DNA of 64,000 bases, taken from Actinoallomurus sp. GTDB lineage: Bacteria; Actinomycetota; Actinomycetes; Streptosporangiales; Streptosporangiaceae. The position numbers and the translations under genes were made by a program. The notes beneath the pieces are model-generated. The model made no database searches, had not been told where the DNA came from, and saw only the letters and a list, made by a program, of their open reading frames with translations. Every line of letters begins with the position of its first letter. Within the stretch, counting starts at the first letter, position 1. The stretch is taken from contig JAOPYG010000009.1 in the NCBI GenBank assembly GCA_025964685.1, forward strand, positions 1 through 64,000, read 5' to 3'. This document shows positions 1 through 64,000 of this stretch, piece by piece.

Positions 1-69
1 GGGGGAACCCGGATGGGGGCCGGGCGGCCCGGCGGCGGAGGCGTCGGTCGCGTGCGCGGAATCGGTCAT
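1..69 (-). CDS. N-terminal fragment of a CDS running off the left edge (MTDSAHATDASAAGPPGPHPGSP...)
   Basis: ATG at 69 on minus strand, open to the window edge; upstream of GH2 gene. Confidence 0.3.
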   Translation of the reverse strand, partial: MTDSAHATDASAAGPPGPHPGSP

Positions 70-139
70 GAGGCATACCTACCGGACGACCGCCCCTCGA
101 ACCAACGAGGGGTGGCCGTATCGGCCGGTCGAGGAAGGT

Positions 140-3100
140 CTAGCCGGGCGGCGCCTGCCCCGCGGACGCGCCCAGCTCCGCGATCTGCAGGAAGCCCTGG
201 GACGTCCCGGGGGCCCTGCTCGTCATGTCCATCTTCACGCTCGTGGTGCGGACCGGGTCGAAGGTGATGGTCGTCGGCTGGTTCGACCCGGCGGCCCACG
301 TGACCTTCAGGTTTCGTACGGGGACATAGCGGCCGCCGCGCAGATAGGAGACCTCGATGGCGGCCGGGAGTCCGCGGTCGGCGCCCACGGTGAAGTACGG
401 CGTGAGGGTGCCGACCGTACGGGCGTCCGGCCACGAGAGCGATACCCAGTCACGCGGGCGTGCCAGGCTGAACGCCGGCAGCAGCGCCGTCGCGCTCTTG
501 TAGTAGTAGTCGGACCAGCCTCCGGAGGTCGTGACGCCGTCCAGCATGGCGGCCGGCACCGTGCCGGGCGCGCCCGAGTAGCTCGCGTCCGCGGTGACCG
601 GCGCCGGGGTGGCGGGCGCCGCGCCGACCGACACCGGCGGGGCGGCCTTCGCGCCCGGTGTGCCGCCGGTGGTGCGGATGACGGTGGATGCGGGGCGCAG
701 CCCGGGTGAGGTGACGGTGACGGTGATCGGACCGGGTGCCGGCGCGGACCGTACGATCGCCAGCGCCTTGCCGTTGAACGCCGTGCGGGACGGTGCCTTG
801 TAGTTCTCCGCGCTCTCCTCGCGCCCGTTGTCCAGCCCGGCGAGCGACCCGCCGCTCACCGTGAAGTGGAGGAGATCGTCCGCGCCCGGAACGGTGACGC
901 CGTGGGAGTCCACGACGTCGGCGGTGACATAGGACAGCGCCTTACCGTCGGCGGCGATCGTCCGGCGGTCAGGGGACAGCCGGACCGTGGACGGCGTGCC
1001 GGCCGTCCGCAGCACGTCGGTGGCGACGACCTTCCCGTCGCGGGTGGCGACGGCCTTCAGCGTGCCCGGCGTGAACGGGACGTCCCAGGTCAGGTGCAGC
1101 TTGCCCGCGCTGCCGTTCGGGCTGGTGTAGCTGCCCGGATAGGGCCCGGAGGTCACGGTCTTGTCGTCGTGCGTGGCCTCGGTCGTCTCCAGATACCTGC
1201 GTCCGTCCGCCGTCGTCTTCTGGTCGAACCTGCGGGTGCCCAGCGACCTGCCGTTCAGGTACAGCCGCACGGTGTCGGCGTTGGAGTAGGCCCAGACCTG
1301 CACGGGCTCGCCCGGCCGGTGGTCGGTCCAGTTCATCGGCAGCAGATGGACCATCGGCTGCGTCGTCCACTGGCTCTTGAACAGGTAGTACATGTCCTTC
1401 GGGAAGCCCGCGGTGTCGACCGCGCCGAAGAAGGACGCCTTCACCGGGAAGACGTTGTACGGCGTCGGCTCGCCGATGTAGTCCATGCCCGACCACAGGA
1501 ACTCTCCGGCGAACCAGCCACGGTCGCGGTCCTTCTTCAGCCCGTACTCCCCGCTCATGGTCCACGAGGCCAGGTTGTTGTCGTAGGAGGAGGTGGCGCG
1601 CCGGCCCGGCGTGTGGTTCTCGCCGGTGTTCAGCTGCTGGGGATCCTGGTACGTGCCGCGGGTGGAGGTCTCCGAGGACGACTCGGACTCGAAGAAGAAC
1701 TTGTCCGGGTAGCGGGCGTGCAGTCCGTCCACCGAGCCCGCGGTGTTGTAGTTGAGGCCGATGCCGTCGAGCAGCTGGAGGATCTGGTCCTGGGCCGATC
1801 CGGCGGCGGGCACGCTCCGGTACTTGTCCGACCCCATGACGATGGGCCGGGTGGTGTCGATCGACTTCACGTCGGCGATGAGCCGCTTGGCGATGGGCAC
1901 ACCGACGGAGACCGACGTCGAGTCGGGGATCTCGTTGCCGATGGACCACAGGACGACCGCCGGGGAGTTCTTGGCGGCGTCGACCATCTCCTTGATGTCG
2001 GAGTCGCTGTTCGCGTCGAAGAACCGGCCGTAGTCGTACTTGACCTTCGGGGTGCGCCAGGTGTCGAACGCCTCGACCATCATCACGATGCCGAGCTCCT
2101 GGCACACCTCCACCATCGCGGGCGAGGGCGGGTTGTGCGAGGTGCGGAAGGCGTTGACGCCCATGCTCTTCATGATCTTCATCTGCCGGTACAGCGCGTC
2201 CTTGGTGACGGCCGCCCCGAGCGCGCCTCCGTCGTGGTGCAGGTCGACGCCCTGCAGCTTGGTGCGCACGCCGTTGAGGGAGAACCCGCCGTCCGGGGCG
2301 AAGGTGGCCCAGCGGATGCCGAAGGGGGTCGTCGTGGTGTCGACGGTCCGGCCCGCGACGACCACGTCGGTTCGCAGCGTGTAGAGGTCGGGGTGCTCGG
2401 TCGACCACAGGGCGGGGTGTTCGACGCGGACGTCGGCCGTCGCGGTGCCGCCGCCCGTCACGTCGGTGGTGCGCTCCCCCACCGTACGGCCATGCGGATC
2501 CTGGACCTTGGAGACCACCTGCGCGGGTCCGCCGGCCACGTCCGTGCGCACGTGCACGTCCGCGTAGCCCGCCTTGACGGTCTGGGCCAGGTCCGGCGTG
2601 GTGACGAAGACGCCGTGCCGCTGGACGTGGACCGGATCGGTCATGGTCAGCTGGACGTCGCGGTAGATGCCGCTGCCGGAGTACCACCGGCTGCTGGGCA
2701 GCTGGTTCTGCACCTTGACCGCGAGCACGTTGGGCGTCGTGCCGTCGGTGTGCGCCAGCCCGGTCAGGTCGACGTCGAAGCCGGTGTAGCCGTACGGGTG
2801 GCTACCGACCTGGCGGCCGTTGACGTAGATGACCGAGTCCATGTAGACCCCGTCGAACTCCACGGAGATCTGCCGGTGCGCCATCGACGGCGGCAGCGTG
2901 AACGTCTTGCGGTACCACCCGAGCCCACCCTGCAGGAAGCCGGTGCCGCTGTCGGTGCCGCCCTCCGGCGTCGGGTCGCGCTCGATGCTCCAGTCGTGGG
3001 GAAGGTCCACGCGGCGCCAGGCGGAGTCGTCGTAGCCGGGATCCGGGGCGTGCGCGTACGCGCCGGTGGGGTCGGTGATGCCGGCCGGGTTGGCGAGGGC

Positions 3101-3289
3101 GAACCTCCAGTCCTGGTCGAAGTCCAGGCTCCGCCCCTCGCCCGACACGTGGACGGCACCGGGGGCGCCGGCCGCGACCGGTGAGGCGTGGGTACGGGCG
3201 CCCGCGGCCGCGGGCGGTACGGCGACCAGGCAGAGCAGGACGGCCGCGAGCAGCCGGACGGTGGTCACGGCGCGGAGGTTCCCGGACAT
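140..3289 (-). CDS. Secreted glycoside hydrolase family 2 beta-galactosidase-like protein
   Basis: Signal peptide (MSGNLRAVTTVRLLAAVLLCLVAVPPAAAG), GH2 sugar-binding, Ig-like and catalytic motifs (GVNAFRTSHNPPSP, WSIGNEIPDS, WSGMDYIGEPTPYN); start chosen at 3289 inside longer ORF. Confidence 0.9.
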   Translation of the reverse strand: MSGNLRAVTTVRLLAAVLLCLVAVPPAAAGARTHASPVAAGAPGAVHVSGEGRSLDFDQDWRFALANPAGITDPTGAYAHAPDPGYDDSAWRRVDLPHDWSIERDPTPEGGTDSGTGFLQGGLGWYRKTFTLPPSMAHRQISVEFDGVYMDSVIYVNGRQVGSHPYGYTGFDVDLTGLAHTDGTTPNVLAVKVQNQLPSSRWYSGSGIYRDVQLTMTDPVHVQRHGVFVTTPDLAQTVKAGYADVHVRTDVAGGPAQVVSKVQDPHGRTVGERTTDVTGGGTATADVRVEHPALWSTEHPDLYTLRTDVVVAGRTVDTTTTPFGIRWATFAPDGGFSLNGVRTKLQGVDLHHDGGALGAAVTKDALYRQMKIMKSMGVNAFRTSHNPPSPAMVEVCQELGIVMMVEAFDTWRTPKVKYDYGRFFDANSDSDIKEMVDAAKNSPAVVLWSIGNEIPDSTSVSVGVPIAKRLIADVKSIDTTRPIVMGSDKYRSVPAAGSAQDQILQLLDGIGLNYNTAGSVDGLHARYPDKFFFESESSSETSTRGTYQDPQQLNTGENHTPGRRATSSYDNNLASWTMSGEYGLKKDRDRGWFAGEFLWSGMDYIGEPTPYNVFPVKASFFGAVDTAGFPKDMYYLFKSQWTTQPMVHLLPMNWTDHRPGEPVQVWAYSNADTVRLYLNGRSLGTRRFDQKTTADGRRYLETTEATHDDKTVTSGPYPGSYTSPNGSAGKLHLTWDVPFTPGTLKAVATRDGKVVATDVLRTAGTPSTVRLSPDRRTIAADGKALSYVTADVVDSHGVTVPGADDLLHFTVSGGSLAGLDNGREESAENYKAPSRTAFNGKALAIVRSAPAPGPITVTVTSPGLRPASTVIRTTGGTPGAKAAPPVSVGAAPATPAPVTADASYSGAPGTVPAAMLDGVTTSGGWSDYYYKSATALLPAFSLARPRDWVSLSWPDARTVGTLTPYFTVGADRGLPAAIEVSYLRGGRYVPVRNLKVTWAAGSNQPTTITFDPVRTTSVKMDMTSRAPGTSQGFLQIAELGASAGQAPPG

Positions 3290-3468
3290 CGTTGTCCTCT
3301 CAATGGTCGTCGCTGACCGACGTTCGACCTGCCGAACAAAGATCGTGAAGATGGGCCCTTGAGGATGCAATCGAACAGTCGAACCGTCAATCCTCGCGGC
3401 CGAGAAACATCGCGATGGCGCACGGTCCGCCCCGTCCGGGCACGGACGAGGCGGGCCGGCGCGTGACA

Positions 3469-4050
3469 TCAGGGGGCGTCGACGATGCTGCGGCCGCTCA
3501 TCGGGACCGCGACCGCGGCGCTCGCGTAGTCGGCCTCCACCCCGGCCTTCTCCGAGGCGTTGGGCGTGGCGTTCGCGCACGAGACGCCGCCGGTCGAGCC
3601 GGACATCAGCGACGAGCAGGGGCCGGGCTTCCTGTCCGGCAGCCCGAGGCTGTGACCGAGTTCGTGCGCCGCGATGCGGGTGGTGTTGTACCCCTCATCC
3701 ACGGCCTGCCGCCCGAACCACACCGTGCCCTGCCGGCCTGGGCGGACCGGGCCGAGCGTGGACTGCGGCCAGCCGTCGAACGCGATGACCTTGATGTCGG
3801 CGCGCTGACCGGCGGTGGCCTCGACCAGGCGGACGTTCCGGACGCTGGAGTTCCAGGAGTTGGCGCCGGCGACGACGGCGCTCCTGAACTCCGCGGCCTG
3901 GCTGTCGTCGTAGTAGAGGGTCGTCGGCTGGAGTAGCGCGTGGGCGTGCGGGGCGGCGACGGGCGAGGCGTTCGCCGCCGGGACCACGGTGATCGAGAGG
4001 GTGAGCGCGGTGGCGCCGATGAGGGTGCGGGCGGCGGTGCGGTGCAGCAT
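3469..4050 (-). CDS. Snapalysin-like secreted metalloprotease
   Basis: 193 aa, signal peptide, zinc motif AAHELGHSLGLPD followed by CSSLMSG. Confidence 0.85.
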   Translation of the reverse strand: MLHRTAARTLIGATALTLSITVVPAANASPVAAPHAHALLQPTTLYYDDSQAAEFRSAVVAGANSWNSSVRNVRLVEATAGQRADIKVIAFDGWPQSTLGPVRPGRQGTVWFGRQAVDEGYNTTRIAAHELGHSLGLPDRKPGPCSSLMSGSTGGVSCANATPNASEKAGVEADYASAAVAVPMSGRSIVDAP

Positions 4051-4225
4051 GGCGGGGGCCTTCCTCTGTTCAGGAACGGGCGGTGCCGCATGACCCGGGT
4101 CAGGTCCGCCTCAGCATATTTGTGCGACTTCGGCCCGACAAGACTGGTCATGCGGCGAAAGACCTCTTGTCACATAGCTGAATTCGGTGAGCGCCAGGAA
4201 TGGACGCCATGATGCCGTGAAACGG

Positions 4226-4618
4226 TCAGCCAATTCCGCTGATCGCCTGGGGCTCGATGACGAAGATCACGCGTACCTGGTCGCGGCCGCCGTACCAGGG
4301 GTATGGCGTCCCGAGGTATCTCCGGGCGAGCGCCTCGATGTGCTCGGCCGCGCCATCGGTGGTGATCTCGAGCACCCGGCCGCGCACCTGGAAGTAACGC
4401 GAAGGTGCCTCCGGATCCGCGACGGCCACGGCCACCCGCGGGTCCCGCTCGATGTTCCTGGTCTTCACATGGCTCTGCACGCTGTTGATGAGCACGTGCT
4501 GGCCGTCGGTGTCGACCCAGGTCTGGGTGACCTGCGGCGAACCGTCGGCCATGACGGTGGCGAGGTGGCAGATGCTCGGCCGGCGCAGCAGCGTCAGGAG
4601 TTCGTCGGTGAGTTTCAC
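4226..4618 (-). CDS. PPOX-class F420/FMN-dependent oxidoreductase
   Basis: 130 aa, split beta-barrel family: ATVMADGSPQVTQTWVDTDGQHVLINSVQSHVKTRNIERDPRVAVAV. Confidence 0.85.
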   Translation of the reverse strand: MKLTDELLTLLRRPSICHLATVMADGSPQVTQTWVDTDGQHVLINSVQSHVKTRNIERDPRVAVAVADPEAPSRYFQVRGRVLEITTDGAAEHIEALARRYLGTPYPWYGGRDQVRVIFVIEPQAISGIG

Positions 4619-4691
4619 GGTGATCTTTCAGCCGGTCGGACGGACGGACCACACCATGATCGACGATCTACCGATCACGGGACACGGCGCC

Positions 4692-5072
4692 TCAGCACGT
4701 CGAGTGGAACAGACCGCCGACCGGCCGCGACGCGGCCAGTTGGTTGTAGAGCTCGACGGCCTTCCGGGTCTCCTCCACGTGGACTTCGACGTGCCGGCTC
4801 CTGAGCAGGTCGAGTGTCTCCGGGCACGTGCCCAGCCGGAGTTCCATGCCGCGGCTCAGGACGACCACGGTGGCCCCGTGGTCGAGCAGATCGGTGACGT
4901 CGGCCGGCTGGATGCCGGGATCGTGGTGGGTGCCGGTCGCCGTCCAGTCCCAGGGCCGCCCTCCGCCCGGGTACAGGGCGAAGTCGCGGCCGGACCCCAG
5001 CCCCTCGACCTCCATGCGCCCCCACGAGATGCCGAGCACGCGAGGCGACCGGCTCTCGCTTTCGGGCGTCAT
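4692..5072 (-). CDS. Mth938-like domain protein
   Basis: 126 aa; ISWGRMEVEG...DFALYPGGGRPWDW...VVLSRGM. Confidence 0.75.
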   Translation of the reverse strand: MTPESESRSPRVLGISWGRMEVEGLGSGRDFALYPGGGRPWDWTATGTHHDPGIQPADVTDLLDHGATVVVLSRGMELRLGTCPETLDLLRSRHVEVHVEETRKAVELYNQLAASRPVGGLFHSTC

Positions 5073-5094
5073 CCCGCTCCCTGCGTACGTCGCG

Positions 5095-5520
5095 TCATGC
5101 CCGGTCGAGGCCGAGCCTGGTCAGCAACACCTCGACCGTCGGCGCCACGGTGATCCATCGGCCGTTCTGGAGCGTGAGGTAGATGACCCTGGGCTCGGCG
5201 CGCGACGGGCGGAAATCGAGGGCGAACGGCATGTCATACCCGAGATCCCCGATGAGGATCGACATCGTCGGATCGATGTCGCCGGGCGGTGACGCCTCGT
5301 CCGGCGAGCCGAGATACATCGGCAGCCGCGACTCGACGTCGGGCCAGCGGTGATTCTCGGCCTTCATGTATTCGAGCGTGTAGAAGCTTGGCTCCTGTGG
5401 CTTTTCCGTGAAGACCTGGGCCAGTTGGAGTTCGTCACCGGGCGGCGCCCAGCGCCCTTCCTCGATGGCCGAGCACAGGGCCTCGGGTAGGGGCAGACCG
5501 TTGATCTCGACGACGCTCAT
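5095..5520 (-). CDS. SUKH/SMI1-like candidate immunity protein
   Basis: ATG at 5520; SMI1/KNR4-like GDLGYDMPFALDFRPSRAEPRVIYL; 4-bp ATGA overlap with upstream gene. Confidence 0.55.
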   Translation of the reverse strand: MSVVEINGLPLPEALCSAIEEGRWAPPGDELQLAQVFTEKPQEPSFYTLEYMKAENHRWPDVESRLPMYLGSPDEASPPGDIDPTMSILIGDLGYDMPFALDFRPSRAEPRVIYLTLQNGRWITVAPTVEVLLTRLGLDRA

Positions 5521-6116
5521 ACGTCGGACCTCGCGGATCGTCCGGTCGTCCGGGCGAACGCATCCATGATCGGACCTCTCATGTGCTCGGGGACCTGAAT
5601 TCCCTCGAACGACGGGTTGTACTGGTTGACGGAACGAGAGGTCCACCTGAATCCGAAGGAGCCGTCCCCCTTCATCACCGCGACGAACCCCACGTTACTG
5701 TCACGGTCGACGCCGAGCGTCTCGGAAAGGACATGGTTCACGTCGGAATGTCCGCCATATCTTTCCACACGGTTGACCGGAACCTCTCCTGAGCGAAGCA
5801 GGGTGTCGCCGCTCGGAAAGGCCAGGAACTTTCCGGACTCGTGGTTGTACACACCCGAGAATCCTGCTCCCTCTCCGAATCGGCCGACCGTGACCGCACT
5901 GTCGGTCTTGAGATTGGACAGCGCGTCCGCCGCGTGCGCCGGCGGCAACCCGTGACGCTCCACGACGTGCGCCGCCTGCCCGGCGTGGAGTACGGGCGGA
6001 ACGGCGTGCGGCATCTCCGCGACCCGCGGGGTGTCGCGTACGGCCGCGCGCAGGAAGTCCAGGGCCGGACGGAAGAAGCCGGCCCCGAGCTGACGGCCTC
6101 CGCTAGCCATGAGCAT
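5517..6116 (-). CDS. Hypothetical protein, candidate polymorphic-toxin-type C-terminal domain
   Basis: 199-aa ORF, translationally coupled to SUKH-like gene. Confidence 0.5.
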   Translation of the reverse strand: MLMASGGRQLGAGFFRPALDFLRAAVRDTPRVAEMPHAVPPVLHAGQAAHVVERHGLPPAHAADALSNLKTDSAVTVGRFGEGAGFSGVYNHESGKFLAFPSGDTLLRSGEVPVNRVERYGGHSDVNHVLSETLGVDRDSNVGFVAVMKGDGSFGFRWTSRSVNQYNPSFEGIQVPEHMRGPIMDAFARTTGRSARSDV

Positions 6117-6248
6117 CCCCGCTGAAGAAAGCCCGCCATGGTCCGGTCACCGGTGGACCGCCCCCGCGGGAGCGCTCCGATGGTCGCGCGGTCCGACTCT
6201 AGCCAGAACGGCCGCCCTCCGTACATCATCCGGCGCCCGCGGCCGGGC

Positions 6249-7262
6249 TCATGCCCGGGCGGGATGGGCAAGGGGCTCGCCTCGGAGGTAGTGGCCGACG
6301 TCCTCGGCGAGGATCCGCGCCGCGTTGGCGGCGGTCTGCCGGCTCGCGCCGGCCAGGTGCGGTGTCAGCACGACGCCGGGGGTGGTGAGCAGCCGAGAGC
6401 CGGCCGGGATCGGCTCCTCGGGGAACACGTCGAACGCGGCGCCGAACAGGTGCCCGCCGTCGATCGCGTCGCAGACGGCGTCGTAGTCCAGCAGTGCGCC
6501 CCGCGCGCAGTTGACGACGATCGCGCCGGCCGGCATGGCGGCGAGCTGCGGCGCGCCGATCATCCCGGTGGTCTCCGGGGTGACACGGGCGTGCAGCGTG
6601 ACGACCTGCGCGCGGGACAGCAGCTCGTCCAGGGTCACGAGTTCGGCGACGGCGCTCTCGGTGACGTACGGGTCGTGGAGGAGCACGTGCGCGCCGAAGG
6701 CGGCGAGCAGTTCGGCGACCCGGTGCCCGACCGCGCCACCGCCGACCAGGCCCACCGTGCTGCCGCGGAGTTCGGTGCCGACGTCGTCGTAGCGGTAGTA
6801 GTCGCTGCGCCACCGGCCGGCGGCCAGCTCGGCGTGGGTCTGCGGGATGCGGCGCGCGGCGGCCAGGATCATGCCGAGCGTGTGCTCGGCCGTGGCGCCC
6901 GCGTTGCGGCCGGGCGCGCAGCTGACGGCGACGCCGTGCTCGGCCGCGGCCCGCAGGTTGGCGTTGACCGGGCCGCCGCGGCCGATGCCGATCAGCTTGA
7001 GGCTCGGGCTCGCCTCGATGACGCGGCGGGTCAGCGGAGCCATCTGGGTCAGGCAGATCTCGGCGTCCCCCAGTGCGTCGATGAGCTGTTCCTCGGTGCC
7101 GGACGCCTCGTCGACCTCGGCCACCCGCCCGAACGGCACCAGCGGCCAGTCCAGGGTGAGCTCGGCGAACTCCAGGTCACCGGCGACCTGCTCCCGTAGG
7201 GCGTCGATGAGCAGCCGGTTGAGGACGAAGTGGTCTCCGGCCGCGAGCACGCGGGTGGTCAT
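6249..7262 (-). CDS. D-isomer-specific 2-hydroxyacid dehydrogenase
   Basis: GLVGGGAVGHRVAELLAAFGAHVLLHDPY Rossmann motif; NCARGALLDYDAV; HLAGASRQT. Confidence 0.9.
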   Translation of the reverse strand: MTTRVLAAGDHFVLNRLLIDALREQVAGDLEFAELTLDWPLVPFGRVAEVDEASGTEEQLIDALGDAEICLTQMAPLTRRVIEASPSLKLIGIGRGGPVNANLRAAAEHGVAVSCAPGRNAGATAEHTLGMILAAARRIPQTHAELAAGRWRSDYYRYDDVGTELRGSTVGLVGGGAVGHRVAELLAAFGAHVLLHDPYVTESAVAELVTLDELLSRAQVVTLHARVTPETTGMIGAPQLAAMPAGAIVVNCARGALLDYDAVCDAIDGGHLFGAAFDVFPEEPIPAGSRLLTTPGVVLTPHLAGASRQTAANAARILAEDVGHYLRGEPLAHPARA

Positions 7263-7912
7263 AGGGTCCTTTCTCGTACGGCCTTGACGGCCTCGATGGG
7301 CGTGTTGAACTCCAGCAGCGCGGCCTGCCGGTCCAACCCGCCCGGCGGACGGGTCAGGCTGATCTCGGTCAGGCCGCAGTTGCGCAGCGCCGGGAAGATC
7401 CGCCGATAGTCGCGAAGGGGCACGCCGATCAGTTCGCACAGCGCGAGCCGGATCGCGGTGGTGTGCGCGACGACGAGGATCCGGTCCTCGGGATACCGGT
7501 CCGCGAGCTCGAAGAGGCAGCCGGTGAACCGGCGCACCGCCTCGGTCGGGTCCTCTCCGCCGGGCAGGTGGTCGGTGACCGGGTCGGCGCGGAACGCCTG
7601 GAGCGCCTCGGGGAACCGCTCGTGCATCTCGGCCGACGTGAGGCCCTCGCCGTGCCCGAAGTCCAGTTCGCGCAGCCGCTCGTCCACGTGCGGCCGGACG
7701 CCTATCGCCTCGGCGCAGGGGGTGGCGGTGAGCTGGGCGCGGGTCAGGGTGGAGGTCCATACGGCGGCGAGCCGGGCGGTACGGGCCCAGGCCGCGAGCT
7801 GCTGCGCCTGCTCCAGGCCGCGCGTGGTCAGGGCGATGTCGCTGACGCCCGCGTAGCGGTTCTCCGCGTGCCACTCCGTCTCTCCGTGCCGGACCAGGAC
7901 GAGCTGGGTCAT
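7259..7912 (-). CDS. Histidine phosphatase family protein
   Basis: LVLVRHGETEWHAENRYAG, RILVVAHTTAIR. Confidence 0.9.
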   Translation of the reverse strand: MTQLVLVRHGETEWHAENRYAGVSDIALTTRGLEQAQQLAAWARTARLAAVWTSTLTRAQLTATPCAEAIGVRPHVDERLRELDFGHGEGLTSAEMHERFPEALQAFRADPVTDHLPGGEDPTEAVRRFTGCLFELADRYPEDRILVVAHTTAIRLALCELIGVPLRDYRRIFPALRNCGLTEISLTRPPGGLDRQAALLEFNTPIEAVKAVRERTL

Positions 7913-9390
7913 CGTGGCGTCCCCCTCTGCGTTCGCGCCGCCCGCGTGCGTGCGTGGGCGGCCGTCGGTGCGGGCAGCCAGCCGCGCCGCTCCAGCTCAC
8001 CTACCAGCCGCAGGTAGGCCTCATCGAACCGGCCGGACCCGGGCCCTGGGTCAATCGTCTCGCGGACCGCGACCATCGCCGCGGCGACCTCCGCGACCCG
8101 GCGGCCGGGTGAGGCGGCCAGGACGGCGGCGCCGAGCGCGGCCTCGGGATGGGCCGGCAGGATCACCGGCCGCCCGAGCACGTCGGCGCGGAGCCGGCAC
8201 CAGTACGCGCTGCGGGCCGCGCCGCCGGTGAGGGTCAGGTCACCGCCGGTCGGCGCGCCCAGCAGGTCGAGGTGGTCGAAGCAGAGCCGTTCGAGGTACG
8301 CGACGCCCTGCAGGATCGCGGCGTAGTCGTCGGTCTCGTCGCCGGTGCCGCCGAGCAGGAAGCCGCGCGCGTCCGGCGCGGCGAACGGGAACCGCTCGCC
8401 CGGCGAGACCAGCGGGTACGCGAGGGCGCGCGCGGGTTCGTGCCGGGCGGCCAGGCGGTCCAGTTCGCGCAGGTCACGACCGGGGAAGTCGCGGGAGATG
8501 GCGCCGGCTCCGGTGCTCGACGCGCCGCCGGGCAGCCACTCGCCGTCCGGCGCGCGGTGAGAGTACACCGCGCCGTAAGGGTCGTGCACGAGCTCACTGG
8601 TGACGCCCTTGAGCACGAGCGTGGTACCGAGCACGGAGTTCCAGGAACCCGCGGTCAACCGGCCGGCGCCGAGCTGCGCGGCGCAGCCGTCGGTCATGCC
8701 GGCGACGATCGGCGTGCCCTCGGGGATGCCGGTGACCTCGGCCGCGGCCGCGCAGACGGCACCGAGCGGGGTGCCGGAGCGTACGAGCGGCGGGAGCACC
8801 TCGGCGGGTACGCCGAGCGCGTCGAGGACGTCGGCCGGCCAGCGTTCGTCGATCAGGTGGGCGCCGGTCTTCAGCGCGTTGCTCAGATCGGCGGGCACCG
8901 GATGCCCGGCCAGTCGCCGGTTGACGAAGTCGGCCTGGTGAGCGAGGTAAGCCGGTCCGCGGTGGCGCTCCAGCAGCCAGAGCAGCTTCGGCAGCGCCCA
9001 GGCCGGCTGCATCCGCCGGTAGCCGAGCTCCTGCCAGAGCTCCGCGCCGGCCTCGTTGACCCGCTCGGCCTCCGCGGCCGCGCGCGTGTCGTCGTACATC
9101 AGGCCCGGCGTGAGCGGGGTCCCGTCGCGGTCGGTGAGCAGGATCGTGCCGGACGTGCCGTCCACGGCGACGGCTCGCACGGCGCCGGGCCGCACGCCGT
9201 CGAGCGCACGCCCGCAGGCCGTGGCGACCGCCCGCCACCAGTCCTCGGGGTCCTGCTCGTGCCGGCCCTCCTCGCGCCGGCCGGTCAGGGCGTGCGCGCC
9301 GGAGCCGGCGATCTCACCGGTGGCCGTCACGGCGAGCGCGCGGACGCTCTGCGTGCCCAGGTCGATGCCGAGCCAGACGGCCTCGGTCAT
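7909..9390 (-). CDS. FGGY-family carbohydrate kinase 2
   Basis: MTEAVWLGIDLGTQSVRALAV..., LTLTGGAARSAYWCRLRADVLGRPV. Confidence 0.88.
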   Translation of the reverse strand: MTEAVWLGIDLGTQSVRALAVTATGEIAGSGAHALTGRREEGRHEQDPEDWWRAVATACGRALDGVRPGAVRAVAVDGTSGTILLTDRDGTPLTPGLMYDDTRAAAEAERVNEAGAELWQELGYRRMQPAWALPKLLWLLERHRGPAYLAHQADFVNRRLAGHPVPADLSNALKTGAHLIDERWPADVLDALGVPAEVLPPLVRSGTPLGAVCAAAAEVTGIPEGTPIVAGMTDGCAAQLGAGRLTAGSWNSVLGTTLVLKGVTSELVHDPYGAVYSHRAPDGEWLPGGASSTGAGAISRDFPGRDLRELDRLAARHEPARALAYPLVSPGERFPFAAPDARGFLLGGTGDETDDYAAILQGVAYLERLCFDHLDLLGAPTGGDLTLTGGAARSAYWCRLRADVLGRPVILPAHPEAALGAAVLAASPGRRVAEVAAAMVAVRETIDPGPGSGRFDEAYLRLVGELERRGWLPAPTAAHARTRAARTQRGTPR

Positions 9391-10874
9391 ACGTCGCCCC
9401 GGAGAGTGGCGAGCGTCGGCCAGGCCGCCGCGGTGGCGTTCCGCACGGTGAGGAACGCCTCGTACGCGCCGGCGTACCGCGCGACGCGTGCGGGGTCGGG
9501 ATCGAAGACGTCGCCGGGCCTGATGTAGGCGTCGGCGGCCTCGCGTTCGCTCGCCGCCCGGCCGGTGGCCACCGCCGCGACCAGGAACGCGCCGCGGGCG
9601 CCGGCCTCGGCGTCCGCCGTGCGCACGACGGGGACGCCGGTGACGTCGGCGAGCATCCGCAGCCAGCTCGGGCTGGCCGAGCCTCCGCCGCTGACCCGCA
9701 GCTCGACCGGCCGCGCCCCTGAGGCGGCCATGCAGTCGCGGATCACCAGGCAGAGGCCCTCGAGCACGGCGCGGGCGAGGTGCTCGCGGTCGTGGTCGAT
9801 GGACAGCCCGAGGAACGACCCGCGCGCCCGCGAGTCGAGGAACGGCGCCCGCTCCCCCGCCGGCGACAGGTACGGCAGGAACACCAGGCCGTCCGCGCCC
9901 GGCGGGCAGCGGTCGGCCAGCGCGGACAGGGCGGCCGGGTCGTCGCCGAGGCCCAGCATCCGGCAGGCCCAGTCGATCACCTGGCCGCCGGCCAGCGTCG
10001 GGAACGCCCGCAGGTACCGCCCGCGGAGCGCCACGGTGAGCCCGGACGGGTCGCCGTCGAGCTGCGGCTCCTCCAGCACGATCTCGGTGCACAGCGTGGT
10101 GCCCAGGATGGTGCACGCCTGGCCGGGATCGATCGCGCCGACGCCGATCGCGGTGGAGGCCACGTCGTACGGCGCGAGCACCACGGGCGTGCCCTCGGCC
10201 AGCCCCAGCTCGCGTGCGGCGGAGGCGGTCAGCGGCGCGGCCCGCCGGTCGTCGCCGCGCAGGTCGGGCAGCAGTGGGCGGGCCCATTCCATGCCGTACA
10301 TGCCGAACAGCTCATCGGAGTAGCGGCGTTCGCGGATGTCCATGAAGGGCGCCGAGCCGTCCGACTCGTCGGCGGCCGGCCGGCCGGTGAGGCGCGCGAA
10401 GATCCAGCCACCGCAGGTCAGCGAGGCGGCGGAACGCGCCAGCCGGTCCGGGTCATGCTCGCGCAGCCAGCTCAGGATCGCGTTGGGCAGGCCGGCGAAG
10501 GTCAGCGAGCCGTTGAGCCGGAACGCCCGGTCCAGGACGCCGTCGCGGGACCATCGCTCGACGATCGACGCCGCCCGTCCGTCGTTCCACAGGATGGCCG
10601 GGCCGGTCGGCTCGCCCGCCGCGTCCACCAGCCAGCTCCCGTCGCCCTGCGCGGTCAGCGCCAGGTGGCTCACCGGTGCGTCGAGGCGTTCGAGCACGCG
10701 CCGCACACCGGCCGCGACGGCCTGCCAGACCTCGGTCAGGTCCTGCTCGGCGTGGCCGGGCGCCGGGCGGCGCACGGTGGTGTTCCGGCGTTCGACCACG
10801 AGCTCGGCGCCGTCATCGCCGTACCCCACCGCTTTGATCATCGTGGTACCCGCGTCCACGCAGATGACCGCCAT
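9387..10874 (-). CDS. FGGY-family carbohydrate kinase 1
   Basis: MAVICVDAGTTMIKAVGY..., LRVSGGGSASPSWLRMLADVTGVPV. Confidence 0.88.
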   Translation of the reverse strand: MAVICVDAGTTMIKAVGYGDDGAELVVERRNTTVRRPAPGHAEQDLTEVWQAVAAGVRRVLERLDAPVSHLALTAQGDGSWLVDAAGEPTGPAILWNDGRAASIVERWSRDGVLDRAFRLNGSLTFAGLPNAILSWLREHDPDRLARSAASLTCGGWIFARLTGRPAADESDGSAPFMDIRERRYSDELFGMYGMEWARPLLPDLRGDDRRAAPLTASAARELGLAEGTPVVLAPYDVASTAIGVGAIDPGQACTILGTTLCTEIVLEEPQLDGDPSGLTVALRGRYLRAFPTLAGGQVIDWACRMLGLGDDPAALSALADRCPPGADGLVFLPYLSPAGERAPFLDSRARGSFLGLSIDHDREHLARAVLEGLCLVIRDCMAASGARPVELRVSGGGSASPSWLRMLADVTGVPVVRTADAEAGARGAFLVAAVATGRAASEREAADAYIRPGDVFDPDPARVARYAGAYEAFLTVRNATAAAWPTLATLRGDV

Positions 10875-10895
10875 GGCTGTTTCCTTCCCCTCGTC

Positions 10896-12131
10896 TCATG
10901 CCCGGCCGTGGGAGGCGCGTGACCGCCGGGCCACCGCGTCGAGTGCCACCGCGAGCAGCAGCACCGCTCCGGTGACCATGTAGCGGTAGGAGGAGTCGAG
11001 GTTCAGCAGGGTGAGCCCGCTGGAGATCGACTGGATGACGACGATGCCGAACAGTGCGGCGAACGCGCTGCCGCGCCCGCCGAACAGGCTGGTGCCGCCG
11101 ATCACCACGGCGGCGATCGCGTTGAGGTTGACGTCGCCGCCGCCGCTGCTCTGGTTGGCCGCGGCCAGCCGGGCGGCGGCGAGCACTCCGCCGATCGCGG
11201 CGAGCGTGGTGCACAGCACGAACGCGGAGGTGTAGACCGCCTTCACGTTGATGCCCGCCCGGCGGGCCGCCTCGACGTTGCCGCCCACCGCGTAGACCGA
11301 CTTGCCGAACTTCGTGCGCGTCAGCACGTAGTGCGTCACCAGGACGAGCCCGAGGAACAGCACGAACATCCAGCCGACGCCGCGCGTGCGGCCCAGGTAC
11401 CAGACGGCCAGCCCGAGCCCGGCCAGCAGCGCGACGCTGCGCAGGAGCAGGCCGCGTGTCGAGGCCGCCGGCAGAGAGGCGCGGCGGCGCTCCCCGGCGC
11501 GCAGGTAACCGGTGACGAACAGCCCGGCCGCCGCGATCACGGCCAGCGCGTACGACAGCCCGGCGGGCATGAAGTCGAGCTGGGCGAAGGTGACCAGCCC
11601 GGAGTCGTACGGCAGGTTGATCGAGCCCGCGGCGCCGAGCACCCAGAGTTGCAGGCCGAGAAAGCCGAGCAGGCCGGCGAGCGTGATGACGAAGCTGGGC
11701 ACGCCGAGCCGGTTGAACACCTGGGCGTACAGCCAGCCGATCACCGCGGCGGTGACCACGGCGGCGGGTACGGCCAGCCAGGGCGACATGCCGTGGCCGA
11801 CGAAGAGGATGGCGGTGACCGCCGCGGCCATCCCGCTCAGCGAGCCGACCGACAGGTCGATCTGCCCCACCAGGAGCATGAACCCGACGCCGAGCGCGAT
11901 GACGCCGACCGGCACGCACTCCAGCGTGAGGTTGACCAGGTTGGTGCTGGACAGGAAGACGGGGTTGAGGATCTGCATGACCGTCCAGATCACCACCAGG
12001 CCGACCACGACCGGCAGGACGCCGAGGTCGCCGCCGCGGAAACGGCCGGCCAGGGCGCGCAGCCCGCCGGAGCCCTCCGGTACGTGGTTCTCGTGCTGGG
12101 TAGGTGGGGGCGCGGTGCCGAGGTCACTCAT
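10896..12131 (-). CDS. Sugar ABC transporter permease
   Basis: 411 aa, multiple TM segments, IGGTSLFGGRGSAFAALFGI permease signature. Confidence 0.9.
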   Translation of the reverse strand: MSDLGTAPPPTQHENHVPEGSGGLRALAGRFRGGDLGVLPVVVGLVVIWTVMQILNPVFLSSTNLVNLTLECVPVGVIALGVGFMLLVGQIDLSVGSLSGMAAAVTAILFVGHGMSPWLAVPAAVVTAAVIGWLYAQVFNRLGVPSFVITLAGLLGFLGLQLWVLGAAGSINLPYDSGLVTFAQLDFMPAGLSYALAVIAAAGLFVTGYLRAGERRRASLPAASTRGLLLRSVALLAGLGLAVWYLGRTRGVGWMFVLFLGLVLVTHYVLTRTKFGKSVYAVGGNVEAARRAGINVKAVYTSAFVLCTTLAAIGGVLAAARLAAANQSSGGGDVNLNAIAAVVIGGTSLFGGRGSAFAALFGIVVIQSISSGLTLLNLDSSYRYMVTGAVLLLAVALDAVARRSRASHGRA

Positions 12132-12942
12132 CGTCGGGTCCCTCCTTCGTGGCCGCGGTGGTGCGGCGGGCGCGCCTGGCGCGCCGGGTCACCGCGTTGT
12201 CGGCGGCGCCGGTGATGGCCGTGACGATCTGCTCCGAGGAGGTCTCGAGCGGGTCGAAGACCCCGTTGTTGCGGCCGAGGCGCAGCACGGCCACCGTGTC
12301 GGCGACCGCGAGCACGTCCGCCATGTTGTGGCTGATCATGATCACTCCGTGGCCGCGCTCGCGCAGGCGGTCGATCAGGTTGAGCACCTCGGCGGTCTGC
12401 GCCACGCCCAGCGCCGCGGTGGGCTCGTCGAGGATGACGACCTTCGGGTCACCGAGCAGGGAACGCGCGATCGCGACGGTCTGCCGCTGGCCGCCCGACA
12501 GCGCGGCGACCGGGATGCGCACCGTCGGGATCTTGGCCGAGAGCTGGTCGAGCAGCTCTCGGGAACGCACCTCCATGGCCACGTCGTTGAGCCGCAACGC
12601 GCGCAGCTCCCGGCCGAGGAAGAGGTTCTCGATCACGTTGAGGTTCTCGCAGAGCGCGAGGTCCTGGAAGACGGTGGCGATGCCGAGCTGCTGCGCCGCG
12701 GCCGGACTCGCGATGGTCACCGTCCTGGACTCGAACGTGATGGTTCCCGCGTCGGGCGGATAGACGCCGGACAGCACCTTGACCAGGGTGGACTTGCCGG
12801 CGCCGTTGTCACCTACGACGGCGACGACCTCGCCGGCCGCGACGTCGAGATTCACGTCGGTGAGCGCGGCGACGGCGCCGAAGGTCTTGCTGATACCCCG
12901 CAGTGACAGCAGCGTGGCCGGCTGGGAGGGCGATGGGGACAT
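12124..12942 (-). CDS. Sugar ABC transporter ATP-binding protein
   Basis: Walker A GDNGAGKST, LSGGQRQTVAIARSL, Walker B VVILDEPTAALG. Confidence 0.93.
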   Translation of the reverse strand: MSPSPSQPATLLSLRGISKTFGAVAALTDVNLDVAAGEVVAVVGDNGAGKSTLVKVLSGVYPPDAGTITFESRTVTIASPAAAQQLGIATVFQDLALCENLNVIENLFLGRELRALRLNDVAMEVRSRELLDQLSAKIPTVRIPVAALSGGQRQTVAIARSLLGDPKVVILDEPTAALGVAQTAEVLNLIDRLRERGHGVIMISHNMADVLAVADTVAVLRLGRNNGVFDPLETSSEQIVTAITGAADNAVTRRARRARRTTAATKEGPDDE

Positions 12943-13011
12943 GACGATCCTTCGTGGATACGGCCTTCTGGGTGGAGCCGCCGGCTCTTGGGGCCAGGGC
13001 CGGCGGAGCCG

Positions 13012-14085
13012 CTACTTGATGCCGAGCTTCGCGCAGGCCGCGGCGTACGTCTGGGTGCAGACGTCGGCGACCTTGAGGGCGCCGCCGGGACCGAGCAGCA
13101 CCGTGCCGATGTTCTGCTGGGTGACCACGGTCGGGGTGAAAAGCTGCGACGGCGTGTTGAACAGCGTGGTCTGCCCCGCGGGCGGCTTGTTCCGCAGGAA
13201 CTGGTCCGTAACGGTCGCCGCCGCCTCCGCGACGATCTTGATCGGCTTGGAGATGGTGTTGTACTGGTCACCGGCGATGATCCGCTGCGCCGCGGCGAGC
13301 TCGGCGTCGTTTCCGGTCACCGGTGGCACGGGGTTGGTGCCGGCCGCTTTGAACGCCGCGATCGCGCCGCCGCCGGTGCCGTCGTTGGCGGCGACCACTC
13401 CGGCGATCTGACCGCCGAACTTGCTGATCTGCCCGCTCACCCAGTCCTGTGCCTTGGCCGGCTCCCAGCCGGGGGTGTCGTACTCGGCGAGCAGCTTGAG
13501 CCCGCTGGTGTCGACGGAGCTGTGGATGCCCTTCTTGATGAGGCCGGCCGCGGCGTCCGTCGGCGAGCCGTTGACCTCCAGGATGCCGCCCTTGGCCTTC
13601 TTCTCCTTGAGGTGGTCGACGAGCGACTGGGCGATCAGCGCGCCGATCTTCTGGTTGTCGAACGAGATGTAGTAGTCGGCCTTGGTCGCCGGGATCGGCC
13701 GGTCGTAGGCGATCACCGCCACCTTCTGCGACTGCGCGTTGCGCACGATCGATGCGGCCGCCGCGGAGTCCACCGGGTCGATGACGATGGCCTTGACGCC
13801 CTGGGCCAGCACGGAGCTGGCCTGCTGCTGCTGCTTCGCGGCGTCGGCACCGGCGTTCTGGTAGAGCACCGTGCATCCCGGGCAGAGCTGCTTCATCTTG
13901 GCCTTGAACAGCGGCGCGTCGTACAGCTCGTAGCGGGTCGAGGCGATGTCCGGCATCAGGAAAGCGATCTTGGCGTTCTCGGCGCCGCCGGTGCCACCTG
14001 AGCCACCGGACGAGCAGGCCGTGAGCGCGGTGAGGGCGACCAGGGCGGCCGCGGCGGCGGCCGTTCTGGGCAGGTGCTTCTTCAC
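13012..14085 (-). CDS. Sugar ABC transporter substrate-binding lipoprotein
   Basis: Lipobox LTACSSGG; periplasmic-binding-protein fold sequence; GTG start at 14085 with GGAGG RBS. Confidence 0.9.
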   Translation of the reverse strand: MKKHLPRTAAAAAALVALTALTACSSGGSGGTGGAENAKIAFLMPDIASTRYELYDAPLFKAKMKQLCPGCTVLYQNAGADAAKQQQQASSVLAQGVKAIVIDPVDSAAAASIVRNAQSQKVAVIAYDRPIPATKADYYISFDNQKIGALIAQSLVDHLKEKKAKGGILEVNGSPTDAAAGLIKKGIHSSVDTSGLKLLAEYDTPGWEPAKAQDWVSGQISKFGGQIAGVVAANDGTGGGAIAAFKAAGTNPVPPVTGNDAELAAAQRIIAGDQYNTISKPIKIVAEAAATVTDQFLRNKPPAGQTTLFNTPSQLFTPTVVTQQNIGTVLLGPGGALKVADVCTQTYAAACAKLGIK

Positions 14086-14355
14086 GTTGTCCTCCAGTGA
14101 AGGGGGGGCGAGGAGGCAGGGCGGCCATCGGGTCACCGCCTGACGTGAAGAACAGAACACCCAGAGCCCGAAGCGTGTCAACAATTTGCGCGCATTTAAC
14201 AGGAGATCGCGTTAACTCGTGTTAAGAAGCGTCGCCCCTCAACAGCGCACCACCAGGGCGCACACCGCTCCAACTGGGCTGTTACCGCATCAACCGGTGT
14301 ATGTTACTTTCCACGCCAACATCACATCGAGGCGCACACGGGGGAAGGAGCCCAG

Positions 14356-15174
14356 GTGGCAGAGGACGCGACGGCGCCGGCCGCGAGCGACGGCGCGGGC
14401 TCGCGGGACCGCCGGGAGAAGATCCGCCAGCGCGTGGCGGAGGACGGGTTCGTCCAGATCAAAGCCCTCGCCGAGACGCACGACGTGAGCGTGATGACCA
14501 TCCACCGCGATCTCGACGTCCTGCAGAGCAAGGGCTGGCTGCGCAAGATCCGCGGCGGGGCCACCGCACAGCCGTCCGCGATCTACCACGGCGACGTACG
14601 CCACCGCCTCCAGTCGATGGCCGACGCGAAGCGGCAGCTCGCCGACACCGCCGTCGGTCTCGTCTCCCCCGGCGCATCGATCATGATCGACGAGAGCACC
14701 ACCGGCCTGTCGGTCGCCGAGCTGCTGCCTGCGCACGGCCCGCTCACCGTGATCACGAACTTCCTGGCCGCGGTCAACCTGCTGGCCGGCAAGCCCGGCA
14801 TCGACCTCATCACGCTCGGCGGCGCGTACTACCCGGCCTACGACGCCTTCCTCGGTCTGCGCACCTGCGAGGCCATCCGGTCACTCCACGCCGACGTGCT
14901 CTTCATGTCCACGACCGCGATCACCAACGGCCACTGCTATCACCAGTCGCAGGAGACGGTCGCGGTCAAGCGGGCGCTGATGGACTCCGCCGACCGGCGC
15001 GTGCTGCTGGTGGACCACAGCAAGTTCGCCAAGAACGGCCTGCACCAGCTCGCCCCGCTGACCGCCTTCGACCTGGTCGTCGTGGACGCGGGCACCCCGG
15101 AGGACGAGCTGGCGGCCCTGCGTACGCGCGGCGTCCCTCTGTACGTCGCCGGCTCGGACGCGCCTCTGCCCTAG
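14356..15174 (+). CDS. DeoR/GlpR family transcriptional regulator
   Basis: N-terminal HTH (VQIKALAETHDVSVMTIHRDLDVLQSKGWLRKIRGGA) and DeoR sensor domain; divergent from ABC operon. Confidence 0.9.
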   Translation: MAEDATAPAASDGAGSRDRREKIRQRVAEDGFVQIKALAETHDVSVMTIHRDLDVLQSKGWLRKIRGGATAQPSAIYHGDVRHRLQSMADAKRQLADTAVGLVSPGASIMIDESTTGLSVAELLPAHGPLTVITNFLAAVNLLAGKPGIDLITLGGAYYPAYDAFLGLRTCEAIRSLHADVLFMSTTAITNGHCYHQSQETVAVKRALMDSADRRVLLVDHSKFAKNGLHQLAPLTAFDLVVVDAGTPEDELAALRTRGVPLYVAGSDAPLP

Positions 15175-15677
15175 TCGTCGTCCTTGTCGTCGTCCTTGTC
15201 CTTGTCCTTCTCGGCGAGCTCCTCGACCGCGACCGCCACGCTGATGACCAGCGGGACGTCGGGGTGGTCGATCTCGATGCCGTAGCTCTCCCGGATGCGG
15301 AACCACTTGCGAGAGGTCCGCGCGACCACACCCTCCTCGCTCTCGATCTCGTAGTTCTTCTCGATGATGTCGCCGGTCGCCGTCCACTCCTGCCCGTCGG
15401 CGAGCTCGATCGTCATCCGGTGACGGAGCGGGCTGATCAGCTTCTTGCGAACCTTGGCCACCGCGTCACCGTCGCGCGCGACGACCATCGTGTCGCGGAC
15501 ACTGATCATCTTCTTCTTGATGACGGTGAGGACCTCGCCTCCGGCGTCCTTGAGCTCGAAGGTCTGCCGCAGCCGCAACGCCTTCCCGTCGACCAGGAAG
15601 GCGCGCTGCCCCGTCTCGTCCTCGATCCAGTAGTCCTCGCCGATAGCGAACATGCGTTCGCGCATCATGAATTTCAT
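15171..15677 (-). CDS. LURP-one-related/scramblase-like family protein
   Basis: MKFMMRERMFAIGEDYWIEDETGQRAFLVDGKALRLRQTFELKD; acidic/basic low-complexity C-terminus. Confidence 0.85.
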   Translation of the reverse strand: MKFMMRERMFAIGEDYWIEDETGQRAFLVDGKALRLRQTFELKDAGGEVLTVIKKKMISVRDTMVVARDGDAVAKVRKKLISPLRHRMTIELADGQEWTATGDIIEKNYEIESEEGVVARTSRKWFRIRESYGIEIDHPDVPLVISVAVAVEELAEKDKDKDDDKDDD

Positions 15678-15767
15678 GCCGTCTCCTCGATCCGCTCATC
15701 GCCGACGAGACCAGGATGGCAGCAAAAGCAGGCGCCGCTTTTGAGCGTCACCGGGAGTGAGGATTCG

Positions 15768-15805
15768 GTAACACCCTTTTTGTCCGGATGACACTGATCG
15801 GTAAT
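15768..15805 (+). promoter_or_regulatory. Candidate GlnR-type operator upstream of Nit1C operon
   Basis: GTAAC-n6-TTTGT-n6-GACAC-n6-GTAAT: four 5-mers at exact 6-nt spacing; GACAC-n6-GTAAT differs from GnnAC-n6-GnAAC at one base. Confidence 0.35.
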
Positions 15806-15887
15806 GGCCGCTCGCTGAAGTAGGGGTCACTCGCACCCGACGGCGAGGTGGCAGCGGCGACCTCGGCGTCCTCGTCAGGAGGACCTC

Positions 15888-15992
15888 ATGCCTGAGCCGT
15901 ACTCTCCCACGCGCGAGCCGGGCGGTGAAAGCCGGCGCGGCCGCTCCCCCGCCACCGCGGCCCCACGCCGCGGGAACGGAGCCCAGCGGTGA
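15888..15992 (+). CDS. 34-aa leader ORF of Nit1C operon (MPEPYSPTREPGGESRRGRSPATAAPRRGNGAQR)
   Basis: AGGAGG RBS 5 nt before ATG; TGA overlaps GTG start of next gene (GTGA). Confidence 0.4.
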   Translation: MPEPYSPTREPGGESRRGRSPATAAPRRGNGAQR

Positions 15993-17302
15993 GCGCGCCC
16001 CGTCTCGCGGGCGCCCACCACCCGGTGGCCGTGGTCGGCGGCGGCCAGGCCGGGCTGTCGATCAGCTACTGTCTCCGCGAGCGCGGCATCGAGCACGTCG
16101 TCGTCGAGGCCGGCCGGGTCGCGGGCGAATGGCGTGAGCGCCGCTGGGACACCTTCTGCCTGGTCACCCCGAACTGGCAGTGCAAGCTGCCCGGCTTCCC
16201 CTATCGCGGACCCGATCCCGACGGGTTCATGGTCCGCGACGAGATCGTGCGGTACCTCGAGGACTATGTGGCGTTCGTCCGGCCACCGCTGGTCGAGGAG
16301 GTGTCCGTCACCGCGCTCCGGCGCGCCGCGGACGGGGTCTTCCACCTGAGGACCACCGACGGCGACTTCACCGCCGACCAGGTCGTGGTCGCCACCGGCC
16401 CGTACCACCTGCCTTCGGTGCCGCGGATGGCCGAGCGTCTGCCCCCGGACGTCGAACAGGTCCACTCCTCGCGCTACCGCGGTCCCGGCCGGCTGCCCGA
16501 CGGCGGCGTGCTGGTGGTCGGCACCGGCCAGTCCGGCTGCCAGATCGCCGAGGACCTCCATCTGGCCGGCCGCCAGGTCCATCTGGCGGTCGGCGGCGCG
16601 CCGCGCGTGGCCCGTTTCTACCGGGGCCGCGACTGCGTGGCCTGGCTGGACGAAATGGGGCACTACGCCAAGAGCATTGAGGACTTCGATGACGCCGGCG
16701 CGGTACGGATGCGGGTCAACCACTACGTCACCGGCCGGGACGGCGGGCGCGACATCGACCTGCGGGCCTTCGCCCGTGACGGCATGCGGTTGTACGGGCG
16801 GCTGACCGACGTCACCGGCACCGGGCTGGAGTTCGCCGACGACCTCAAGGTGAACCTCGACCGGGCCGACGCGGTGGCCGAGGGGATCAAGGACGCCATC
16901 GACGCCCACATCGAGGCGAACCGCATCACCGCGCCCCACCAGGCGCGGTACGTGCCGGTCTGGGAGCCGGACGAGCAGCCGGAGTCCCTGGACCTGTCCA
17001 CGGCGGGCATCACCTCGGTGGTCTGGGCGACCGGTTTCGTGCGCGACCACCGGTGGATCGAGATCCCCGTCTTCGACGGCCGCGGCTACCCGATGCACTG
17101 GCGCGGCGCCACCGGCTGTCCCGGCCTGTACTTCCTCGGGCTGCCCTGGCAGTACTCCTGGGGCTCCGGCCGGTTCGAGGCGGTGGGCCGCGACGCGGAG
17201 TTCCTCGCCGCGCACATCGACGCCTCGCGCCGCTTCGCCGACGTGTGCGGCACCCTCACCGGCGCGCCCACCGAGCTCACCGCCGCCCTCCCGATCGGCT
17301 GA
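15989..17302 (+). CDS. MSMEG_0569-family flavin-dependent oxidoreductase
   Basis: VAVVGGGQAGLSISYCL and VLVVGTGQSGCQIAEDL dinucleotide folds; position within Nit1C cluster. Confidence 0.88.
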   Translation: MSAPRLAGAHHPVAVVGGGQAGLSISYCLRERGIEHVVVEAGRVAGEWRERRWDTFCLVTPNWQCKLPGFPYRGPDPDGFMVRDEIVRYLEDYVAFVRPPLVEEVSVTALRRAADGVFHLRTTDGDFTADQVVVATGPYHLPSVPRMAERLPPDVEQVHSSRYRGPGRLPDGGVLVVGTGQSGCQIAEDLHLAGRQVHLAVGGAPRVARFYRGRDCVAWLDEMGHYAKSIEDFDDAGAVRMRVNHYVTGRDGGRDIDLRAFARDGMRLYGRLTDVTGTGLEFADDLKVNLDRADAVAEGIKDAIDAHIEANRITAPHQARYVPVWEPDEQPESLDLSTAGITSVVWATGFVRDHRWIEIPVFDGRGYPMHWRGATGCPGLYFLGLPWQYSWGSGRFEAVGRDAEFLAAHIDASRRFADVCGTLTGAPTELTAALPIG

Positions 17303-17316
17303 GGCAGGTCACGGAC

Positions 17317-18132
17317 ATGGTCTTCGACGCCCACCGCCACATCGGCGCGCTGCCCGCGTACCCCTTCTACGGCGGTCCCCCGGTCAGTCCCGACACCACC
17401 GCGCGCGCCACGGTCAAGCAGCTGATCGCCGACCTCGACGCCGAGGGCACCGGACGCGCTCTGGTGATCCCGAACTACGGCGTGCCGGATCCGGACATCG
17501 CCTTCTCCTTCAACGAGCTCGCCGTCGAGGCGGCGCAGTCCGATGACCGGATCCGCGCCGGCCTGTGGGTGTCGCCCCGCCCCGAGGACGAGGACCGGAC
17601 CGAGCGGGCCCTCACGCTGGCCGCCGAGGAGGGCGTACGGGCCCTGAAGCTGAGCTTCCTGCTGGGCGGCCGCGCCACCGACCCCACCTGCCGGCCACTG
17701 CTCGACCGGGTCTTCGACACGGCAGAGCGCCTGGGCCTGGTCGTCCACGTCCACACCTCGCCCGGAGCCGCCTCGGACATCGACGAGGTCGGCAACCTGG
17801 TCGAGTGGTACGCGGACCGGGTCCGCGTGCACCTGGTGCACTTCGGCGGCGGCATGAGCGGCCACATCAAACTCGCCGGCTCACGGTTCTTCGACTGGAT
17901 CGCGGCCGGCAAGCAGGTCTACACCGACCTGTCCTGGGCGATCGGCTTCGCCCCGTACTGGCTGGCGCGGGAGGTCGAACGCCGCGGCGCCGGCCACGAC
18001 CGGATCCTGTTCGCCAGCGACCAGCCGTGGGGTGACTTCGCGGGCGAACACGCCCGGATGACCGCCGCGGCCGGCGGGGGCGAGCTCGCCGAGCTCGTCT
18101 TCCACGGCACCTTCACCGCCCTCTACGACTGA
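17317..18132 (+). CDS. Amidohydrolase family protein
   Basis: MVFDAHRHIGALPAYPFYGG; LVVHVHTSPG; FASDQPWGD metal-dependent hydrolase motifs. Confidence 0.82.
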   Translation: MVFDAHRHIGALPAYPFYGGPPVSPDTTARATVKQLIADLDAEGTGRALVIPNYGVPDPDIAFSFNELAVEAAQSDDRIRAGLWVSPRPEDEDRTERALTLAAEEGVRALKLSFLLGGRATDPTCRPLLDRVFDTAERLGLVVHVHTSPGAASDIDEVGNLVEWYADRVRVHLVHFGGGMSGHIKLAGSRFFDWIAAGKQVYTDLSWAIGFAPYWLAREVERRGAGHDRILFASDQPWGDFAGEHARMTAAAGGGELAELVFHGTFTALYD

Positions 18133-18156
18133 CCCGACCCCGAGAAAGGAAGAACG

Positions 18157-18678
18157 ATGTCCGAAACCGCCGAGCTGACCGACGTCGAGACCAAGAGCAT
18201 GGACGAGATCCCCCATCCGTCCCTGCCCGAGGGCTCCAGCATCTACGGGTCGACCAAGGTCTTCCCCGACTACAAGGCCGAGGACGGCGAGACGTACTTC
18301 ACCCTCGTCCACGGCATCGCGCACGAGTCGTCGGTGTCCTTCGTCGCCGTCCTGCAGGCCACCCGAGCCCTGCGCAAGGGGTTCGAAACCGCCATCTACT
18401 TCTACGGCCCCGGTTCGCTCAACTGCCTGGCCACGCGCGGCTTCCCGACCACCGGCAACTCCGCGTTCCCCGGGGAGCACAACATCAACAACCAGCTGAA
18501 GACCTTCATCGCCGAGGGCGGCAAGGTCTACTGCTGCCGGTTCGGCCTGTCCCTGCACGGCGCCCGCGAGGAGGACCTCATCGAGGGCGTGATCCCCACC
18601 CATCCGCTGGACGTCCAGGACGCGCTGATCCACTACGCGCGCAAGGGCGCCATCATCAACTCCACCTACCAGTTGTAA
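18157..18678 (+). CDS. MSMEG_0572/Sll0783-family nitrogen-starvation response protein
   Basis: YGSTKVFPDYKAEDGETYFTLVHGIAHESSVSFVAVLQATRALRKGFE...; cluster context. Confidence 0.88.
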   Translation: MSETAELTDVETKSMDEIPHPSLPEGSSIYGSTKVFPDYKAEDGETYFTLVHGIAHESSVSFVAVLQATRALRKGFETAIYFYGPGSLNCLATRGFPTTGNSAFPGEHNINNQLKTFIAEGGKVYCCRFGLSLHGAREEDLIEGVIPTHPLDVQDALIHYARKGAIINSTYQL

Positions 18679-18687
18679 GGGGGTGCC

Positions 18688-19773
18688 GTGAGCGTTGGCA
18701 CCGACAGGCCCGCGACGGTAGACGTGCGGATCATGACCCGCGCCGAACTCGCCCTCCACGGGGTCCGATCACCGGCGCCCGTCCGGCGGCCGGACGGCGC
18801 GGGCCCCAGCGACGACGGCCACGTCCTGGTCGACGGTGCCAACGCCGCGCTGCCCACCAACCCGCACAGCCCCTACACGGTCCGCGACGGCACGGTCTGG
18901 CTCGGCGAGCAGGACACCGGGATCTCCCTGATCCCCGTACGCCGGCCGAGGTTCTATGACCTCACGACCGCGGACGGTGTGTCGTACGAGCAGATCGCCC
19001 GGCTGCACGGGGCGGACGTGCTCGCCACCACGGTGGTGCAGACCTGCATCCGCTACGCGGAGTCCGAACGCTGCCGCTTCTGCACCATCGAGGAGTCGCT
19101 CCGCTCCGGCGCGACGGTCGCGGCCAAGACCCCGGCGCAGCTCGCCGAGGTCGCCGAGGCGGCGGTCCGGCTCGACGGCGTCCGGCAGATGGTGATGACC
19201 ACCGGCACCACGACCGGCCCCGACCGCGGCGCCCGCGCTCTCGTCCGCTCGGTGCGCGCCGTGCTGGAGGCGGTGCCGGGACTGCCGATCCAGGTGCAGT
19301 GTGAACCCCCCGGCGAGACCTGGATCCGCGCGCTGCGCGAGGCCGGGGCCACCGCGATCGGCATCCACGTCGAGGCGCTGGACCAGAGGATCCGGCGGCG
19401 GTGGATGCCGGGCAAGTCGACCGTCGCGATGGCGGAGTACGAGGCCGCCTGGGACGAGGCGGTGCGCGTCTTCGGGCCCAACCGCGTCTCGACCTACCTC
19501 CTGGTCGGGCTCGGTGAGAACCCGGACGAACTGGTCGAGGGCGCGGGACGGCTCATCGACCGGGGCGTGTACCCGTTCGTCGTGCCGTTCCGCCCGATGG
19601 CCGGCACGCTCGCCGCCCGTGACGGCGTCGGCGCACCCGACGCCGAGGTGCTGCGGTACGTCACCGAGCGCGTGGCCGCGAGGCTGCGGGCCGCGGGGAT
19701 GCGCGGCGCCGACCAGAAGGCCGGCTGCGCCGCCTGCGGGGCCTGCAGCGTGTTGTCCACGGCCGGCGGGTGA
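18688..19773 (+). CDS. MSMEG_0568-family radical SAM protein
   Basis: CIRYAESERCRFC (CX8CX2C) cluster, C-terminal GCAACGACSV Cys motif; Nit1C context. Confidence 0.88.
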   Translation: MSVGTDRPATVDVRIMTRAELALHGVRSPAPVRRPDGAGPSDDGHVLVDGANAALPTNPHSPYTVRDGTVWLGEQDTGISLIPVRRPRFYDLTTADGVSYEQIARLHGADVLATTVVQTCIRYAESERCRFCTIEESLRSGATVAAKTPAQLAEVAEAAVRLDGVRQMVMTTGTTTGPDRGARALVRSVRAVLEAVPGLPIQVQCEPPGETWIRALREAGATAIGIHVEALDQRIRRRWMPGKSTVAMAEYEAAWDEAVRVFGPNRVSTYLLVGLGENPDELVEGAGRLIDRGVYPFVVPFRPMAGTLAARDGVGAPDAEVLRYVTERVAARLRAAGMRGADQKAGCAACGACSVLSTAGG

Positions 19774-19777
19774 GGGC

Positions 19778-21241
19778 GTGTTCCTCGACGGCACTGACAC
19801 CGCGCCGGCACTGATCAAGGACACAGGGGACATCCTGCTCCTGCTCGGCGACCGCAGCACGCTGGCCCGGCAGCCGCGGATCCGCGTCGAGCAGGCCGGC
19901 GACGCGGCCTCGCTCGGCGCCTACCGGGCGCTACGCCGGGCGGTGTTCGTCCATGAGCAGGGCCTGTACGAGCGGCATGACCTCGACGACCGGGACGACG
20001 ATCCGCGCACGCTGGTACTGCTGGCGCGTGACCGCGACGGTGCGGTGGTGGGCGGCGTCCGCCTCGGGCCCGTCGCGGACGGCCCCGACATCGGCTGGTG
20101 GGCCGGTGGCCGGCTGGCGGTGGCGCCCGCCGCCCGCCGGCTCGGCGGTGTCGGCGCGGCACTCGTACGTGCCGCGTGCGCCCGCGCCGAGGCGGAGGGC
20201 GTGCTGCGCTTCGACGCCACGGTCCAGGCACGGGGCGAGGTGCTCTTCACCCGGATCGGCTGGCAGCGGGTGGGTCCGGTGACGGTCGCCGGCGCCCCGC
20301 ACGTGCTCATGCGATGGCCGATCGGCCGGATCGCCGAGCACGCCTCGGCGGCGAAGACGGCCCTCGGCCCGCTGCTGGCGGGGTTCGCCGCCGGAGCGGG
20401 CGCACGGCGGGCCACGCTTGGCGGAGCCGGTTTCGTCGGGGACGACGGTGCCCCGGTGCCCGGCACCGACGTCGTCGCGGCCTGCGACGCGATCGTGCCG
20501 TCCATGGTCGAACGTGACCCGGATTGGGCCGGCTGGTGCTCGGTGCTCGTCAACGTCAACGACCTGTCCGCGATGGGCGCGGCGCCGGTCGGGCTGCTCG
20601 ACGCCCTCGGCGCCCGCGACGCCTCGCACGCCGGCCGGGTCCTCGCGGGACTCCGGCGGGCGGCCGACGCGTACGGCGTGCCCGTGCTGGGCGGCCATAC
20701 CCAGCTCGGTGTACCGGCCGCGCTGTCGGTGACCGCGCTGGGCCGTGCCCGGCATCCGGTGGCGGGCGGCGGCGGCCGCCCCGGGCACGCCGTACGCCTC
20801 ACCGCCGATCTCGGCGGCGCGTGGCGCACCGGCTACCGGGGCCGGCAGTGGGACTCCACCACCCACCGGCGTGCCGATGAGCTCCGGACGCTGGTCGGCG
20901 CCGTGGCCGCGGCCCGTCCGGCCGCCGCCAAGGACGTGTCGATGGCCGGGATCGCCGGCACCCTCGGCATGCTCGCCGAGGCGAGCGGCTGCCGCGCCGT
21001 ACTCGATGTGGCCCGCGTACCCCGTCCGTCCGGCGCGTCGGCCGGGGACTGGCTGACCTGCTTCCCCGGTTTCGCGATGCTCACCGCCGACGATGTGGGC
21101 ACGCTTCCGCTTCCCGCGGGTCCGGCGGCCGGCGCGGAGTGCGGGGAGCTGACCGCAGGACGTGGCGTCGGCCTGCGCTGGCCCGACGGACAGATCACCG
21201 AAGCGGTCACCGGCCCGGTGACCGGAATGGGGACGGCATGA
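19778..21241 (+). CDS. MSMEG_0567/Sll0786-type N-acetyltransferase fused to Sll0787-type AIR synthase-like domain
   Basis: N-terminal GNAT (AVAPAARRLGGVGAALVRAACARAE) and C-terminal PurM-like (VNVNDLSAMGAAPVGLLDALG, VLGGHTQLG); GTG start at 19778. Confidence 0.87.
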   Translation: MFLDGTDTAPALIKDTGDILLLLGDRSTLARQPRIRVEQAGDAASLGAYRALRRAVFVHEQGLYERHDLDDRDDDPRTLVLLARDRDGAVVGGVRLGPVADGPDIGWWAGGRLAVAPAARRLGGVGAALVRAACARAEAEGVLRFDATVQARGEVLFTRIGWQRVGPVTVAGAPHVLMRWPIGRIAEHASAAKTALGPLLAGFAAGAGARRATLGGAGFVGDDGAPVPGTDVVAACDAIVPSMVERDPDWAGWCSVLVNVNDLSAMGAAPVGLLDALGARDASHAGRVLAGLRRAADAYGVPVLGGHTQLGVPAALSVTALGRARHPVAGGGGRPGHAVRLTADLGGAWRTGYRGRQWDSTTHRRADELRTLVGAVAAARPAAAKDVSMAGIAGTLGMLAEASGCRAVLDVARVPRPSGASAGDWLTCFPGFAMLTADDVGTLPLPAGPAAGAECGELTAGRGVGLRWPDGQITEAVTGPVTGMGTA

Positions 21242-22086
21242 CCACCCTTCGTTTGGCCGCTGTCGCCGCCGAGTTCGGCCGTGACCTCGAAGAGGACTTC
21301 GCCACCGTCGAGGGGGTGATCAAGCAGGCAAGGGACCGGGACGTACGGCTCCTGGCGCTGCCCGAGGCCTGCCTCGGCGGCTATCTCCTCAGCCTCGACG
21401 ACAGCGACGACGACGGGGGGCCGCCCCCGCTCGCCGTCGACGGCCCGGAGATCCGCCGGCTCGCGGCGCTCGCCGGCGAGATGACCGTGGTCGCGGGCTA
21501 CTGCGAGGCCGCGGATGACACCCGCTACAACAGCGTCGTCTGCGTCAACGGCGACGGCGTGCTCGGCAACCACCGCAAGGTCCACCAGCCGCTCAGCGAG
21601 GACGCGAACTACTCGTCCGGTGACCGGTTCCACGCCTTCGACACCCCGGTCGGCCGGATCGGCATGATGATCTGTTACGACAAGGCCTTTCCCGAGTCGG
21701 CCCGTGCCATCGCCCTCGACGGCGCCCAGATCGGCGTCTGCGTCTCGGCCTGGCCGGGTGCGAGGACCAACGCGACCGCCGACCTGGCCAAGGACCGCTG
21801 GAAACGCCGCTTCGACCTGTTCGACCGGGCGCGGGCTCTGGAGAACCAGATCGTGTGGGTGTCGGCCAACCAGACGGGCGCCTTCGGAGCTCTGCGCTTC
21901 GTGGGCAGCGCCAAGGTGGTCGACCCCGGCGGGGAGGTCCTCGCCTGCACGGGGCTGGCCGCCGGCGTCGCCGTCGCCGAACTCGACGTCGTCCAGACCC
22001 TGGAGACCGCCCGCCGGTCCATGGGACATCTGCGCGACCGGCGGCCCGACACCTATGCGCCGGCCACCGGAGTGGTCAGCGTATGA
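21238..22086 (+). CDS. Nit1C nitrilase, catalytically complete
   Basis: Triad E43 (LPEACLGGY), K114 (HRKVH), C146 (ICYDKAFPESAR); ATGA overlap with preceding gene. Confidence 0.93.
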   Translation: MTTLRLAAVAAEFGRDLEEDFATVEGVIKQARDRDVRLLALPEACLGGYLLSLDDSDDDGGPPPLAVDGPEIRRLAALAGEMTVVAGYCEAADDTRYNSVVCVNGDGVLGNHRKVHQPLSEDANYSSGDRFHAFDTPVGRIGMMICYDKAFPESARAIALDGAQIGVCVSAWPGARTNATADLAKDRWKRRFDLFDRARALENQIVWVSANQTGAFGALRFVGSAKVVDPGGEVLACTGLAAGVAVAELDVVQTLETARRSMGHLRDRRPDTYAPATGVVSV

Positions 22087-22919
22087 GCCTGGTCCGGATC
22101 GCGGCCGTCGCCGCTCACTTCGGCCGCGACCTGGAGTTCGACCTGGCCCGCATCGCCAAGCTGATCAGCGACGCCCGCCGGGAGGGCGCCGGGCTGCTCG
22201 TCCTGCCCGACGCCGCACTCGGCGGCTACCTCGCCGACCTGGCCCACCCGGACCCCGAGGCGCTGCCGCCCGCGCTCAAGCCGGACGACTCCCTGATCCT
22301 GGACGTCGCCGCGCTGGCCGCCGACATGGTGGTCTGCCTCGGCTACTGCGAGGACGGCGGCGACGAACGCTACAACGCGGCCGTGTGCGTGAGCGGAGAC
22401 GGCGTCCTCGGCCGCCACCGCAAGGTCCACCTTCCGGCCGGCGAGACCACCGCGTACTCCCCCGGCGACCGCTTCGACGCCTTCGACACCCCGGTCGGCC
22501 GGATCGGCATGCTGATCGACTACGACAAGACCTTTCCCGAGTCCGCCCGCAGCCTCGCCCTGGACGGCGCCCAGATCCTCGCCTGCCTGTCGGCCTGGCC
22601 CACGAGCATCACCAACCGCGCACCGCGCATGGCCCAGGACCGGCAGGCGAAGCTCTTCGACCTCTATGACCAGGCGCGCGCCGCCGAGAACCAGGTCGTT
22701 CTCGCCTCCTCGAACCAGACCGGCGCGATGGGCGGCATGCGCTTCCTCGGCCAAGCGAAGGTGGTCGGCCCCGGAGGAGACATCCTCGCCCGTACCTGGT
22801 CCAAGGCCGGCCTCGCGATCGCCGAGCTCGAGGTGGCCGCCGAGATCTCCCGGGCCCGGCGTGTCCTGCGCCATCTGGACGAACGGCGGCCCGCCGCCTA
22901 CCGGAAGACGCCGTCGTGA
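22083..22919 (+). CDS. Nitrilase-fold paralog with substituted catalytic residues (predicted pseudo-nitrilase)
   Basis: Gap-free alignment to preceding nitrilase through the triad: D43 (LPDAALGGY), K114 (HRKVH), D146 (IDYDKTFPESAR). Confidence 0.9.
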   Translation: MSLVRIAAVAAHFGRDLEFDLARIAKLISDARREGAGLLVLPDAALGGYLADLAHPDPEALPPALKPDDSLILDVAALAADMVVCLGYCEDGGDERYNAAVCVSGDGVLGRHRKVHLPAGETTAYSPGDRFDAFDTPVGRIGMLIDYDKTFPESARSLALDGAQILACLSAWPTSITNRAPRMAQDRQAKLFDLYDQARAAENQVVLASSNQTGAMGGMRFLGQAKVVGPGGDILARTWSKAGLAIAELEVAAEISRARRVLRHLDERRPAAYRKTPS

Positions 22920-23992
22920 ACATCGCGCTGCTGAGCTACTCCACCCGGCCGCGCGGCGGCGTCGTGCACACCCTGGCGCTCGCCGAGGCCCTGGCCGCCG
23001 CCGGGCAGGACGTCACCGTATGGACCCTGGGCCGGGGCGGCGACGCCGCCTTCTTCCGCGTGGTCGACCCCGCGGTACGGCAGCGGATCGTCCCCTTCGC
23101 CGACGGGTCGCCGCGGGAGACCGTCGGCGAACGCGTCCAACGCTCGATCGCCGTTCTGCGTGAGGCCTTCGACCCCGGCCCGTACGACATCGTGCACGCG
23201 CAGGACTGCATCAGCGCCAACGCGGTGGGCCGCTGCGTGCGCACGGTCCACCACATCGACCACTTCACCACCCCCGAACTGGCCGCCTGCCACGAACGGG
23301 CCATCACCCGCCCCCACGCGCACATCTGCGTGTCCTCCGCGGTCGCCGGCGAACTCGCCGGCGGGTGGGGCATCAAGGCGACCGTCATCCCCAACGGCGT
23401 GGACCACGAGCGCTTCGCGGCGACCGATCCGGCCGCGCGCGCCCGATGGCGGGACCGGCTCGGCCGCTACGTCCTCACCGTCGGCGGCATCGAACCCCGC
23501 AAGGGCTCGCTGGACCTGCTGGAGGCCTACGCCCTGCTGCGCGACCGTCATCCACGGACCCGGCTGGTCATCGCGGGCGGCGAAACGCTTTTCGACTATC
23601 GCGACTACCGCGCCCGATGGGAGGCGCGAGCGGCCGGGCTGGGTGTCGAACCGGTCGTCCTCGGCCCGGTGCCCGACGACGACCTCCCGCCGCTGGTCGC
23701 CGCCGCCGGCGCGTTCGCGTTCCCCTCCCGCAAGGAGGGCTTCGGGCTGGCCGCCATGGAGGCCCTCGCGGCCGGGGTCCCCCTCGTCGTCCGCGACCTG
23801 CCGGTCCTGCGCGAGGTGTTCGGCCCCGCGGCCCGTTTCGCCGCCACTCCCGAAGCCCTGGCCGGCGAGCTGGGCGAGGCACTCATCGGTGACGACGCGA
23901 TCCGCCGAGCTGCGGGCCGCGACCTCGCCGCCCGCCACACCTGGTCCGCGGCCGCCTCGCGTCACCTGGACTTCTACGCCGGCCTCAGCTGA
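22916..23992 (+). CDS. MSMEG_0565-family glycosyltransferase (GT4-like)
   Basis: VIPNGVDHERF, GGIEPRKGSLDLLEAY, FPSRKEGFGLAAMEALAAGVPLVV; GTGA overlap. Confidence 0.9.
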   Translation: MNIALLSYSTRPRGGVVHTLALAEALAAAGQDVTVWTLGRGGDAAFFRVVDPAVRQRIVPFADGSPRETVGERVQRSIAVLREAFDPGPYDIVHAQDCISANAVGRCVRTVHHIDHFTTPELAACHERAITRPHAHICVSSAVAGELAGGWGIKATVIPNGVDHERFAATDPAARARWRDRLGRYVLTVGGIEPRKGSLDLLEAYALLRDRHPRTRLVIAGGETLFDYRDYRARWEARAAGLGVEPVVLGPVPDDDLPPLVAAAGAFAFPSRKEGFGLAAMEALAAGVPLVVRDLPVLREVFGPAARFAATPEALAGELGEALIGDDAIRRAAGRDLAARHTWSAAASRHLDFYAGLS

Positions 23993-24005
23993 CCTTCGAG
24001 CGAAG

Positions 24006-24820
24006 TCAGCGGCCGCGCAGCCAGGCCGCGAACGCCTCCAGAGCCGGCGCGGGGTCGCAGCGTCCGACGCCGATGCGGAAATGGCCGGCGGGTGTGTCGG
24101 TGAGCGCGGAGCGGTAGATGCTCGCCGGCAGCAGGAGGACACCGGCCTCCTCGACGAGGTTCACGCACATCTTCTCCGCCCCGTCGGCGCCGAGGTAGCG
24201 GGGAAAGGCCACGCAGCCGCCGTCCGGTGCCTACCACTCGAACAGCTCGCCGAACTCGGCGAAGAACGCCGCGAAGGCGCGCAGGTTGGCGGCGATGATG
24301 CCCCGGTTGCGCTCCAGGATCGGCTCGCGCGCCTTGAGCGCGACGCGGGCGAGGATCTCACTCGGCGCGGAGTTACAGATCGTCGTGCAGTGCTTCGCTC
24401 GTTCGAGGCGGGACCGCAGCCGCCGGTCGCGGCAGGCGATCCAGCCGATCCGCAACCCGGGCAACCCCAGCGACTTGGAGGTGACGTTCAGCGACAGCGC
24501 CCGCTCCGACCGGTCCGCGGCCTGCGGCAGCGTGCGGGACGGATCGAGCTCCAGCCCCCGGTAGACCTCGTCGCTGAACAGGTGGATCCCGCGTTCGTCG
24601 CACAGCTCGGCCAGGCGGGCGAAGTCCGCCGCGTCGATGATCTTTCCCGTGTGTACCCGAGCGACCGCGTCCCCCAGGCGTGCCGGTCCTCGGCGTCGGC
24701 AAGCTCGAGCAGCTCGCTCATGGCCATGGTGTGCGCGTCGGACGCGGTCAGGTTGTGGCGGGCGGTGAACTCCCAGCGGGAGAAGTAGGTCTCGAGGCGG
24801 AAGTCCGGCAGCCGGGTCAC
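24006..24820 (-). pseudogene. Degenerate aminotransferase class I/II
   Basis: N-terminus MTRLPDFRLETYFSRWEFTARHNLTASDA..LGYT jumps out of frame to TGKIIDAADFARLAELCDERGIHLFSDEVYRGLE (large internal deletion); in-frame TAG at 24231-24233 between FEW and APDGGCVAFPRY. Confidence 0.85.
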
Positions 24821-25170
24821 GTGTCGCTCCTTTGCGCTTTGAGGTCGGCGAGGAGCGCGTAGACGGTGGACCGCGACGCCTTCAGCGCGCCGGCCACCAT
24901 CGGGACCGCCCGGCGCACGGCGAAGACCCCGGCGTGGTCGAGCTCGGCCAGGACCGCGAGGCGGCCCTCGCGCCCGAGGCGTTCGACGGGGCGTCCGCGG
25001 GTGCGGACGAAGGAGCCGATGATCTCGTGGACGCGCTCGGTCCAGTCCTGTTCGAAAAGCGCCTCGGGATGCGGCGCCGAGGGTGCGGCGCCGAGGGTGC
25101 GGCGAAGCCCGCCAGCAGCGTGGCCGCCTGTTCCAGCGGCGAAGCCCAGTTCGGATCATCAGTTCAGCAT
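24817..25170 (-). pseudogene. Truncated, frameshifted DauR/YheO-type HTH regulator
   Basis: FEQDWTERVHEIIGSFVRTRGRPVERLGREGRLAVLAELDHAGVFAVRRAVPMVAGALKASRSTVYALLADLKAQRSDT in one frame; N-terminal PAS absent; 14-bp duplication breaks frame; TGA overlaps start of aminotransferase. Confidence 0.75.
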
Positions 25171-25329
25171 CCCCGCCACGCCCCATCCGGTCTGTGACGA
25201 TCCACTCGGCGAAGCGGCATTCAAGAACGGGACAAGTCAGCCTAGAATCGGGGCGACCGTGACGCTGGTGGAGGCTGCCGTCCCGGTGCGAGGCCCCGTA
25301 ACCGCCCTGAGCTCCTGATGTGAGCCCGC

Positions 25330-25782
25330 ATGACAGGAGTCGCCATGGCCGCGAAGGCATCGGCACGCCCATACCGGATCCTGCTCGTCGAAGACGATCC
25401 CGCCGACGCGATGCTGGTCGAAGAAGCCCTGATCGACGGCGCGGAAGACCGCTCCCTCGTCCAGGTACCCGACGGTGTCGCCGCGCTGGAGCACCTGCGC
25501 GACCCCGACCGGCCCCGCCCCGACCTCATCGTGCTGGACCTCAACATGCCGCGCATGAACGGCGCCGAGATGTTGAAGATCCTGAAAGACGACGAAGAGC
25601 TCCGAGCCATTCCGGTGGTCATCCTCACGACGTCCGCGGCGAACGAGGACATCTCCGCCGCCTACGCGACCCACGCGAGCGCCTACGTCGTCAAGCCCGT
25701 CAACCTGGACGACTTCATCAACGCGGTACAGAACATCGACACCTTCTACCGCGAGCTCGCCGAGCATCTCCCCAACGACTGA
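25330..25782 (+). CDS. CheY/Rcp1-like response regulator
   Basis: LLVEDDPADAMLVEEAL, LDLNMPRMNGAEML, YVVKPVNLDDF. Confidence 0.92.
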   Translation: MTGVAMAAKASARPYRILLVEDDPADAMLVEEALIDGAEDRSLVQVPDGVAALEHLRDPDRPRPDLIVLDLNMPRMNGAEMLKILKDDEELRAIPVVILTTSAANEDISAAYATHASAYVVKPVNLDDFINAVQNIDTFYRELAEHLPND

Positions 25783-25812
25783 CGCCCGGCCCCCTGGAAC
25801 CGTGGAGGAGCA

Positions 25813-26313
25813 GTGCTGCAACCGGCGATCACCGGCGAGAAGAGGGCGCTCCTCTCGGCCCTGACCAACCAGCGCGATCACGTCCTCGGGATCGTGGACG
25901 GCCTCCCCGACGAGGCGCTGCGCCGGCCGGTCCTCGCCTCCGGCTGGACGTGCCTCGGACTGGTACGGCATCTCGCGCTCGACGTCGAGCGGTTCTGGTT
26001 CCGCGCCGTCGTCGCCGGGGAGAAGGTCGAGCTGGAGTCCGATGACGGCGCCTGGCAGGTCCCCTCCGACATGGCGGCCCAGGCGGTGTTCGACCTGTAC
26101 ACCCGGGAGACGGAGCTCGCGAACGCCGTCATCGCCGGGGCCGATCTGGACGCCGCACCGGCCTGGTGGCCCGAGGAGCTCTTCGGTGACCAGCCCTCCC
26201 GTACGCTGCGGGAGACCGTCCTGCATGTGATCACCGAGACCGCGTGCCACGCCGGTCACCTCGACGCGGTGCGCGAGCTCATCGACGGCAGGACGTGGCT
26301 GGTCCTGACCTGA
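25813..26313 (+). CDS. DinB/DUF664-family protein
   Basis: 166 aa; ASGWTCLGLVRHLALDVERFWF, ETACHAGHLDAVRELIDG. Confidence 0.85.
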   Translation: MLQPAITGEKRALLSALTNQRDHVLGIVDGLPDEALRRPVLASGWTCLGLVRHLALDVERFWFRAVVAGEKVELESDDGAWQVPSDMAAQAVFDLYTRETELANAVIAGADLDAAPAWWPEELFGDQPSRTLRETVLHVITETACHAGHLDAVRELIDGRTWLVLT

Positions 26314-26340
26314 CCCACCGGCTGCCGGTGTCGGCCCGGC

Positions 26341-27999
26341 TCAGTCGCTTTCGGCGCGCTCGGACTCCTGCGCCGGCTCGGCGGCGGGCAGCGTGAAGGT
26401 GATCCGCGTGCCGGGCGTGTGCGACGCGTCGATGGCGATGGTGCCGCGGTGGTACTCCACGATCTTCTTGCACATCGCCAGGCCGATTCCCGTACCCGGA
26501 TATGCCTCGCGGGTGTGCAGCCGCTGGAAGATGACGAAGACCCGTTCGGTGTACTCCGGACCGATGCCGATGCCGTTGTCGGTCACCGCGAGATGCCAGG
26601 TGTCGTCGTCCCGGACCGCGGACACGTGGATCTCGGGCTCCCGGTCGGGCGAGCGGAACTTCACGGCGTTCGACAGCAGGTTCTGCAGCAGGAGGCCGAG
26701 CTGGCTGGGATCCCCGGTGATGGTGGGCAGCGGGTCATGGGAGAGGTGAACGCCGGACTCCTCGATGGCGATGCTCAGCGTGTCGGCCGTGGTGGCGTAG
26801 ATCTTCTCAAGGTCGACGTCCACGCGGGACTCGTGAAGGCGACCGACGCGGGAGAACTGCAGGAGGTCGTTGATGAGGGTCTGCATGCGGTTCGCACCCT
26901 CGATGGCGAAGTCGATGTACTGGTTGGCTCGCTCGTCCAGCTCTGAGCTGTAGCGGCGGCGGAGCATCTGGCTGAAGCTCGCGACCTTCCGCAGCGGCTC
27001 CTGCAGGTCGTGGGAGGCGACGTAGGCGAACTGCTCCAGCTCGGCGTTGGAGCGTTGCAGGTCGGCGGCCTGGGCCGCCAGCCGCTCACGCGCCTCGCCG
27101 GAGAAGACGAGCTCTTCGGTGAGACGCCGCCGCATCGCCTCGACGGCGACCGCCACCTGCCGCAGGTCGGCGGGGCCGTGGCCGGCGATCGGATGGTCGA
27201 AGTCACCGGCGGCGACCTGCCCGGTGTCGGTGGCGAGCCGCTCGAGTGGCGTGGTGACCCCCCGACGCAACCCGACGAACACCAGCCCGGCGATGACGAG
27301 GATCACCGCCGCGATGCCGAGGAAGATGACGTCGCGTTCGACGCGGACCGCGTCGAGGTCGGCGCGTCCGGCGTCGCGGGCCTCTTCCAGATGCCGCTGC
27401 TGCGTGGCCATGGCGGCGCGCAGAGAGTCGAAGTCGGCCTTGCCCTCGGCCGCCTGCCGGGCGGCGAGCCCCGTCACCGCGTCGCCCTTGCGGGCCGCGA
27501 TGGGGGTGGCGACGTGGTCCTGCCAGATCTGCGCGCGCTGCAGCACCGTGGCCAGGTCCGTGCGCTCTCGCGCCCCTTTCGTCACGGACCCGAGCGTGCG
27601 CAGTGCGGCCTGTTCCTGTGCCTTGCCCTCGGCGTAGGGGCTGAGGAAGTCGGCGCGGCCCGTCAGTCCGTAGCCGCGGATGCCCGTCTCCTGGTCCAGC
27701 ATGGCGGCCTCGAACCGGATCGAGGCGACCAGCACCGAGGACTCACGGTCGACCACCTGGTCGGTCACCGTACCGGCGTGTTTCAGCACCCAGACTCCGA
27801 GAAGACCGAGGACGGCCAGCACCGCCAGCGCCACGCCGACGCCGATCTGCAGCCAGCGCCGCGTCGTCCAGCGGGACCATGCTCCTGATCCGGGGAGCTG
27901 TGCGCTTGCCTGCGGGACGCGATCCTGGCCGCCGTCCTCGGCCGGCGTCCGCTCGCTCCGGGCGATCTCGGCGAGGGATGAGGACGGTTCCGGGGCCAT
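26341..27999 (-). CDS. Sensor histidine kinase (CHASE3-HAMP-HisKA-HATPase)
   Basis: VASHDLQEPLRKVASFSQMLRRRY H-box; DNGIGIGPEYTERVFVIFQRLHTREAYPGTGIGLAMCKKIVEYHRG. Confidence 0.92.
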   Translation of the reverse strand: MAPEPSSSLAEIARSERTPAEDGGQDRVPQASAQLPGSGAWSRWTTRRWLQIGVGVALAVLAVLGLLGVWVLKHAGTVTDQVVDRESSVLVASIRFEAAMLDQETGIRGYGLTGRADFLSPYAEGKAQEQAALRTLGSVTKGARERTDLATVLQRAQIWQDHVATPIAARKGDAVTGLAARQAAEGKADFDSLRAAMATQQRHLEEARDAGRADLDAVRVERDVIFLGIAAVILVIAGLVFVGLRRGVTTPLERLATDTGQVAAGDFDHPIAGHGPADLRQVAVAVEAMRRRLTEELVFSGEARERLAAQAADLQRSNAELEQFAYVASHDLQEPLRKVASFSQMLRRRYSSELDERANQYIDFAIEGANRMQTLINDLLQFSRVGRLHESRVDVDLEKIYATTADTLSIAIEESGVHLSHDPLPTITGDPSQLGLLLQNLLSNAVKFRSPDREPEIHVSAVRDDDTWHLAVTDNGIGIGPEYTERVFVIFQRLHTREAYPGTGIGLAMCKKIVEYHRGTIAIDASHTPGTRITFTLPAAEPAQESERAESD

Positions 28000-28170
28000 G
28001 ACCACTCCGCTGTACGCTCTGGAGGTTTCCGACGAGCCGAGACGCGGCACGGCAGCCACACGATATCTCCAGGCGGACCGGCCGCTCCTGTCGCGGTGCG
28101 GCCCGCGTCACCTGGCCCTCGTCAGCTCGGCAGGCCGTCGGTCAGGGCGCCGCGGCCGGTGGCCGTTCGC

Positions 28171-28545
28171 TCAGCGGGGCATCGAGACGATCGCGTTTCC
28201 GCTGCTGACCGCTTGGACGGCACTGCCGATGCTGTCGAACAGCGGAAGCACGCGTACCAGCTGGGTGATCTCGAAGACCTTCCGCGTCTGAGGCGAGGGC
28301 GCGGCCACCGCCAGCGAGCCGTCGTACGGGCGGAGCCGGTGCACCACGCCGACGAAGACTCCCAGGCCGATGGAGTCGACGAAGTCCACCCCGCTCAGCT
28401 CCAGCACCAACCGGTAACGGCCCTCGTCGATGAGACGGATCAGCAGGTCGCGTACCTGCGGAGCGGTCGCCACATCCAGTGATCCGGCGAGCACCACGCA
28501 GACGATGTCGTCCTCCGTGACGGTGTACTCGACGTTGAACTCCAT
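28171..28545 (-). CDS. STAS-domain anti-sigma-factor antagonist
   Basis: LELSGVDFVDSIGLGVFVGVVHRLRPYDGSLAV. Confidence 0.9.
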   Translation of the reverse strand: MEFNVEYTVTEDDIVCVVLAGSLDVATAPQVRDLLIRLIDEGRYRLVLELSGVDFVDSIGLGVFVGVVHRLRPYDGSLAVAAPSPQTRKVFEITQLVRVLPLFDSIGSAVQAVSSGNAIVSMPR

Positions 28546-28804
28546 GCCATCCTCCAACGACTCCCGGCCTGTCACCCCGGCACAGACCTCACCGGCGTAC
28601 CGCCGCGTAATACCCCAGGCCCGCCATCGCAGGGATCTTCCCCATTGAACGGTGTCAAATCGTCAGGGCCAATGTTGTTCGCCGGAAAAAGGACGGGACG
28701 GTCTGACCTGAGGAGGTAGGCGCCGGTTCCGGACGCGAACGGGCCGACCGCCCCGCCTGGGGACAGGCTCTACCCGAGGACGCGGCCGCTACGCATATGG
28801 ACAC

Positions 28805-28829
28805 GGCCCGTCGCTCTCCGCGACGGGCC
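28805..28829 (-). terminator. Hairpin downstream of small hydrophobic protein gene
   Basis: ggcccgtcg-ctctccg-cgacgggcc, 9-bp perfect stem 18 nt past stop codon on minus strand. Confidence 0.6.
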
Positions 28830-28847
28830 CTGTCCTGTTGTACTACC

Positions 28848-29024
28848 TCACCAGCGATACCAGCGGCCGCGCGCACCTGAGGCTCCGGCCCCACGGAACA
28901 GGAAACCGAGGAGCCAGACCACGAGCACGATGATCGCGATCCACCAGAGCGCCTTCAAGGCAAAGCCCGCACCGAACAGGATGAGCGCGAGCAGCAGTAC
29001 CAGCAACAAAGGAACCATTGTCAT
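28848..29024 (-). CDS. Small hydrophobic membrane protein (58 aa)
   Basis: MTMVPLLLVLLLALILFGAGFALKALWWIAIIVLVVWLLGFLFRGAGASGARGRWYRW; GGGAGG RBS; not in supplied ORF list. Confidence 0.8.
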   Translation of the reverse strand: MTMVPLLLVLLLALILFGAGFALKALWWIAIIVLVVWLLGFLFRGAGASGARGRWYRW

Positions 29025-29205
29025 ACCTCCCGGGCCCGCCTATACCCGCCATTTGTAGATCAATACCGCTATCCCCCAGGAATGCCGCATAGCGGACTTG
29101 TCGCACCTCGGCCCTCACCGGCGGCTCATCCGCCGCGAGGGAGGCGAGGATGGCTGTCCCGGTCTACGATCCAGGTGACCGCCGTCACATCCGCAGGAGG
29201 GGCAG

Positions 29206-29610
29206 ATGGTGGCTCGTGTCCTGTACGCGCTCGGCGGGCTCGCCTTCCTGGCGATGGCGGTGGCCACGGCCACCGGGCCGAGCCGCGACCGACGAAACCG
29301 CGCACGAGCCGTTCCCACCGTCGGCCGTGTCGTCGACATCGAGGTCGAGCATTACGACGAAGGAGGTCACTCCTATCGCCCCGTCGTCGAGTTCACCGCC
29401 GGACCCGACCGCCGGCCGGTCACGGCCGGCACCTGGGTGCCGGAGCGCGTCGGCGAGCACATGACCAGCGGCGAAAAGGTCGCGATCCGCTACGACCCGA
29501 AGACCCCGACCCGTATCTGGATCGAGGGTGGTGACGAGCCGGAAAGCATCCTCGGCGTCCTGTTCCCCCTGGTCTTCGCCGTGGCGCTGTTCTGCCAGGC
29601 CGTGCGCTGA
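29206..29610 (+). CDS. DUF3592-domain membrane protein
   Basis: N- and C-terminal TM segments, PTVGRVVDIEVEHYDEGGHSYRPVVEF. Confidence 0.75.
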   Translation: MVARVLYALGGLAFLAMAVATATGPSRDRRNRARAVPTVGRVVDIEVEHYDEGGHSYRPVVEFTAGPDRRPVTAGTWVPERVGEHMTSGEKVAIRYDPKTPTRIWIEGGDEPESILGVLFPLVFAVALFCQAVR

Positions 29611-29664
29611 AGAGGGCACCGTCGAGGACCGCGAGCACGACGGTCCGCATCGCGTGCGGGGGCG

Positions 29665-29688
29665 GTCCTCCCTCGTGAGAGGGAGGAC
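29665..29688. terminator. Intergenic hairpin
   Basis: gtcctccctc-gtga-gagggaggac, 10-bp perfect stem. Confidence 0.45.
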
Positions 29689-29749
29689 GGCGGCCGGTAC
29701 GGCGCCGATACTGGTGGTCGCCATTCCCCCAGCGCAGGAGCGGATTCAG

Positions 29750-30886
29750 GTGTCGAGCCTTCCGGCGTACGGGCGGCTGCTCGCGGACCGGGCCCGTCGT
29801 CTGCCGCCGTTCGCCGTGGACGTGGTCATCGCGACCGTCTGCTGGGTCAACGTGGTCATCCAGGCGCTCATCGACGGCCATCTCACCTGGCAGGTCGGCC
29901 TCCTGGCCACGGCCAACGCGCTGCCGTTGCTCTGGCGGCGCCGCTACCCGGTCTCGGTCACCGCGATCTCCGGCCTGAGCACCACGTGGCTGGCCATCGT
30001 GGGGTCGGCCGGTGATCTTCCTGCCGCGCAGCTCGTCGCCACGTACACCTTCGCCGCGCTCTGCCCGCCGGCGGGGCGGCTGATCGGGGTGGCGGGGACC
30101 ATCGTCGGCATCACGCTGTCGATCATGATCCCGAAGGACGACGTCCTGAATCTGGGGGTCGTGGGCATCGCGTTCGCCGTGGCGTACGCGCTCGGCACCG
30201 CGGCCCGTGCCCGCCGGGATCGGATCGCGATGCTGGAGGAGCGGACGCGGCGGCTCGCCGGGGAGCAGGACGCCGCCGCCACCCGGGAGCGGGAGCGGAT
30301 CGCGCGGGAGATGCACGACATCCTCGCCCACTCGATGAGCATGGTCGTCATCCAGGCCGAGGCCGGACCGGTCGCCGTGCGCACCGATCCGGACAAGGCC
30401 GAGGAGGTGTTCGACACCATCTCGGCGACGGCGCGGGAGGCCCTGCAGCAGCTCCGCCGGGCGCTCGGCGTGCTGCGGTCGGAGGAGGCCGCGCGCCGGC
30501 CGCAGCCGGGCCTGGACGCGCTGGCGGAGCTGGTCGCCGGCGTCCGTCGGACCGGCCTTGCCGTCACGCTCGAGGAGGACGGCGAGGCGCGTGCGGTGCC
30601 GCCGGACGTCGCCGCCGCGGCGTACCGGATCGTGCAGGAGTCGCTGACCAACGCCGTCAAGCACGCCGCGGCGAGCAGCGTACGGGTCCGGCTGGGATGG
30701 CGGAACGGCGCGTTGCGGCTCGAGGTGTGTGATGACGGGCGGGGACCGGCCGGTACGGTCGGGCCGGGCGGGCACGGCCTGATCGGCATGCGGGAGCGGG
30801 TCACGGCGGCCGGCGGCGAGCTGAGCGTCGGCCCCGGGCCCGATGGAATCGGCTATCGCGTCGCGGCGAGTCTGCCCCTAGAGTGA
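29750..30886 (+). CDS. NarL-type sensor histidine kinase
   Basis: TRERERIAREMHDILAHSMSMVVIQAEAG; HATPase DDGRGPAGTVGPGGHGLIGMRERV; GTG start 29750. Confidence 0.9.
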   Translation: MSSLPAYGRLLADRARRLPPFAVDVVIATVCWVNVVIQALIDGHLTWQVGLLATANALPLLWRRRYPVSVTAISGLSTTWLAIVGSAGDLPAAQLVATYTFAALCPPAGRLIGVAGTIVGITLSIMIPKDDVLNLGVVGIAFAVAYALGTAARARRDRIAMLEERTRRLAGEQDAAATRERERIAREMHDILAHSMSMVVIQAEAGPVAVRTDPDKAEEVFDTISATAREALQQLRRALGVLRSEEAARRPQPGLDALAELVAGVRRTGLAVTLEEDGEARAVPPDVAAAAYRIVQESLTNAVKHAAASSVRVRLGWRNGALRLEVCDDGRGPAGTVGPGGHGLIGMRERVTAAGGELSVGPGPDGIGYRVAASLPLE

Positions 30887-31590
30887 GCCGCGTGGCCGCC
30901 AAGCAGACGGTGCGTGTGCTGATCGCCGACGACCACGTACTCGTGCGCGACGGCTTCGCGATGATCCTGTCGACCCAGCCCGACCTCCAGGTGGTGGGCG
31001 AGGCCGCGGACGGCGACGAGGCGATACGCGCGGCACGCGAATTACGTCCCGACGTGGTGCTGATGGACATCCGCATGCCGAACGTCGACGGGATCGAGGC
31101 GACCGCCGCCATCTGCCGTGACACCCGCGCGAAGGTGCTCGTGCTCACCACCTTCGATCTCGACGAGTACGTCTATGACGCGCTGCGCGCCGGCGCCAGC
31201 GGCTTTCTGCTCAAGGACATGCGGAGGAGCGAGCTGGTCGACGCGATACGCGTCGTCGCGGCCGGAGAGGCGCTGCTCGCTCCGACGGTGACCCGGCGGC
31301 TGATCGCCGATGTGGTCGGACGGGCCCGTCCCGCGCCCGCCGCCTCTCAGCCGGGGTCCCGGCTCACGCTGCTCACCGCCCGCGAGACGGAGGCGCTGCG
31401 GCAGATCGCCCGCGGGCTGTCCAACGCGGAGATCGCCCGTGAGCTGTACGTCACCGAGCACACGGTCAAGACCCACGTCAGCAGCCTGCTCAGCAAGCTG
31501 GGTCTGCGTGACCGGGTGCAGGCGGTGGTGCTGGCGTACGAGTCGGGCCTGGTACAGCCGGGCGAGAATCCCCCGCCGGCTCACTCCTGA
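30883..31590 (+). CDS. LuxR/NarL-family response regulator
   Basis: LIADDHVLVRDGFAMIL; LTARETEALRQIARGLSNAEIARELYVTEHTVKTHVSSLLSKLGLRDR; GTGA overlap with kinase. Confidence 0.93.
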   Translation: MSRVAAKQTVRVLIADDHVLVRDGFAMILSTQPDLQVVGEAADGDEAIRAARELRPDVVLMDIRMPNVDGIEATAAICRDTRAKVLVLTTFDLDEYVYDALRAGASGFLLKDMRRSELVDAIRVVAAGEALLAPTVTRRLIADVVGRARPAPAASQPGSRLTLLTARETEALRQIARGLSNAEIARELYVTEHTVKTHVSSLLSKLGLRDRVQAVVLAYESGLVQPGENPPPAHS

Positions 31591-31699
31591 GACCGAGCCC
31601 GCTCGCTCCGGAGAGCGGGGCGCGACTCCACTCCTCACGGCGATCCGCCGCGGCCACCACAGGACGAACATCAGGGCAGCTCACCTACTGGAGGCTGTC

Positions 31700-33820
31700 A
31701 TGAACCCAACCCCGACCCACCTGCCGGCGATCCCCCGCTTCGCCGTCCGGCGCCCCTTCGTCGTCATCGCGGCCTGGCTCGTCCTCGTGGGCGTCGGGTT
31801 CGGCATCGGCACCGGGGTGTTCGGGCGGCTCGTCTCCGACATCGGCACCGTTCCCGGCAGCGAGTCCGCGCGTGCCGCGAGCCGGCTGGAGAAGGCCGCG
31901 CCACGGCCCGAGACACTCACCGCCGTCGTCTCCGGCCGGCCGGCCGACGATCCCGCCCTACGGCGGAGCGTCGCCTCGGCCCTCGGCCGGGCACGGGCGG
32001 TGCCCGGCGTGAGCGGCGTGTCCGAACCGCTTCCGTCGGCCGCTCATGACGCGCTGCTGGTCGAGGTCACGCTGGCACCCGGGGACGGGCAGGAGGACGC
32101 GGCGCATGCCGCGGCCGCACGCCTGCACGAAATCGAGGGCGCGAAGGTGTCCGTCGGCGGCGGTCCGCTGTCGGACGCCGAGTTCGACGAGCAGGCGCAG
32201 AAGGACGTGGCGCGGGCCGAGATGCTGAGCATGCCCGTCGTGCTGGTCCTGCTGCTGGTGATCTTCGGCGGGCTGCTGGCGGCCGGGCTGCCCCTGCTGA
32301 TCGCGGTGGTGGGGATCGGCGGGACCTTCGGCGTGCTGTTCGCCTTCAGCACGGTCACCGACGTCTCGGTCTACGCGATCCAGGTCACCACGATGCTGGC
32401 CGTCGGCCTGGCGGTCGACTACGCGCTGCTCATGGTCAACCGGTTCCGCGAGGAGCGGCGCGCCGCGGCCGACGTGCACGAGGCGGTCGCCCGTACGACG
32501 GTCACCGCCGGGCGTACCGTCATGTTCTCCGGGATGACGGTGGCGGTCGCACTCGCCGGGCTGACGGTCTTCCCGGACCCCTTCCTGCGCTCGATGGGAC
32601 TGGCCGGCGCCGCGGTCGTGCTCGTGGACATGGCCGCCGCACTCACCCTGCTTCCGGCGCTCCTCTCCCGGTTCGGCCACCGGATCTCCCCCGCCAAGCC
32701 CGGCCGCGCGGGCGGCGGCCGGTTCGCCCAGGTGGCGCATGCCGTGCAGCGCAGGCCCGTACTGACCCTCGTCATCACCGTCGGAGTCATGCTGACGCTC
32801 GCCGCGCCCGTCCTCGGACTGCGCATCTCGCAGGGCGACCCGCGGCTGCTGCCGACCTCCACCTCCTCGCGTCAGATGTGGGACGCGCTCGGCACCCACT
32901 TCCCCGACCGGACGCAGTGGGCGAGCGACATTCAGGTGATCGCCAGTGCCCCCGCCGGCGATCCCGGCCTCGCCCGGCTGCGCCAGGACGTCGCGGCCGT
33001 GCCCGGGGTGGGCGGTGTGACCGTGGAATCCGCCGGCCCCCGGCTGACCGTGCTGCATGCGACGCCGCCGCGCGGATCGGCGGAGGACGCGACGGCCCGC
33101 GACGCCGTCACGCGGATCCGCGACCTGCCGGCTCCGTTCCCCGTCGAGGTGTCCGGGGACACCGCCGAGATGGTCGACTACCGGGCGATGCTGGCCTCAC
33201 GGCTGCCGTGGGCGATCGCCGTCGTGGTGATCGGGACGCTGCTGCTGCTCTTCGCGTTCACCGGTTCGGTGGTGCTGCCGGTCAAGGCGATGCTGACCAG
33301 CCTGCTCAGCATCGGTGCGGCCCTCGGGGTCGTGGTCTGGGTGTTCCAGGACGGGCACCTGGCCGGGCTGCTCGGCACCGAGGGGATGGGGTACGTGCAC
33401 CTCACCGTCCCGGTGCTGGTCGGCGCGATCGCGTTCGGGCTGTCGGTGGACTATGAGGTGTTCCTGCTGTCGCGGATCCGTGAGCGCTGGCTGGCCGGCG
33501 CCGGTCCGCGCGACTCCGTCGCCGAGGGCCTGCAGCGCACGGGCCGCATCGTCACCGCGGCCGCGCTGCTGATCGCGGTGGTCTTCGCCGGGTTCATCTC
33601 CGGCGGCTTCGTCCCGATCAAGTCGATCGGGCTGGGGCTGGTCCTGGCCGTCGCCCTCGACGCGACGATCGTCCGGATGCTGACCGTACCGGCGACCATG
33701 ACCCTGCTCGGCCGGCGCAACTGGTGGCTGCCACGCCCGCTGCGACGGGTCCACGACCGCCTGGCCCTGTCAGAAGCGGAACCAACGGCCGCCGTGTCAG
33801 AGCAGGAGGCCGTCGTGTGA
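31700..33820 (+). CDS. MMPL family transporter
   Basis: Two MMPL repeats with TM blocks; AVDYALLMVNRFREE, LSVDYEVFLLSRIRERW. Confidence 0.93.
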   Translation: MNPTPTHLPAIPRFAVRRPFVVIAAWLVLVGVGFGIGTGVFGRLVSDIGTVPGSESARAASRLEKAAPRPETLTAVVSGRPADDPALRRSVASALGRARAVPGVSGVSEPLPSAAHDALLVEVTLAPGDGQEDAAHAAAARLHEIEGAKVSVGGGPLSDAEFDEQAQKDVARAEMLSMPVVLVLLLVIFGGLLAAGLPLLIAVVGIGGTFGVLFAFSTVTDVSVYAIQVTTMLAVGLAVDYALLMVNRFREERRAAADVHEAVARTTVTAGRTVMFSGMTVAVALAGLTVFPDPFLRSMGLAGAAVVLVDMAAALTLLPALLSRFGHRISPAKPGRAGGGRFAQVAHAVQRRPVLTLVITVGVMLTLAAPVLGLRISQGDPRLLPTSTSSRQMWDALGTHFPDRTQWASDIQVIASAPAGDPGLARLRQDVAAVPGVGGVTVESAGPRLTVLHATPPRGSAEDATARDAVTRIRDLPAPFPVEVSGDTAEMVDYRAMLASRLPWAIAVVVIGTLLLLFAFTGSVVLPVKAMLTSLLSIGAALGVVVWVFQDGHLAGLLGTEGMGYVHLTVPVLVGAIAFGLSVDYEVFLLSRIRERWLAGAGPRDSVAEGLQRTGRIVTAAALLIAVVFAGFISGGFVPIKSIGLGLVLAVALDATIVRMLTVPATMTLLGRRNWWLPRPLRRVHDRLALSEAEPTAAVSEQEAVV

Positions 33821-33841
33821 CATACGGCCCGGGGGCGGAAG

Positions 33842-33867
33842 GGGGGCGGATCCGAGGATCCGCCCCC
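33842..33867. terminator. Bidirectional terminator between convergent genes
   Basis: gggggcggatcc-ga-ggatccgccccc, 12-bp perfect stem. Confidence 0.7.
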
Positions 33868-33870
33868 GTC

Positions 33871-34740
33871 TCACGTGCCCTGCTGAGAGGCGGCGGCCTC
33901 AGGACGCAGGTCACCGAGGTCGAGCGGATGGACGGGCCCGTCGGGCAGGACGACCCGTCGCGTGCAGCGGAGGTCCGGTTCGACGTGGATGAGCTCGCCC
34001 GGGGCCATCGGACTCCAGCGGGGGTTGTCGTCCATGCGTTCGCTCGCGACGACGACCGAGGGGGCGTGGGCGAGGTCGTGAGAGTGGACGCGCATACGGC
34101 CGCCCGCACCGCTGTGGTCCAGGTGCCGGGCGCCGTGCGGACCGCCGGTGCCGCGGTGGAGCGCGTACAGGTCGTGGGTCCGGGGATACCGCAGCGCCCA
34201 TAGCTCGTCCGGGGTGGTGAGGATCAGGTTGAGGGAGAAGACGGGCAGGTTGCGGGCGACCCAGCGAGCGGCGTACTCGATGCCGGCGGACACATCTCCC
34301 CCGCGTGCCCGCGTCTCCCGAGTGATCAGCGCGAAGAGGCGCTCGGAGTCGGTCCCGCCCCGCACCAGCGACCGGTCCTCACCGAGATGCGCGTCGAGCG
34401 CGTCCAGTCCCTCGATGACGCCGTTGTGCGCGAACAGCCGTCCGTCCTGCTCGAACGGGTGGGTGTTGCGTTCCTCCAGGTCGCCCGTGGAGGCGAAACG
34501 GACGTGCGCCAGGAAGGTGGCGGACCGCACCTGCCGGGCCTCAGCGGCGAAGCGGCGGTCCGTGTAGGCGGCGATGGGCGCCTTGTGGACGTGTGGCGCG
34601 CCGTCGGCGCCGAAGTAACCGAGGCCTGTCCCGTCAGGGTCGCGGTGGCTCTGGTCGCTGAGGCTGTCGGGCGCGTCGAGCAGCCAGAACGTCGCCTTCG
34701 TGCGGCGCGGAGCGCTGCTCAGGCCGAACAGGCGGCACAT
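33871..34740 (-). CDS. Class II glutamine amidotransferase
   Basis: MCRLFGLSSAPRRTKATFWLLDAPDSLSDQSHRDPDGTGLGYF; NTHPFEQDGRLFAHNGVIEG. Confidence 0.9.
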   Translation of the reverse strand: MCRLFGLSSAPRRTKATFWLLDAPDSLSDQSHRDPDGTGLGYFGADGAPHVHKAPIAAYTDRRFAAEARQVRSATFLAHVRFASTGDLEERNTHPFEQDGRLFAHNGVIEGLDALDAHLGEDRSLVRGGTDSERLFALITRETRARGGDVSAGIEYAARWVARNLPVFSLNLILTTPDELWALRYPRTHDLYALHRGTGGPHGARHLDHSGAGGRMRVHSHDLAHAPSVVVASERMDDNPRWSPMAPGELIHVEPDLRCTRRVVLPDGPVHPLDLGDLRPEAAASQQGT

Positions 34741-34834
34741 CGAGACGTCCTCCTTCCCTGGCCCGTCTCTCCGCGGACCAAGGCCGGATACCCCGAGCGC
34801 CGCCGGCGTACACGGTGGCCGGCGGTGCCGTCCG

Positions 34835-35707
34835 TCAGTCACGTACGGCGATGTGCATCTCTCCGATGCCGCTGATCGCCGTGTCCAGGACGTCGCCTCC
34901 GTGGATCGGGCCGACGCCGGGTGGGGCTCCGCTGAAGATCAGGTCGCCGGGCAGCAGGGTCATCATCTGCGAGGCGTACGAGACGATCGCCGGGACGGGG
35001 GTCAGCAGGTCCTTGGTCGAGACGTGCTGGCGGTGGTCTTCGCCGTTCAGGACCAGGTCGATCTGGAAGCCGGCCGGGTCGGACGCCTCGTCGCTCGTCG
35101 TGATCCACGGGCCGAGCGGGCTGAAGGTGTCATAGCTCTTGCGGCGGGACCGGTCGGCGGCGCTGCGGACCGTGATGTCCAGCCCCATCGTGTATCCGAA
35201 CACGTGGTCCAGGGCGTCGCTCACCGGGATGTCCTTGCCGCCCCGGCCCACGACGATGACCAGCTCGGACTCATGGTGGATCTCGTGGCCGGCCTCGACC
35301 TCGGCCGCGGGAAGGACGATGTCGTCGCGCGGTCCGCTGATCGACGACGGCGCCTTGAGGAAGACGTCGAAGTTCATCATCCACGACTCGACGCCGCCGA
35401 GCGTGCGTTCCTGGACGCCGTGCATCTCCTCGACGTGCGCGGCGTAGTTGCTGGCGCAGGCCACGATCTTGGACGGGTTGAGGGCCGGCGCCAGGAGCCG
35501 CGCCTCGGCGACCGGAACGGCCCGGCCGCGAGCGGCGGCCTCCTCCAGCCCGGGCCGTACGGCGGCGAACTCCCGGCAGAGCCGGCGCCACCAGCCGGCC
35601 GTCAGCGGGTCAGGGTCGTGCGGCCACGGCAGCGCGTCGGTCACGTCGATGATCCCGTCATCGGTGACGACGCCGAGCCGGTGGTCATCGAACAGGGCGA
35701 GCTTCAC
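34835..35707 (-). CDS. Fumarylacetoacetate hydrolase-family protein, likely fumarylpyruvate hydrolase
   Basis: EAGHEIHHESELVIVVGRGGKDIPVSDALDHVFGYTMGLDIT; GDLIFSGAPPGVGPI; gentisate cluster context. Confidence 0.88.
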   Translation of the reverse strand: MKLALFDDHRLGVVTDDGIIDVTDALPWPHDPDPLTAGWWRRLCREFAAVRPGLEEAAARGRAVPVAEARLLAPALNPSKIVACASNYAAHVEEMHGVQERTLGGVESWMMNFDVFLKAPSSISGPRDDIVLPAAEVEAGHEIHHESELVIVVGRGGKDIPVSDALDHVFGYTMGLDITVRSAADRSRRKSYDTFSPLGPWITTSDEASDPAGFQIDLVLNGEDHRQHVSTKDLLTPVPAIVSYASQMMTLLPGDLIFSGAPPGVGPIHGGDVLDTAISGIGEMHIAVRD

Positions 35708-35728
35708 GGTTCTCCTCGGAATGAAGGG

Positions 35729-36811
35729 TCACTGCGGGACGAAGGTGGAGGTGACCTCCTGCGGCGCGGTCAGCGTCTGCTCGCGGTAGATGCCGAGCGC
35801 GCGCAGGACGGGGGTGTCGCTCAGGACGAACACGTCGGCGGCCTGCTCGGCGTGGTGCTCGACGGCCGACCAGGACGGGACCACGAACATGTCGCCCGGC
35901 GCCCAGGCGAACCTCTGGCCGTCGATGACGCTGTGCCCGGTGCCGCGGTGGACGACGAAGATCTGGTTGCCGGACCGCCGGCGCGGTGCCGTGGACCGGC
36001 CTCCGATGACGCGCCGCATCCCGCAGGCCAGCGTCGGCAGCACGCTCGCGCCCGAGCGCGGGTTGGTGTACTCGACCGCGACGGTCGGGGCGTCCGGGTC
36101 CGCCGCCACGCGGCGGTCCAGCTCGGCGGCGGTGTCGGCCCAGCGGTAGATGAGGAGCGGTGACGGTGCCGGGTCGAGCGCGCCGGTCACCTGATCGTCG
36201 GTGAACCTGCCTTCGGCCGTGCCGTACGCGGCCTCCGACCGGTTGTGGGCTCCGTCCACCGGCTGGCTGTTCTCCGGGTGGGGCTGGAAGAACACGCCGT
36301 CCAGCGCCTCGATCATCGGCAGGTCCAGGCCGTCGAACCACAGCATCGACGCGTCCGAGGTGCTGGAGTGGTCGTGCCAGGCCCAGCCGGGGGTCAGTAC
36401 GAGGTCCCCGGGGCGCATGTCGCAGGCATCGCCGTTGACGGTGGTGAACACGCCCTCGCCCTCGAGCACGAACCGGATCGCCCCGGGAGTGTGCCGGTGC
36501 GCGGGCGCCGTCTCACGTCCGCCCAGGCACTGGACCGCACCCCACAGCGTGCCCGCGGCGTACGGGCGGCCGCCCAGGCCGGGGTTGCGCAGGCTGAGCA
36601 CCCGGCGTTCGCCGCCCCGCTCGACCGGGATGAGCTGGATCGCGCGTGCTGCGAGGGGCCGGTACGTCTCGGCCGACCACAGCCACGGCACGGACTTCGG
36701 CCGCGGGACGGGCGTGAGCAGCTGGTCGGTGACGGTCCACAGGGGGGCCAGCCCGACCGCGTCGACGTCGCGGTAGAACGCGTCCAGTGCCTGATCGGTC
36801 TCGACGGTCAT
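35729..36811 (-). CDS. Gentisate 1,2-dioxygenase-like bicupin
   Basis: AVQCLGGRETAPAHRHTPGAIRFVLEGEGVFTTVNGDACDMRPGDLVLTPGWAWHDHSS; second cupin VVHRGTGHSVIDGQRFAWAPGDMFVVPSW. Confidence 0.9.
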   Translation of the reverse strand: MTVETDQALDAFYRDVDAVGLAPLWTVTDQLLTPVPRPKSVPWLWSAETYRPLAARAIQLIPVERGGERRVLSLRNPGLGGRPYAAGTLWGAVQCLGGRETAPAHRHTPGAIRFVLEGEGVFTTVNGDACDMRPGDLVLTPGWAWHDHSSTSDASMLWFDGLDLPMIEALDGVFFQPHPENSQPVDGAHNRSEAAYGTAEGRFTDDQVTGALDPAPSPLLIYRWADTAAELDRRVAADPDAPTVAVEYTNPRSGASVLPTLACGMRRVIGGRSTAPRRRSGNQIFVVHRGTGHSVIDGQRFAWAPGDMFVVPSWSAVEHHAEQAADVFVLSDTPVLRALGIYREQTLTAPQEVTSTFVPQ

Positions 36812-36827
36812 GATGGGTTCCTCCGTT

Positions 36828-38201
36828 TCAGGTGAGTGAGTCGGCGGTCATCGGGGTGGTGAGCACGCTGGGTCGCCGGTTGAGGGTGAGGGCGATGAGG
36901 GCGCCGATGGCGGCGGCGACCGCGACGGCGATGAACAGGACGTTGTTGTTGTCGTGGAACCAGCCGAGCAGCCAGCCGCCCATGTAGGGGCCGAGGATGG
37001 CGCCGACGCGGCCGACGCCGAACATGGCGCCGGTGCCGGTGCTGCGCACGTGTGTCGGGTAGGACTGGGCGCACAGGCCGTTCAGGACGAACTGGCCGCC
37101 GACGATGCCGAACCCGGCCACCACCACGAGCACGATGTCGACCGCGGTGCCGTTGATCGCGGCGATGAGCGCGACGGCGATGGTGGCCAGGGTGAGCAGG
37201 TAGACCAGGCCGCGGCGCATGTTGGTCAAACCGCGGTCATCGAGCAACGCGATGCTCAGGCCCCCGGCGACGCCACCGATCTGCAGCAGCGCACCGAAGG
37301 AGAAGGAGGTGCCGAACCCGTTGCCGCGGGCCTCCATCAGGGTGGGCATCCACCCGGACAGGCCGTAGATGTCGAACAGGACCAAGAACGCGCACGCCCA
37401 CAGCGCGATCGTCGTAGGCCGGTAGCGGGCTGAGAGCAGGATCGCGGCGATCTCGGTGGTGCGGGCCCGGTCGCGGGGCTGGGTGAAGCGCATCCCGGTG
37501 TAGGTGCGGTCCGGGCGGGCCCGGCCCAAGATGGTGGCGGCCTCACCGTGACGTCCGCGCATCACCAGGTACTGCACCGACTCGGGCAGCGTGAACCACA
37601 ACACCAGGGCCAGGGGGATGGACAGGCCACCGAGCCAGTACAGGACCTGCCAGCCGTGGCCGGGGGTCAGCCAGATCCCGGCGGCCGAGGCCAGCACACC
37701 ACCGAACGCGTACCCGGAGATCGCCAGGGTGCCCATCCGGTTGCCGCTGCCGGCCGGGGTGAACTCGTTGATGTAAGCGGTGCCCAGCGGCATGATCACC
37801 CCCAACCCCAGGCCGGTGACACCCCGCAGCACGATGAAACCGGTGAACGAATCCGCCAGCGTCGCGGTCAACACACTGAACACCCCGGCGCCGGCGAGTG
37901 CGCCCAACAGCACCGGACGGCGCCCGTACCGGTCCGCGATCGGCCCGTGCACCAGCGCACCCACCGCGAAACCGATCAACCCCGACGACACCAGAAACCC
38001 GGTCTCGCTGTGCGTCAACCCCCACGGCTTCACCACATAGTGAATGACGTAGGAGGGATTGAGCGTGTCATAGCCATCGAAGATCGTCGCGGCCATGATC
38101 GAAACGATCAACGACCAGTGCAACCGCGACAACGACGCCGACCGCAACTCCTCACGAGCGTCCAGCACCGTACCCGCGGCACCGGACTCGGTGGCGGCCA
38201 T
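36828..38201 (-). CDS. MFS aromatic acid:H+ symporter-type transporter
   Basis: 12-TM-like protein; DGYDTLNPSYVIHYVVKPWGL; PIADRYGRRPVLLG. Confidence 0.88.
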   Translation of the reverse strand: MAATESGAAGTVLDAREELRSASLSRLHWSLIVSIMAATIFDGYDTLNPSYVIHYVVKPWGLTHSETGFLVSSGLIGFAVGALVHGPIADRYGRRPVLLGALAGAGVFSVLTATLADSFTGFIVLRGVTGLGLGVIMPLGTAYINEFTPAGSGNRMGTLAISGYAFGGVLASAAGIWLTPGHGWQVLYWLGGLSIPLALVLWFTLPESVQYLVMRGRHGEAATILGRARPDRTYTGMRFTQPRDRARTTEIAAILLSARYRPTTIALWACAFLVLFDIYGLSGWMPTLMEARGNGFGTSFSFGALLQIGGVAGGLSIALLDDRGLTNMRRGLVYLLTLATIAVALIAAINGTAVDIVLVVVAGFGIVGGQFVLNGLCAQSYPTHVRSTGTGAMFGVGRVGAILGPYMGGWLLGWFHDNNNVLFIAVAVAAAIGALIALTLNRRPSVLTTPMTADSLT

Positions 38202-38227
38202 AGGGAACCTCCTCAACCGATGGGGGA

Positions 38228-39481
38228 TCAGGACATGGATGGTTCGGCCAGGCGGTCGGCCAGTTCGGCCGCGGGGACGCCGATGCCGAACTTCTGGACG
38301 CTCTCCAGCAGCGAGACGCGTCGCAGCCAGGAGCGGGCGCGGGCGGGGTCCGCGGCGATCGATCGCAGCTCGGCCTGGTTCTGCCGGCGGAGCGTCTCGT
38401 CCCGTTCCCGCATCCGCTGGGTGTTGCGTTCGGTGTCGGCCTGCACGTACTCCAGGGCGATGCGGCGGCGGCACTGGGCGAACGCGTTCAGCTCGGCCTC
38501 CACGTCGGGGGCGCCTCCGCGGATCCGCACCAGCCGGCGGGTGAGGTCGAAGGCGTCGTGGATGCCGCTGTTGAGGCCCACGCCGCCCATCGGGCTGTTG
38601 ATGTGCGCCGCGTCGCCGATCAGGAAGGCGTCGCCCCGGCGGAAGGCGCCGGCGACCCGCTGGTGCACGCTGTAGATCTGGTGGTCGACGATCGGGTATC
38701 CCTCCGCGCGTGGCGCGACGCCCCGCAGGCGGGCCTGCATGACCTCCTGGCGGGTCGCCTCCTCGGCGGAGACCTCGGCGGGCACCGGCCACAGCACCCG
38801 CCACGACTCGGGCGTCCGCAGGATGAACAGCCACTCCTCCGGGTCGGCGATGTAGTTGACCTCGGCGATTCCGGGAAGCTGTTCGCGCATGTCCACCGTG
38901 GTGCTCACGATCAGAAAGCGCTCGGTGTACGTGTGGCCCTCGAAGGAGATCCCCAGTGACTTGCGGACGGCGCTGCGCGGGCCGTCGGCACCGATGAGGT
39001 ACGAGGCGCTCAGGAGACGCGGGCCCTCGGAGGTCTCGATGGTGACCTCGATGCCGTCGGCGGTCTGCTCGGCCGCGGCGAAACGGGACCCGAACAACAG
39101 CTCGGCCTTGTCGTCCCGCAGCAGGCGCTCATAGAGGAAGCGCACCAGGTGCTGCTGGTTCAGCTGGAGCCGGTACGGATAGCGGGTCTCGTCGGCGAGC
39201 AGTCCGAGGTCGAACTCGGCGACCAGCCCTTCGGTCCGGTCCCGGAACTGGTACTTGGGCACCACCAGGCCCTCGTCGTGCATCCGCCCGGTGATCTCGA
39301 TCTCCTCGAGCAGCTCGAGCGTTGCCGCGTGGAAGGTGGACGCCCGCCAGTCGGGGCTGGGTCGCGGGGCGGCTTCCACCACGATGACGGGCACGTCCCG
39401 CCGGACGAGCGCGGCGGCGGCCGTCATGCCGACCGGGCCCGCGCCGACGACCACCACCGGGAGATCGGTTCTGTTCGGCAT
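38228..39481 (-). CDS. FAD-dependent aromatic monooxygenase, likely 3-hydroxybenzoate 6-hydroxylase
   Basis: PVVVVGAGPVGMTAAAALVRRDVPVIVVE; FLIGDAAHINSPMGGVGLNSGIHDAFDLTRRL; gentisate context. Confidence 0.82.
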   Translation of the reverse strand: MPNRTDLPVVVVGAGPVGMTAAAALVRRDVPVIVVEAAPRPSPDWRASTFHAATLELLEEIEITGRMHDEGLVVPKYQFRDRTEGLVAEFDLGLLADETRYPYRLQLNQQHLVRFLYERLLRDDKAELLFGSRFAAAEQTADGIEVTIETSEGPRLLSASYLIGADGPRSAVRKSLGISFEGHTYTERFLIVSTTVDMREQLPGIAEVNYIADPEEWLFILRTPESWRVLWPVPAEVSAEEATRQEVMQARLRGVAPRAEGYPIVDHQIYSVHQRVAGAFRRGDAFLIGDAAHINSPMGGVGLNSGIHDAFDLTRRLVRIRGGAPDVEAELNAFAQCRRRIALEYVQADTERNTQRMRERDETLRRQNQAELRSIAADPARARSWLRRVSLLESVQKFGIGVPAAELADRLAEPSMS

Positions 39482-39482
39482 G

Positions 39483-39539
39483 ATCGGAACAGTACGAAAT
39501 CGTTCTCCTGTTGGGAATAGCTGTGGATATAGTTCCTCT
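39483..39539. promoter_or_regulatory. Candidate IclR operator/promoter region
   Basis: Imperfect inverted repeats ggaac...gttct and ggaatagctgtggatatagttcc in the 58-bp divergent gap. Confidence 0.3.
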
Positions 39540-40307
39540 GTGCCGAATACTGAGCGTGCCAGCTCCGTCGACAACGCCCTCCGGCTGCTGCAACTGATCG
39601 GAGAGCGCAAGGTCATCCGGGTCGCCGATGCCGCCGAGACGCTGGGAACGGCGCGCTCCACGGCTCATCGGCTGCTCACCGCGCTGCGCCGGCACGGGTT
39701 CGTTCTGCAGGACAAGCCGAACGGGGTCTACCGCCCGGGGCCGGTCCTCAACGAGATCGGCCTCGCCGCCATCGGCGGCATCGACATCCGGCGCGTTGCC
39801 CGTCCCGTGCTGGAGGACCTGCGCGAACGGACCCAGGAGACGATCAGCCTCAGCCTGCTGGAGGGTCGCGACATCCGCTTCATCGACTGTGTCGAGAGCC
39901 CCCGCGCGGTCCGGGTCGGGAGCCGTACCGGGGTCGTCCTGCCGGCGAACTGCACGGCGGGGGGCAAGGCGCTGCTGGCGGCCATGCCGGCCGCCGAGCT
40001 GGAACGCCGCTACACCGGGCACGAGCTGACCGCCCGTACGCCGTCCTCCGTCGCGGACTGGGACGCGCTCATGGGCGAGCTGACCTACATCCGGAGCAAC
40101 GGCTACGCGCTCAACCTGGAAGAGGGAGAGAGCGGCATCTGCGCGGTCGGCGCGGCCATGCGTGACCTGACCGGAGCTCCGATCGCCGCGATCGCCGCCG
40201 TGATCCCGACCGGCCGCATGCCGACCGCCGAGGCGGGCCGGGCCCTCGCGCCGCTGGTCACCGACGCCGCCCGCGCCGTCGAGGAGCTGCTCCGCGCGGA
40301 ACTGTGA
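39540..40307 (+). CDS. IclR family transcriptional regulator
   Basis: NALRLLQLIGERKVIRVADAAETLGTARSTAHRLLTALRRHGFV; PANCTAGGKALLA; divergent from aromatic operon. Confidence 0.92.
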   Translation: MPNTERASSVDNALRLLQLIGERKVIRVADAAETLGTARSTAHRLLTALRRHGFVLQDKPNGVYRPGPVLNEIGLAAIGGIDIRRVARPVLEDLRERTQETISLSLLEGRDIRFIDCVESPRAVRVGSRTGVVLPANCTAGGKALLAAMPAAELERRYTGHELTARTPSSVADWDALMGELTYIRSNGYALNLEEGESGICAVGAAMRDLTGAPIAAIAAVIPTGRMPTAEAGRALAPLVTDAARAVEELLRAEL

Positions 40308-40310
40308 CGA

Positions 40311-40346
40311 CCCGCGGGTGAGGACGCGAACGCCCTCACCCGCGGG
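40311..40346. terminator. Bidirectional terminator
   Basis: cccgcgggtgagg-acgcgaacgc-cctcacccgcggg, 13-bp perfect stem between convergent stops. Confidence 0.7.
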
Positions 40347-40352
40347 ACGGTG

Positions 40353-42101
40353 TCAGGACACGCTCAGGTCATCCGCGTGGACGTTGCCCTGGGCGTACCA
40401 GCCGTGGGTGTAGACCGTCACCGCGCCGGAGGAGCCGGTGGTGAACGGCACGGTCAGCTTCGTCCAGCCGGTGGACGACGTCCAGGTGCTCGCGTTCGCA
40501 CCGCCGGAGACGCCGAGGTACGCGTAGCTGCCCTGCAGCCAGCCGGTCAGCGTGTAGGCGTGGTTCGGCTGCAGGGTGAGCGCTTGGTCGCATTCGCCGG
40601 TCTGGCTCGACGTCGCGGCCACGACCAGGGCGTGGCCTCCCGAATGCACGGGGGTGGTCACGGTCGTGCCGCCCGGCTGGCAGGTCCACGGGCTGAGGCC
40701 CGACTCGAAGCCGCCGTTGAGGAGCGATCCGCCACCGCCGCCGCCGGAGCCGTTCACGGTCAGCGTGAACGTGGCGGTGTGGCTGCCGGACGAGGCCTTG
40801 CCGGTGACCGTGATCGGGTAACTGCCGGGCGCGACCGCCGAGGTCGTGGTCAGCTTCAGCGTGGACGATCCGCCCGCGGTCACCGAGGCGGGGCTCAGCG
40901 ACGCGGTGACTCCGGACGGCGCGCCGGCGGCCGTCAGCGCGATCGTCTGGGCCGACCCCGAGGACACGGCCGTGTTCACCGTGGCCGAGGCCGTGCCGCC
41001 GGGGCTGACCGCCGCCGAGGACGGCGACGTCGACACCGAGAAGTCGTTCGACGGCGTGCCGCCGCCACCGCCGGTGAACGCCTCGAACGTGTGGCTGAAG
41101 AACCAGGTGTCCTGCGCGATGCCCGAGCAGTTACCGGCGCCGCCCGTGCCGGGGCATCCGCCGTTGTCGCGCTGGAGGGCCCAGAACGACAGCGTGTTGA
41201 TGCCGGTGCTCGCGGCCCACCTCTCGACGGTGGTCGCATCGGCGGTGGTGAAGGTCTCGGCCGGCCCGAAGTCGTCGATGCCGGGCATCTCGGTGACGCC
41301 GACCATGTTCCACAGTGCCGTCGAGCTCTTGCCCGGGTAGAGGGAACCGAGCTGACCGTGCAGGCCCGTGGCGGCGGTCTGCGTGTCGGTCGCCATCTGG
41401 TGGCTCGCGTTGTCGTAGTAGTCGAACGTCATGATGTTGACGACGTCGATCCGGGCGTTGTTCGACACCGCGTTCTGCAGGACGGCGAGCCCGTCCGAGC
41501 CGAGCCCGCTGGTCGTGGTGGGCAGCGTGTAGGAGAACTGCACGGTACGGCCGGTACTCGCGGCCCAGTCCTCGACCTGCTTGACCGCCTTGTTCCGCCG
41601 GTCGATCCCGCCGGTGTTGTGCAGGGAGTTGTCCTCGATGTCGAGGTCGATCCGGGTGATGCCGTAGGTCGTGATGACCTTCTCGTACGCGGCCGCGATC
41701 TGGCTCACGTCGGTACAGCTGTCGGCGATTTCCGTGCCGGTGTTGTCCGCGGTGTAGCCGCCGAAGGACGGGATCACGTCACCGCCGGCCGCCTTCATCG
41801 AGGAGATCGAGGCGCCGAACGATGAGGAGGCGATCGGGCTGCCCGTGTCGCCGTTCCAGTACGGCGTGCACGATCCCTTCGTGTTGGCCTGGATGAACGC
41901 CATGGTCAGGTACTTCGCGCCGGACTGCTGGGACAGGACGGCGGGGTCTTCGCCGGTCCAGGCCTCGAAGTAGGGGGCGAACACATGAGTGGGCAGGGGG
42001 GCCGCGTCGGCGCTGGTCGTGGTGACCGTGGCGAGGCCGAATCCGGCGAGGGTGATGGCGGTCGCGGCGAGGATCGCACGCAGGGGCGTACGTGGTCGCA
42101 T
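40353..42101 (-). CDS. Secreted GH18 chitinase-like protein with C-terminal carbohydrate-binding module
   Basis: Signal peptide; GH18 RIDLDIED (DxDxE), IPSFGGYT; Gly/Ser linkers. Confidence 0.88.
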   Translation of the reverse strand: MRPRTPLRAILAATAITLAGFGLATVTTTSADAAPLPTHVFAPYFEAWTGEDPAVLSQQSGAKYLTMAFIQANTKGSCTPYWNGDTGSPIASSSFGASISSMKAAGGDVIPSFGGYTADNTGTEIADSCTDVSQIAAAYEKVITTYGITRIDLDIEDNSLHNTGGIDRRNKAVKQVEDWAASTGRTVQFSYTLPTTTSGLGSDGLAVLQNAVSNNARIDVVNIMTFDYYDNASHQMATDTQTAATGLHGQLGSLYPGKSSTALWNMVGVTEMPGIDDFGPAETFTTADATTVERWAASTGINTLSFWALQRDNGGCPGTGGAGNCSGIAQDTWFFSHTFEAFTGGGGGTPSNDFSVSTSPSSAAVSPGGTASATVNTAVSSGSAQTIALTAAGAPSGVTASLSPASVTAGGSSTLKLTTTSAVAPGSYPITVTGKASSGSHTATFTLTVNGSGGGGGGSLLNGGFESGLSPWTCQPGGTTVTTPVHSGGHALVVAATSSQTGECDQALTLQPNHAYTLTGWLQGSYAYLGVSGGANASTWTSSTGWTKLTVPFTTGSSGAVTVYTHGWYAQGNVHADDLSVS

Positions 42102-42314
42102 GAACTCTCCAGCGGGGAGGCGTGACGAGCCGGTGCCCGCCCTGGGGCAGGCAGAACACCGGCCGAGCCTGGCCGTGCGCGGGCCAGGAAAGAACGTCAC
42201 GGAGGTGGGGCGAGCAGGATGCGGATCCGCGTGGCCCATGGTCAGACCCGAGTGCCGCTTCTGTCAAGGTTCTTAACAGTTTGCCGCGAAGAGTCCGACC
42301 CGCTCCCCCGCCTC

Positions 42315-45053
42315 TCAAGGAGTGATCTTCAAGGCGTCCACGATTCCGACCGACGTGGTCCTGTTGACGATCTTGATGGTGTGGGTGCCGCCGGCCAGGC
42401 CGCTCTTGGAGTACACGACCTGCTGAGACTGACGCGCGCCGCTCACGTTCAGGTTGACGTTGGCCTGGAACGCGCCGTCGATGTAGACGTCGACGTTGCC
42501 CATGTCGCCGTTCTTCTCCGACAGGTAGTCGATCCCGGTGCCCGTGAAGGTGTACTGCGCCGTCGCTCCGTTCGTGTACGTGTAGTGCACGTCGTCGTTG
42601 TAGTCGCCCAGCCCACGGCCGCCGCTGCCGAACCAGTTGGAGTCGTACGTCAGCGCGGCGTCGTTGACCATCCCGCTCGCGGTCCTGCTCAGGCCCAGCG
42701 TGGAGCTGGTGTTCTTCAGCGACTTGCTGTCCTGGTTGGCCGTGCCCGTCAGGCGCGTGGCGGAGTAGCCGCTCAGCGGCTTGGCGGTCCGCTCCACGAC
42801 GTACACCGTGCCTGCCGCCGTCGGGAAGGTGATCTCTCCGCTGGACGACGTCGTGATGATCGCGTTGTCCGAGACCCGGCGGACCCGTACCTGCTGGGTC
42901 CCCCACGGGTTCACGACCGTGGCCGCGTTGCCGTACAGGCTCTTCAGCCCGACGTACTTGATCTCACCGCCCTCACGCTCGGAGCTGACCTGGAACCCGT
43001 TCTTGGCGAGCAGCGTGAACTTGCCGACGAACGAGGAGTCCGAGGGCACCGCCGGGAACACCCGGATCTTGTCGTTGTAGCTCTGCAGCAGCGATTCGTT
43101 CGTCGCCGACAGGTGCACGCCGAGGTACTCGAACACGCCGTTCGTGTTGGCGGTCAGGCCGTTGGGGAAGTTCTGGTACTTCTGCAGCATCGTCTTCATG
43201 CCGTTGTACGCCTGGTCGCCGAGCCCCAGCCGGGCCGCCTGGATCGCGTCGTTGGCCCACACGTTGTCGTACGGGAACGGCCGCTTGTTCCAGGTGTTGA
43301 CCGCCGTCTGGTAGTCCGGTGCGCCGATCCCGGTCGTGTTGTACGGCCAGATCGCCTCCGACGCGACGTTCTCGTCGTTCCTCGTCTGCGCGATCGGCGG
43401 CGTGTGCGGCAGGTAGGCGCTGCCGTCGGTCGGATACGGCGCCAGGTTGTCGAGGATGCTCTGCCACTGACTCCGCAGGTCGGCGTCCAGGCCGAGGGCC
43501 TGGCTCGCCTGGATGGTGACCGGGAACAGGCTCTTCACCGCGGCCAGGTCGGTGATGGCACCCGGGACGCTCCAGTACGTCTCGTGGGCGTTGCTGCTCG
43601 CCATGGAGTACCTGCCGTTGCCGTCGCGGGTCAGTTTGGCGGCGTAGAACCGCACGATGTCGCGCATGAACGGGTACGCGGTGGTGCGCAGGTAGTTGGT
43701 GTCGTTCGTGTACCGGTACTGCAGGTACATGTTGAACGCGGCCTCGGTGCCGGTGGACAGGATGTTCTTGGTGTAGTCGCTGCCCACGGTCCCCCGCGCG
43801 TTGCCGTCCCAGCCCATGGTCTCGGGCACCCACAGCGCGTCAACGCCGTACCGGGTCTGCGTGTAGGACTTCAGCGCGCCCTGGTTGCGGCTGTAGAGCT
43901 TGTTGAAGACGCTCATCAGGTCGGCGTGGTTGGAGGCGAGGAAGGAGTTGTAGACGTCCCGCTGGTTCCAGTACCAGTAGGCGTTGCTCCACTTCGTCTG
44001 GTCACCGGTCGAGCGGTAGACGCCGTTGATGAAGTGGAACGGGTAGTTGCCGTAGCCACCCGAGGCGATCATGTACGTGGCCAGGTAGTAGATGTTCTCC
44101 ATGTAGTCCGCGTCGCCGGAGCCGTTCGAGTACTGCACGAAGGACTTCTGCCAGAAGCCGTGCCACCAGTTCTTGTAGTTGGTGAACGTCGTTCCGTACC
44201 CGGTGCTCTTGACCGAGGCGAGCTGGGTGCGGGCCTGGGCGACCGAGTCGTGGTTCGAGGCGTTGATCCTGCTGGCAGCGGTGAACCAGATCGTGTAGCT
44301 CGACGACGGCGTGATGTTCAGCCGTACCTTCGAGCCGTTCACCGTCTGGCTGGTGTAGTTCGCGCCCTCGACCGTCGCCGCGAGCGTGTAGCCGAAGTTG
44401 TTCGCGTCGGTCTGCCCACGGCTCAGGCCCACGCCGCTGGAGTCGGCGAAGGTCGAGTAGGTCTTCCAGGTGTTCAGGTCGGGGACGTCGGCGACGTTGG
44501 TGACCGTACCGGGGTCCCACAGGCTCAGGTCCAGCGCCACGCTGGAGACGTTGCTCCGGCTGTCGTCGACATGGATGCCCATGACCTCGGAGTTCGGCGA
44601 CCCCATGATGGTCACCGTGCGGTTGGTGTCGTACTTGGTGGTCAGCACGCCGTCGTACAGCGACAGCCGCTGCTGGTAGGTGGAGTAGCCGGTGTCCATG
44701 CCGGGGTTGGAGTACAGGTTGACCTGGCCGGCCGCGTACGCCGACTGCTCGGACAGGTCGGCGCCGGAGACCTGCATGGTCAGGCCGTTCTGGTTCCAGA
44801 CCATGGCGCCCGTACGGCCGTTGCCGACGGTGAGCCCGTACGCCGGGTTGGTGTTGGCCCGGTTGTAGACGATGTCGTGCTTGGCCAGGTAGTTCGCGTA
44901 GTCGACGTTGAGCGCGCCGGTCGAGCCGTTGAAGGCGGCATCGGTCGTGGACGCCAGGGCCGGGGCGATGGCCACGACGTTGACCGTCCCCGCCACCAGC
45001 GCGAGGGTCGCCAGCAGGCGCCGGATCGATCTGTTCTGCTTTGTGCGGTTCAT
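42315..45053 (-). CDS. Secreted large glycoside hydrolase (GH95-like alpha/alpha-barrel) with C-terminal binding domain
   Basis: Signal peptide; YGLTVGNGRTGAMVWNQNGLTMQVSGADL; SNAHETYWSVPGAITDLAAVKSLF. Confidence 0.7.
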   Translation of the reverse strand: MNRTKQNRSIRRLLATLALVAGTVNVVAIAPALASTTDAAFNGSTGALNVDYANYLAKHDIVYNRANTNPAYGLTVGNGRTGAMVWNQNGLTMQVSGADLSEQSAYAAGQVNLYSNPGMDTGYSTYQQRLSLYDGVLTTKYDTNRTVTIMGSPNSEVMGIHVDDSRSNVSSVALDLSLWDPGTVTNVADVPDLNTWKTYSTFADSSGVGLSRGQTDANNFGYTLAATVEGANYTSQTVNGSKVRLNITPSSSYTIWFTAASRINASNHDSVAQARTQLASVKSTGYGTTFTNYKNWWHGFWQKSFVQYSNGSGDADYMENIYYLATYMIASGGYGNYPFHFINGVYRSTGDQTKWSNAYWYWNQRDVYNSFLASNHADLMSVFNKLYSRNQGALKSYTQTRYGVDALWVPETMGWDGNARGTVGSDYTKNILSTGTEAAFNMYLQYRYTNDTNYLRTTAYPFMRDIVRFYAAKLTRDGNGRYSMASSNAHETYWSVPGAITDLAAVKSLFPVTIQASQALGLDADLRSQWQSILDNLAPYPTDGSAYLPHTPPIAQTRNDENVASEAIWPYNTTGIGAPDYQTAVNTWNKRPFPYDNVWANDAIQAARLGLGDQAYNGMKTMLQKYQNFPNGLTANTNGVFEYLGVHLSATNESLLQSYNDKIRVFPAVPSDSSFVGKFTLLAKNGFQVSSEREGGEIKYVGLKSLYGNAATVVNPWGTQQVRVRRVSDNAIITTSSSGEITFPTAAGTVYVVERTAKPLSGYSATRLTGTANQDSKSLKNTSSTLGLSRTASGMVNDAALTYDSNWFGSGGRGLGDYNDDVHYTYTNGATAQYTFTGTGIDYLSEKNGDMGNVDVYIDGAFQANVNLNVSGARQSQQVVYSKSGLAGGTHTIKIVNRTTSVGIVDALKITP

Positions 45054-45069
45054 GTCCTCGCCTGCCACG

Positions 45070-46611
45070 TCAGTCCTGAATGAGATCGAACTCTTCCCAT
45101 GGCCCGATGGCCGTGCGGTTCGCGATCAGGGGCGCCGCACCCGCGTTCTCCGCCGTGACGTACTGGTCGTTCGCGTTGGCCCGCAGGCTGACGCTGCCGT
45201 CGCCGTTGTGGATAAGCGCGAACGTCTCCCACTGGCCGATGGCGCCGCGGTTGGCGGCGAGTGGCGCCGCGCCTCCGTTCTCGGCGGTGACGTACTGGTT
45301 GTTGGTGTGGGCCCGCAGGGCGATCGCCCCGCCGCCCTGGTCGATCTCGTCGAACTGCTGCCCGGTGCCGATGGCCGTGCCGGCGGCGATCAGCGGCGTC
45401 GTGCCGTCCGCGGTGACGTACCTGCCGTTGGCGTGGGAGCGCAGGCTGATCACCGCCCCGTTCGGGGGATGCTCGGCGACACCGAGGACGTACGTCAGCT
45501 GGGCGCTGGTGAACTCGGGCTGCAACGTGCTGGACGTCGAGGCCTGGACCTGGAAGCGGCCCGGGGCCGAGACCGTGCCGCCGCATCCGGCGTTGGGCGT
45601 GCCCACGTGCGTGGAGTTGTCCGCGTTGCCGGTCACGGTCCAGTCGCGTACGCCGTTGACGGCGTATCCGTAGCCCATGTGGGCGCCCTGGAGGGTGTTG
45701 CCGGTCACCGAGGCGCCGTAGTTCGTGCCCGTGCCGCAGCCCCAGACCTGCGGGCCCATGGCGATGCCGACCTTGATGAAGGCGCTCTGCGCGTTGATCG
45801 TGTTGCCGGTCACGGTGGTGCCCGTGTAGTTGCCGTTCATGGGCGCGTAGTCGACGAGGTTGATGCCGCCGAGCAGCGTCTGGGTCTTGGCGACGATCGT
45901 GTTGTTCCTGACCGAGGAGCCGGGCGCTCCGAAGATCACGATGCCGCCGTCGGTGGCGTCCTGCACGGTGTTGCCCTCGACCGTGCTGGTGCCGCAGGCC
46001 AGCGAGATGCCGTCGGCCCACGTGCCGCTGGGCGTGGCCGTGCCCGCCGGGCCGATGGTGTTGTTCAGGATCTTCGCGCCCTGGCAGGCGGGGGTGCTGT
46101 TCGTGACGGCGCCCTCGATGAAGTGCAGCGTCGACCAGCTCCGGGTGTCGTGCGCGTAGACGTTCTGCACGGTCTGGCCGGTGCCGGCCGCGCCCATCTC
46201 CATGAGCGCACCGCCGTCGAGCCGGCCGAGGGCGGGACGCCCGCCGTCGATCTGGATGTTCTCCACCGTGATGCCCGGCTGGCCGTTACCGTTGATCGCC
46301 GTGGTGAGCGAACCTCCGACCTTCAGGGTGGCCCGGGTGCCGTCGGTGGGCAGACCCTGGGTCTCGATCACCTGGTTGGGGGCGGTGAAGGTGACCGGAT
46401 TGGTGAGGGTGAAGACCGCTCCGGGACACAGGGCGGCGGTCGCTCCGCTTCCCGTGAGGGCGGCGTTGATGCCGGCTTCGGAACCGGACGGAATGCACGC
46501 CGCGGCGCGCGCGGTGGCCCGGGCACCCGACGCCGTCACCGGCAGTACGAGTGCGGCCGCGGCCACCAGCAGGGATAGGGTTGGGATCGATCTTCCGCGA
46601 GCTGTCATCAC
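45070..46611 (-). CDS. Secreted right-handed parallel beta-helix protein with three fascin-like C-terminal repeats
   Basis: NNTIGPAG, GNTVQDATDGGIVI, NTINAQ beta-helix rungs; VISLRSHANGRYVTADG / IALRAHTNNQYVTAENG / VSLRANANDQYVTAENA. Confidence 0.82.
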   Translation of the reverse strand: MMTARGRSIPTLSLLVAAAALVLPVTASGARATARAAACIPSGSEAGINAALTGSGATAALCPGAVFTLTNPVTFTAPNQVIETQGLPTDGTRATLKVGGSLTTAINGNGQPGITVENIQIDGGRPALGRLDGGALMEMGAAGTGQTVQNVYAHDTRSWSTLHFIEGAVTNSTPACQGAKILNNTIGPAGTATPSGTWADGISLACGTSTVEGNTVQDATDGGIVIFGAPGSSVRNNTIVAKTQTLLGGINLVDYAPMNGNYTGTTVTGNTINAQSAFIKVGIAMGPQVWGCGTGTNYGASVTGNTLQGAHMGYGYAVNGVRDWTVTGNADNSTHVGTPNAGCGGTVSAPGRFQVQASTSSTLQPEFTSAQLTYVLGVAEHPPNGAVISLRSHANGRYVTADGTTPLIAAGTAIGTGQQFDEIDQGGGAIALRAHTNNQYVTAENGGAAPLAANRGAIGQWETFALIHNGDGSVSLRANANDQYVTAENAGAAPLIANRTAIGPWEEFDLIQD

Positions 46612-47198
46612 GCGATCCTTCCTGGCGGGGACGGGGATCGTGGCGGGCCGTGAACGTGTGCCGGGCCCTCCGGGTGCGAGGCGGGTAAAACAGGTCGCCG
46701 ACGCACTTTGCTCGGATATTTCACCTTAGTCAAGACTCTTTGCTGATATAGCTGTCAATCTTGCGGGCTTTCTGTCGGAAGTTGCGCCCCTGCCAGGCGT
46801 TTCTCGTCTCCGGCGGCGGGGTCTCGGGGCGCGATCGGGCCCGGATATGAGGGTCCGGGCGCGGTGGCGAGGCCGGCCCTCGCGGGCGATACCTCGGATC
46901 TTTGGCGGGTTCCGAGCCGATGCGGCGTCCCGTACGGGGCGGGCGGTGGCGGCCGTCCGACCCCGCGCGTCGGCGGCGGGCGGCCGGCTGCGCGTGTGGT
47001 GGCGGCTCGGCCCGGGCACGTACGGCGTGAAGGCCGTGCGCCCAGGCATGTTTGGACCACGCTGTTCGACGGGGCCCGGCCGCCTGCGGCAGTCCGCCGC
47101 TGCCGCTGGTACGCCCACGCGGCCCACACCACGAATCCGCCGGCCGATTCCGCCGAGGCACGTGCCTGGACCGCTTCACGCGGGAGGGGGCAGGGGTG

Positions 47199-48668
47199 AT
47201 GAGCGGAATCCCGGTAGGAGAGGTCCACGACGTCGTGGTCATCGGGGCCGGCCCGGTGGGCCAGAACGTCGCCGACCGTGCCCGCGCGGCCGGGCTCGAC
47301 GTCGCGGTGGTGGAGAGGGAACTAGTCGGCGGCGAGTGCTCCTACTGGGCGTGCGTGCCCAGCAAGGCGATGCTGCGGCCGGTCATCGCCGTCGCCGACG
47401 CCCGCCGGGTCGGCGGCGCGCGTGAGGCCGTCACCGGACGGCTCGACGCGGCCGCGACGTTCACGCGCCGCGACGGCTTCGTGAGCGACTGGGACGACGA
47501 CGGGCAGGCGGGCTGGCTGGACCGCATCGGCGCCACGCTGGTCCGCGGCCACGGACGGCTGGACGGGCCCCGGCGGGTCGCCGTCTCGACGCCCGGCGGC
47601 GGCCGGGTCGCGCTCACCGCCCGGCAGGCGGTGGCCGTCTGCACCGGCAGCCGCGCCGCGCTCCCCGACCTCCCCGGTATGGCGGACGCCCGGCCGTGGA
47701 CCAACCGTGAGGCCACCGACTCCCACACCGTTCCCGGCCGGCTCGCCATCGTCGGTGGCGGCGGCGTCGGCGTGGAGATGGCGAGCGCGTGGCAGGGCCT
47801 CGGGGCCGCGGTCACGCTTCTCGTACGCGGCAAGGGCCTGCTGCCACGGATGGAGCCGTTCGTCGGTGAGCTCGTCGCCCGCGGGCTGACCGAGGCCGGA
47901 GTGGACGTGCGCACCGGTGTCTCCGTCGCCGCGCTGTGCCGTACGGGCGGCACCGGGCCGGTCACCCTGCTGCTGGGCGACGGCGACGAGCTTGAGGCCG
48001 ACGAGGTCCTGTTCGCCACCGGCCGTGCGCCGCTCACCGACGACATCGGCCTGGACACCGTGGGCGTCACCCCCGGATCCTGGCTCGACGTCGACGACAC
48101 CTGCCGGGTGAAGGCCGTCGACGACGGCTGGCTGTACGCGGTCGGGGACGTCAACCACCGTGCCCTGCTCACGCACCAGGGCAAGTACCAGGCGCGCGTC
48201 GCCGGCGACGCGATCGGCGCCCGTGCCGACGGCCGGCCCCTGAACACCGCCCCGTGGGGCGCCCATGCCACCACCGCCGACGCGCGCGCGGTGCCGCAGG
48301 TCTTCTTCTGCGATCCGGAGGCCGCCGCGGTCGGCCTGTCGACCGAGGAGGCAGAGCGGGCCGGGCACCGCGTACAGGCGGTCGACGTCGACCTCGGCCA
48401 GGTCACGGGGGCGGGCCTGTACGCCGACGGCTACCGTGGCCAGGCGCGGATGGTCGTCGACCTCGACCGTGGTCACCTGCTCGGCGTCACCTTCGTCGGC
48501 CCGGGCATCAGCGAACTCCTGCACTCCGCCACGATCGCGGTCGCCGGCGAGATCCCCATCGACCGTCTCTGGCACGCGGTCCCGTGCTTCCCGACGATCA
48601 GCGAGGTCTGGCTGCGCCTCCTGGAGGCCTACCGCGATCAGGGCCCGGCGGAGCACTTCGCGCGCTGA
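47199..48668 (+). CDS. Pyridine nucleotide-disulfide oxidoreductase (Lpd/MerA-like)
   Basis: VVVIGAGPVGQNVADRA; GGECSYWACVPSKAMLRP; LYAVGDVNHRALLTHQGKYQAR. Confidence 0.9.
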   Translation: MSGIPVGEVHDVVVIGAGPVGQNVADRARAAGLDVAVVERELVGGECSYWACVPSKAMLRPVIAVADARRVGGAREAVTGRLDAAATFTRRDGFVSDWDDDGQAGWLDRIGATLVRGHGRLDGPRRVAVSTPGGGRVALTARQAVAVCTGSRAALPDLPGMADARPWTNREATDSHTVPGRLAIVGGGGVGVEMASAWQGLGAAVTLLVRGKGLLPRMEPFVGELVARGLTEAGVDVRTGVSVAALCRTGGTGPVTLLLGDGDELEADEVLFATGRAPLTDDIGLDTVGVTPGSWLDVDDTCRVKAVDDGWLYAVGDVNHRALLTHQGKYQARVAGDAIGARADGRPLNTAPWGAHATTADARAVPQVFFCDPEAAAVGLSTEEAERAGHRVQAVDVDLGQVTGAGLYADGYRGQARMVVDLDRGHLLGVTFVGPGISELLHSATIAVAGEIPIDRLWHAVPCFPTISEVWLRLLEAYRDQGPAEHFAR

Positions 48669-48675
48669 GGGGCGG

Positions 48676-49923
48676 ATGGCAGACTTGGGCTCGCCGAGCC
48701 AAGGAGCTTTCGTGAGCAGGGAAGCGTTCCGGACAGGCAGTACCTACGACAACGTCTACTTTCTGTTCCTCGATGCCTCCGGCTACTCCAGCATCGTGCG
48801 TCTCAACCCGCGGGACCGGGCGGCGCACGCCTTCGACCGGCTACGCGACCGGGTCGTCGCGCGGGTGACCCGGCTGGCCGAAGAGCACGGCTGCGCACGC
48901 GCGGTGCTGTGGAGCTGGCGTGGAGACGGCGGTTTCCTGGTCATCCACGACGACAACGAGAGCATCGCCCGTGACATCGCGCTGAAGGCGGCGCGGTACG
49001 TCCTGACCGTCGACCTTCCGGAGCTACGGGAGGAGCTCAGGCCGGCCGAGCTGCGAGGTGAGCTGCACATCCGGATGGCGGTGCACAAGGGCCCGATCCG
49101 GTACGCCGTCGAGAACGACACGGGCGCGATCCACTCACCCGACATCAACTTCGCCGCGCACCTGGAGGAGGTGACGCCCCGCGACTGCCTGGCCATCTCC
49201 GAGGACGTCCACCGCGTCGCGGGCGACTTCGCGGAGCTGTTCGAGCCCGTCGGCGTCTTCGAGGGCGAGAACATCTATTTGATGCGTCCGTGCGACGGGA
49301 CGAGCGACGGCAGGACAGCCTGGCTGAGAACGGCCGGGCTGGCGCGCCGGGTGCCGGTCCAGGCGTACGCCCAGCGGCCGAGCCAGCACGAGAAGGCTCG
49401 GCTCATCGACGCCGCCACCAGCGAGATCGTCGACCTGGGCACTGCCCTGAACACCTGTGCGGGCTATCTCGTCACGACCGAACGCCCGGCCATCTTCCGC
49501 GACGCCGTGCTGGAGTTCTTCCGGCGGGGCGGCATCTACCGTTGCGTGCTGCTGGACCCGGCCGGCGAGGCCGTCCAGATCTACTCCAGGCTTCGCCGGG
49601 AGGACCTCTCGGTGAAGATCAAGGGATCACTGGCGAAGTTCGCCCGGTTCAAGGAGCGCTTCGGCGCGGCGGCGGACGGGCTGCACGTCTACCAGACCGA
49701 TGAGTTCCCCGGAATGGCCGCGTTGTGCGTCGACCTCCGCTCGCCGCAGGCGCTGGTGTTGTACTCGCCGTACCTGCTCGGCACCCGCACGACCACGCCC
49801 GTCGTCGAGCGAGCCGACATGCCCCACTACCTGGCCGGCTCGGACTCCGGTCCGCTCTTCACCACCCTCACCGAGGTGATCGGAGACGCGATCAACGACG
49901 ACGTGGTGCACCGCGTCCTGTGA
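48676..49923 (+). CDS. Class III nucleotide cyclase-like protein with distinct C-terminal domain
   Basis: YFLFLDASGYSSIVR (metal Asp), WRGDGGFLVIHDD, SPDINFAAHLEEVTPRDCLAISEDVH; C-terminal FRRGGIYRCVLLDPAGEAVQIYSR. Confidence 0.65.
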   Translation: MADLGSPSQGAFVSREAFRTGSTYDNVYFLFLDASGYSSIVRLNPRDRAAHAFDRLRDRVVARVTRLAEEHGCARAVLWSWRGDGGFLVIHDDNESIARDIALKAARYVLTVDLPELREELRPAELRGELHIRMAVHKGPIRYAVENDTGAIHSPDINFAAHLEEVTPRDCLAISEDVHRVAGDFAELFEPVGVFEGENIYLMRPCDGTSDGRTAWLRTAGLARRVPVQAYAQRPSQHEKARLIDAATSEIVDLGTALNTCAGYLVTTERPAIFRDAVLEFFRRGGIYRCVLLDPAGEAVQIYSRLRREDLSVKIKGSLAKFARFKERFGAAADGLHVYQTDEFPGMAALCVDLRSPQALVLYSPYLLGTRTTTPVVERADMPHYLAGSDSGPLFTTLTEVIGDAINDDVVHRVL

Positions 49924-50860
49924 CCACCGCCAGATACGGCAGCAGTCGTTCCAGGACCGTGGCGGCGTTCTCGGCGGCGATCACATGGAAGGAGTCGTCC
50001 TTGACGATGTCCGCCTGGTCGGAGATCCCGCGGATGGACGACCAGCCCACCACGGGATTCTCGTCGCTCACCTGCTCATAGAACGCCTGAGCGATCCCGC
50101 CGGCCTCGGTCTCCAGCGCCAGCGTCTTGTCGTTGACGGTGCCGAGATAGTCGCGGATGGCGGAGTGGTCGTCGGCGACGACCGCGTCCCCCGAGCCGAT
50201 CGGCCCGGTGAGGACGGTGAACGGCCTCTCGCCGCCGGCCGGGTCTCGTCCGGTGAGACGCAGCGGGTACGGGTGGTCGGCCAAGAAGGCGTTGACGCAG
50301 CGCACGACCGCGGGGGGCACCTGGAGGTTCTGCCCCCGCCGCCGCACTCCGTGAGGCGTCTCCTTGCGCAGGTCGTAGTAGACGACCCCTTGGGCGATGA
50401 CGACGTCCCCGAGGGCGAGGTCGGCATGGATCCCGCCCGCGATGCCGACGAGGACGATGACCGCCGGGGCGTAGGTGTCGCGGATCCGCTGGAACGCCAC
50501 CGCGGCCGAACGCTGGCCCGGCTGGACGGCCTGGATCGCGACGACGCCGAGGTCCGCTTCGTCAATGGCGATCCGTGCCTCGTGGCAACGCCGGCCGTCG
50601 GGAAACGTCTCCTCGTGGTAGTCACCGTGGCGCCGGAGCATCGCCGTGACCGCCGCGGTCTCCTCACTGAGCGCGGTGATGACCCCTACGTCCCAGGATC
50701 CGGTCCTCCGCCGGGACGCGTCGTCCACCGAGTCCCGTTCGCCGGGCGGTGGCGTGGCCTGGACGTGCGCGTTCGGCCCGATCGCGGTGTTCCCCTGGAA
50801 ACTGATGCCACCGCTCCCATTGCTGATGACGCCATAGTTCTGTCGCGGCAGTTCATTCAT
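49892..50860 (-). CDS. PNP_UDP/MTAN-family nucleosidase with N-terminal amyloid-like motif
   Basis: VLVGIAGGIHADLALGDVVIAQGVVYYD; ALETEAGGIAQAFYE; IRGISDQAD; N-terminal NYGVISNGSGGISFQGNTAIGPNAHV. Confidence 0.85.
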   Translation of the reverse strand: MNELPRQNYGVISNGSGGISFQGNTAIGPNAHVQATPPPGERDSVDDASRRRTGSWDVGVITALSEETAAVTAMLRRHGDYHEETFPDGRRCHEARIAIDEADLGVVAIQAVQPGQRSAAVAFQRIRDTYAPAVIVLVGIAGGIHADLALGDVVIAQGVVYYDLRKETPHGVRRRGQNLQVPPAVVRCVNAFLADHPYPLRLTGRDPAGGERPFTVLTGPIGSGDAVVADDHSAIRDYLGTVNDKTLALETEAGGIAQAFYEQVSDENPVVGWSSIRGISDQADIVKDDSFHVIAAENAATVLERLLPYLAVVTGRGAPRRR

Positions 50861-50887
50861 CGACGGCCCTTTCGACGGCGGACATCG

Positions 50888-52396
50888 TCACGAGACGGTG
50901 GCGTTAGGGCCGACCGCGGTGGCGCCCTGGGTCACGATCCTGCCGCTGCCCGTCTGCAGAATCCCGTAGTTGAGAATGGACGTCTGCCGGGTGCGGTATT
51001 CACTCGAGTCGACGTTCTTCTGCTCGAGGAAGTCGAGGATTATCTCCAGCACGCGGCGTTCGACGATCTTCGCGTACTTCACCGCGTCGACGGACTGGAA
51101 GAAGTGATGGTAGCCGTCGATCGTGGCCATCTCGCGGATGCTCCGGCGGGCGCCGAAATCCGCGAGCCCACCGCTCGGCCCCGAGACCGCCGACCAGACG
51201 CCCTCGGCGTCGGCGGCGTCGGCGGCCACCTCCAGCCTCTCTTTCCGCTTCTTCGCCTGCCGGAAGAGGAGGAACGGGAACAAGACGACGGCCACGATGG
51301 CCTCACCGATCATCGAGGCGGACGACTCCAGAGCGATGCCGATCACCTTCGCCGGAGTTATCCGGTCCGGTAGCCGGTTGACCGTGTGATACGACGCCCG
51401 GATGGGGGGCAGGACGTAGGTGTGCAGTTCGCTGTACAACGTGCGGCCCCGGACGTCGAAGTTCACGAACAGGGAGTTGACGAGTTCCTGCTCCCACGCG
51501 CCGACACGGATGCAGAGATACTCCCGCGCCGAGTCGTAGGCCTCCTCCCCCTGCACGGCCGGGCGGGACAAGGGATCCGGCCACCACGGGCGCTCCCGCC
51601 CGACCGCGGTGCGGTACCACTTACGGGTCACCTCAAGGCCGCGGATCTGCCGTTCCACCGAAAGGTCGTCGCGGAGAGCGCCACGCAGACGATCCTGGAC
51701 GTAGCGCATCATCTCGTCACCGGTGAACTCCTCGGCCTCATCCTCGGAGTCCGCCGGGGGGGTCAGCAGGATCGGAAACGAGGATGACTTGACGAGAAAG
51801 CCCGCACCGACGAACGGCTTGAATCCGCTGTAGTAGACCACGCCGTTGCTGCTGTCCTGCTCGTTCGCGATACGGCGCACCACGCCGTCATTGAGCTGCC
51901 GATGACGGGGCGCGCCGATGTCGGCGTGGTCAGGGCCTTCGCGGCGGCCACCACCGTAGATCGTCAGAACCTGCAGTGTGAGGAGCTTCTCGAGGAAGAC
52001 CGCCGCCCAGACGACCCACAGCGCGATCAGGAACCCGATGACCGCTCCCTTGATTCCGAAGAAGGCCGACACCACGACGATCAGCGGGCTGAGCATGATC
52101 ACTGTCTGCTTGGCCTTCTGCCGGTCACGGGCGAGCAGAGCGTTCCCGAGGACCGGTACGGCGTCGAAGCCGTACGAGGGCGCGACGAACCGGTGGCCCT
52201 CACCGAGCAGTTCCGCGATGACGGCGTCGGCATAGGACGAGTCCAGGTGCGTCCCGGCGCAGAGGAGACGGGTGACGATCCCCGTGTCCCGCCGTGCGGT
52301 CGACGCGGAGCCGTCGTCGACGGACGGCCCTGCCGCGGTGGTGCCCGCTGACGTGCCTTCACCCATGGCGGTTCGCCCTCTCGGTTCGGCGGTCAC
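50888..52396 (-). CDS. Multi-TM membrane protein with C-terminal amyloid-like motif
   Basis: TM segments LSPLIVVVSAFFGIKGAVIGFLIALWVVWAAVFL and GEAIVAVVLFPFLLF; C-terminal NYGILQTGSGRIVTQGATAVGPNATVS. Confidence 0.75.
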   Translation of the reverse strand: MTAEPRGRTAMGEGTSAGTTAAGPSVDDGSASTARRDTGIVTRLLCAGTHLDSSYADAVIAELLGEGHRFVAPSYGFDAVPVLGNALLARDRQKAKQTVIMLSPLIVVVSAFFGIKGAVIGFLIALWVVWAAVFLEKLLTLQVLTIYGGGRREGPDHADIGAPRHRQLNDGVVRRIANEQDSSNGVVYYSGFKPFVGAGFLVKSSSFPILLTPPADSEDEAEEFTGDEMMRYVQDRLRGALRDDLSVERQIRGLEVTRKWYRTAVGRERPWWPDPLSRPAVQGEEAYDSAREYLCIRVGAWEQELVNSLFVNFDVRGRTLYSELHTYVLPPIRASYHTVNRLPDRITPAKVIGIALESSASMIGEAIVAVVLFPFLLFRQAKKRKERLEVAADAADAEGVWSAVSGPSGGLADFGARRSIREMATIDGYHHFFQSVDAVKYAKIVERRVLEIILDFLEQKNVDSSEYRTRQTSILNYGILQTGSGRIVTQGATAVGPNATVS

Positions 52397-53163
52397 AGCT
52401 TTGACGCCTTCCTGTGCGGAAGGCCGTAGGTGTCGGCGATGGTGTTCCAGGCGGTTGCGAGCTGTTTCTTCTCCTCGCCCGCCTGGTCGCTGAGGCTGAT
52501 GCCGTTCTGGGCGTGCTCGTCAGAGGATTCCGAACCGGCGAAACAGGATCCGCTGACATCACTTCCCCAGGCCGAGAATTCCTGGTCGGCCTGGGCCGAG
52601 TCGCGCAGGGCGGCGGCGAACAGCCGGACCACTTCGTCGCCACCGCTCACCTGGCTCACGTCCTGTCGCTCGGCCTGGTCGGCCAGGTCGGATCGGCTCT
52701 GTGCCGCCTGATCGAGCTGGGTGACGGCATCGTCCAGCGAAGCGTCGCAATTCTGAATATGGACGACCGCCGCCGACACCAGCGTCCGATCCTGCTCCGC
52801 CTGGTCGAACAGGCCGTCCAGCGCCGCCGCCTCGGACGCGCCGGTCTCGGGGGGAACGGACGGGGTCGCCGTCGGACTCGGCGAAGGCGTCGGAGTGGCA
52901 GTGGGCGAGCGGGTGGGCGGCGCGGCGACTTCGCCTTTTCCGGGAAAACCGCCGTACGGGCTGTACATGGAGAAAGGGTTGTGCGGCATGACGATGACGA
53001 TGCCGAGGAGGAGAACGACGAGCGCCGACACCTGCAGAAGACATATCACCAGCGAGCGAACGTCTTCCTGGAGAGAGAAGAACAGCGACAACAAGTAGTG
53101 ACGGGTCGTCGGCTGATCGGGCTCACCTGGACCTCCAGCACGATGGACACCTTCACCGCTCAT
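52393..53163 (-). CDS. Single-TM protein with Pro/Thr-rich linker and Cys-containing domain
   Basis: TM VICLLQVSALVVLLLGIVIVM; linker PPTRSPTATPTPSPSPTATPSVPPE; GTGA overlap with next gene. Confidence 0.75.
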   Translation of the reverse strand: MSGEGVHRAGGPGEPDQPTTRHYLLSLFFSLQEDVRSLVICLLQVSALVVLLLGIVIVMPHNPFSMYSPYGGFPGKGEVAAPPTRSPTATPTPSPSPTATPSVPPETGASEAAALDGLFDQAEQDRTLVSAAVVHIQNCDASLDDAVTQLDQAAQSRSDLADQAERQDVSQVSGGDEVVRLFAAALRDSAQADQEFSAWGSDVSGSCFAGSESSDEHAQNGISLSDQAGEEKKQLATAWNTIADTYGLPHRKASKL

Positions 53164-53311
53164 CGAACCCGCCCTTCACCACCGAAATGATCTTCAGTTT
53201 GCCGAGACCATCAGTGTGACGCGCACGGAACCTCCCTGGATCACGTCGATTGATCACAAAATGCAAACGACGCTCGGCGGCGCTACAACAGAGGAATTCC
53301 GCCGCAGATAC

Positions 53312-53886
53312 CTATTTCACACATTTGTCCGATTCACTCGGGGGCATGTCCTGTCTCAGGTCGGCGTACAGGACGATCTGTGCGACGAGAAAGACGATGG
53401 CCGCCATCTCGGCGACGGACACGACGACGAGCCCGGCCGAGGTTCGTCCGGTCGCCCGGAAGCCGACGATCGCCGTCAGTGGCGAGCCACAGAAGGTCAG
53501 CAGGTCCACCCGACCTGGAGGAACTTGCGCGGGGAGCGGCGAGCATCGCTGCGGTGGATGGTCTCCCAGCCGAAGATCACCGAGTCGTCGCCGGTCTGTG
53601 CCGCGAGCCGGGGAGCCAGTTCGCCGCGGATATAGCGACCGATCGCGGAGATCTTCTCGTCGTTCGCCAGATAGGTCCAGCCCAAAATCCGGGATACGGG
53701 CGGAAGGAGCAACACATAGGAAGGATCACGGGCGGAGGCAGAAACGGCGATCACCGTAGCCATTGCCGCGAGCGTTACATAGAGCAGATTGTCGCGGAAA
53801 CCAATTCGGGTGCGCTGTTCGTCTTTGATGCGTTCGTATTCCAGGACCATCAGCCGAGCACTGGTCACCTCGTCATCACGCGTCAC
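53312..53886 (-). pseudogene. Frameshifted multi-TM membrane protein
   Basis: TSARLMVLEYERIKDEQRTRIGFRDNLLYVTLAAMATVIAVSASAR...RKFLQVG in one frame, VDLLTFCGSPLTAIVGFRATG...AAIVFLVAQIVLYADL in the next. Confidence 0.6.
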
Positions 53887-54027
53887 CGAACCCGCCCTTC
53901 CTCTTTTCTCGGTATGCGCGAAACCGACTCGCGGGTCGGTGGCACATGTCACGCGGACGACGCGGAAGGATCAGCGTCGGCAAAGCCGCATAGCGTCCGT
54001 GCTACGAATGTCGCTACTGTCGGCGCC

Positions 54028-54762
54028 ATGGACCAGCCGAGCCCCCCGCTGGATGCGGTCGACGAGTCATGGACGAGCGCGCTGGCCGTGGTCGCGCACC
54101 CCGACGACCTGGAGTACGGCACCGCCGCCGCCGTCGCTCGCTGGACCGATCAGGGCAAGCGCGTCGTCTACTGCCTGGCCACGAGCGGCGAGGCCGGGAT
54201 CGACGGGATCGCGCCCGAACAGGCCGGCCCGTTGCGCGAGGCCGAGGAGCGCGCGGGCGCGGCGCTGGTCGGGGTGGACATCGTCGAGTTCCTCGGACAT
54301 CCCGACGGGATGCTGGAGTACGGGCTCCCGCTGCGGCGTGACATCGCCCGCGCGGTACGCCGGCACCGGCCGGACGTGGTGATCACCGTCAACCACCACG
54401 ACACCTGGGGACCCGGCGCGCCCAACCAGGCCGACCACATCGCACTCGGTCGCTCGGTGCTCGACGGCGTACGCGACGCCGCGAACCGGTGGGTGTTCCG
54501 TGAGCTGCTGGAGGAGGAACTGCCCCCCTGGCGAGCCGAGCGCATCCTGGTCGCCGCGAGCCCCGAGCCGACGCACGGCGTCGAGGTCACCGCCACCTTC
54601 GCCCGCGGCGTGGCCTCTCTGCGGGCTCACGCGGAGTACATGCGCGGACTGGGCTCGGCCATGCCGAGCGATCCACAGGAGTTCCTGGAGCCGATGGCCG
54701 GCCAGGTCGGAACCCGGATGGGCGTGCGCTACGCGGTGTCCTTCGAGGTGATCAACCTGTGA
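54028..54762 (+). CDS. PIG-L family deacetylase
   Basis: VVAHPDDLEYGTAAAVARW; HPDGMLEYG; NHHDTWGPGAPNQADHIALG. Confidence 0.92.
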   Translation: MDQPSPPLDAVDESWTSALAVVAHPDDLEYGTAAAVARWTDQGKRVVYCLATSGEAGIDGIAPEQAGPLREAEERAGAALVGVDIVEFLGHPDGMLEYGLPLRRDIARAVRRHRPDVVITVNHHDTWGPGAPNQADHIALGRSVLDGVRDAANRWVFRELLEEELPPWRAERILVAASPEPTHGVEVTATFARGVASLRAHAEYMRGLGSAMPSDPQEFLEPMAGQVGTRMGVRYAVSFEVINL

Positions 54763-55546
54763 GGGCCACGGCGGTCCAGCCGGCGTTCGTGGCGTACTCC
54801 CCGCCCTCGGGGCGCCACTCATGGAGCGCGACCACACCCGGCTCGACGATCCGCGTACCGTCGAGGAACGACGCGACCTGCTCGCGGGTCCTGGGGAGGA
54901 ACGGCGCGCTCGCCGACCGGTAGGCGTTCCCGACCCCCCGGTTGCGCTGCTCCTCGATCGCCGCGTGGGACACGACGAGGCAACTGCCCGGGGGGACGGC
55001 GTCACGGAACCGTGTGACGAGACCGGCCGGATCCTCCTCATCGAGGACGAAGTGCAGCACGGCGACGAAGAGCACGCACACCGGCCGGTCGACGTCGATG
55101 AGCTCTCGCACCGTCGTGTCGCCGAGCACACCGGCCGGATCGCGCATGTCGGCCTCGATGACCGCCGTCTGCTCGTCGCGGGCGAGCAGCGCCCGCCCGT
55201 GGGAGCTCACCACGGGGTCGTTGTCGACGTACACGACGCGCGCCGCGGGACGGATCGACCGCGCGATCTCGTGCACGTTGCCCTGCGTGGGCAGGCCCGC
55301 GCCGAGGTCGAGGAACTGCTCGATCCCGAGGCCCGCCGCGAAACGCACGGCCCGCTGCAGGAACTGGCGGTTCGACCGTGCCACGCCCTCGACGCTCGGC
55401 AGCGCCCGGCTGACCTGTTCGGCCACCGCCCGGTCCGCGGCGAAGTTGTCCTTGCCGCCCAGGAAGAAGTCATACATCCGGGCCACGCTGGGCACCGTCG
55501 GATCCACCTTCGCACCCGCCGGCGGACCGGCGTCGATCTCACCCAT
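54752..55546 (-). CDS. SAM-dependent methyltransferase, SAV2177/DUF574 family
   Basis: VPSVARMYDFFLGGKDNFAADRAVAEQV; FLDLGAGLPTQGNVHEIA; VVYVDNDPVV. Confidence 0.92.
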   Translation of the reverse strand: MGEIDAGPPAGAKVDPTVPSVARMYDFFLGGKDNFAADRAVAEQVSRALPSVEGVARSNRQFLQRAVRFAAGLGIEQFLDLGAGLPTQGNVHEIARSIRPAARVVYVDNDPVVSSHGRALLARDEQTAVIEADMRDPAGVLGDTTVRELIDVDRPVCVLFVAVLHFVLDEEDPAGLVTRFRDAVPPGSCLVVSHAAIEEQRNRGVGNAYRSASAPFLPRTREQVASFLDGTRIVEPGVVALHEWRPEGGEYATNAGWTAVALTG

Positions 55547-55737
55547 CCAGCGGTACCTCTCATCAACGCCTAAGGCGGACCTTTACGGCACCGACCTTAG
55601 CGCGCCGGCCCTACGGGACGGATTCAAGGGGCAACACGGGTGGTGGGCCGGGAGGCTACTCAGGCAACGATCACCGCAAGCCTGGCCGGCCTGCGGACCA
55701 GATCGTGGGCAGGGTCTGCATCGTGGCAGCGTCGGTG

Positions 55738-55950
55738 TCACTCCGCCCAGAAGTCGATCAGTTGCTGCTCGGTGAGAAGGGGAACCGGTCCGCCGGGAAT
55801 CGGGCGGCGGGTCCACAGTGCCCACATCGTCATCAGGGTGAGGGCGAGGTCGTCATCGCCGGTTAAGGACCGTTGGCTCTTGAGCTCGTTCATGGCTTTC
55901 CGTGTGGCCGGAATGAGTCTGCCGGGGGTCCTGCGTGAGGCCTTTCCCAT
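55738..55950 (-). CDS. Small hypothetical protein (70 aa)
   Basis: MGKASRRTPGRLIPATRKAMNELKSQRSLTGDDDLALTLMTMWALWTRRPIPGGPVPLLTEQQLIDFWAE; plausible composition. Confidence 0.5.
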   Translation of the reverse strand: MGKASRRTPGRLIPATRKAMNELKSQRSLTGDDDLALTLMTMWALWTRRPIPGGPVPLLTEQQLIDFWAE

Positions 55951-56236
55951 GGTGGATCGCGTCCGGGTTGACCCGGAGCGCCCCCTCCAAAGCGCCCCGG
56001 ATCAACCCGGACGGTGCCGCCGCCCCCTCCGGACAGCCCCCGTGGGTCCGGTTCAGAGCCGGCACGTTCGGTGAATCCCGCGGCAGGTGAGTGCCTGATC
56101 TCACCTGCTAGGAGCAGCCAAGCGCGAATGTGGGCCTGCGACCATCCCCGGATTCCGGGATGTCCACGGCCGGGGCGCCGGTTCTACACTCACCGGCCAT
56201 GAGCAGGTTGCCCCGGCCGACAGCGATGAGACCGTC

Positions 56237-57076
56237 ATGACATCGGACGCCACGACTCCCGCAGTGGTTCACGTCGTCGCGCCCTCCGGAGACGTTACGG
56301 AGATCTTCGAGTACGAGCAGGTGGTGTTCGGGCGTGGGGCGGAGGCCGATCTGGTGATCTCCGCCGACCGGGGGCTGTCGCGCCGGGCGGGGGTGATCAG
56401 TGCGGTCCGCGGCGGCGCGTGGGTGGGGAACCTCAGTCATACACACGCGCTCTACGCGGAGTGCGACGGGTACCAGATCCGGCTGCCGCCCATGGAGGCT
56501 CCGGGCGATCCCGCCGGAGGATGGTTCATGCGGACCGGCACCACGCTGGTGGGTTCGCGGGCGATGCTGGACGACGGTCAGCCGTTGCGCGTGACCGTAC
56601 TGCCCGCCACGGGTGCGGGGACCGGTGCCGGCGGGGAGCGGCCGTCGGGCGTACGGCCGGACGACGATTCGACGCTGCTTCCGCTGTACCTCGACCCGAA
56701 CACCAAGCTGTTCCTGGTCGCGCTGCTGTGGTGCCGGCCGTGGCTGGTCGACCCCACGCGTACGACCCCGCTACCGCGGATCCCGGAGATCGCGCGTGCC
56801 GCGCTGGAGGTCACGGACGCGCATCACCAGATCGAGCAGTTCGACAACGACCCGCTGTTCCGCGACCGGCTGGCCGCGCGCGTCGGGGAGCACGTCAAGG
56901 TGTTGCGGCGAAAGATCAACATCCGGGGGCTGGTGCGCGACGGCACCCGGCTGTCGGACGAGGTGGTGGTCGGGGTGCTCATCGAGCACGCGATCATCAC
57001 GTTCACCGACCTGGGCCGGCTGAGTGACCCGTCATGGTGTTCGCGACAGGAGGATCTCTGGTGGGACCGTACGTGA
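56237..57076 (+). CDS. FHA-like domain protein
   Basis: YEQVVFGRGAEADLVISADRGLSRRAGVISAVRGGAWVGNLSHTHALYAE; 279 aa; convergent with STPK. Confidence 0.65.
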   Translation: MTSDATTPAVVHVVAPSGDVTEIFEYEQVVFGRGAEADLVISADRGLSRRAGVISAVRGGAWVGNLSHTHALYAECDGYQIRLPPMEAPGDPAGGWFMRTGTTLVGSRAMLDDGQPLRVTVLPATGAGTGAGGERPSGVRPDDDSTLLPLYLDPNTKLFLVALLWCRPWLVDPTRTTPLPRIPEIARAALEVTDAHHQIEQFDNDPLFRDRLAARVGEHVKVLRRKINIRGLVRDGTRLSDEVVVGVLIEHAIITFTDLGRLSDPSWCSRQEDLWWDRT

Positions 57077-57104
57077 GAAGGCGCGGCGTCTCGTGGAACC
57101 TCGG

Positions 57105-58616
57105 TCAGTGCGTGTTGACGGTGAAGGCCAGTTTCGTCTGACGGCCCCCGGACACGGTCACCGTTACCTGATGGGACCCCGGCGGGATCTTCCCGGCGAA
57201 GAACTCATGGCCCTGGTTGATGACATAGCTGAACACTCCCCCGAAGTCGACCACGGGCGTGAACGGCGACACCGGTCCACGGTCGACCTGGATGGTGACC
57301 TTCCGCCCAGGTGTCAAGCCCGCACCGTGGACGGTGAACCCGGTGTTCCCGTCGCCGAAGTTCTGGCTCAGGGCGATGCTCGAGCTCCCCGACACGCGAG
57401 GCGGGCCGTTGTTCCCCGGGGGGAAGTCAGCGGGAGGCGGCCCCGGCGGCCGGTTCGGGTCACCGGACGTCCTCCCCAGTGCCATGCCGAGAAGCAGTGC
57501 CCCGGCCATCACGGCTAACGCCACGGCGGAGATCAGAATGATGCGCGTGGACCCGCCGTGACGCGGGGGCGTACGGGGCGGTGCCGCCGGTGCGGGCGGC
57601 CGGCGGGGCAGGTTCGGTGGCCGGGAGGGTGCCCCCAAGGACGTCGGGGAGTCCAGCGTCGGATCGGCGACGCCGCCCTCGCCGGCGCGCACCGGCGTGG
57701 ACGGCCGCTTGCCCTGCCGGTACTGCTCGATCAGGTCGACCGCGTCGGCGGGCAGCGGTGCCGGGCGCAGCTCGTAGTCGCCGTCCTCGTCCAGCTGCTC
57801 GGCCAGGCCGGCCAGCAGGGCAGCGGCGGTGGGCCGGGCGTCGGGGTCACGCTGAAGGCATTCGCGGACCAGGTCGGCCACCTCGTCGGGCACACCGGTC
57901 AGATCCGGTTCCTCGGTCGCCAGCCGGACCAGGACGTCGGTGACCGAGTCCCCGGAGTACGGCGGGTGGCCGGTGGCGGCGTACAGCAGGGTCGAACCGA
58001 GTGAGAAGACATCGCTCGCCGCCACGGTCTGCCGGCTGTCGCGTGCCTGCTCGGGCGCCATGTACGCGGGGGTGCCGACGGCCTGGTGCGTCGCGGTGAC
58101 CGTGCTGCGCTCGGTCGCCCGCGCCACCCCGAAGTCGATCACCCGTGGGCCGTCGGCGGAGACCAGGACGTTGGACGGCTTGAGGTCGCGGTGCACCAGT
58201 CCGGCCTGGTGGATCGACTCCAGCGCCTCGGCGCAACCGGCGGCCAGCCAGCGCAGGGCCTCGACCGGCAGCGGCCCACAGGCCCGCACCAGCTGCTCGA
58301 GTGAGGGCGCCGGAATGTAGGCGGTGGCCAGCCACGGGATCTCGGCGTCCGGGTCGGCGGCGACGACCGCGGCGGTGTAGACCCCGCTCACCCGGCCGGC
58401 GGCCGTCACCTCATGGGCGAACCGGGTACGGAAGTCACCGTCGGCGGCGAACTCGCTTCTGATCGTCTTGACCGCCACCAGCCGGCCCGACGCCGACCTT
58501 CCCAGGTAGACCCGGCCCATCGCACCGGTGCCCAGCCGCGCCAGGAGCAGGTAGCCGCCGACACGTAGGGGGTCCTGCTGAGACAGTGGCTCGAGTCCCG
58601 CGTCCCCTGACCCCAT
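57105..58616 (-). CDS. Membrane serine/threonine protein kinase
   Basis: YLLLARLGTGAMGRVYLGRSASGRLVAVK; LVHRDLKPSNVLVSADGPRVIDFGVA; GTPAYMAPEQ; TM followed by extracellular domain. Confidence 0.94.
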   Translation of the reverse strand: MGSGDAGLEPLSQQDPLRVGGYLLLARLGTGAMGRVYLGRSASGRLVAVKTIRSEFAADGDFRTRFAHEVTAAGRVSGVYTAAVVAADPDAEIPWLATAYIPAPSLEQLVRACGPLPVEALRWLAAGCAEALESIHQAGLVHRDLKPSNVLVSADGPRVIDFGVARATERSTVTATHQAVGTPAYMAPEQARDSRQTVAASDVFSLGSTLLYAATGHPPYSGDSVTDVLVRLATEEPDLTGVPDEVADLVRECLQRDPDARPTAAALLAGLAEQLDEDGDYELRPAPLPADAVDLIEQYRQGKRPSTPVRAGEGGVADPTLDSPTSLGAPSRPPNLPRRPPAPAAPPRTPPRHGGSTRIILISAVALAVMAGALLLGMALGRTSGDPNRPPGPPPADFPPGNNGPPRVSGSSSIALSQNFGDGNTGFTVHGAGLTPGRKVTIQVDRGPVSPFTPVVDFGGVFSYVINQGHEFFAGKIPPGSHQVTVTVSGGRQTKLAFTVNTH

Positions 58617-58873
58617 TCGGCTCCTCCGCTTCGCACGACAATCGGCACTATCTTCCCGATTCCTGACACAGAGGCAGACCGGATCCGACAAGTTCATCAC
58701 AGATCGTGGCTGACCTGCGGCAATCAGTACGCGACCGGAACCGGTCGCCGGCCTCGGCGGGTCGGCGGCCTCCGATCGCCGACCTGCGCCGGATTTCCGA
58801 CATATTCCACCAATTTATCTGTTAGGTCCGGAAACATTGACGGCCGAATTTGTGATCGTCCACGATTCGGGCC

Positions 58874-61450
58874 ATGCGAAAGCCTCTCGCCTGCCTCGCC
58901 GCAGGCACCCTGCTGGCCGGTCTGATGGCCGGTCTGACGGCCGGTCTGATGGCCGGTCCGGCCAGTGCGGCACCGACCGCGACAGCGCCCGGCCGGGCGC
59001 CGGCCCACGCCGCGACGGCACCGGTCCGTACGACGCCGCGGCCAGGGTCCGGCACGGCCATCAACGACCTGGCACGTACGCCGTACCTCGGCTGGAACAC
59101 CTACTACGGCCTCGGCTCGACGTACGACTTCGACGCCATCAAGCGCGTCACCGACTCGCTGGTGAGCCGCGGCCTCAAGGCCGCCGGCTACCGGTACGTC
59201 TGGCTCGACGGCGGCTGGTGGTCCGGCACCCGGAACGACCAGGGCAGCATCACGGTCGAGGCGAAGCAGTGGCCGTCGGGCATGAAGGCGGTCGCCGACT
59301 ACATCCACAGCAGGGGCCTCAAGGCGGGCATCTACACCGACGCCGGCAAGGACGGCTGCGGCGGCACCGCCCAGGGCAGCTACGGCCACTACCAGCAGGA
59401 CGTCGACCAGTTCGCGTCCTGGGGCTACGACGCCGTCAAGGTGGACTTCTGCGGCGGCACCAACATGCATCTCGTGCCGGCCGACGCGTACGGCCAGTTC
59501 CGTGACGCGCTGCTGGCCAACAGCAGCCACCGGCCGATGCTGTTCAACATCTGCAACCCGTTCACGCCCGGCGCCGCCGGCCCCGGCGACCCGCCGCTGG
59601 AGCGCTCGGTCTACAACTCCTACACGTTCGGTCCGACCACCGGAAACTCGTGGCGTACCGACACCGACGTGGGCTTCGTGCACAGCGTCCAGTGGTCGGA
59701 CGTGCTCCGCAACATGGACCACGACGCGGCGCACCCCGAGGCGGCCGGACCGGGGCACTGGAACGACCCGGACTACCTCGGCCCGGAGCTCGGCATGACG
59801 GCGGACCAGGCGCGGGCGCAGTTCACGATGTGGTCGGTGCTGGCCGCGCCGCTCATCGTCGGCAGCGACGTGCGCGCGCTGTCCCAGGGCACGATCGACA
59901 TGCTGACCAACCGTGACGTGCTCGCCGTCGACCAGGACAGGCTCGGCGTCCAGGGCACCAGGATCGCCATCCAGGGGTCCGGCGACGTGTGGGTCCGGCG
60001 GCTGGCCAACGGGGATCGTGCCGTCGCGCTGCTCAACCGCGGCGGTACACCGCTCACCATCACGACCTCGGCGACGGCGACGGGCCTCGGCCACGCCTCG
60101 CAGTACACGCTGGACGACCTGTGGTCGCACACCCGTACGGAGAGCGCCGGCACGATCCGGGCGACGGTGCCGCCGGGCAGCGCAGTGCTCTACCGGGTCT
60201 CCACCGGCGCGCACCCCGGGCTCGCACCGTCCGCCACGCTGGGCGCGCCGACCGTACCGGCGACCCCGGGATGGACCGGTGAGCTGGCGCTTCCCGGCAA
60301 GGCCACCGACGTCACGGCCGGCTTCACCAACGACGGGCGCACCCCGGTGACGGACGTGAAGCTCTCCCTCGGCGCGCCCTCCGGCTGGACCGGCGCGGGC
60401 GAGGCGTCCGGAGGCGGCACGCTGCCCACCGGCCGTACGCTGACCGGCCGCTGGCAGCTCACCGCACCGGCGGGCACCCTGCCCGGCCGGTATGCGCTCA
60501 CCGTCAAGGTCGCCTACAAGTGGGGCGGAAGGCACGCCGAGCAGCGGACCGCGCAGCTCATGGTCCAGGTGCCCTCCACGCCGCCGGGCGGCGACGGGTA
60601 CCTCAGCGACCAGCCCTGGCTGAACGCGAGCAGTGGATGGCAGGTGCCCGCGCCGGACGCGAGCGTCGGCGGCACCCCGATCACGATGGGCGGCACGGCG
60701 TACGACCGTGGGCTCGGCGTCGCCTCTCCGTCGACCGTCGACTACTACCTAGGCGGCGACTGCACGCGTCTGACCGGCACCGTCGGCATCGACGACGCCG
60801 TCAACGCGGTCGGGCCGCAGGGCGGCACGGCGTCCTTCACGGTCAAGGCCGACGGCCGGTCGCGCTACGACAGCGGCAACGTCGACCGTACGGCGACGCA
60901 CGACTTCACCGCGGACCTCGCCGGTGTTCAGGTGCTCAGCCTGCAGGTCGGGGACGCCGGTGACGGCGGGTACAACGACCGGGCGGACTGGGCCGGGCTG
61001 AAGCTCACCTGCGGGACCGCCCCGGCGACCCCGTGGCCGGCCTTCGCCACGCCGTCGTCCGCGACGGCGACCACCGCGCACGAGGGCTACCCGGCGTCGG
61101 CCGCGATCGACGGCCGGCAGGCGACGATCTGGCACGACGAGTTCAGCCCGCAGGCACCGCTGCCCCAGTCGGTCACGGTCGACCTCGGCCAGGTACGAGC
61201 CGTGGACGGGCTGACGTACCAGCCGCGCCTGGACGCGGGTACGACCGGCACGGTCACCGGCTACCGGATCGAGGTGAGCTCGGACGGCTCGGCATTCACC
61301 AAGGTCGCGGACGGCCAGTGGAGCGATGACAAGGAACTGAAGTGGGCCGCGTTCACCTCGGCCCAGGCCAGGTACGTGCGGCTGACCGCCACCTCGGGCG
61401 ACGGCGGGTACGCCTCCGCCGCCGAGATCCGGCTGCGGCAGTCCGGCTGA
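58874..61450 (+). CDS. Secreted GH27 alpha-galactosidase with NPCBM and F5/8-type C-terminal modules
   Basis: LGWNTYYGLG; YVWLDGGWWSG; DAVKVDFCGG; MWSVLAAPLIVGSDVR; C-terminal VTVDLGQVRAVDGLTYQPRL. Confidence 0.92.
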   Translation: MRKPLACLAAGTLLAGLMAGLTAGLMAGPASAAPTATAPGRAPAHAATAPVRTTPRPGSGTAINDLARTPYLGWNTYYGLGSTYDFDAIKRVTDSLVSRGLKAAGYRYVWLDGGWWSGTRNDQGSITVEAKQWPSGMKAVADYIHSRGLKAGIYTDAGKDGCGGTAQGSYGHYQQDVDQFASWGYDAVKVDFCGGTNMHLVPADAYGQFRDALLANSSHRPMLFNICNPFTPGAAGPGDPPLERSVYNSYTFGPTTGNSWRTDTDVGFVHSVQWSDVLRNMDHDAAHPEAAGPGHWNDPDYLGPELGMTADQARAQFTMWSVLAAPLIVGSDVRALSQGTIDMLTNRDVLAVDQDRLGVQGTRIAIQGSGDVWVRRLANGDRAVALLNRGGTPLTITTSATATGLGHASQYTLDDLWSHTRTESAGTIRATVPPGSAVLYRVSTGAHPGLAPSATLGAPTVPATPGWTGELALPGKATDVTAGFTNDGRTPVTDVKLSLGAPSGWTGAGEASGGGTLPTGRTLTGRWQLTAPAGTLPGRYALTVKVAYKWGGRHAEQRTAQLMVQVPSTPPGGDGYLSDQPWLNASSGWQVPAPDASVGGTPITMGGTAYDRGLGVASPSTVDYYLGGDCTRLTGTVGIDDAVNAVGPQGGTASFTVKADGRSRYDSGNVDRTATHDFTADLAGVQVLSLQVGDAGDGGYNDRADWAGLKLTCGTAPATPWPAFATPSSATATTAHEGYPASAAIDGRQATIWHDEFSPQAPLPQSVTVDLGQVRAVDGLTYQPRLDAGTTGTVTGYRIEVSSDGSAFTKVADGQWSDDKELKWAAFTSAQARYVRLTATSGDGGYASAAEIRLRQSG

Positions 61451-61474
61451 CCCAATCGGGCCGAACGCTCGCGA

Positions 61475-61512
61475 TACAGCCCTCGGTCCCCGCGCGGGGA
61501 CCGAGGGCTGTA
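61475..61512 (+). terminator. Strong hairpin terminator after GH27 gene
   Basis: tacagccctcggtcccc-gcgc-ggggaccgagggctgta, 17-bp perfect stem, 25 nt past stop. Confidence 0.75.
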
Positions 61513-61644
61513 TGGCTTTTCAGGGCATGTGCTCAGGCATACACATGGCTCTTCTGGGAGACAGCGTGAGGGCACGGTCCGACCTGGCCAGGCCGGTGCC
61601 TGAGACCTCGCATCGTTGCGATGGCGATCGCGGCCGGTGCGGGC

Positions 61645-61676
61645 GGAAGTCAGCGCGAGCGGAAGTCAGCGCGAGC
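61645..61676. repeat. 16-bp direct tandem repeat x2
   Basis: ggaagtcagcgcgagc x2. Confidence 0.85.
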
Positions 61677-62070
61677 GGAAACTCCTACATCACCTCCGCG
61701 GACGCAACCCCGTGCATGCCCGACCTTTCGGGACTGCCGACGCTTCCGGGACTCTCAATCGCTTGGCTGATCCACGATGACCCGGCCCGCGAGCTGCTCC
61801 CGTGTCAGCGGATGAGCGGTTGGTCCCGTACAACTGTTGCGAGAGCGGGGGCGTCGCCCAAGCAGGTCGCTCGGGGGCTGGGGATCAGACCTGCGGAGGC
61901 GGCCCGTCAGGTCCGAGCCGTGGCCGTCTCGGCGCGAGCCGAAACGCCGGAACACCCGGCCGTCGGCTTTTGGATCACCCGACGTGGAGCACCGGCCTGA
62001 TCATCCCGGCTGGCCTCTGCATGAGAGCCCTGCCACAGGGACCGACGGCCTGGCCGCCGTGCTGATGGCC

Positions 62071-62138
62071 CGCGAGCACAGGTACGACGCGAGCACAGGC
62101 ATGACGCGAGCACAGGCACAACGCGAGCACAGGCACAA
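62071..62138. repeat. 17-bp tandem repeat x4
   Basis: cgcgagcacaggtacga/cgcgagcacaggcatga/cgcgagcacaggcacaa/cgcgagcacaggcacaa, contiguous. Confidence 0.95.
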
Positions 62139-62371
62139 CCGCGTGTCGGTCTGTGGCTAACTCACGGACGTGCTGCCCCGGGGGTGAAGAACGCTCTCGG
62201 TCCTGAGATGGACGAGCCCGGTCTGAGCCGTGCTGCGAAGGCTTCTTCTCCGGTACGACAACGATCCGGGCAGGTCCCCTCCGGCTGTGGCCTGATGCGA
62301 CCAGCGGCATCTCAAGGAGCGCCCGACGTGGCACGGGTACGAGAGGCGTACCCGTGACGCCGCCGTTCCCG

Positions 62372-62440
62372 TTCCCGCACCGCCCCGCTTCCCGCACCGC
62401 CCCCGCTCCCGCACCGCCCCCGCTCCCGCACCGCCCCCGC
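62372..62440. repeat. 17-18-bp tandem repeat x4
   Basis: (t)tcccgcaccgccc(c)cgc units. Confidence 0.9.
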
Positions 62441-62441
62441 T

Positions 62442-62602
62442 CCCGGACACGCCGTTCCCCGACACGCTGTCGTACCCGGGCACACTGTCGTACCCGGTAC
62501 CCGCGCACACCGCCGTACCCGCGCACACCGCCGTACCCGGGCACACCGCCGTTCCCCGACACACTGCCGTACCCGGGCACACCGCCGTTCCCGCACACGC
62601 CG
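62442..62602. repeat. Degenerate 18-bp minisatellite, about 8-9 units
   Basis: cccgggcacaccgccgta/t-type units; cccgcgcacaccgccgta repeated twice exactly. Confidence 0.9.
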
Positions 62603-62684
62603 ATCGTGGCGTCGGCCCGGATGGGCCATGGGTGGGTCCAGCGTTAAGTTCGGGCGGCTGTGGGCAAAGCCGCGGCGCGTGACG

Positions 62685-63989
62685 TCAATGATCCGGGTCT
62701 TCTGGCTGCCGTCCTTGTTTGTCTGTTCGGCGACGCCGGGAGTAAGGCCGGCGCCCCTTCTCCTTCCCGAGGTTGTGCCAGCGGCACAGTGGCTGTCCGT
62801 TGTCCAGGTCGGTACGGCCGCCGTCGGTCCATGCCGTTCTGTGGTCGATGTCGGCCCACGCCGGTGGCCGGTCACAGCCTTCCGCCGCACACCCGGCGTA
62901 CACGGCGACGTAGACGTCCCGCTGGGCCGGGGTGAACAGGCGGCGGGTGCGTCCCCAGTTCAGCGGCTGTCCGTTCGTAGTGAATCGATCCGCTACGCGG
63001 CCGTCGGCACCGACGTGGATCGTGTTGACGAGCGCCTGATGACGGCGGATCATCTCCCGGATCTGCGTGGCGGAGATGACGCTGCCGTACTCGGTGCGCC
63101 CGGGTGGAGCCTGCGTGGCCGGAACACCAGGATCGACCGTGGCCGGAGTCGCGATCAGATGAACTCGCACCGGCGCGCCGCCGCGTTCGTGGTATCCGTG
63201 GCGCCCCGCGACCTTCAACGCGACCTCGCACGCCGCTACGAGGCCCTTCAGGCGGCGGTGTCCCGGGCGATCTTCCCACTGTGATCTTCCAGGACCTGGA
63301 CGGGGAGCGAAGGCGTCGACCGCCTTTTCCAAGATGGCAAAGTCGGCCGCGCCGACATCGCCGCGCAATACTCCGACGCCGTCCATCGTCTGGCCGATGT
63401 CCAGGAACGACTGACGCTCGATCTGACGCCGCCGACGTTCGGCACGGTCGCCGTCCAGAGTCAACGCGACGCGGGCGGCGACCTTGCGCAACTGGCCCGG
63501 CGTCACCTCACCGGCGGCCTCGAGCAGGATGGGCTGCGCGGTCTCGGCGATCCTTTCCGGACTCCAGCCGGAGGTCGTGTCGGGGGCCATCGGATCGAAG
63601 TCCATCGTGTCGGCGGCCTTGTCGACGCCTTCGGCAATGGTGGCCACATCGCCGAACTCGATCTCGCCCGACTCGAAAGCGGCGCGGGTATCGCCCAGCA
63701 GGTGCAGGCGGGTCGCCGATGTCGCGAGCTGCTTCGCCTCCCAGGGTCGGAGGCGGCACCGGTGTGCCAGCCAAGCCGGCAGCGACGGCGCGTCGTCGGC
63801 GGCAGGGCCGCCCAACGCCTCGAATCGCGCCAGCCGCCGTGCCGCCTCGAGATGCAACTCGCCAGTGGCACGCAGGATCTGCGCGCACTCGTCGCCGAGC
63901 CCGGCCGTGCCGTACGCGTCGATGTCACAGGCGGCCAGCTCGGTCAACCCGGCCCGGATCAACTCCAGTGCCGAGGTCGCCGAGGCCAT
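62685..63989 (-). CDS. DUF222/HNH endonuclease (13E12-repeat type)
   Basis: 434 aa; CAAEGCDRPPAWADIDHRTAWTDGGRTDLDNGQPLCRWHN HNH core. Confidence 0.9.
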   Translation of the reverse strand: MASATSALELIRAGLTELAACDIDAYGTAGLGDECAQILRATGELHLEAARRLARFEALGGPAADDAPSLPAWLAHRCRLRPWEAKQLATSATRLHLLGDTRAAFESGEIEFGDVATIAEGVDKAADTMDFDPMAPDTTSGWSPERIAETAQPILLEAAGEVTPGQLRKVAARVALTLDGDRAERRRRQIERQSFLDIGQTMDGVGVLRGDVGAADFAILEKAVDAFAPRPGPGRSQWEDRPGHRRLKGLVAACEVALKVAGRHGYHERGGAPVRVHLIATPATVDPGVPATQAPPGRTEYGSVISATQIREMIRRHQALVNTIHVGADGRVADRFTTNGQPLNWGRTRRLFTPAQRDVYVAVYAGCAAEGCDRPPAWADIDHRTAWTDGGRTDLDNGQPLCRWHNLGKEKGRRPYSRRRRTDKQGRQPEDPDH

Positions 63990-64000
63990 GCCGTCCGAAC

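Follow-up and report, generated by a model that had tools for sequence, protein, structure and literature searches.

Four genes on the minus strand of the window (the whole stretch of 64,000 nucleotides of Actinoallomurus DNA that was analysed) lie between positions 49892 and 53886, in the transcriptional order FRS, STM, MEM and PNP. FRS (53312–53886) encodes a small multi-transmembrane protein and is frame-shifted; the first frame stops at 53497, with the remainder continuing in another frame down to 53312. This may be a sequencing error, since the source genome (7.6 Mb) is a draft in 502 contigs with a completeness of 88%. STM (52393–53163) has one hydrophobic segment, a Pro/Thr linker and a C-terminal helical domain with two cysteines. 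MEM (50888–52396), a membrane protein of 502 amino acids with a C-terminal motif, begins with GTG and overlaps the STM stop codon by GTGA. After a gap of 27 bases it is followed by PNP (49892–50860), a 322-residue nucleosidase of the PNP/MTAN superfamily with a motif at its N-terminus, which is the proposed effector. Hence, the gene arrangement described in the initial annotation was borne out: a frame-shifted multi-transmembrane gene, a single-transmembrane protein with a Pro/Thr linker, a GTGA-coupled membrane protein and a nucleosidase. A cyclase-like or DUF5919-like protein is encoded convergently on the plus strand (48676–49923), and the 3' end of its gene overlaps the end of PNP by 32 bases; it was judged to be outside the module. 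Elsewhere in the window (56264–58616), reading of the sequence alone indicated an FHA-type protein, convergent with a Ser/Thr kinase with a Pro-rich tail.

PNP matched PF01048 (Pfam, 3.2e-18) and the PADLOC model 'Effector, PN-superfamily' (8.7e-23), and LETEAGGIAQ and GISDQAD were both present, in line with the previous claim of intact LETEAGGIAQ and SDQAD motifs. Residues E67, E252 and D281 were invariant across 16 diverse relatives; alignment with solved MTA/SAH nucleosidases identified them as the equivalents of the catalytic Glu, Glu and Asp of MTAN. The nearest solved structures were likewise housekeeping MTA/SAH nucleosidases. This resemblance favours an alternative in which MEM would be a constitutive scaffold, tethering PNP to the membrane by way of a matched peptide for a metabolic or developmental job (nucleotide salvage, or homeostasis related to NAD and controlled by the NrtR-like gene), and would play no part in death or immunity. 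However, PNP scored far below the equivalog cut-offs for such enzymes (NF004079, 66.4 vs 169 bits; TIGR01704, 38.9 vs 73.8 bits), and a search of the whole genome agreed. PNP immune effectors degrade (d)ATP (reviewed in PMC10952713, citing Rousset 2023), and this knowledge of the family suggests that PNP would act through nucleotide depletion. A Streptomyces PNP of 448 amino acids at locus L158 (6422–7768, plus strand) possessed an extra N-terminal domain ahead of a motif-like stretch, VNIGNNSGIVQNDSVGD; it adjoined a divergent, intact FRS relative and no MEM, and is perhaps a one-protein version.

MEM, STM and FRS had no match in Pfam or PADLOC and no meaningful one in NCBIfam, and a PADLOC scan of 44 MEM relatives likewise matched no family. 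MEM was predicted to have a transmembrane hairpin near residues 95–144 and a cytosolic alpha/beta domain at approximately 165–345. The AlphaFold model (pLDDT 73.6) comprised the hairpin, the alpha/beta domain and long helices, with the C-terminal motif modelled at low confidence (disordered), and was consistent with a tail on the cytosolic side. A PDB search for the fold of MEM returned nothing at E < 0.001; tentatively, the cytosolic domain resembles the DcrB, EagR and PsbP folds (probability up to 0.97, E = 0.01–0.2). MEM is not an obvious envelope sensor, because it has little extracytoplasmic sequence. As a lone query against genome contigs, MEM returned zero relatives.

A motif of approximately 26 residues was common to the last 26 residues of MEM, which ends in NYGILQTGSGRIVTQGATAVGPNATVS, and residues 8–33 of PNP. 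In the alignment of the two, the MEM side comprised residues 476–501 (NYGILQTGSGRIVTQGATAVGPNATV; 50894–50971, minus strand) and the PNP side NYGVISNGSGGISFQGNTAIGPNAHV (50762–50839, minus strand). The pair scored 84, where the maximum among 5,000 shuffles was 48. When PNP was used as a query against the whole 7.6 Mb genome, the MEM tail was the only match at E ≤ 0.01 besides PNP itself (E = 4.6e-4).

Relatives of MEM were identified by tblastn in 80 of 201 genomes from the same family, and PNPs of this type in 35 of the 201; such a patchy distribution argues against a constitutive scaffold. Among the family loci that were fetched, 29 of 32 called PNPs directly adjoined a MEM; in L093 and L107, MEM was left uncalled by the gene caller, yet tblastn placed it beside PNP, which leaves L123. 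The alignment of diverse MEM sequences was too divergent for a pattern search, and the PNP alignment was used to scan named genomes. This produced 79 loci from Streptomyces, Actinomadura, Nocardiopsis, Nonomuraea, Micromonospora, Actinoplanes, Lentzea and others, a set that overlaps with the family set in some genomes. MEM was found within two genes of PNP for 72 of 77 called PNPs in these named actinomycetes, one of the 72 coming from a Streptomyces linear plasmid record (L148); the other five had no called MEM, some owing to broken genes. In most loci MEM was upstream of PNP, with an overlap or a short gap. The pairing of MEM and PNP is real and near-obligate, and the core of the locus is a two-gene module; the survey upheld the earlier proposal that PNP belongs with a membrane protein bearing the motif in a single conserved unit. 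Having a dedicated partner gene also distinguishes PNP from a housekeeping MTA/SAH nucleosidase. In L148 (Streptomyces sp. AD2-2 linear plasmid CP106748), MEM was split into three reading frames and the adjoining PNP was intact. The gene order in L149 was FRS-PNP-MEM, rather than MEM-PNP.

The motifs of neighbouring genes matched each other specifically. Across 55 pairs, the mean fit of a motif to that of its own neighbour was 68.7, against 35.0 ± 1.9 for permuted pairs; for 34 non-redundant pairs with dissimilar MEM bodies, the values were 65.9 and 34.0 ± 2.2. A further 71 PNP pairs, from genomes partly shared with the first set, had a mean of 76.7 (permuted, 51.0 ± 1.4), and 20 non-redundant PNP pairs gave 66.3 (permuted, 41.7 ± 2.6). 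None of 20,000 permutations reached the observed pairing value. These tests confirmed the shared motif as the conserved link between the membrane protein and PNP. At identical motif residues, codon agreement was 0.625, compared with 0.614 from codon usage (86 pairs; 8 of 16 in the window). Since codons matched at the rate of codon usage, the likeness is kept at the protein level and not mainly through copying of DNA, which was rejected overall as its cause. The exceptions were L196 and L211, where the motifs look recently copied.

At approximately half of MEM loci, the place of PNP was taken by a protein of approximately 115 residues with a matching N-terminal motif. DUF5955 was above the cut-off in two of the three such partners scanned; the family has 15 DUF5955 genes that pass the cut-off, and by position approximately 13 of them adjoined a MEM. 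In a tree of 70 MEM bodies with the tail removed, the PNP label had to change four times or more on well-supported branches. The window (PNP) grouped with L072 (DUF5955), from a sister of the same genus, with support of 100/100, and the partners differed; similarly, L074 (PNP) grouped with L075 (DUF5955-like; 100/99), and L086 (PNP) with L038 (DUF5955-like; 100/100). The motif can therefore be viewed as a plug that permits partner exchange, because one MEM scaffold serves a DUF5955-type partner in other genomes. Exchange with an unrelated DUF5955 protein, together with fast-diverging, locus-specific motifs, is unlike a metabolic enzyme and counts further against constitutive tethering. The same evidence bears on another alternative, that MEM is a sequestering inhibitor; in this case the motif pair would keep PNP inactive at the membrane until damage freed it, in the manner of a toxin-antitoxin system. 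Tight pairing is equally compatible with inhibition, as is the usual position of MEM upstream, yet the same MEM tail serves DUF5955 partners too, and short Gly/Asn-rich motifs on both partners resemble the activating BASS/HET-s pairs (PMC7889193); we consider inhibition improbable.

STM was found near 15 of 28 DUF5955-type MEM loci, as against 1 of 25 PNP-type loci, the single case being the window. By this distribution, the window resembles a locus of the DUF5955 type whose executioner has been replaced by PNP. STM is an accessory typical of DUF5955-type MEM loci, so that its original inclusion in the locus was right for that locus type, though not for PNP-type loci generally. STM relatives from the DUF5955-type loci L045, L048, L050, L081 and L089 had an N-terminal, zinc-ribbon-like CxxC segment (MQCPRCGENTP is one example) and were connected to the transmembrane segment by a long linker rich in Pro; some loci had two STM relatives in tandem.

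The remaining genes of the window were less consistent companions. Intact FRS relatives of 173–227 amino acids exist, and they recurred at about four other PNP loci (L074/L149, L106, L122 and L158); the frame-shifted gene, counted in the locus originally, thus recurs at few PNP loci and is broken here. The cyclase-like gene had no significant match, DUF5919 being under the cut-off (Pfam, E = 0.013) and 3mr7 the PDB hit (E = 0.077). No relatives of it were present in 200 family genomes or in about 150 related loci, and this orphan, cast previously as a possible supplier of a signal, was ruled out as part of the module. Comparison of profiles rejected a relationship between its C-terminal domain and the third gene of PNP-type loci described below (probability 0.1%), or the DUF5919-type gene of L151. 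Transmembrane proteins adjoined PNP in L152 (7747–8523, minus strand) and L151 (1232–2143, plus strand), the latter with a DUF5919 domain (3.5e-6); direct similarity between these two proteins and the cyclase-like gene of the window was sought and not found. A model in which FRS, STM and the cyclase-like gene are all required along with MEM and PNP, the cyclase giving the signal, draws on the contiguity of the five genes in the window; given the rarity of the first two at PNP loci and the absence of the third from the family genomes, it is largely refuted by the survey and we hold it to be very improbable.

Other neighbours recurred among PNP loci. A gene combining NUDIX and NrtR winged-helix domains was present in 56 of 77 PNP loci, usually in divergent orientation. 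NrtR proteins regulate NAD homeostasis (PMC6800001), and this neighbour fits a nucleotide-related substrate for PNP; its presence at most PNP loci also lends some support to a constitutive scaffold under NrtR-like control. Among these regulators (L096–L121 and L153–L226) the Nudix box often looked complete, so hydrolase activity may accompany their regulatory role. In approximately 35 loci (e.g., L156, L176, L185 and L213), a third gene encoding approximately 220 amino acids was situated directly 3' of PNP; its product has a hydrophobic segment at the N-terminus and, after it, a soluble domain ('GRGN..TRDTFAPVW', 'HGRNSPC') that belongs to no Pfam family, and the gene is probably a further part of PNP-type loci. 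Neither DtcA/DtcB nor CD-NTase companions were found among the scanned neighbours of the window; the recurrent partners of PNP were MEM, NUDIX and a small transmembrane protein.

Defence-island enrichment, a check attached to the initial annotation, was not seen. PADLOC analysis of 120 flanking and 120 control proteins showed no difference in favour of the flanks, in what was a weak test since the control chanced on CRISPR loci. The phages and viral contigs searched contained no copies or relatives of the module. The lack of a defence-island signal is a further point for constitutive tethering which, set against the distribution, exchange and divergence described above, nonetheless seems unlikely. 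Phage defence by MEM and PNP is plausible as a hypothesis, although neither of these searches supported it.

Several known systems resemble the pair in part. Like the BASS NLR/Bell pairs (Dyrka et al. 2020, reviewed in PMC7889193), MEM and PNP are encoded by adjacent genes in actinomycetes, combine a receptor-like with an effector-like protein, and share a short, family-specific, Gly/Asn-rich motif. The BASS receptor is an NLR/STAND protein, however, whereas MEM is a membrane protein outside all Pfam, NCBIfam and PADLOC families. The BASS effector carries its motif at the C-terminus of a Bell domain (the effectors named in the review being Bell, CHAT and TIR; PMC7889193), while here a PNP or DUF5955-type protein carries it at the N-terminus; the polarity is reversed, with the motif on the C-terminus of the receptor. 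Having no NLR, no Bell effector and the opposite polarity, MEM/PNP is not a member of BASS as defined. Fungal PNP_UDP effectors with the amyloid motifs PUASM and HRAM are known (PMC9815663) and similarly join a PNP_UDP domain to an amyloid-type motif that is also present in a protein encoded nearby; they differ in the fungal host, the NLR receptor and the C-terminal location of the motif on PNP (PMC9815663). The PNP effectors of Detocs and CBASS (Cap17; tabulated in PMC10952713) share the PF01048 domain with the window PNP, in which the catalytic residues are intact, but they have other sensors, whereas the PNP of the window has an amyloid-like tag and is paired with a membrane protein. EAD/EACC1 systems (Kaur et al. 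2020, PMC7159879) also have matching small modules on adjacent genes, a membrane component and variable effectors, and MEM/PNP motifs, like EADs, were more alike between adjacent copies than between other copies in the permutation tests. EADs, however, are small domains, mostly alpha-helical, and EACC1 has one transmembrane helix and a caspase-type 3' gene (PMC7159879), while MEM is larger, with a transmembrane hairpin and a short motif. The combination of MEM and PNP was not described in the literature searched, which excluded subscription-only work and supplements. It is best filed as a variant of amyloid-type signalosomes, without an NLR and with a PNP effector, that would work like a BASS signalosome.

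In BASS, as in the fungal systems, amyloid is templated by short motifs that occur in pairs (PMC7889193, PMC9815663). Because of this, and because PNP effectors degrade (d)ATP, MEM is interpreted as a platform and PNP as the executioner clustered upon it. The module is probably membrane-anchored, MEM recruiting or clustering PNP through the amyloid-like motif and so switching it on. MEM would be held in the membrane by its N-terminal hairpin, with the large domain and the C-terminal motif predicted to be cytosolic. On a trigger, the tail may change state or cluster, and would then capture the matching N-terminal motif of PNP by homotypic, amyloid-like templating. Clustering would activate PNP, which would cleave a purine nucleotide or nucleoside (by analogy, most likely ATP or dATP) at its N-glycosidic bond, leading to growth arrest or cell death. 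Elsewhere, the same scaffold would drive the other executioner, the DUF5955-type protein of approximately 115 residues. A broader reading has slightly better than even chances in our estimation: that this is a widespread, NLR-free actinomycete signalosome, with a family-less membrane scaffold, a C-terminal amyloid-type plug and interchangeable executioners (PNP or DUF5955), using a private code at each locus against cross-talk.

If this is true, amyloid-templated death or immune signalling is not confined to NLR receptors but extends to a scaffold anchored in the membrane, and the fungal PNP_UDP amyloid effectors have a bacterial counterpart. MEM and DUF5955 gain their first functional hypothesis. 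Natural motif pairs, cognate and non-cognate alike, are available by the dozen and come with repeated partner exchange, so that the specificity of amyloid signalling becomes directly testable. Soil actinobacteria carry the match between MEM tail and PNP head repeatedly, and it looks like a built-in switch that would gather and activate a cell-stopping enzyme.

Follow-up and report, generated by a model that had tools for sequence, protein, structure and literature searches.

Matched, co-varying tails on a membrane protein and adjacent effector-type enzymes in filamentous actinomycetes, a candidate NLR-independent amyloid-type signalling module

Why should two adjacent and otherwise unrelated genes, one encoding a membrane protein and the other a nucleosidase-like enzyme, carry a similar short motif at the C-terminus of one product and the N-terminus of the other? 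The pair lies in a 64,000-nucleotide stretch of an Actinoallomurus sp. contig (JAOPYG010000009.1, positions 1 to 64,000; hereafter the window), and the original prediction read it as a receptor and effector joined by an amyloid motif, an idea that we consider plausible. Whether signalling amyloids operate independently of NLRs was posed as an open question in a 2021 review (PMC7889193).

The motif-bearing gene pair in the window

The features of the locus discussed below are as follows.

49892..50860, minus strand: motif-PNP effector gene, with a 33-residue N-terminal tail that carries the motif, a linker and a PNP_UDP_1 (MTA/SAH-nucleosidase-like) domain
50762..50839, minus strand: effector-side N-terminal motif, NYGVISNGSGGISFQGNTAIGPNAHV, residues 8-33 of the PNP_UDP_1 protein
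50888..52396, minus strand: the membrane protein (MP), with a predicted N-terminal TM hairpin, a probably cytosolic alpha+beta domain, a C-terminal helix and the motif tail
50891..50971, minus strand: MP-side motif, NYGILQTGSGRIVTQGATAVGPNATVS, final 27 residues of MP
51956..52117, minus strand: predicted TM hairpin of MP, residues about 84-137 if the ATG at 52366 is taken as residue 1, based on hydropathy and on the AF2 helices H69-101/H105-138
52393..53163, minus strand: U256, a single-TM protein with an extracytoplasmic helical domain
53497..53952, minus strand: U151, a small membrane protein upstream of MP/PNP, a homolog of which adjoins the PNP-MP pair in locus L035

The U256, MP and PNP genes are tightly packed. 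MP starts with a GTG at 52396 that overlaps the U256 stop by 4 nt (GTGA; U256 ends at 52393), with an in-frame ATG at 52366, and 27 nt separate the MP stop from the PNP start. A convergent neighbor at 48706-49923 (plus strand) has a cyclase-like N-terminal part and weak similarity to DUF5919 (E = 0.013), and no counterpart of it was found in any other MP locus examined. Farther away, the translation of 45070-46611 (minus strand) looks like that of a secreted protein whose N-terminal half resembles a parallel beta-helix and whose C-terminus has trefoil-like repeats (RYVTA..).

Both motif peptides were located exactly where the original prediction had placed them, and they are identical at 16 of 27 positions (NYGVISNGSGGISFQGNTAIGPNAHV versus NYGILQTGSGRIVTQGATAVGPNATVS), which bears out the claim of a homotypic motif shared by otherwise unrelated neighbors. 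Their local BLOSUM62 score is 84, whereas 5,000 composition-preserving shuffles averaged 22.6 and never exceeded 49, which rules out chance resemblance. The same two copies were the only ones found in the 7.6-Mb draft assembly. Synonymous codons were the same at 8 of the 16 identical residues, with 7.8 expected under independent codon choice. Codon sharing is therefore at chance level, which rules out recent DNA duplication as the source of the match and indicates that it has been kept by selection.

The window effector matched Pfam PF01048 (PNP_UDP_1) at E = 2.9e-18 (66.6 bits against a gathering score of 25.1) and the PADLOC 'PN-superfamily' effector model at E = 8.3e-23, and its relatives in the PDB are MTAN. 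Since it fell below the NCBIfam equivalog cut-offs for MTA/SAH nucleosidases (66.5 versus 169 bits for PRK05584 and 39 versus 73.8 bits for TIGR01704), we treat it as a superfamily member.

MP matched no family in Pfam, NCBIfam or PADLOC, in agreement with the prediction that the presumptive receptor is a membrane protein and not an NLR, and a sequence search of the PDB returned no match. The AF2 model is of good overall quality (pLDDT, 83.4; pTM, 0.83), with low confidence at the N-terminus, in one loop and in the C-terminal tail, of which residues 475-492 have pLDDT below 50 and are predicted to be disordered in the monomer. A START/SRPBCC-like fold was considered for MP and rejected, as the PDB fold comparison was not significant (best E = 0.027, rmsd above 20 Å) and was not trusted. 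Hydrophobic segments lie at residues 84-139 and about 340-372. In short forms of the protein, a TM hairpin is predicted for the N-terminal helices; long forms have more hydrophobic helices there. Most homologs show only a weak version of the hydrophobic helix near residue 350, so that a third TM helix, and hence the membrane topology, is uncertain, and we regard a cytosolic tail as likely rather than proven.

Homologs of MP were present in 131 of 300 genomes sampled from the family of the host and in 15 of 399 sampled across the phylum, from more distant families, as well as in Streptomyces and Actinoplanes relatives, including Streptomyces plasmid records. Scanning the contigs of named genomes with the window MP sequence alone gave no match, and scanning them with an alignment of one MP sub-group only gave 37 named loci, with members in Streptosporangium, Planomonospora, Planobispora, Nonomuraea, Herbidospora, Acrocarpospora, Sphaerisporangium, Actinomadura and Actinoplanes. 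Only three records in the plasmid collection matched MP, and none did in the phage collection.

Pairing of tails and partner domains across loci

The original prediction named co-conservation of the motif in other gene pairs as its test, and many such pairs bear it out. Among the first 20 loci inspected, the C-terminal tail of MP resembled the N-terminus of the adjacent gene product almost everywhere, and the sequences were very divergent between loci. For example, SQVFGGQQNITGPNANVTGTTF occurs in both genes of L103, the two genes of L101 share the tail NHYGHxVxGDMHDxGGNQFGPNPT, those of L112 share FSGSTFGSGDINN, and L054 and L080 have tandem NFGNAPGSNFG motif repeats (NFGNAPGSNFGNAPGS). On a plasmid of Streptomyces sp. 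NA03103 (NZ_CP054921.1), WP_176156359.1 carries NGGVLIETAGAVGVGDHNIVSNE near its C-terminus, followed by 16 residues, and WP_254882405.1 has HGGIHIGEAGAVAIGDYNQVTNH close to its N-terminus; each is annotated only as a hypothetical protein.

Since circular selection was to be avoided, partners were re-identified by their domains alone, using DUF5955-like, TIR and PNP profiles from which the motif columns had been cut out, the training partners for these profiles having originally been spotted via the motif. After removal of duplicate records, 91 distinct loci had a domain-identified partner, and the MP tail matched the partner N-terminus at z > 4 in 74 of them and at z > 3 in 79 (median z, 10.5). 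The partner lies directly downstream of MP in 90 of the 91; in L035, the PNP gene is upstream and the tails still match at z = 6.8. Many of the 17 loci with z ≤ 4 belong to one motif group of weaker similarity, with tails like GVIMTGGTVNGQVAAG.

The pairing signal goes beyond phylogeny. In a set of 82 pairs, whose choice partly by motif gives a slight advantage to the absolute own scores, the mean own-pair score was 70.7 versus 35.0 for all other combinations (z = 28.6, with none of 20,000 permutations near). The own partner also scored better than the partner of the nearest MP relative in 50 cases versus 17 (p = 3e-6), and in 63 versus 9 when that relative had less than 50% body identity (p = 4e-11), while the partial Mantel correlation, with MP-body identity controlled for, was 0.26, compared with a maximum of 0.15 in 500 permutations. 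Where a genome has two modules, these are usually insulated from each other: own scores were 78/122 and cross scores 26/28 in genome G201, 73/86 and 29/30 in G013, and 62/58 and 45/18 in G247, with less clear insulation in G248.

Synonymous codon identity over all pairs was close to chance (776 of 1,220 versus 694 expected). An excess in L101 (20/20), L103 (25/30, with 17.3 expected) and L095 (17/18) suggests that the tail is occasionally copied between the two genes, possibly a route by which a pair could change motif type and yet stay matched.

The 91 partners comprise 77 DUF5955-like helical proteins, 10 PNP_UDP_1 proteins and 4 TIR proteins of the CAP12/Pycsar type. The PNP partners largely retain the nucleosidase-type motifs ..SEE, ALETEA and IRGISD, and the FE glutamate region is retained in all four TIR partners, of which L037, the only one scanned, matched PF10137 at E = 8e-26. 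Both TIR and PNP belong to the established folds of immune effectors (PMC12881547). In most partners, the helical domain belongs distantly to DUF5955 (PF19380; E values of 1e-7 to 0.07), for which no mention was found in the literature searched. Structure prediction gave a confident four-helix bundle after the disordered motif, with no significant match among PDB folds (best E = 1.4). A DUF5955 scan across the phylum recovered mainly canonical Streptomyces genes, and in these (L143-L150) no N-terminal motif could be recognised and MP was not a neighbor; the Pfam family therefore spans a wider helical family. Similar tails precede the unrelated TIR and DUF5955-like domains, and the tail is therefore a module. 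A second motif copy also seems to lie further inside the partners of L090, L097, L102, L104, L106, L108 and L110 (e.g., GQVVIGGNFTGGAMATG), an arrangement that may be compared with the two HET-s repeats.

Eleven Streptomyces-type MP paralogs (L125-L127, L130-L132, L134-L137 and L139) end in ...KADxYDA without the motif. None has a neighbor with a matching tail (scores of 22 to 34), and they are a natural negative control. The MP tail of L128, YNFHGSINGPGIYGDRG, has no matched adjacent gene in its locus and resembles the partner motif of L124; its partner is possibly unlinked.

Of 49 loci that span 8 kb or more, 22 have a homolog of U256 beside MP. U256-like genes (L033, L042, L047 and L162-L174) have conserved cysteines in the extracytoplasmic helical domain and lie mostly on the strand opposite to MP, and U256 relatives often have an N-terminal zinc-ribbon-like CxxC pair (CGRCG..CPRCG). 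It is possible that U256 acts as an outward-facing sensor or co-receptor of the module, and U151 may be an accessory.

A possible mechanism and its alternatives

As predicted, the tails are rich in G, N and Q, and also in S, and poor in charge (G, 19%; N, 7%; Q, 7%). They have the general features of amyloid signalling motifs, being terminal, about 20 to 40 amino acids long, charge-poor, G/N/Q-rich and, by prediction, disordered in the monomer. Judged by sequence likeness, some resemble peptides experimentally shown to aggregate. Three partner regions matched the one BASS3 peptide compared at z > 4, with the window pair outside the top matches, and the partner motifs KGIQISGGNVQ of L018, L025 and L029 align with KGVQVGDGNVQ of BASS3. 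Eight regions matched the fungal sigma peptide at z > 4, compared with 0 of 82 control segments at z > 3. Both ends of the PNP pair L092 matched the fungal PUASM peptide at z of about 5.4, and the window pair matched it weakly (z of 3.1 and 1.9). No region exceeded z = 4 against the non-aggregating control RDW70414.

We favor, with a probability of roughly two in three, an amyloid-type signalosome that is independent of NLRs, in which MP would nucleate the cross-beta motif and thereby recruit and activate the effector. As we picture it, two or three genes would make up a signalling module in filamentous actinomycetes. MP, anchored in the membrane and in some loci probably helped by U256, would hold out a disordered tail of 20 to 30 residues; upon activation, MP would cluster and its tails would form a cross-beta nucleus (a beta-arch of amyloid type). 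The N-terminal tail of the neighboring effector, which matches that of MP, might then be templated by this nucleus, and effectors would stack at the membrane, where proximity would switch them on; the effector is a PNP enzyme in the window, and in other loci a TIR protein or a four-helix bundle of the DUF5955-like type. Nucleotides or NAD would probably be depleted as a result, and the hyphal compartment would be arrested or die. Tails that diversify and yet stay matched within a pair would keep several modules per genome insulated. Templating of this type fits because the tails are homotypic, short, disordered and charge-poor, the anchored protein is constant, the effectors vary and diversification is matched, and by analogy it resembles the tail templating of HET-S, PP/RHIM, BASS and PUASM. 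Cross-beta polymerisation, the direction of the signal, its trigger and an immune outcome are what we infer beyond the pairing itself.

The main rival is that the tails are docking peptides, which would form a discrete beta-structure, like PKS/NRPS docking tails, and permanently tether the enzyme to MP with no templated polymerisation. The specific pairing of one neighbor's C-terminus with the other's N-terminus and the insulation of paralogs fit this equally well, and so does the stable operon order. However, in almost all loci the two tails are homotypic, and they vary together while staying nearly identical; this argues against docking because in-register stacking expects likeness and hetero-docking needs none. 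Their G/N/Q/S-rich, charge-poor composition, the tandem repeats in L054 and L080 and the seemingly duplicated motifs in the partners of L090, L104 and L110 point the same way, and we consider docking less likely than templating, at about one chance in four.

Somewhat less probable still is that the signal runs in reverse, with the partner (PNP, TIR or DUF5955-like) as sensor or nucleator and MP as a membrane-disturbing executioner, comparable to Bell, HET-S and HELLP proteins with their C-terminal motifs. The original prediction had taken a motif at the C-terminus of the receptor and the N-terminus of the effector to be the arrangement reported for BASS, and here it was mistaken: in NLR-associated BASS, the motif is N-terminal on the NLR and C-terminal on the effector, which may be a Bell, CHAT or TIR protein (PMC7889193; PMC9815663). 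The reading of MP as receptor thus rests on domain logic and not on precedent, and MP could be the executioner, since a C-terminal motif on a membrane-targeting protein and an N-terminal one on the other is the BASS polarity (PMC7889193) and MP has predicted TM helices. Against this, MP is the constant component and its partners vary among known effector enzymes that keep catalytic-type residues; furthermore, the folded domain of MP is large and its TM helices are constitutive, unlike a latent pore domain.

A recent copy of a short DNA stretch, made by duplication or gene conversion and without function, could account for the excess codon sharing in L101, L103 and L095, but is very improbable given codon identity near chance in the window and overall and a pattern that holds across dozens of divergent loci. 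Chance likeness of low-complexity, G/A/T/N-rich ends, both of them G-rich, deserves even less credence in view of the shuffles, the 74 of 91 loci above z = 4 and the co-variation.

Returning to the templating signalosome, we think it probable, with slightly more reserve than for the mechanism itself, that these loci represent a large NLR-independent class in bacteria, in which a conserved, familyless MP with a hyper-diversified tail would template effectors of the PNP, TIR or DUF5955-like kind, and filamentous actinomycetes would harbor many motif types insulated from one another. The evidence for homotypic pairing is good, and the window pair is apparently one member of a large undescribed family. 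No description of MP/effector tail pairing was found in the open-access journal literature searched, so that novelty is provisional. The family offers dozens of directly testable candidate NLR-independent pairs, and its matched and mismatched motifs form a natural panel for amyloid specificity. This would likely be a first role for DUF5955-like domains and for the unnamed MP family, and the pairs suggest a widespread amyloid-type switch that couples a membrane protein to cell-damaging enzymes without an NLR receptor.

Comparison with known systems

Like the modules described here, EACC1 consists of two adjacent actinobacterial genes, a membrane component and a variable effector (PMC7159879). 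It is set apart by its description there as a single-TM alpha+beta component with caspase partners, a description of which motif pairing is not part. The EAD1-10 domains of actinobacterial conflict systems are likewise homotypic adaptors on a core component and an adjacent effector, and are closely related within an operon (PMC7159879). EADs are small folded domains, mostly alpha-helical, whereas the motif here is short, disordered and very divergent; the MP tail is mostly at pLDDT below 50, unlike a folded globular adaptor. DUF5955 (PF19380) is similar in its helical domain, but its canonical Streptomyces members are without the motif or an MP neighbor. The RHIM core that links RHIM, fungal PP and BASS3 motifs is absent from most tails here, including those of the window pair.

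PUASM (PNP_UDP-associated amyloid motif) also places a homotypic motif, with a GxGxG-type pattern, on a PNP_UDP enzyme and its neighbor; it differs in being fungal, in having an NLR partner and in lying at the C-terminus of the PNP protein (PMC9815663). Where PUASM is a C-terminal FxGxGxQxxGxGxF motif on a PNP_UDP protein with an NLR partner, the window motif is N-terminal and its partner is MP.

The closest parallel is with BASS and the bacterial NLR-Bell amyloid signalosomes, reportedly described by Dyrka et al. in 2020. Common to both are a short motif in adjacent genes of filamentous actinomycetes, many motif families and TIR among the effectors (PMC7889193). The MP pairs differ in having a membrane protein in place of an NLR (a NACHT or NB-ARC STAND NTPase with repeats), in partners that are PNP and DUF5955-like with no Bell, and in a motif that in nearly all loci lies at the C-terminus of MP, the constant component, and at the N-terminus of the enzyme, the variable one. 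The absence of an NLR and the opposite polarity, with the motif at the N-terminus of the enzyme, rule out assignment to BASS, though the module probably works in a similar way.
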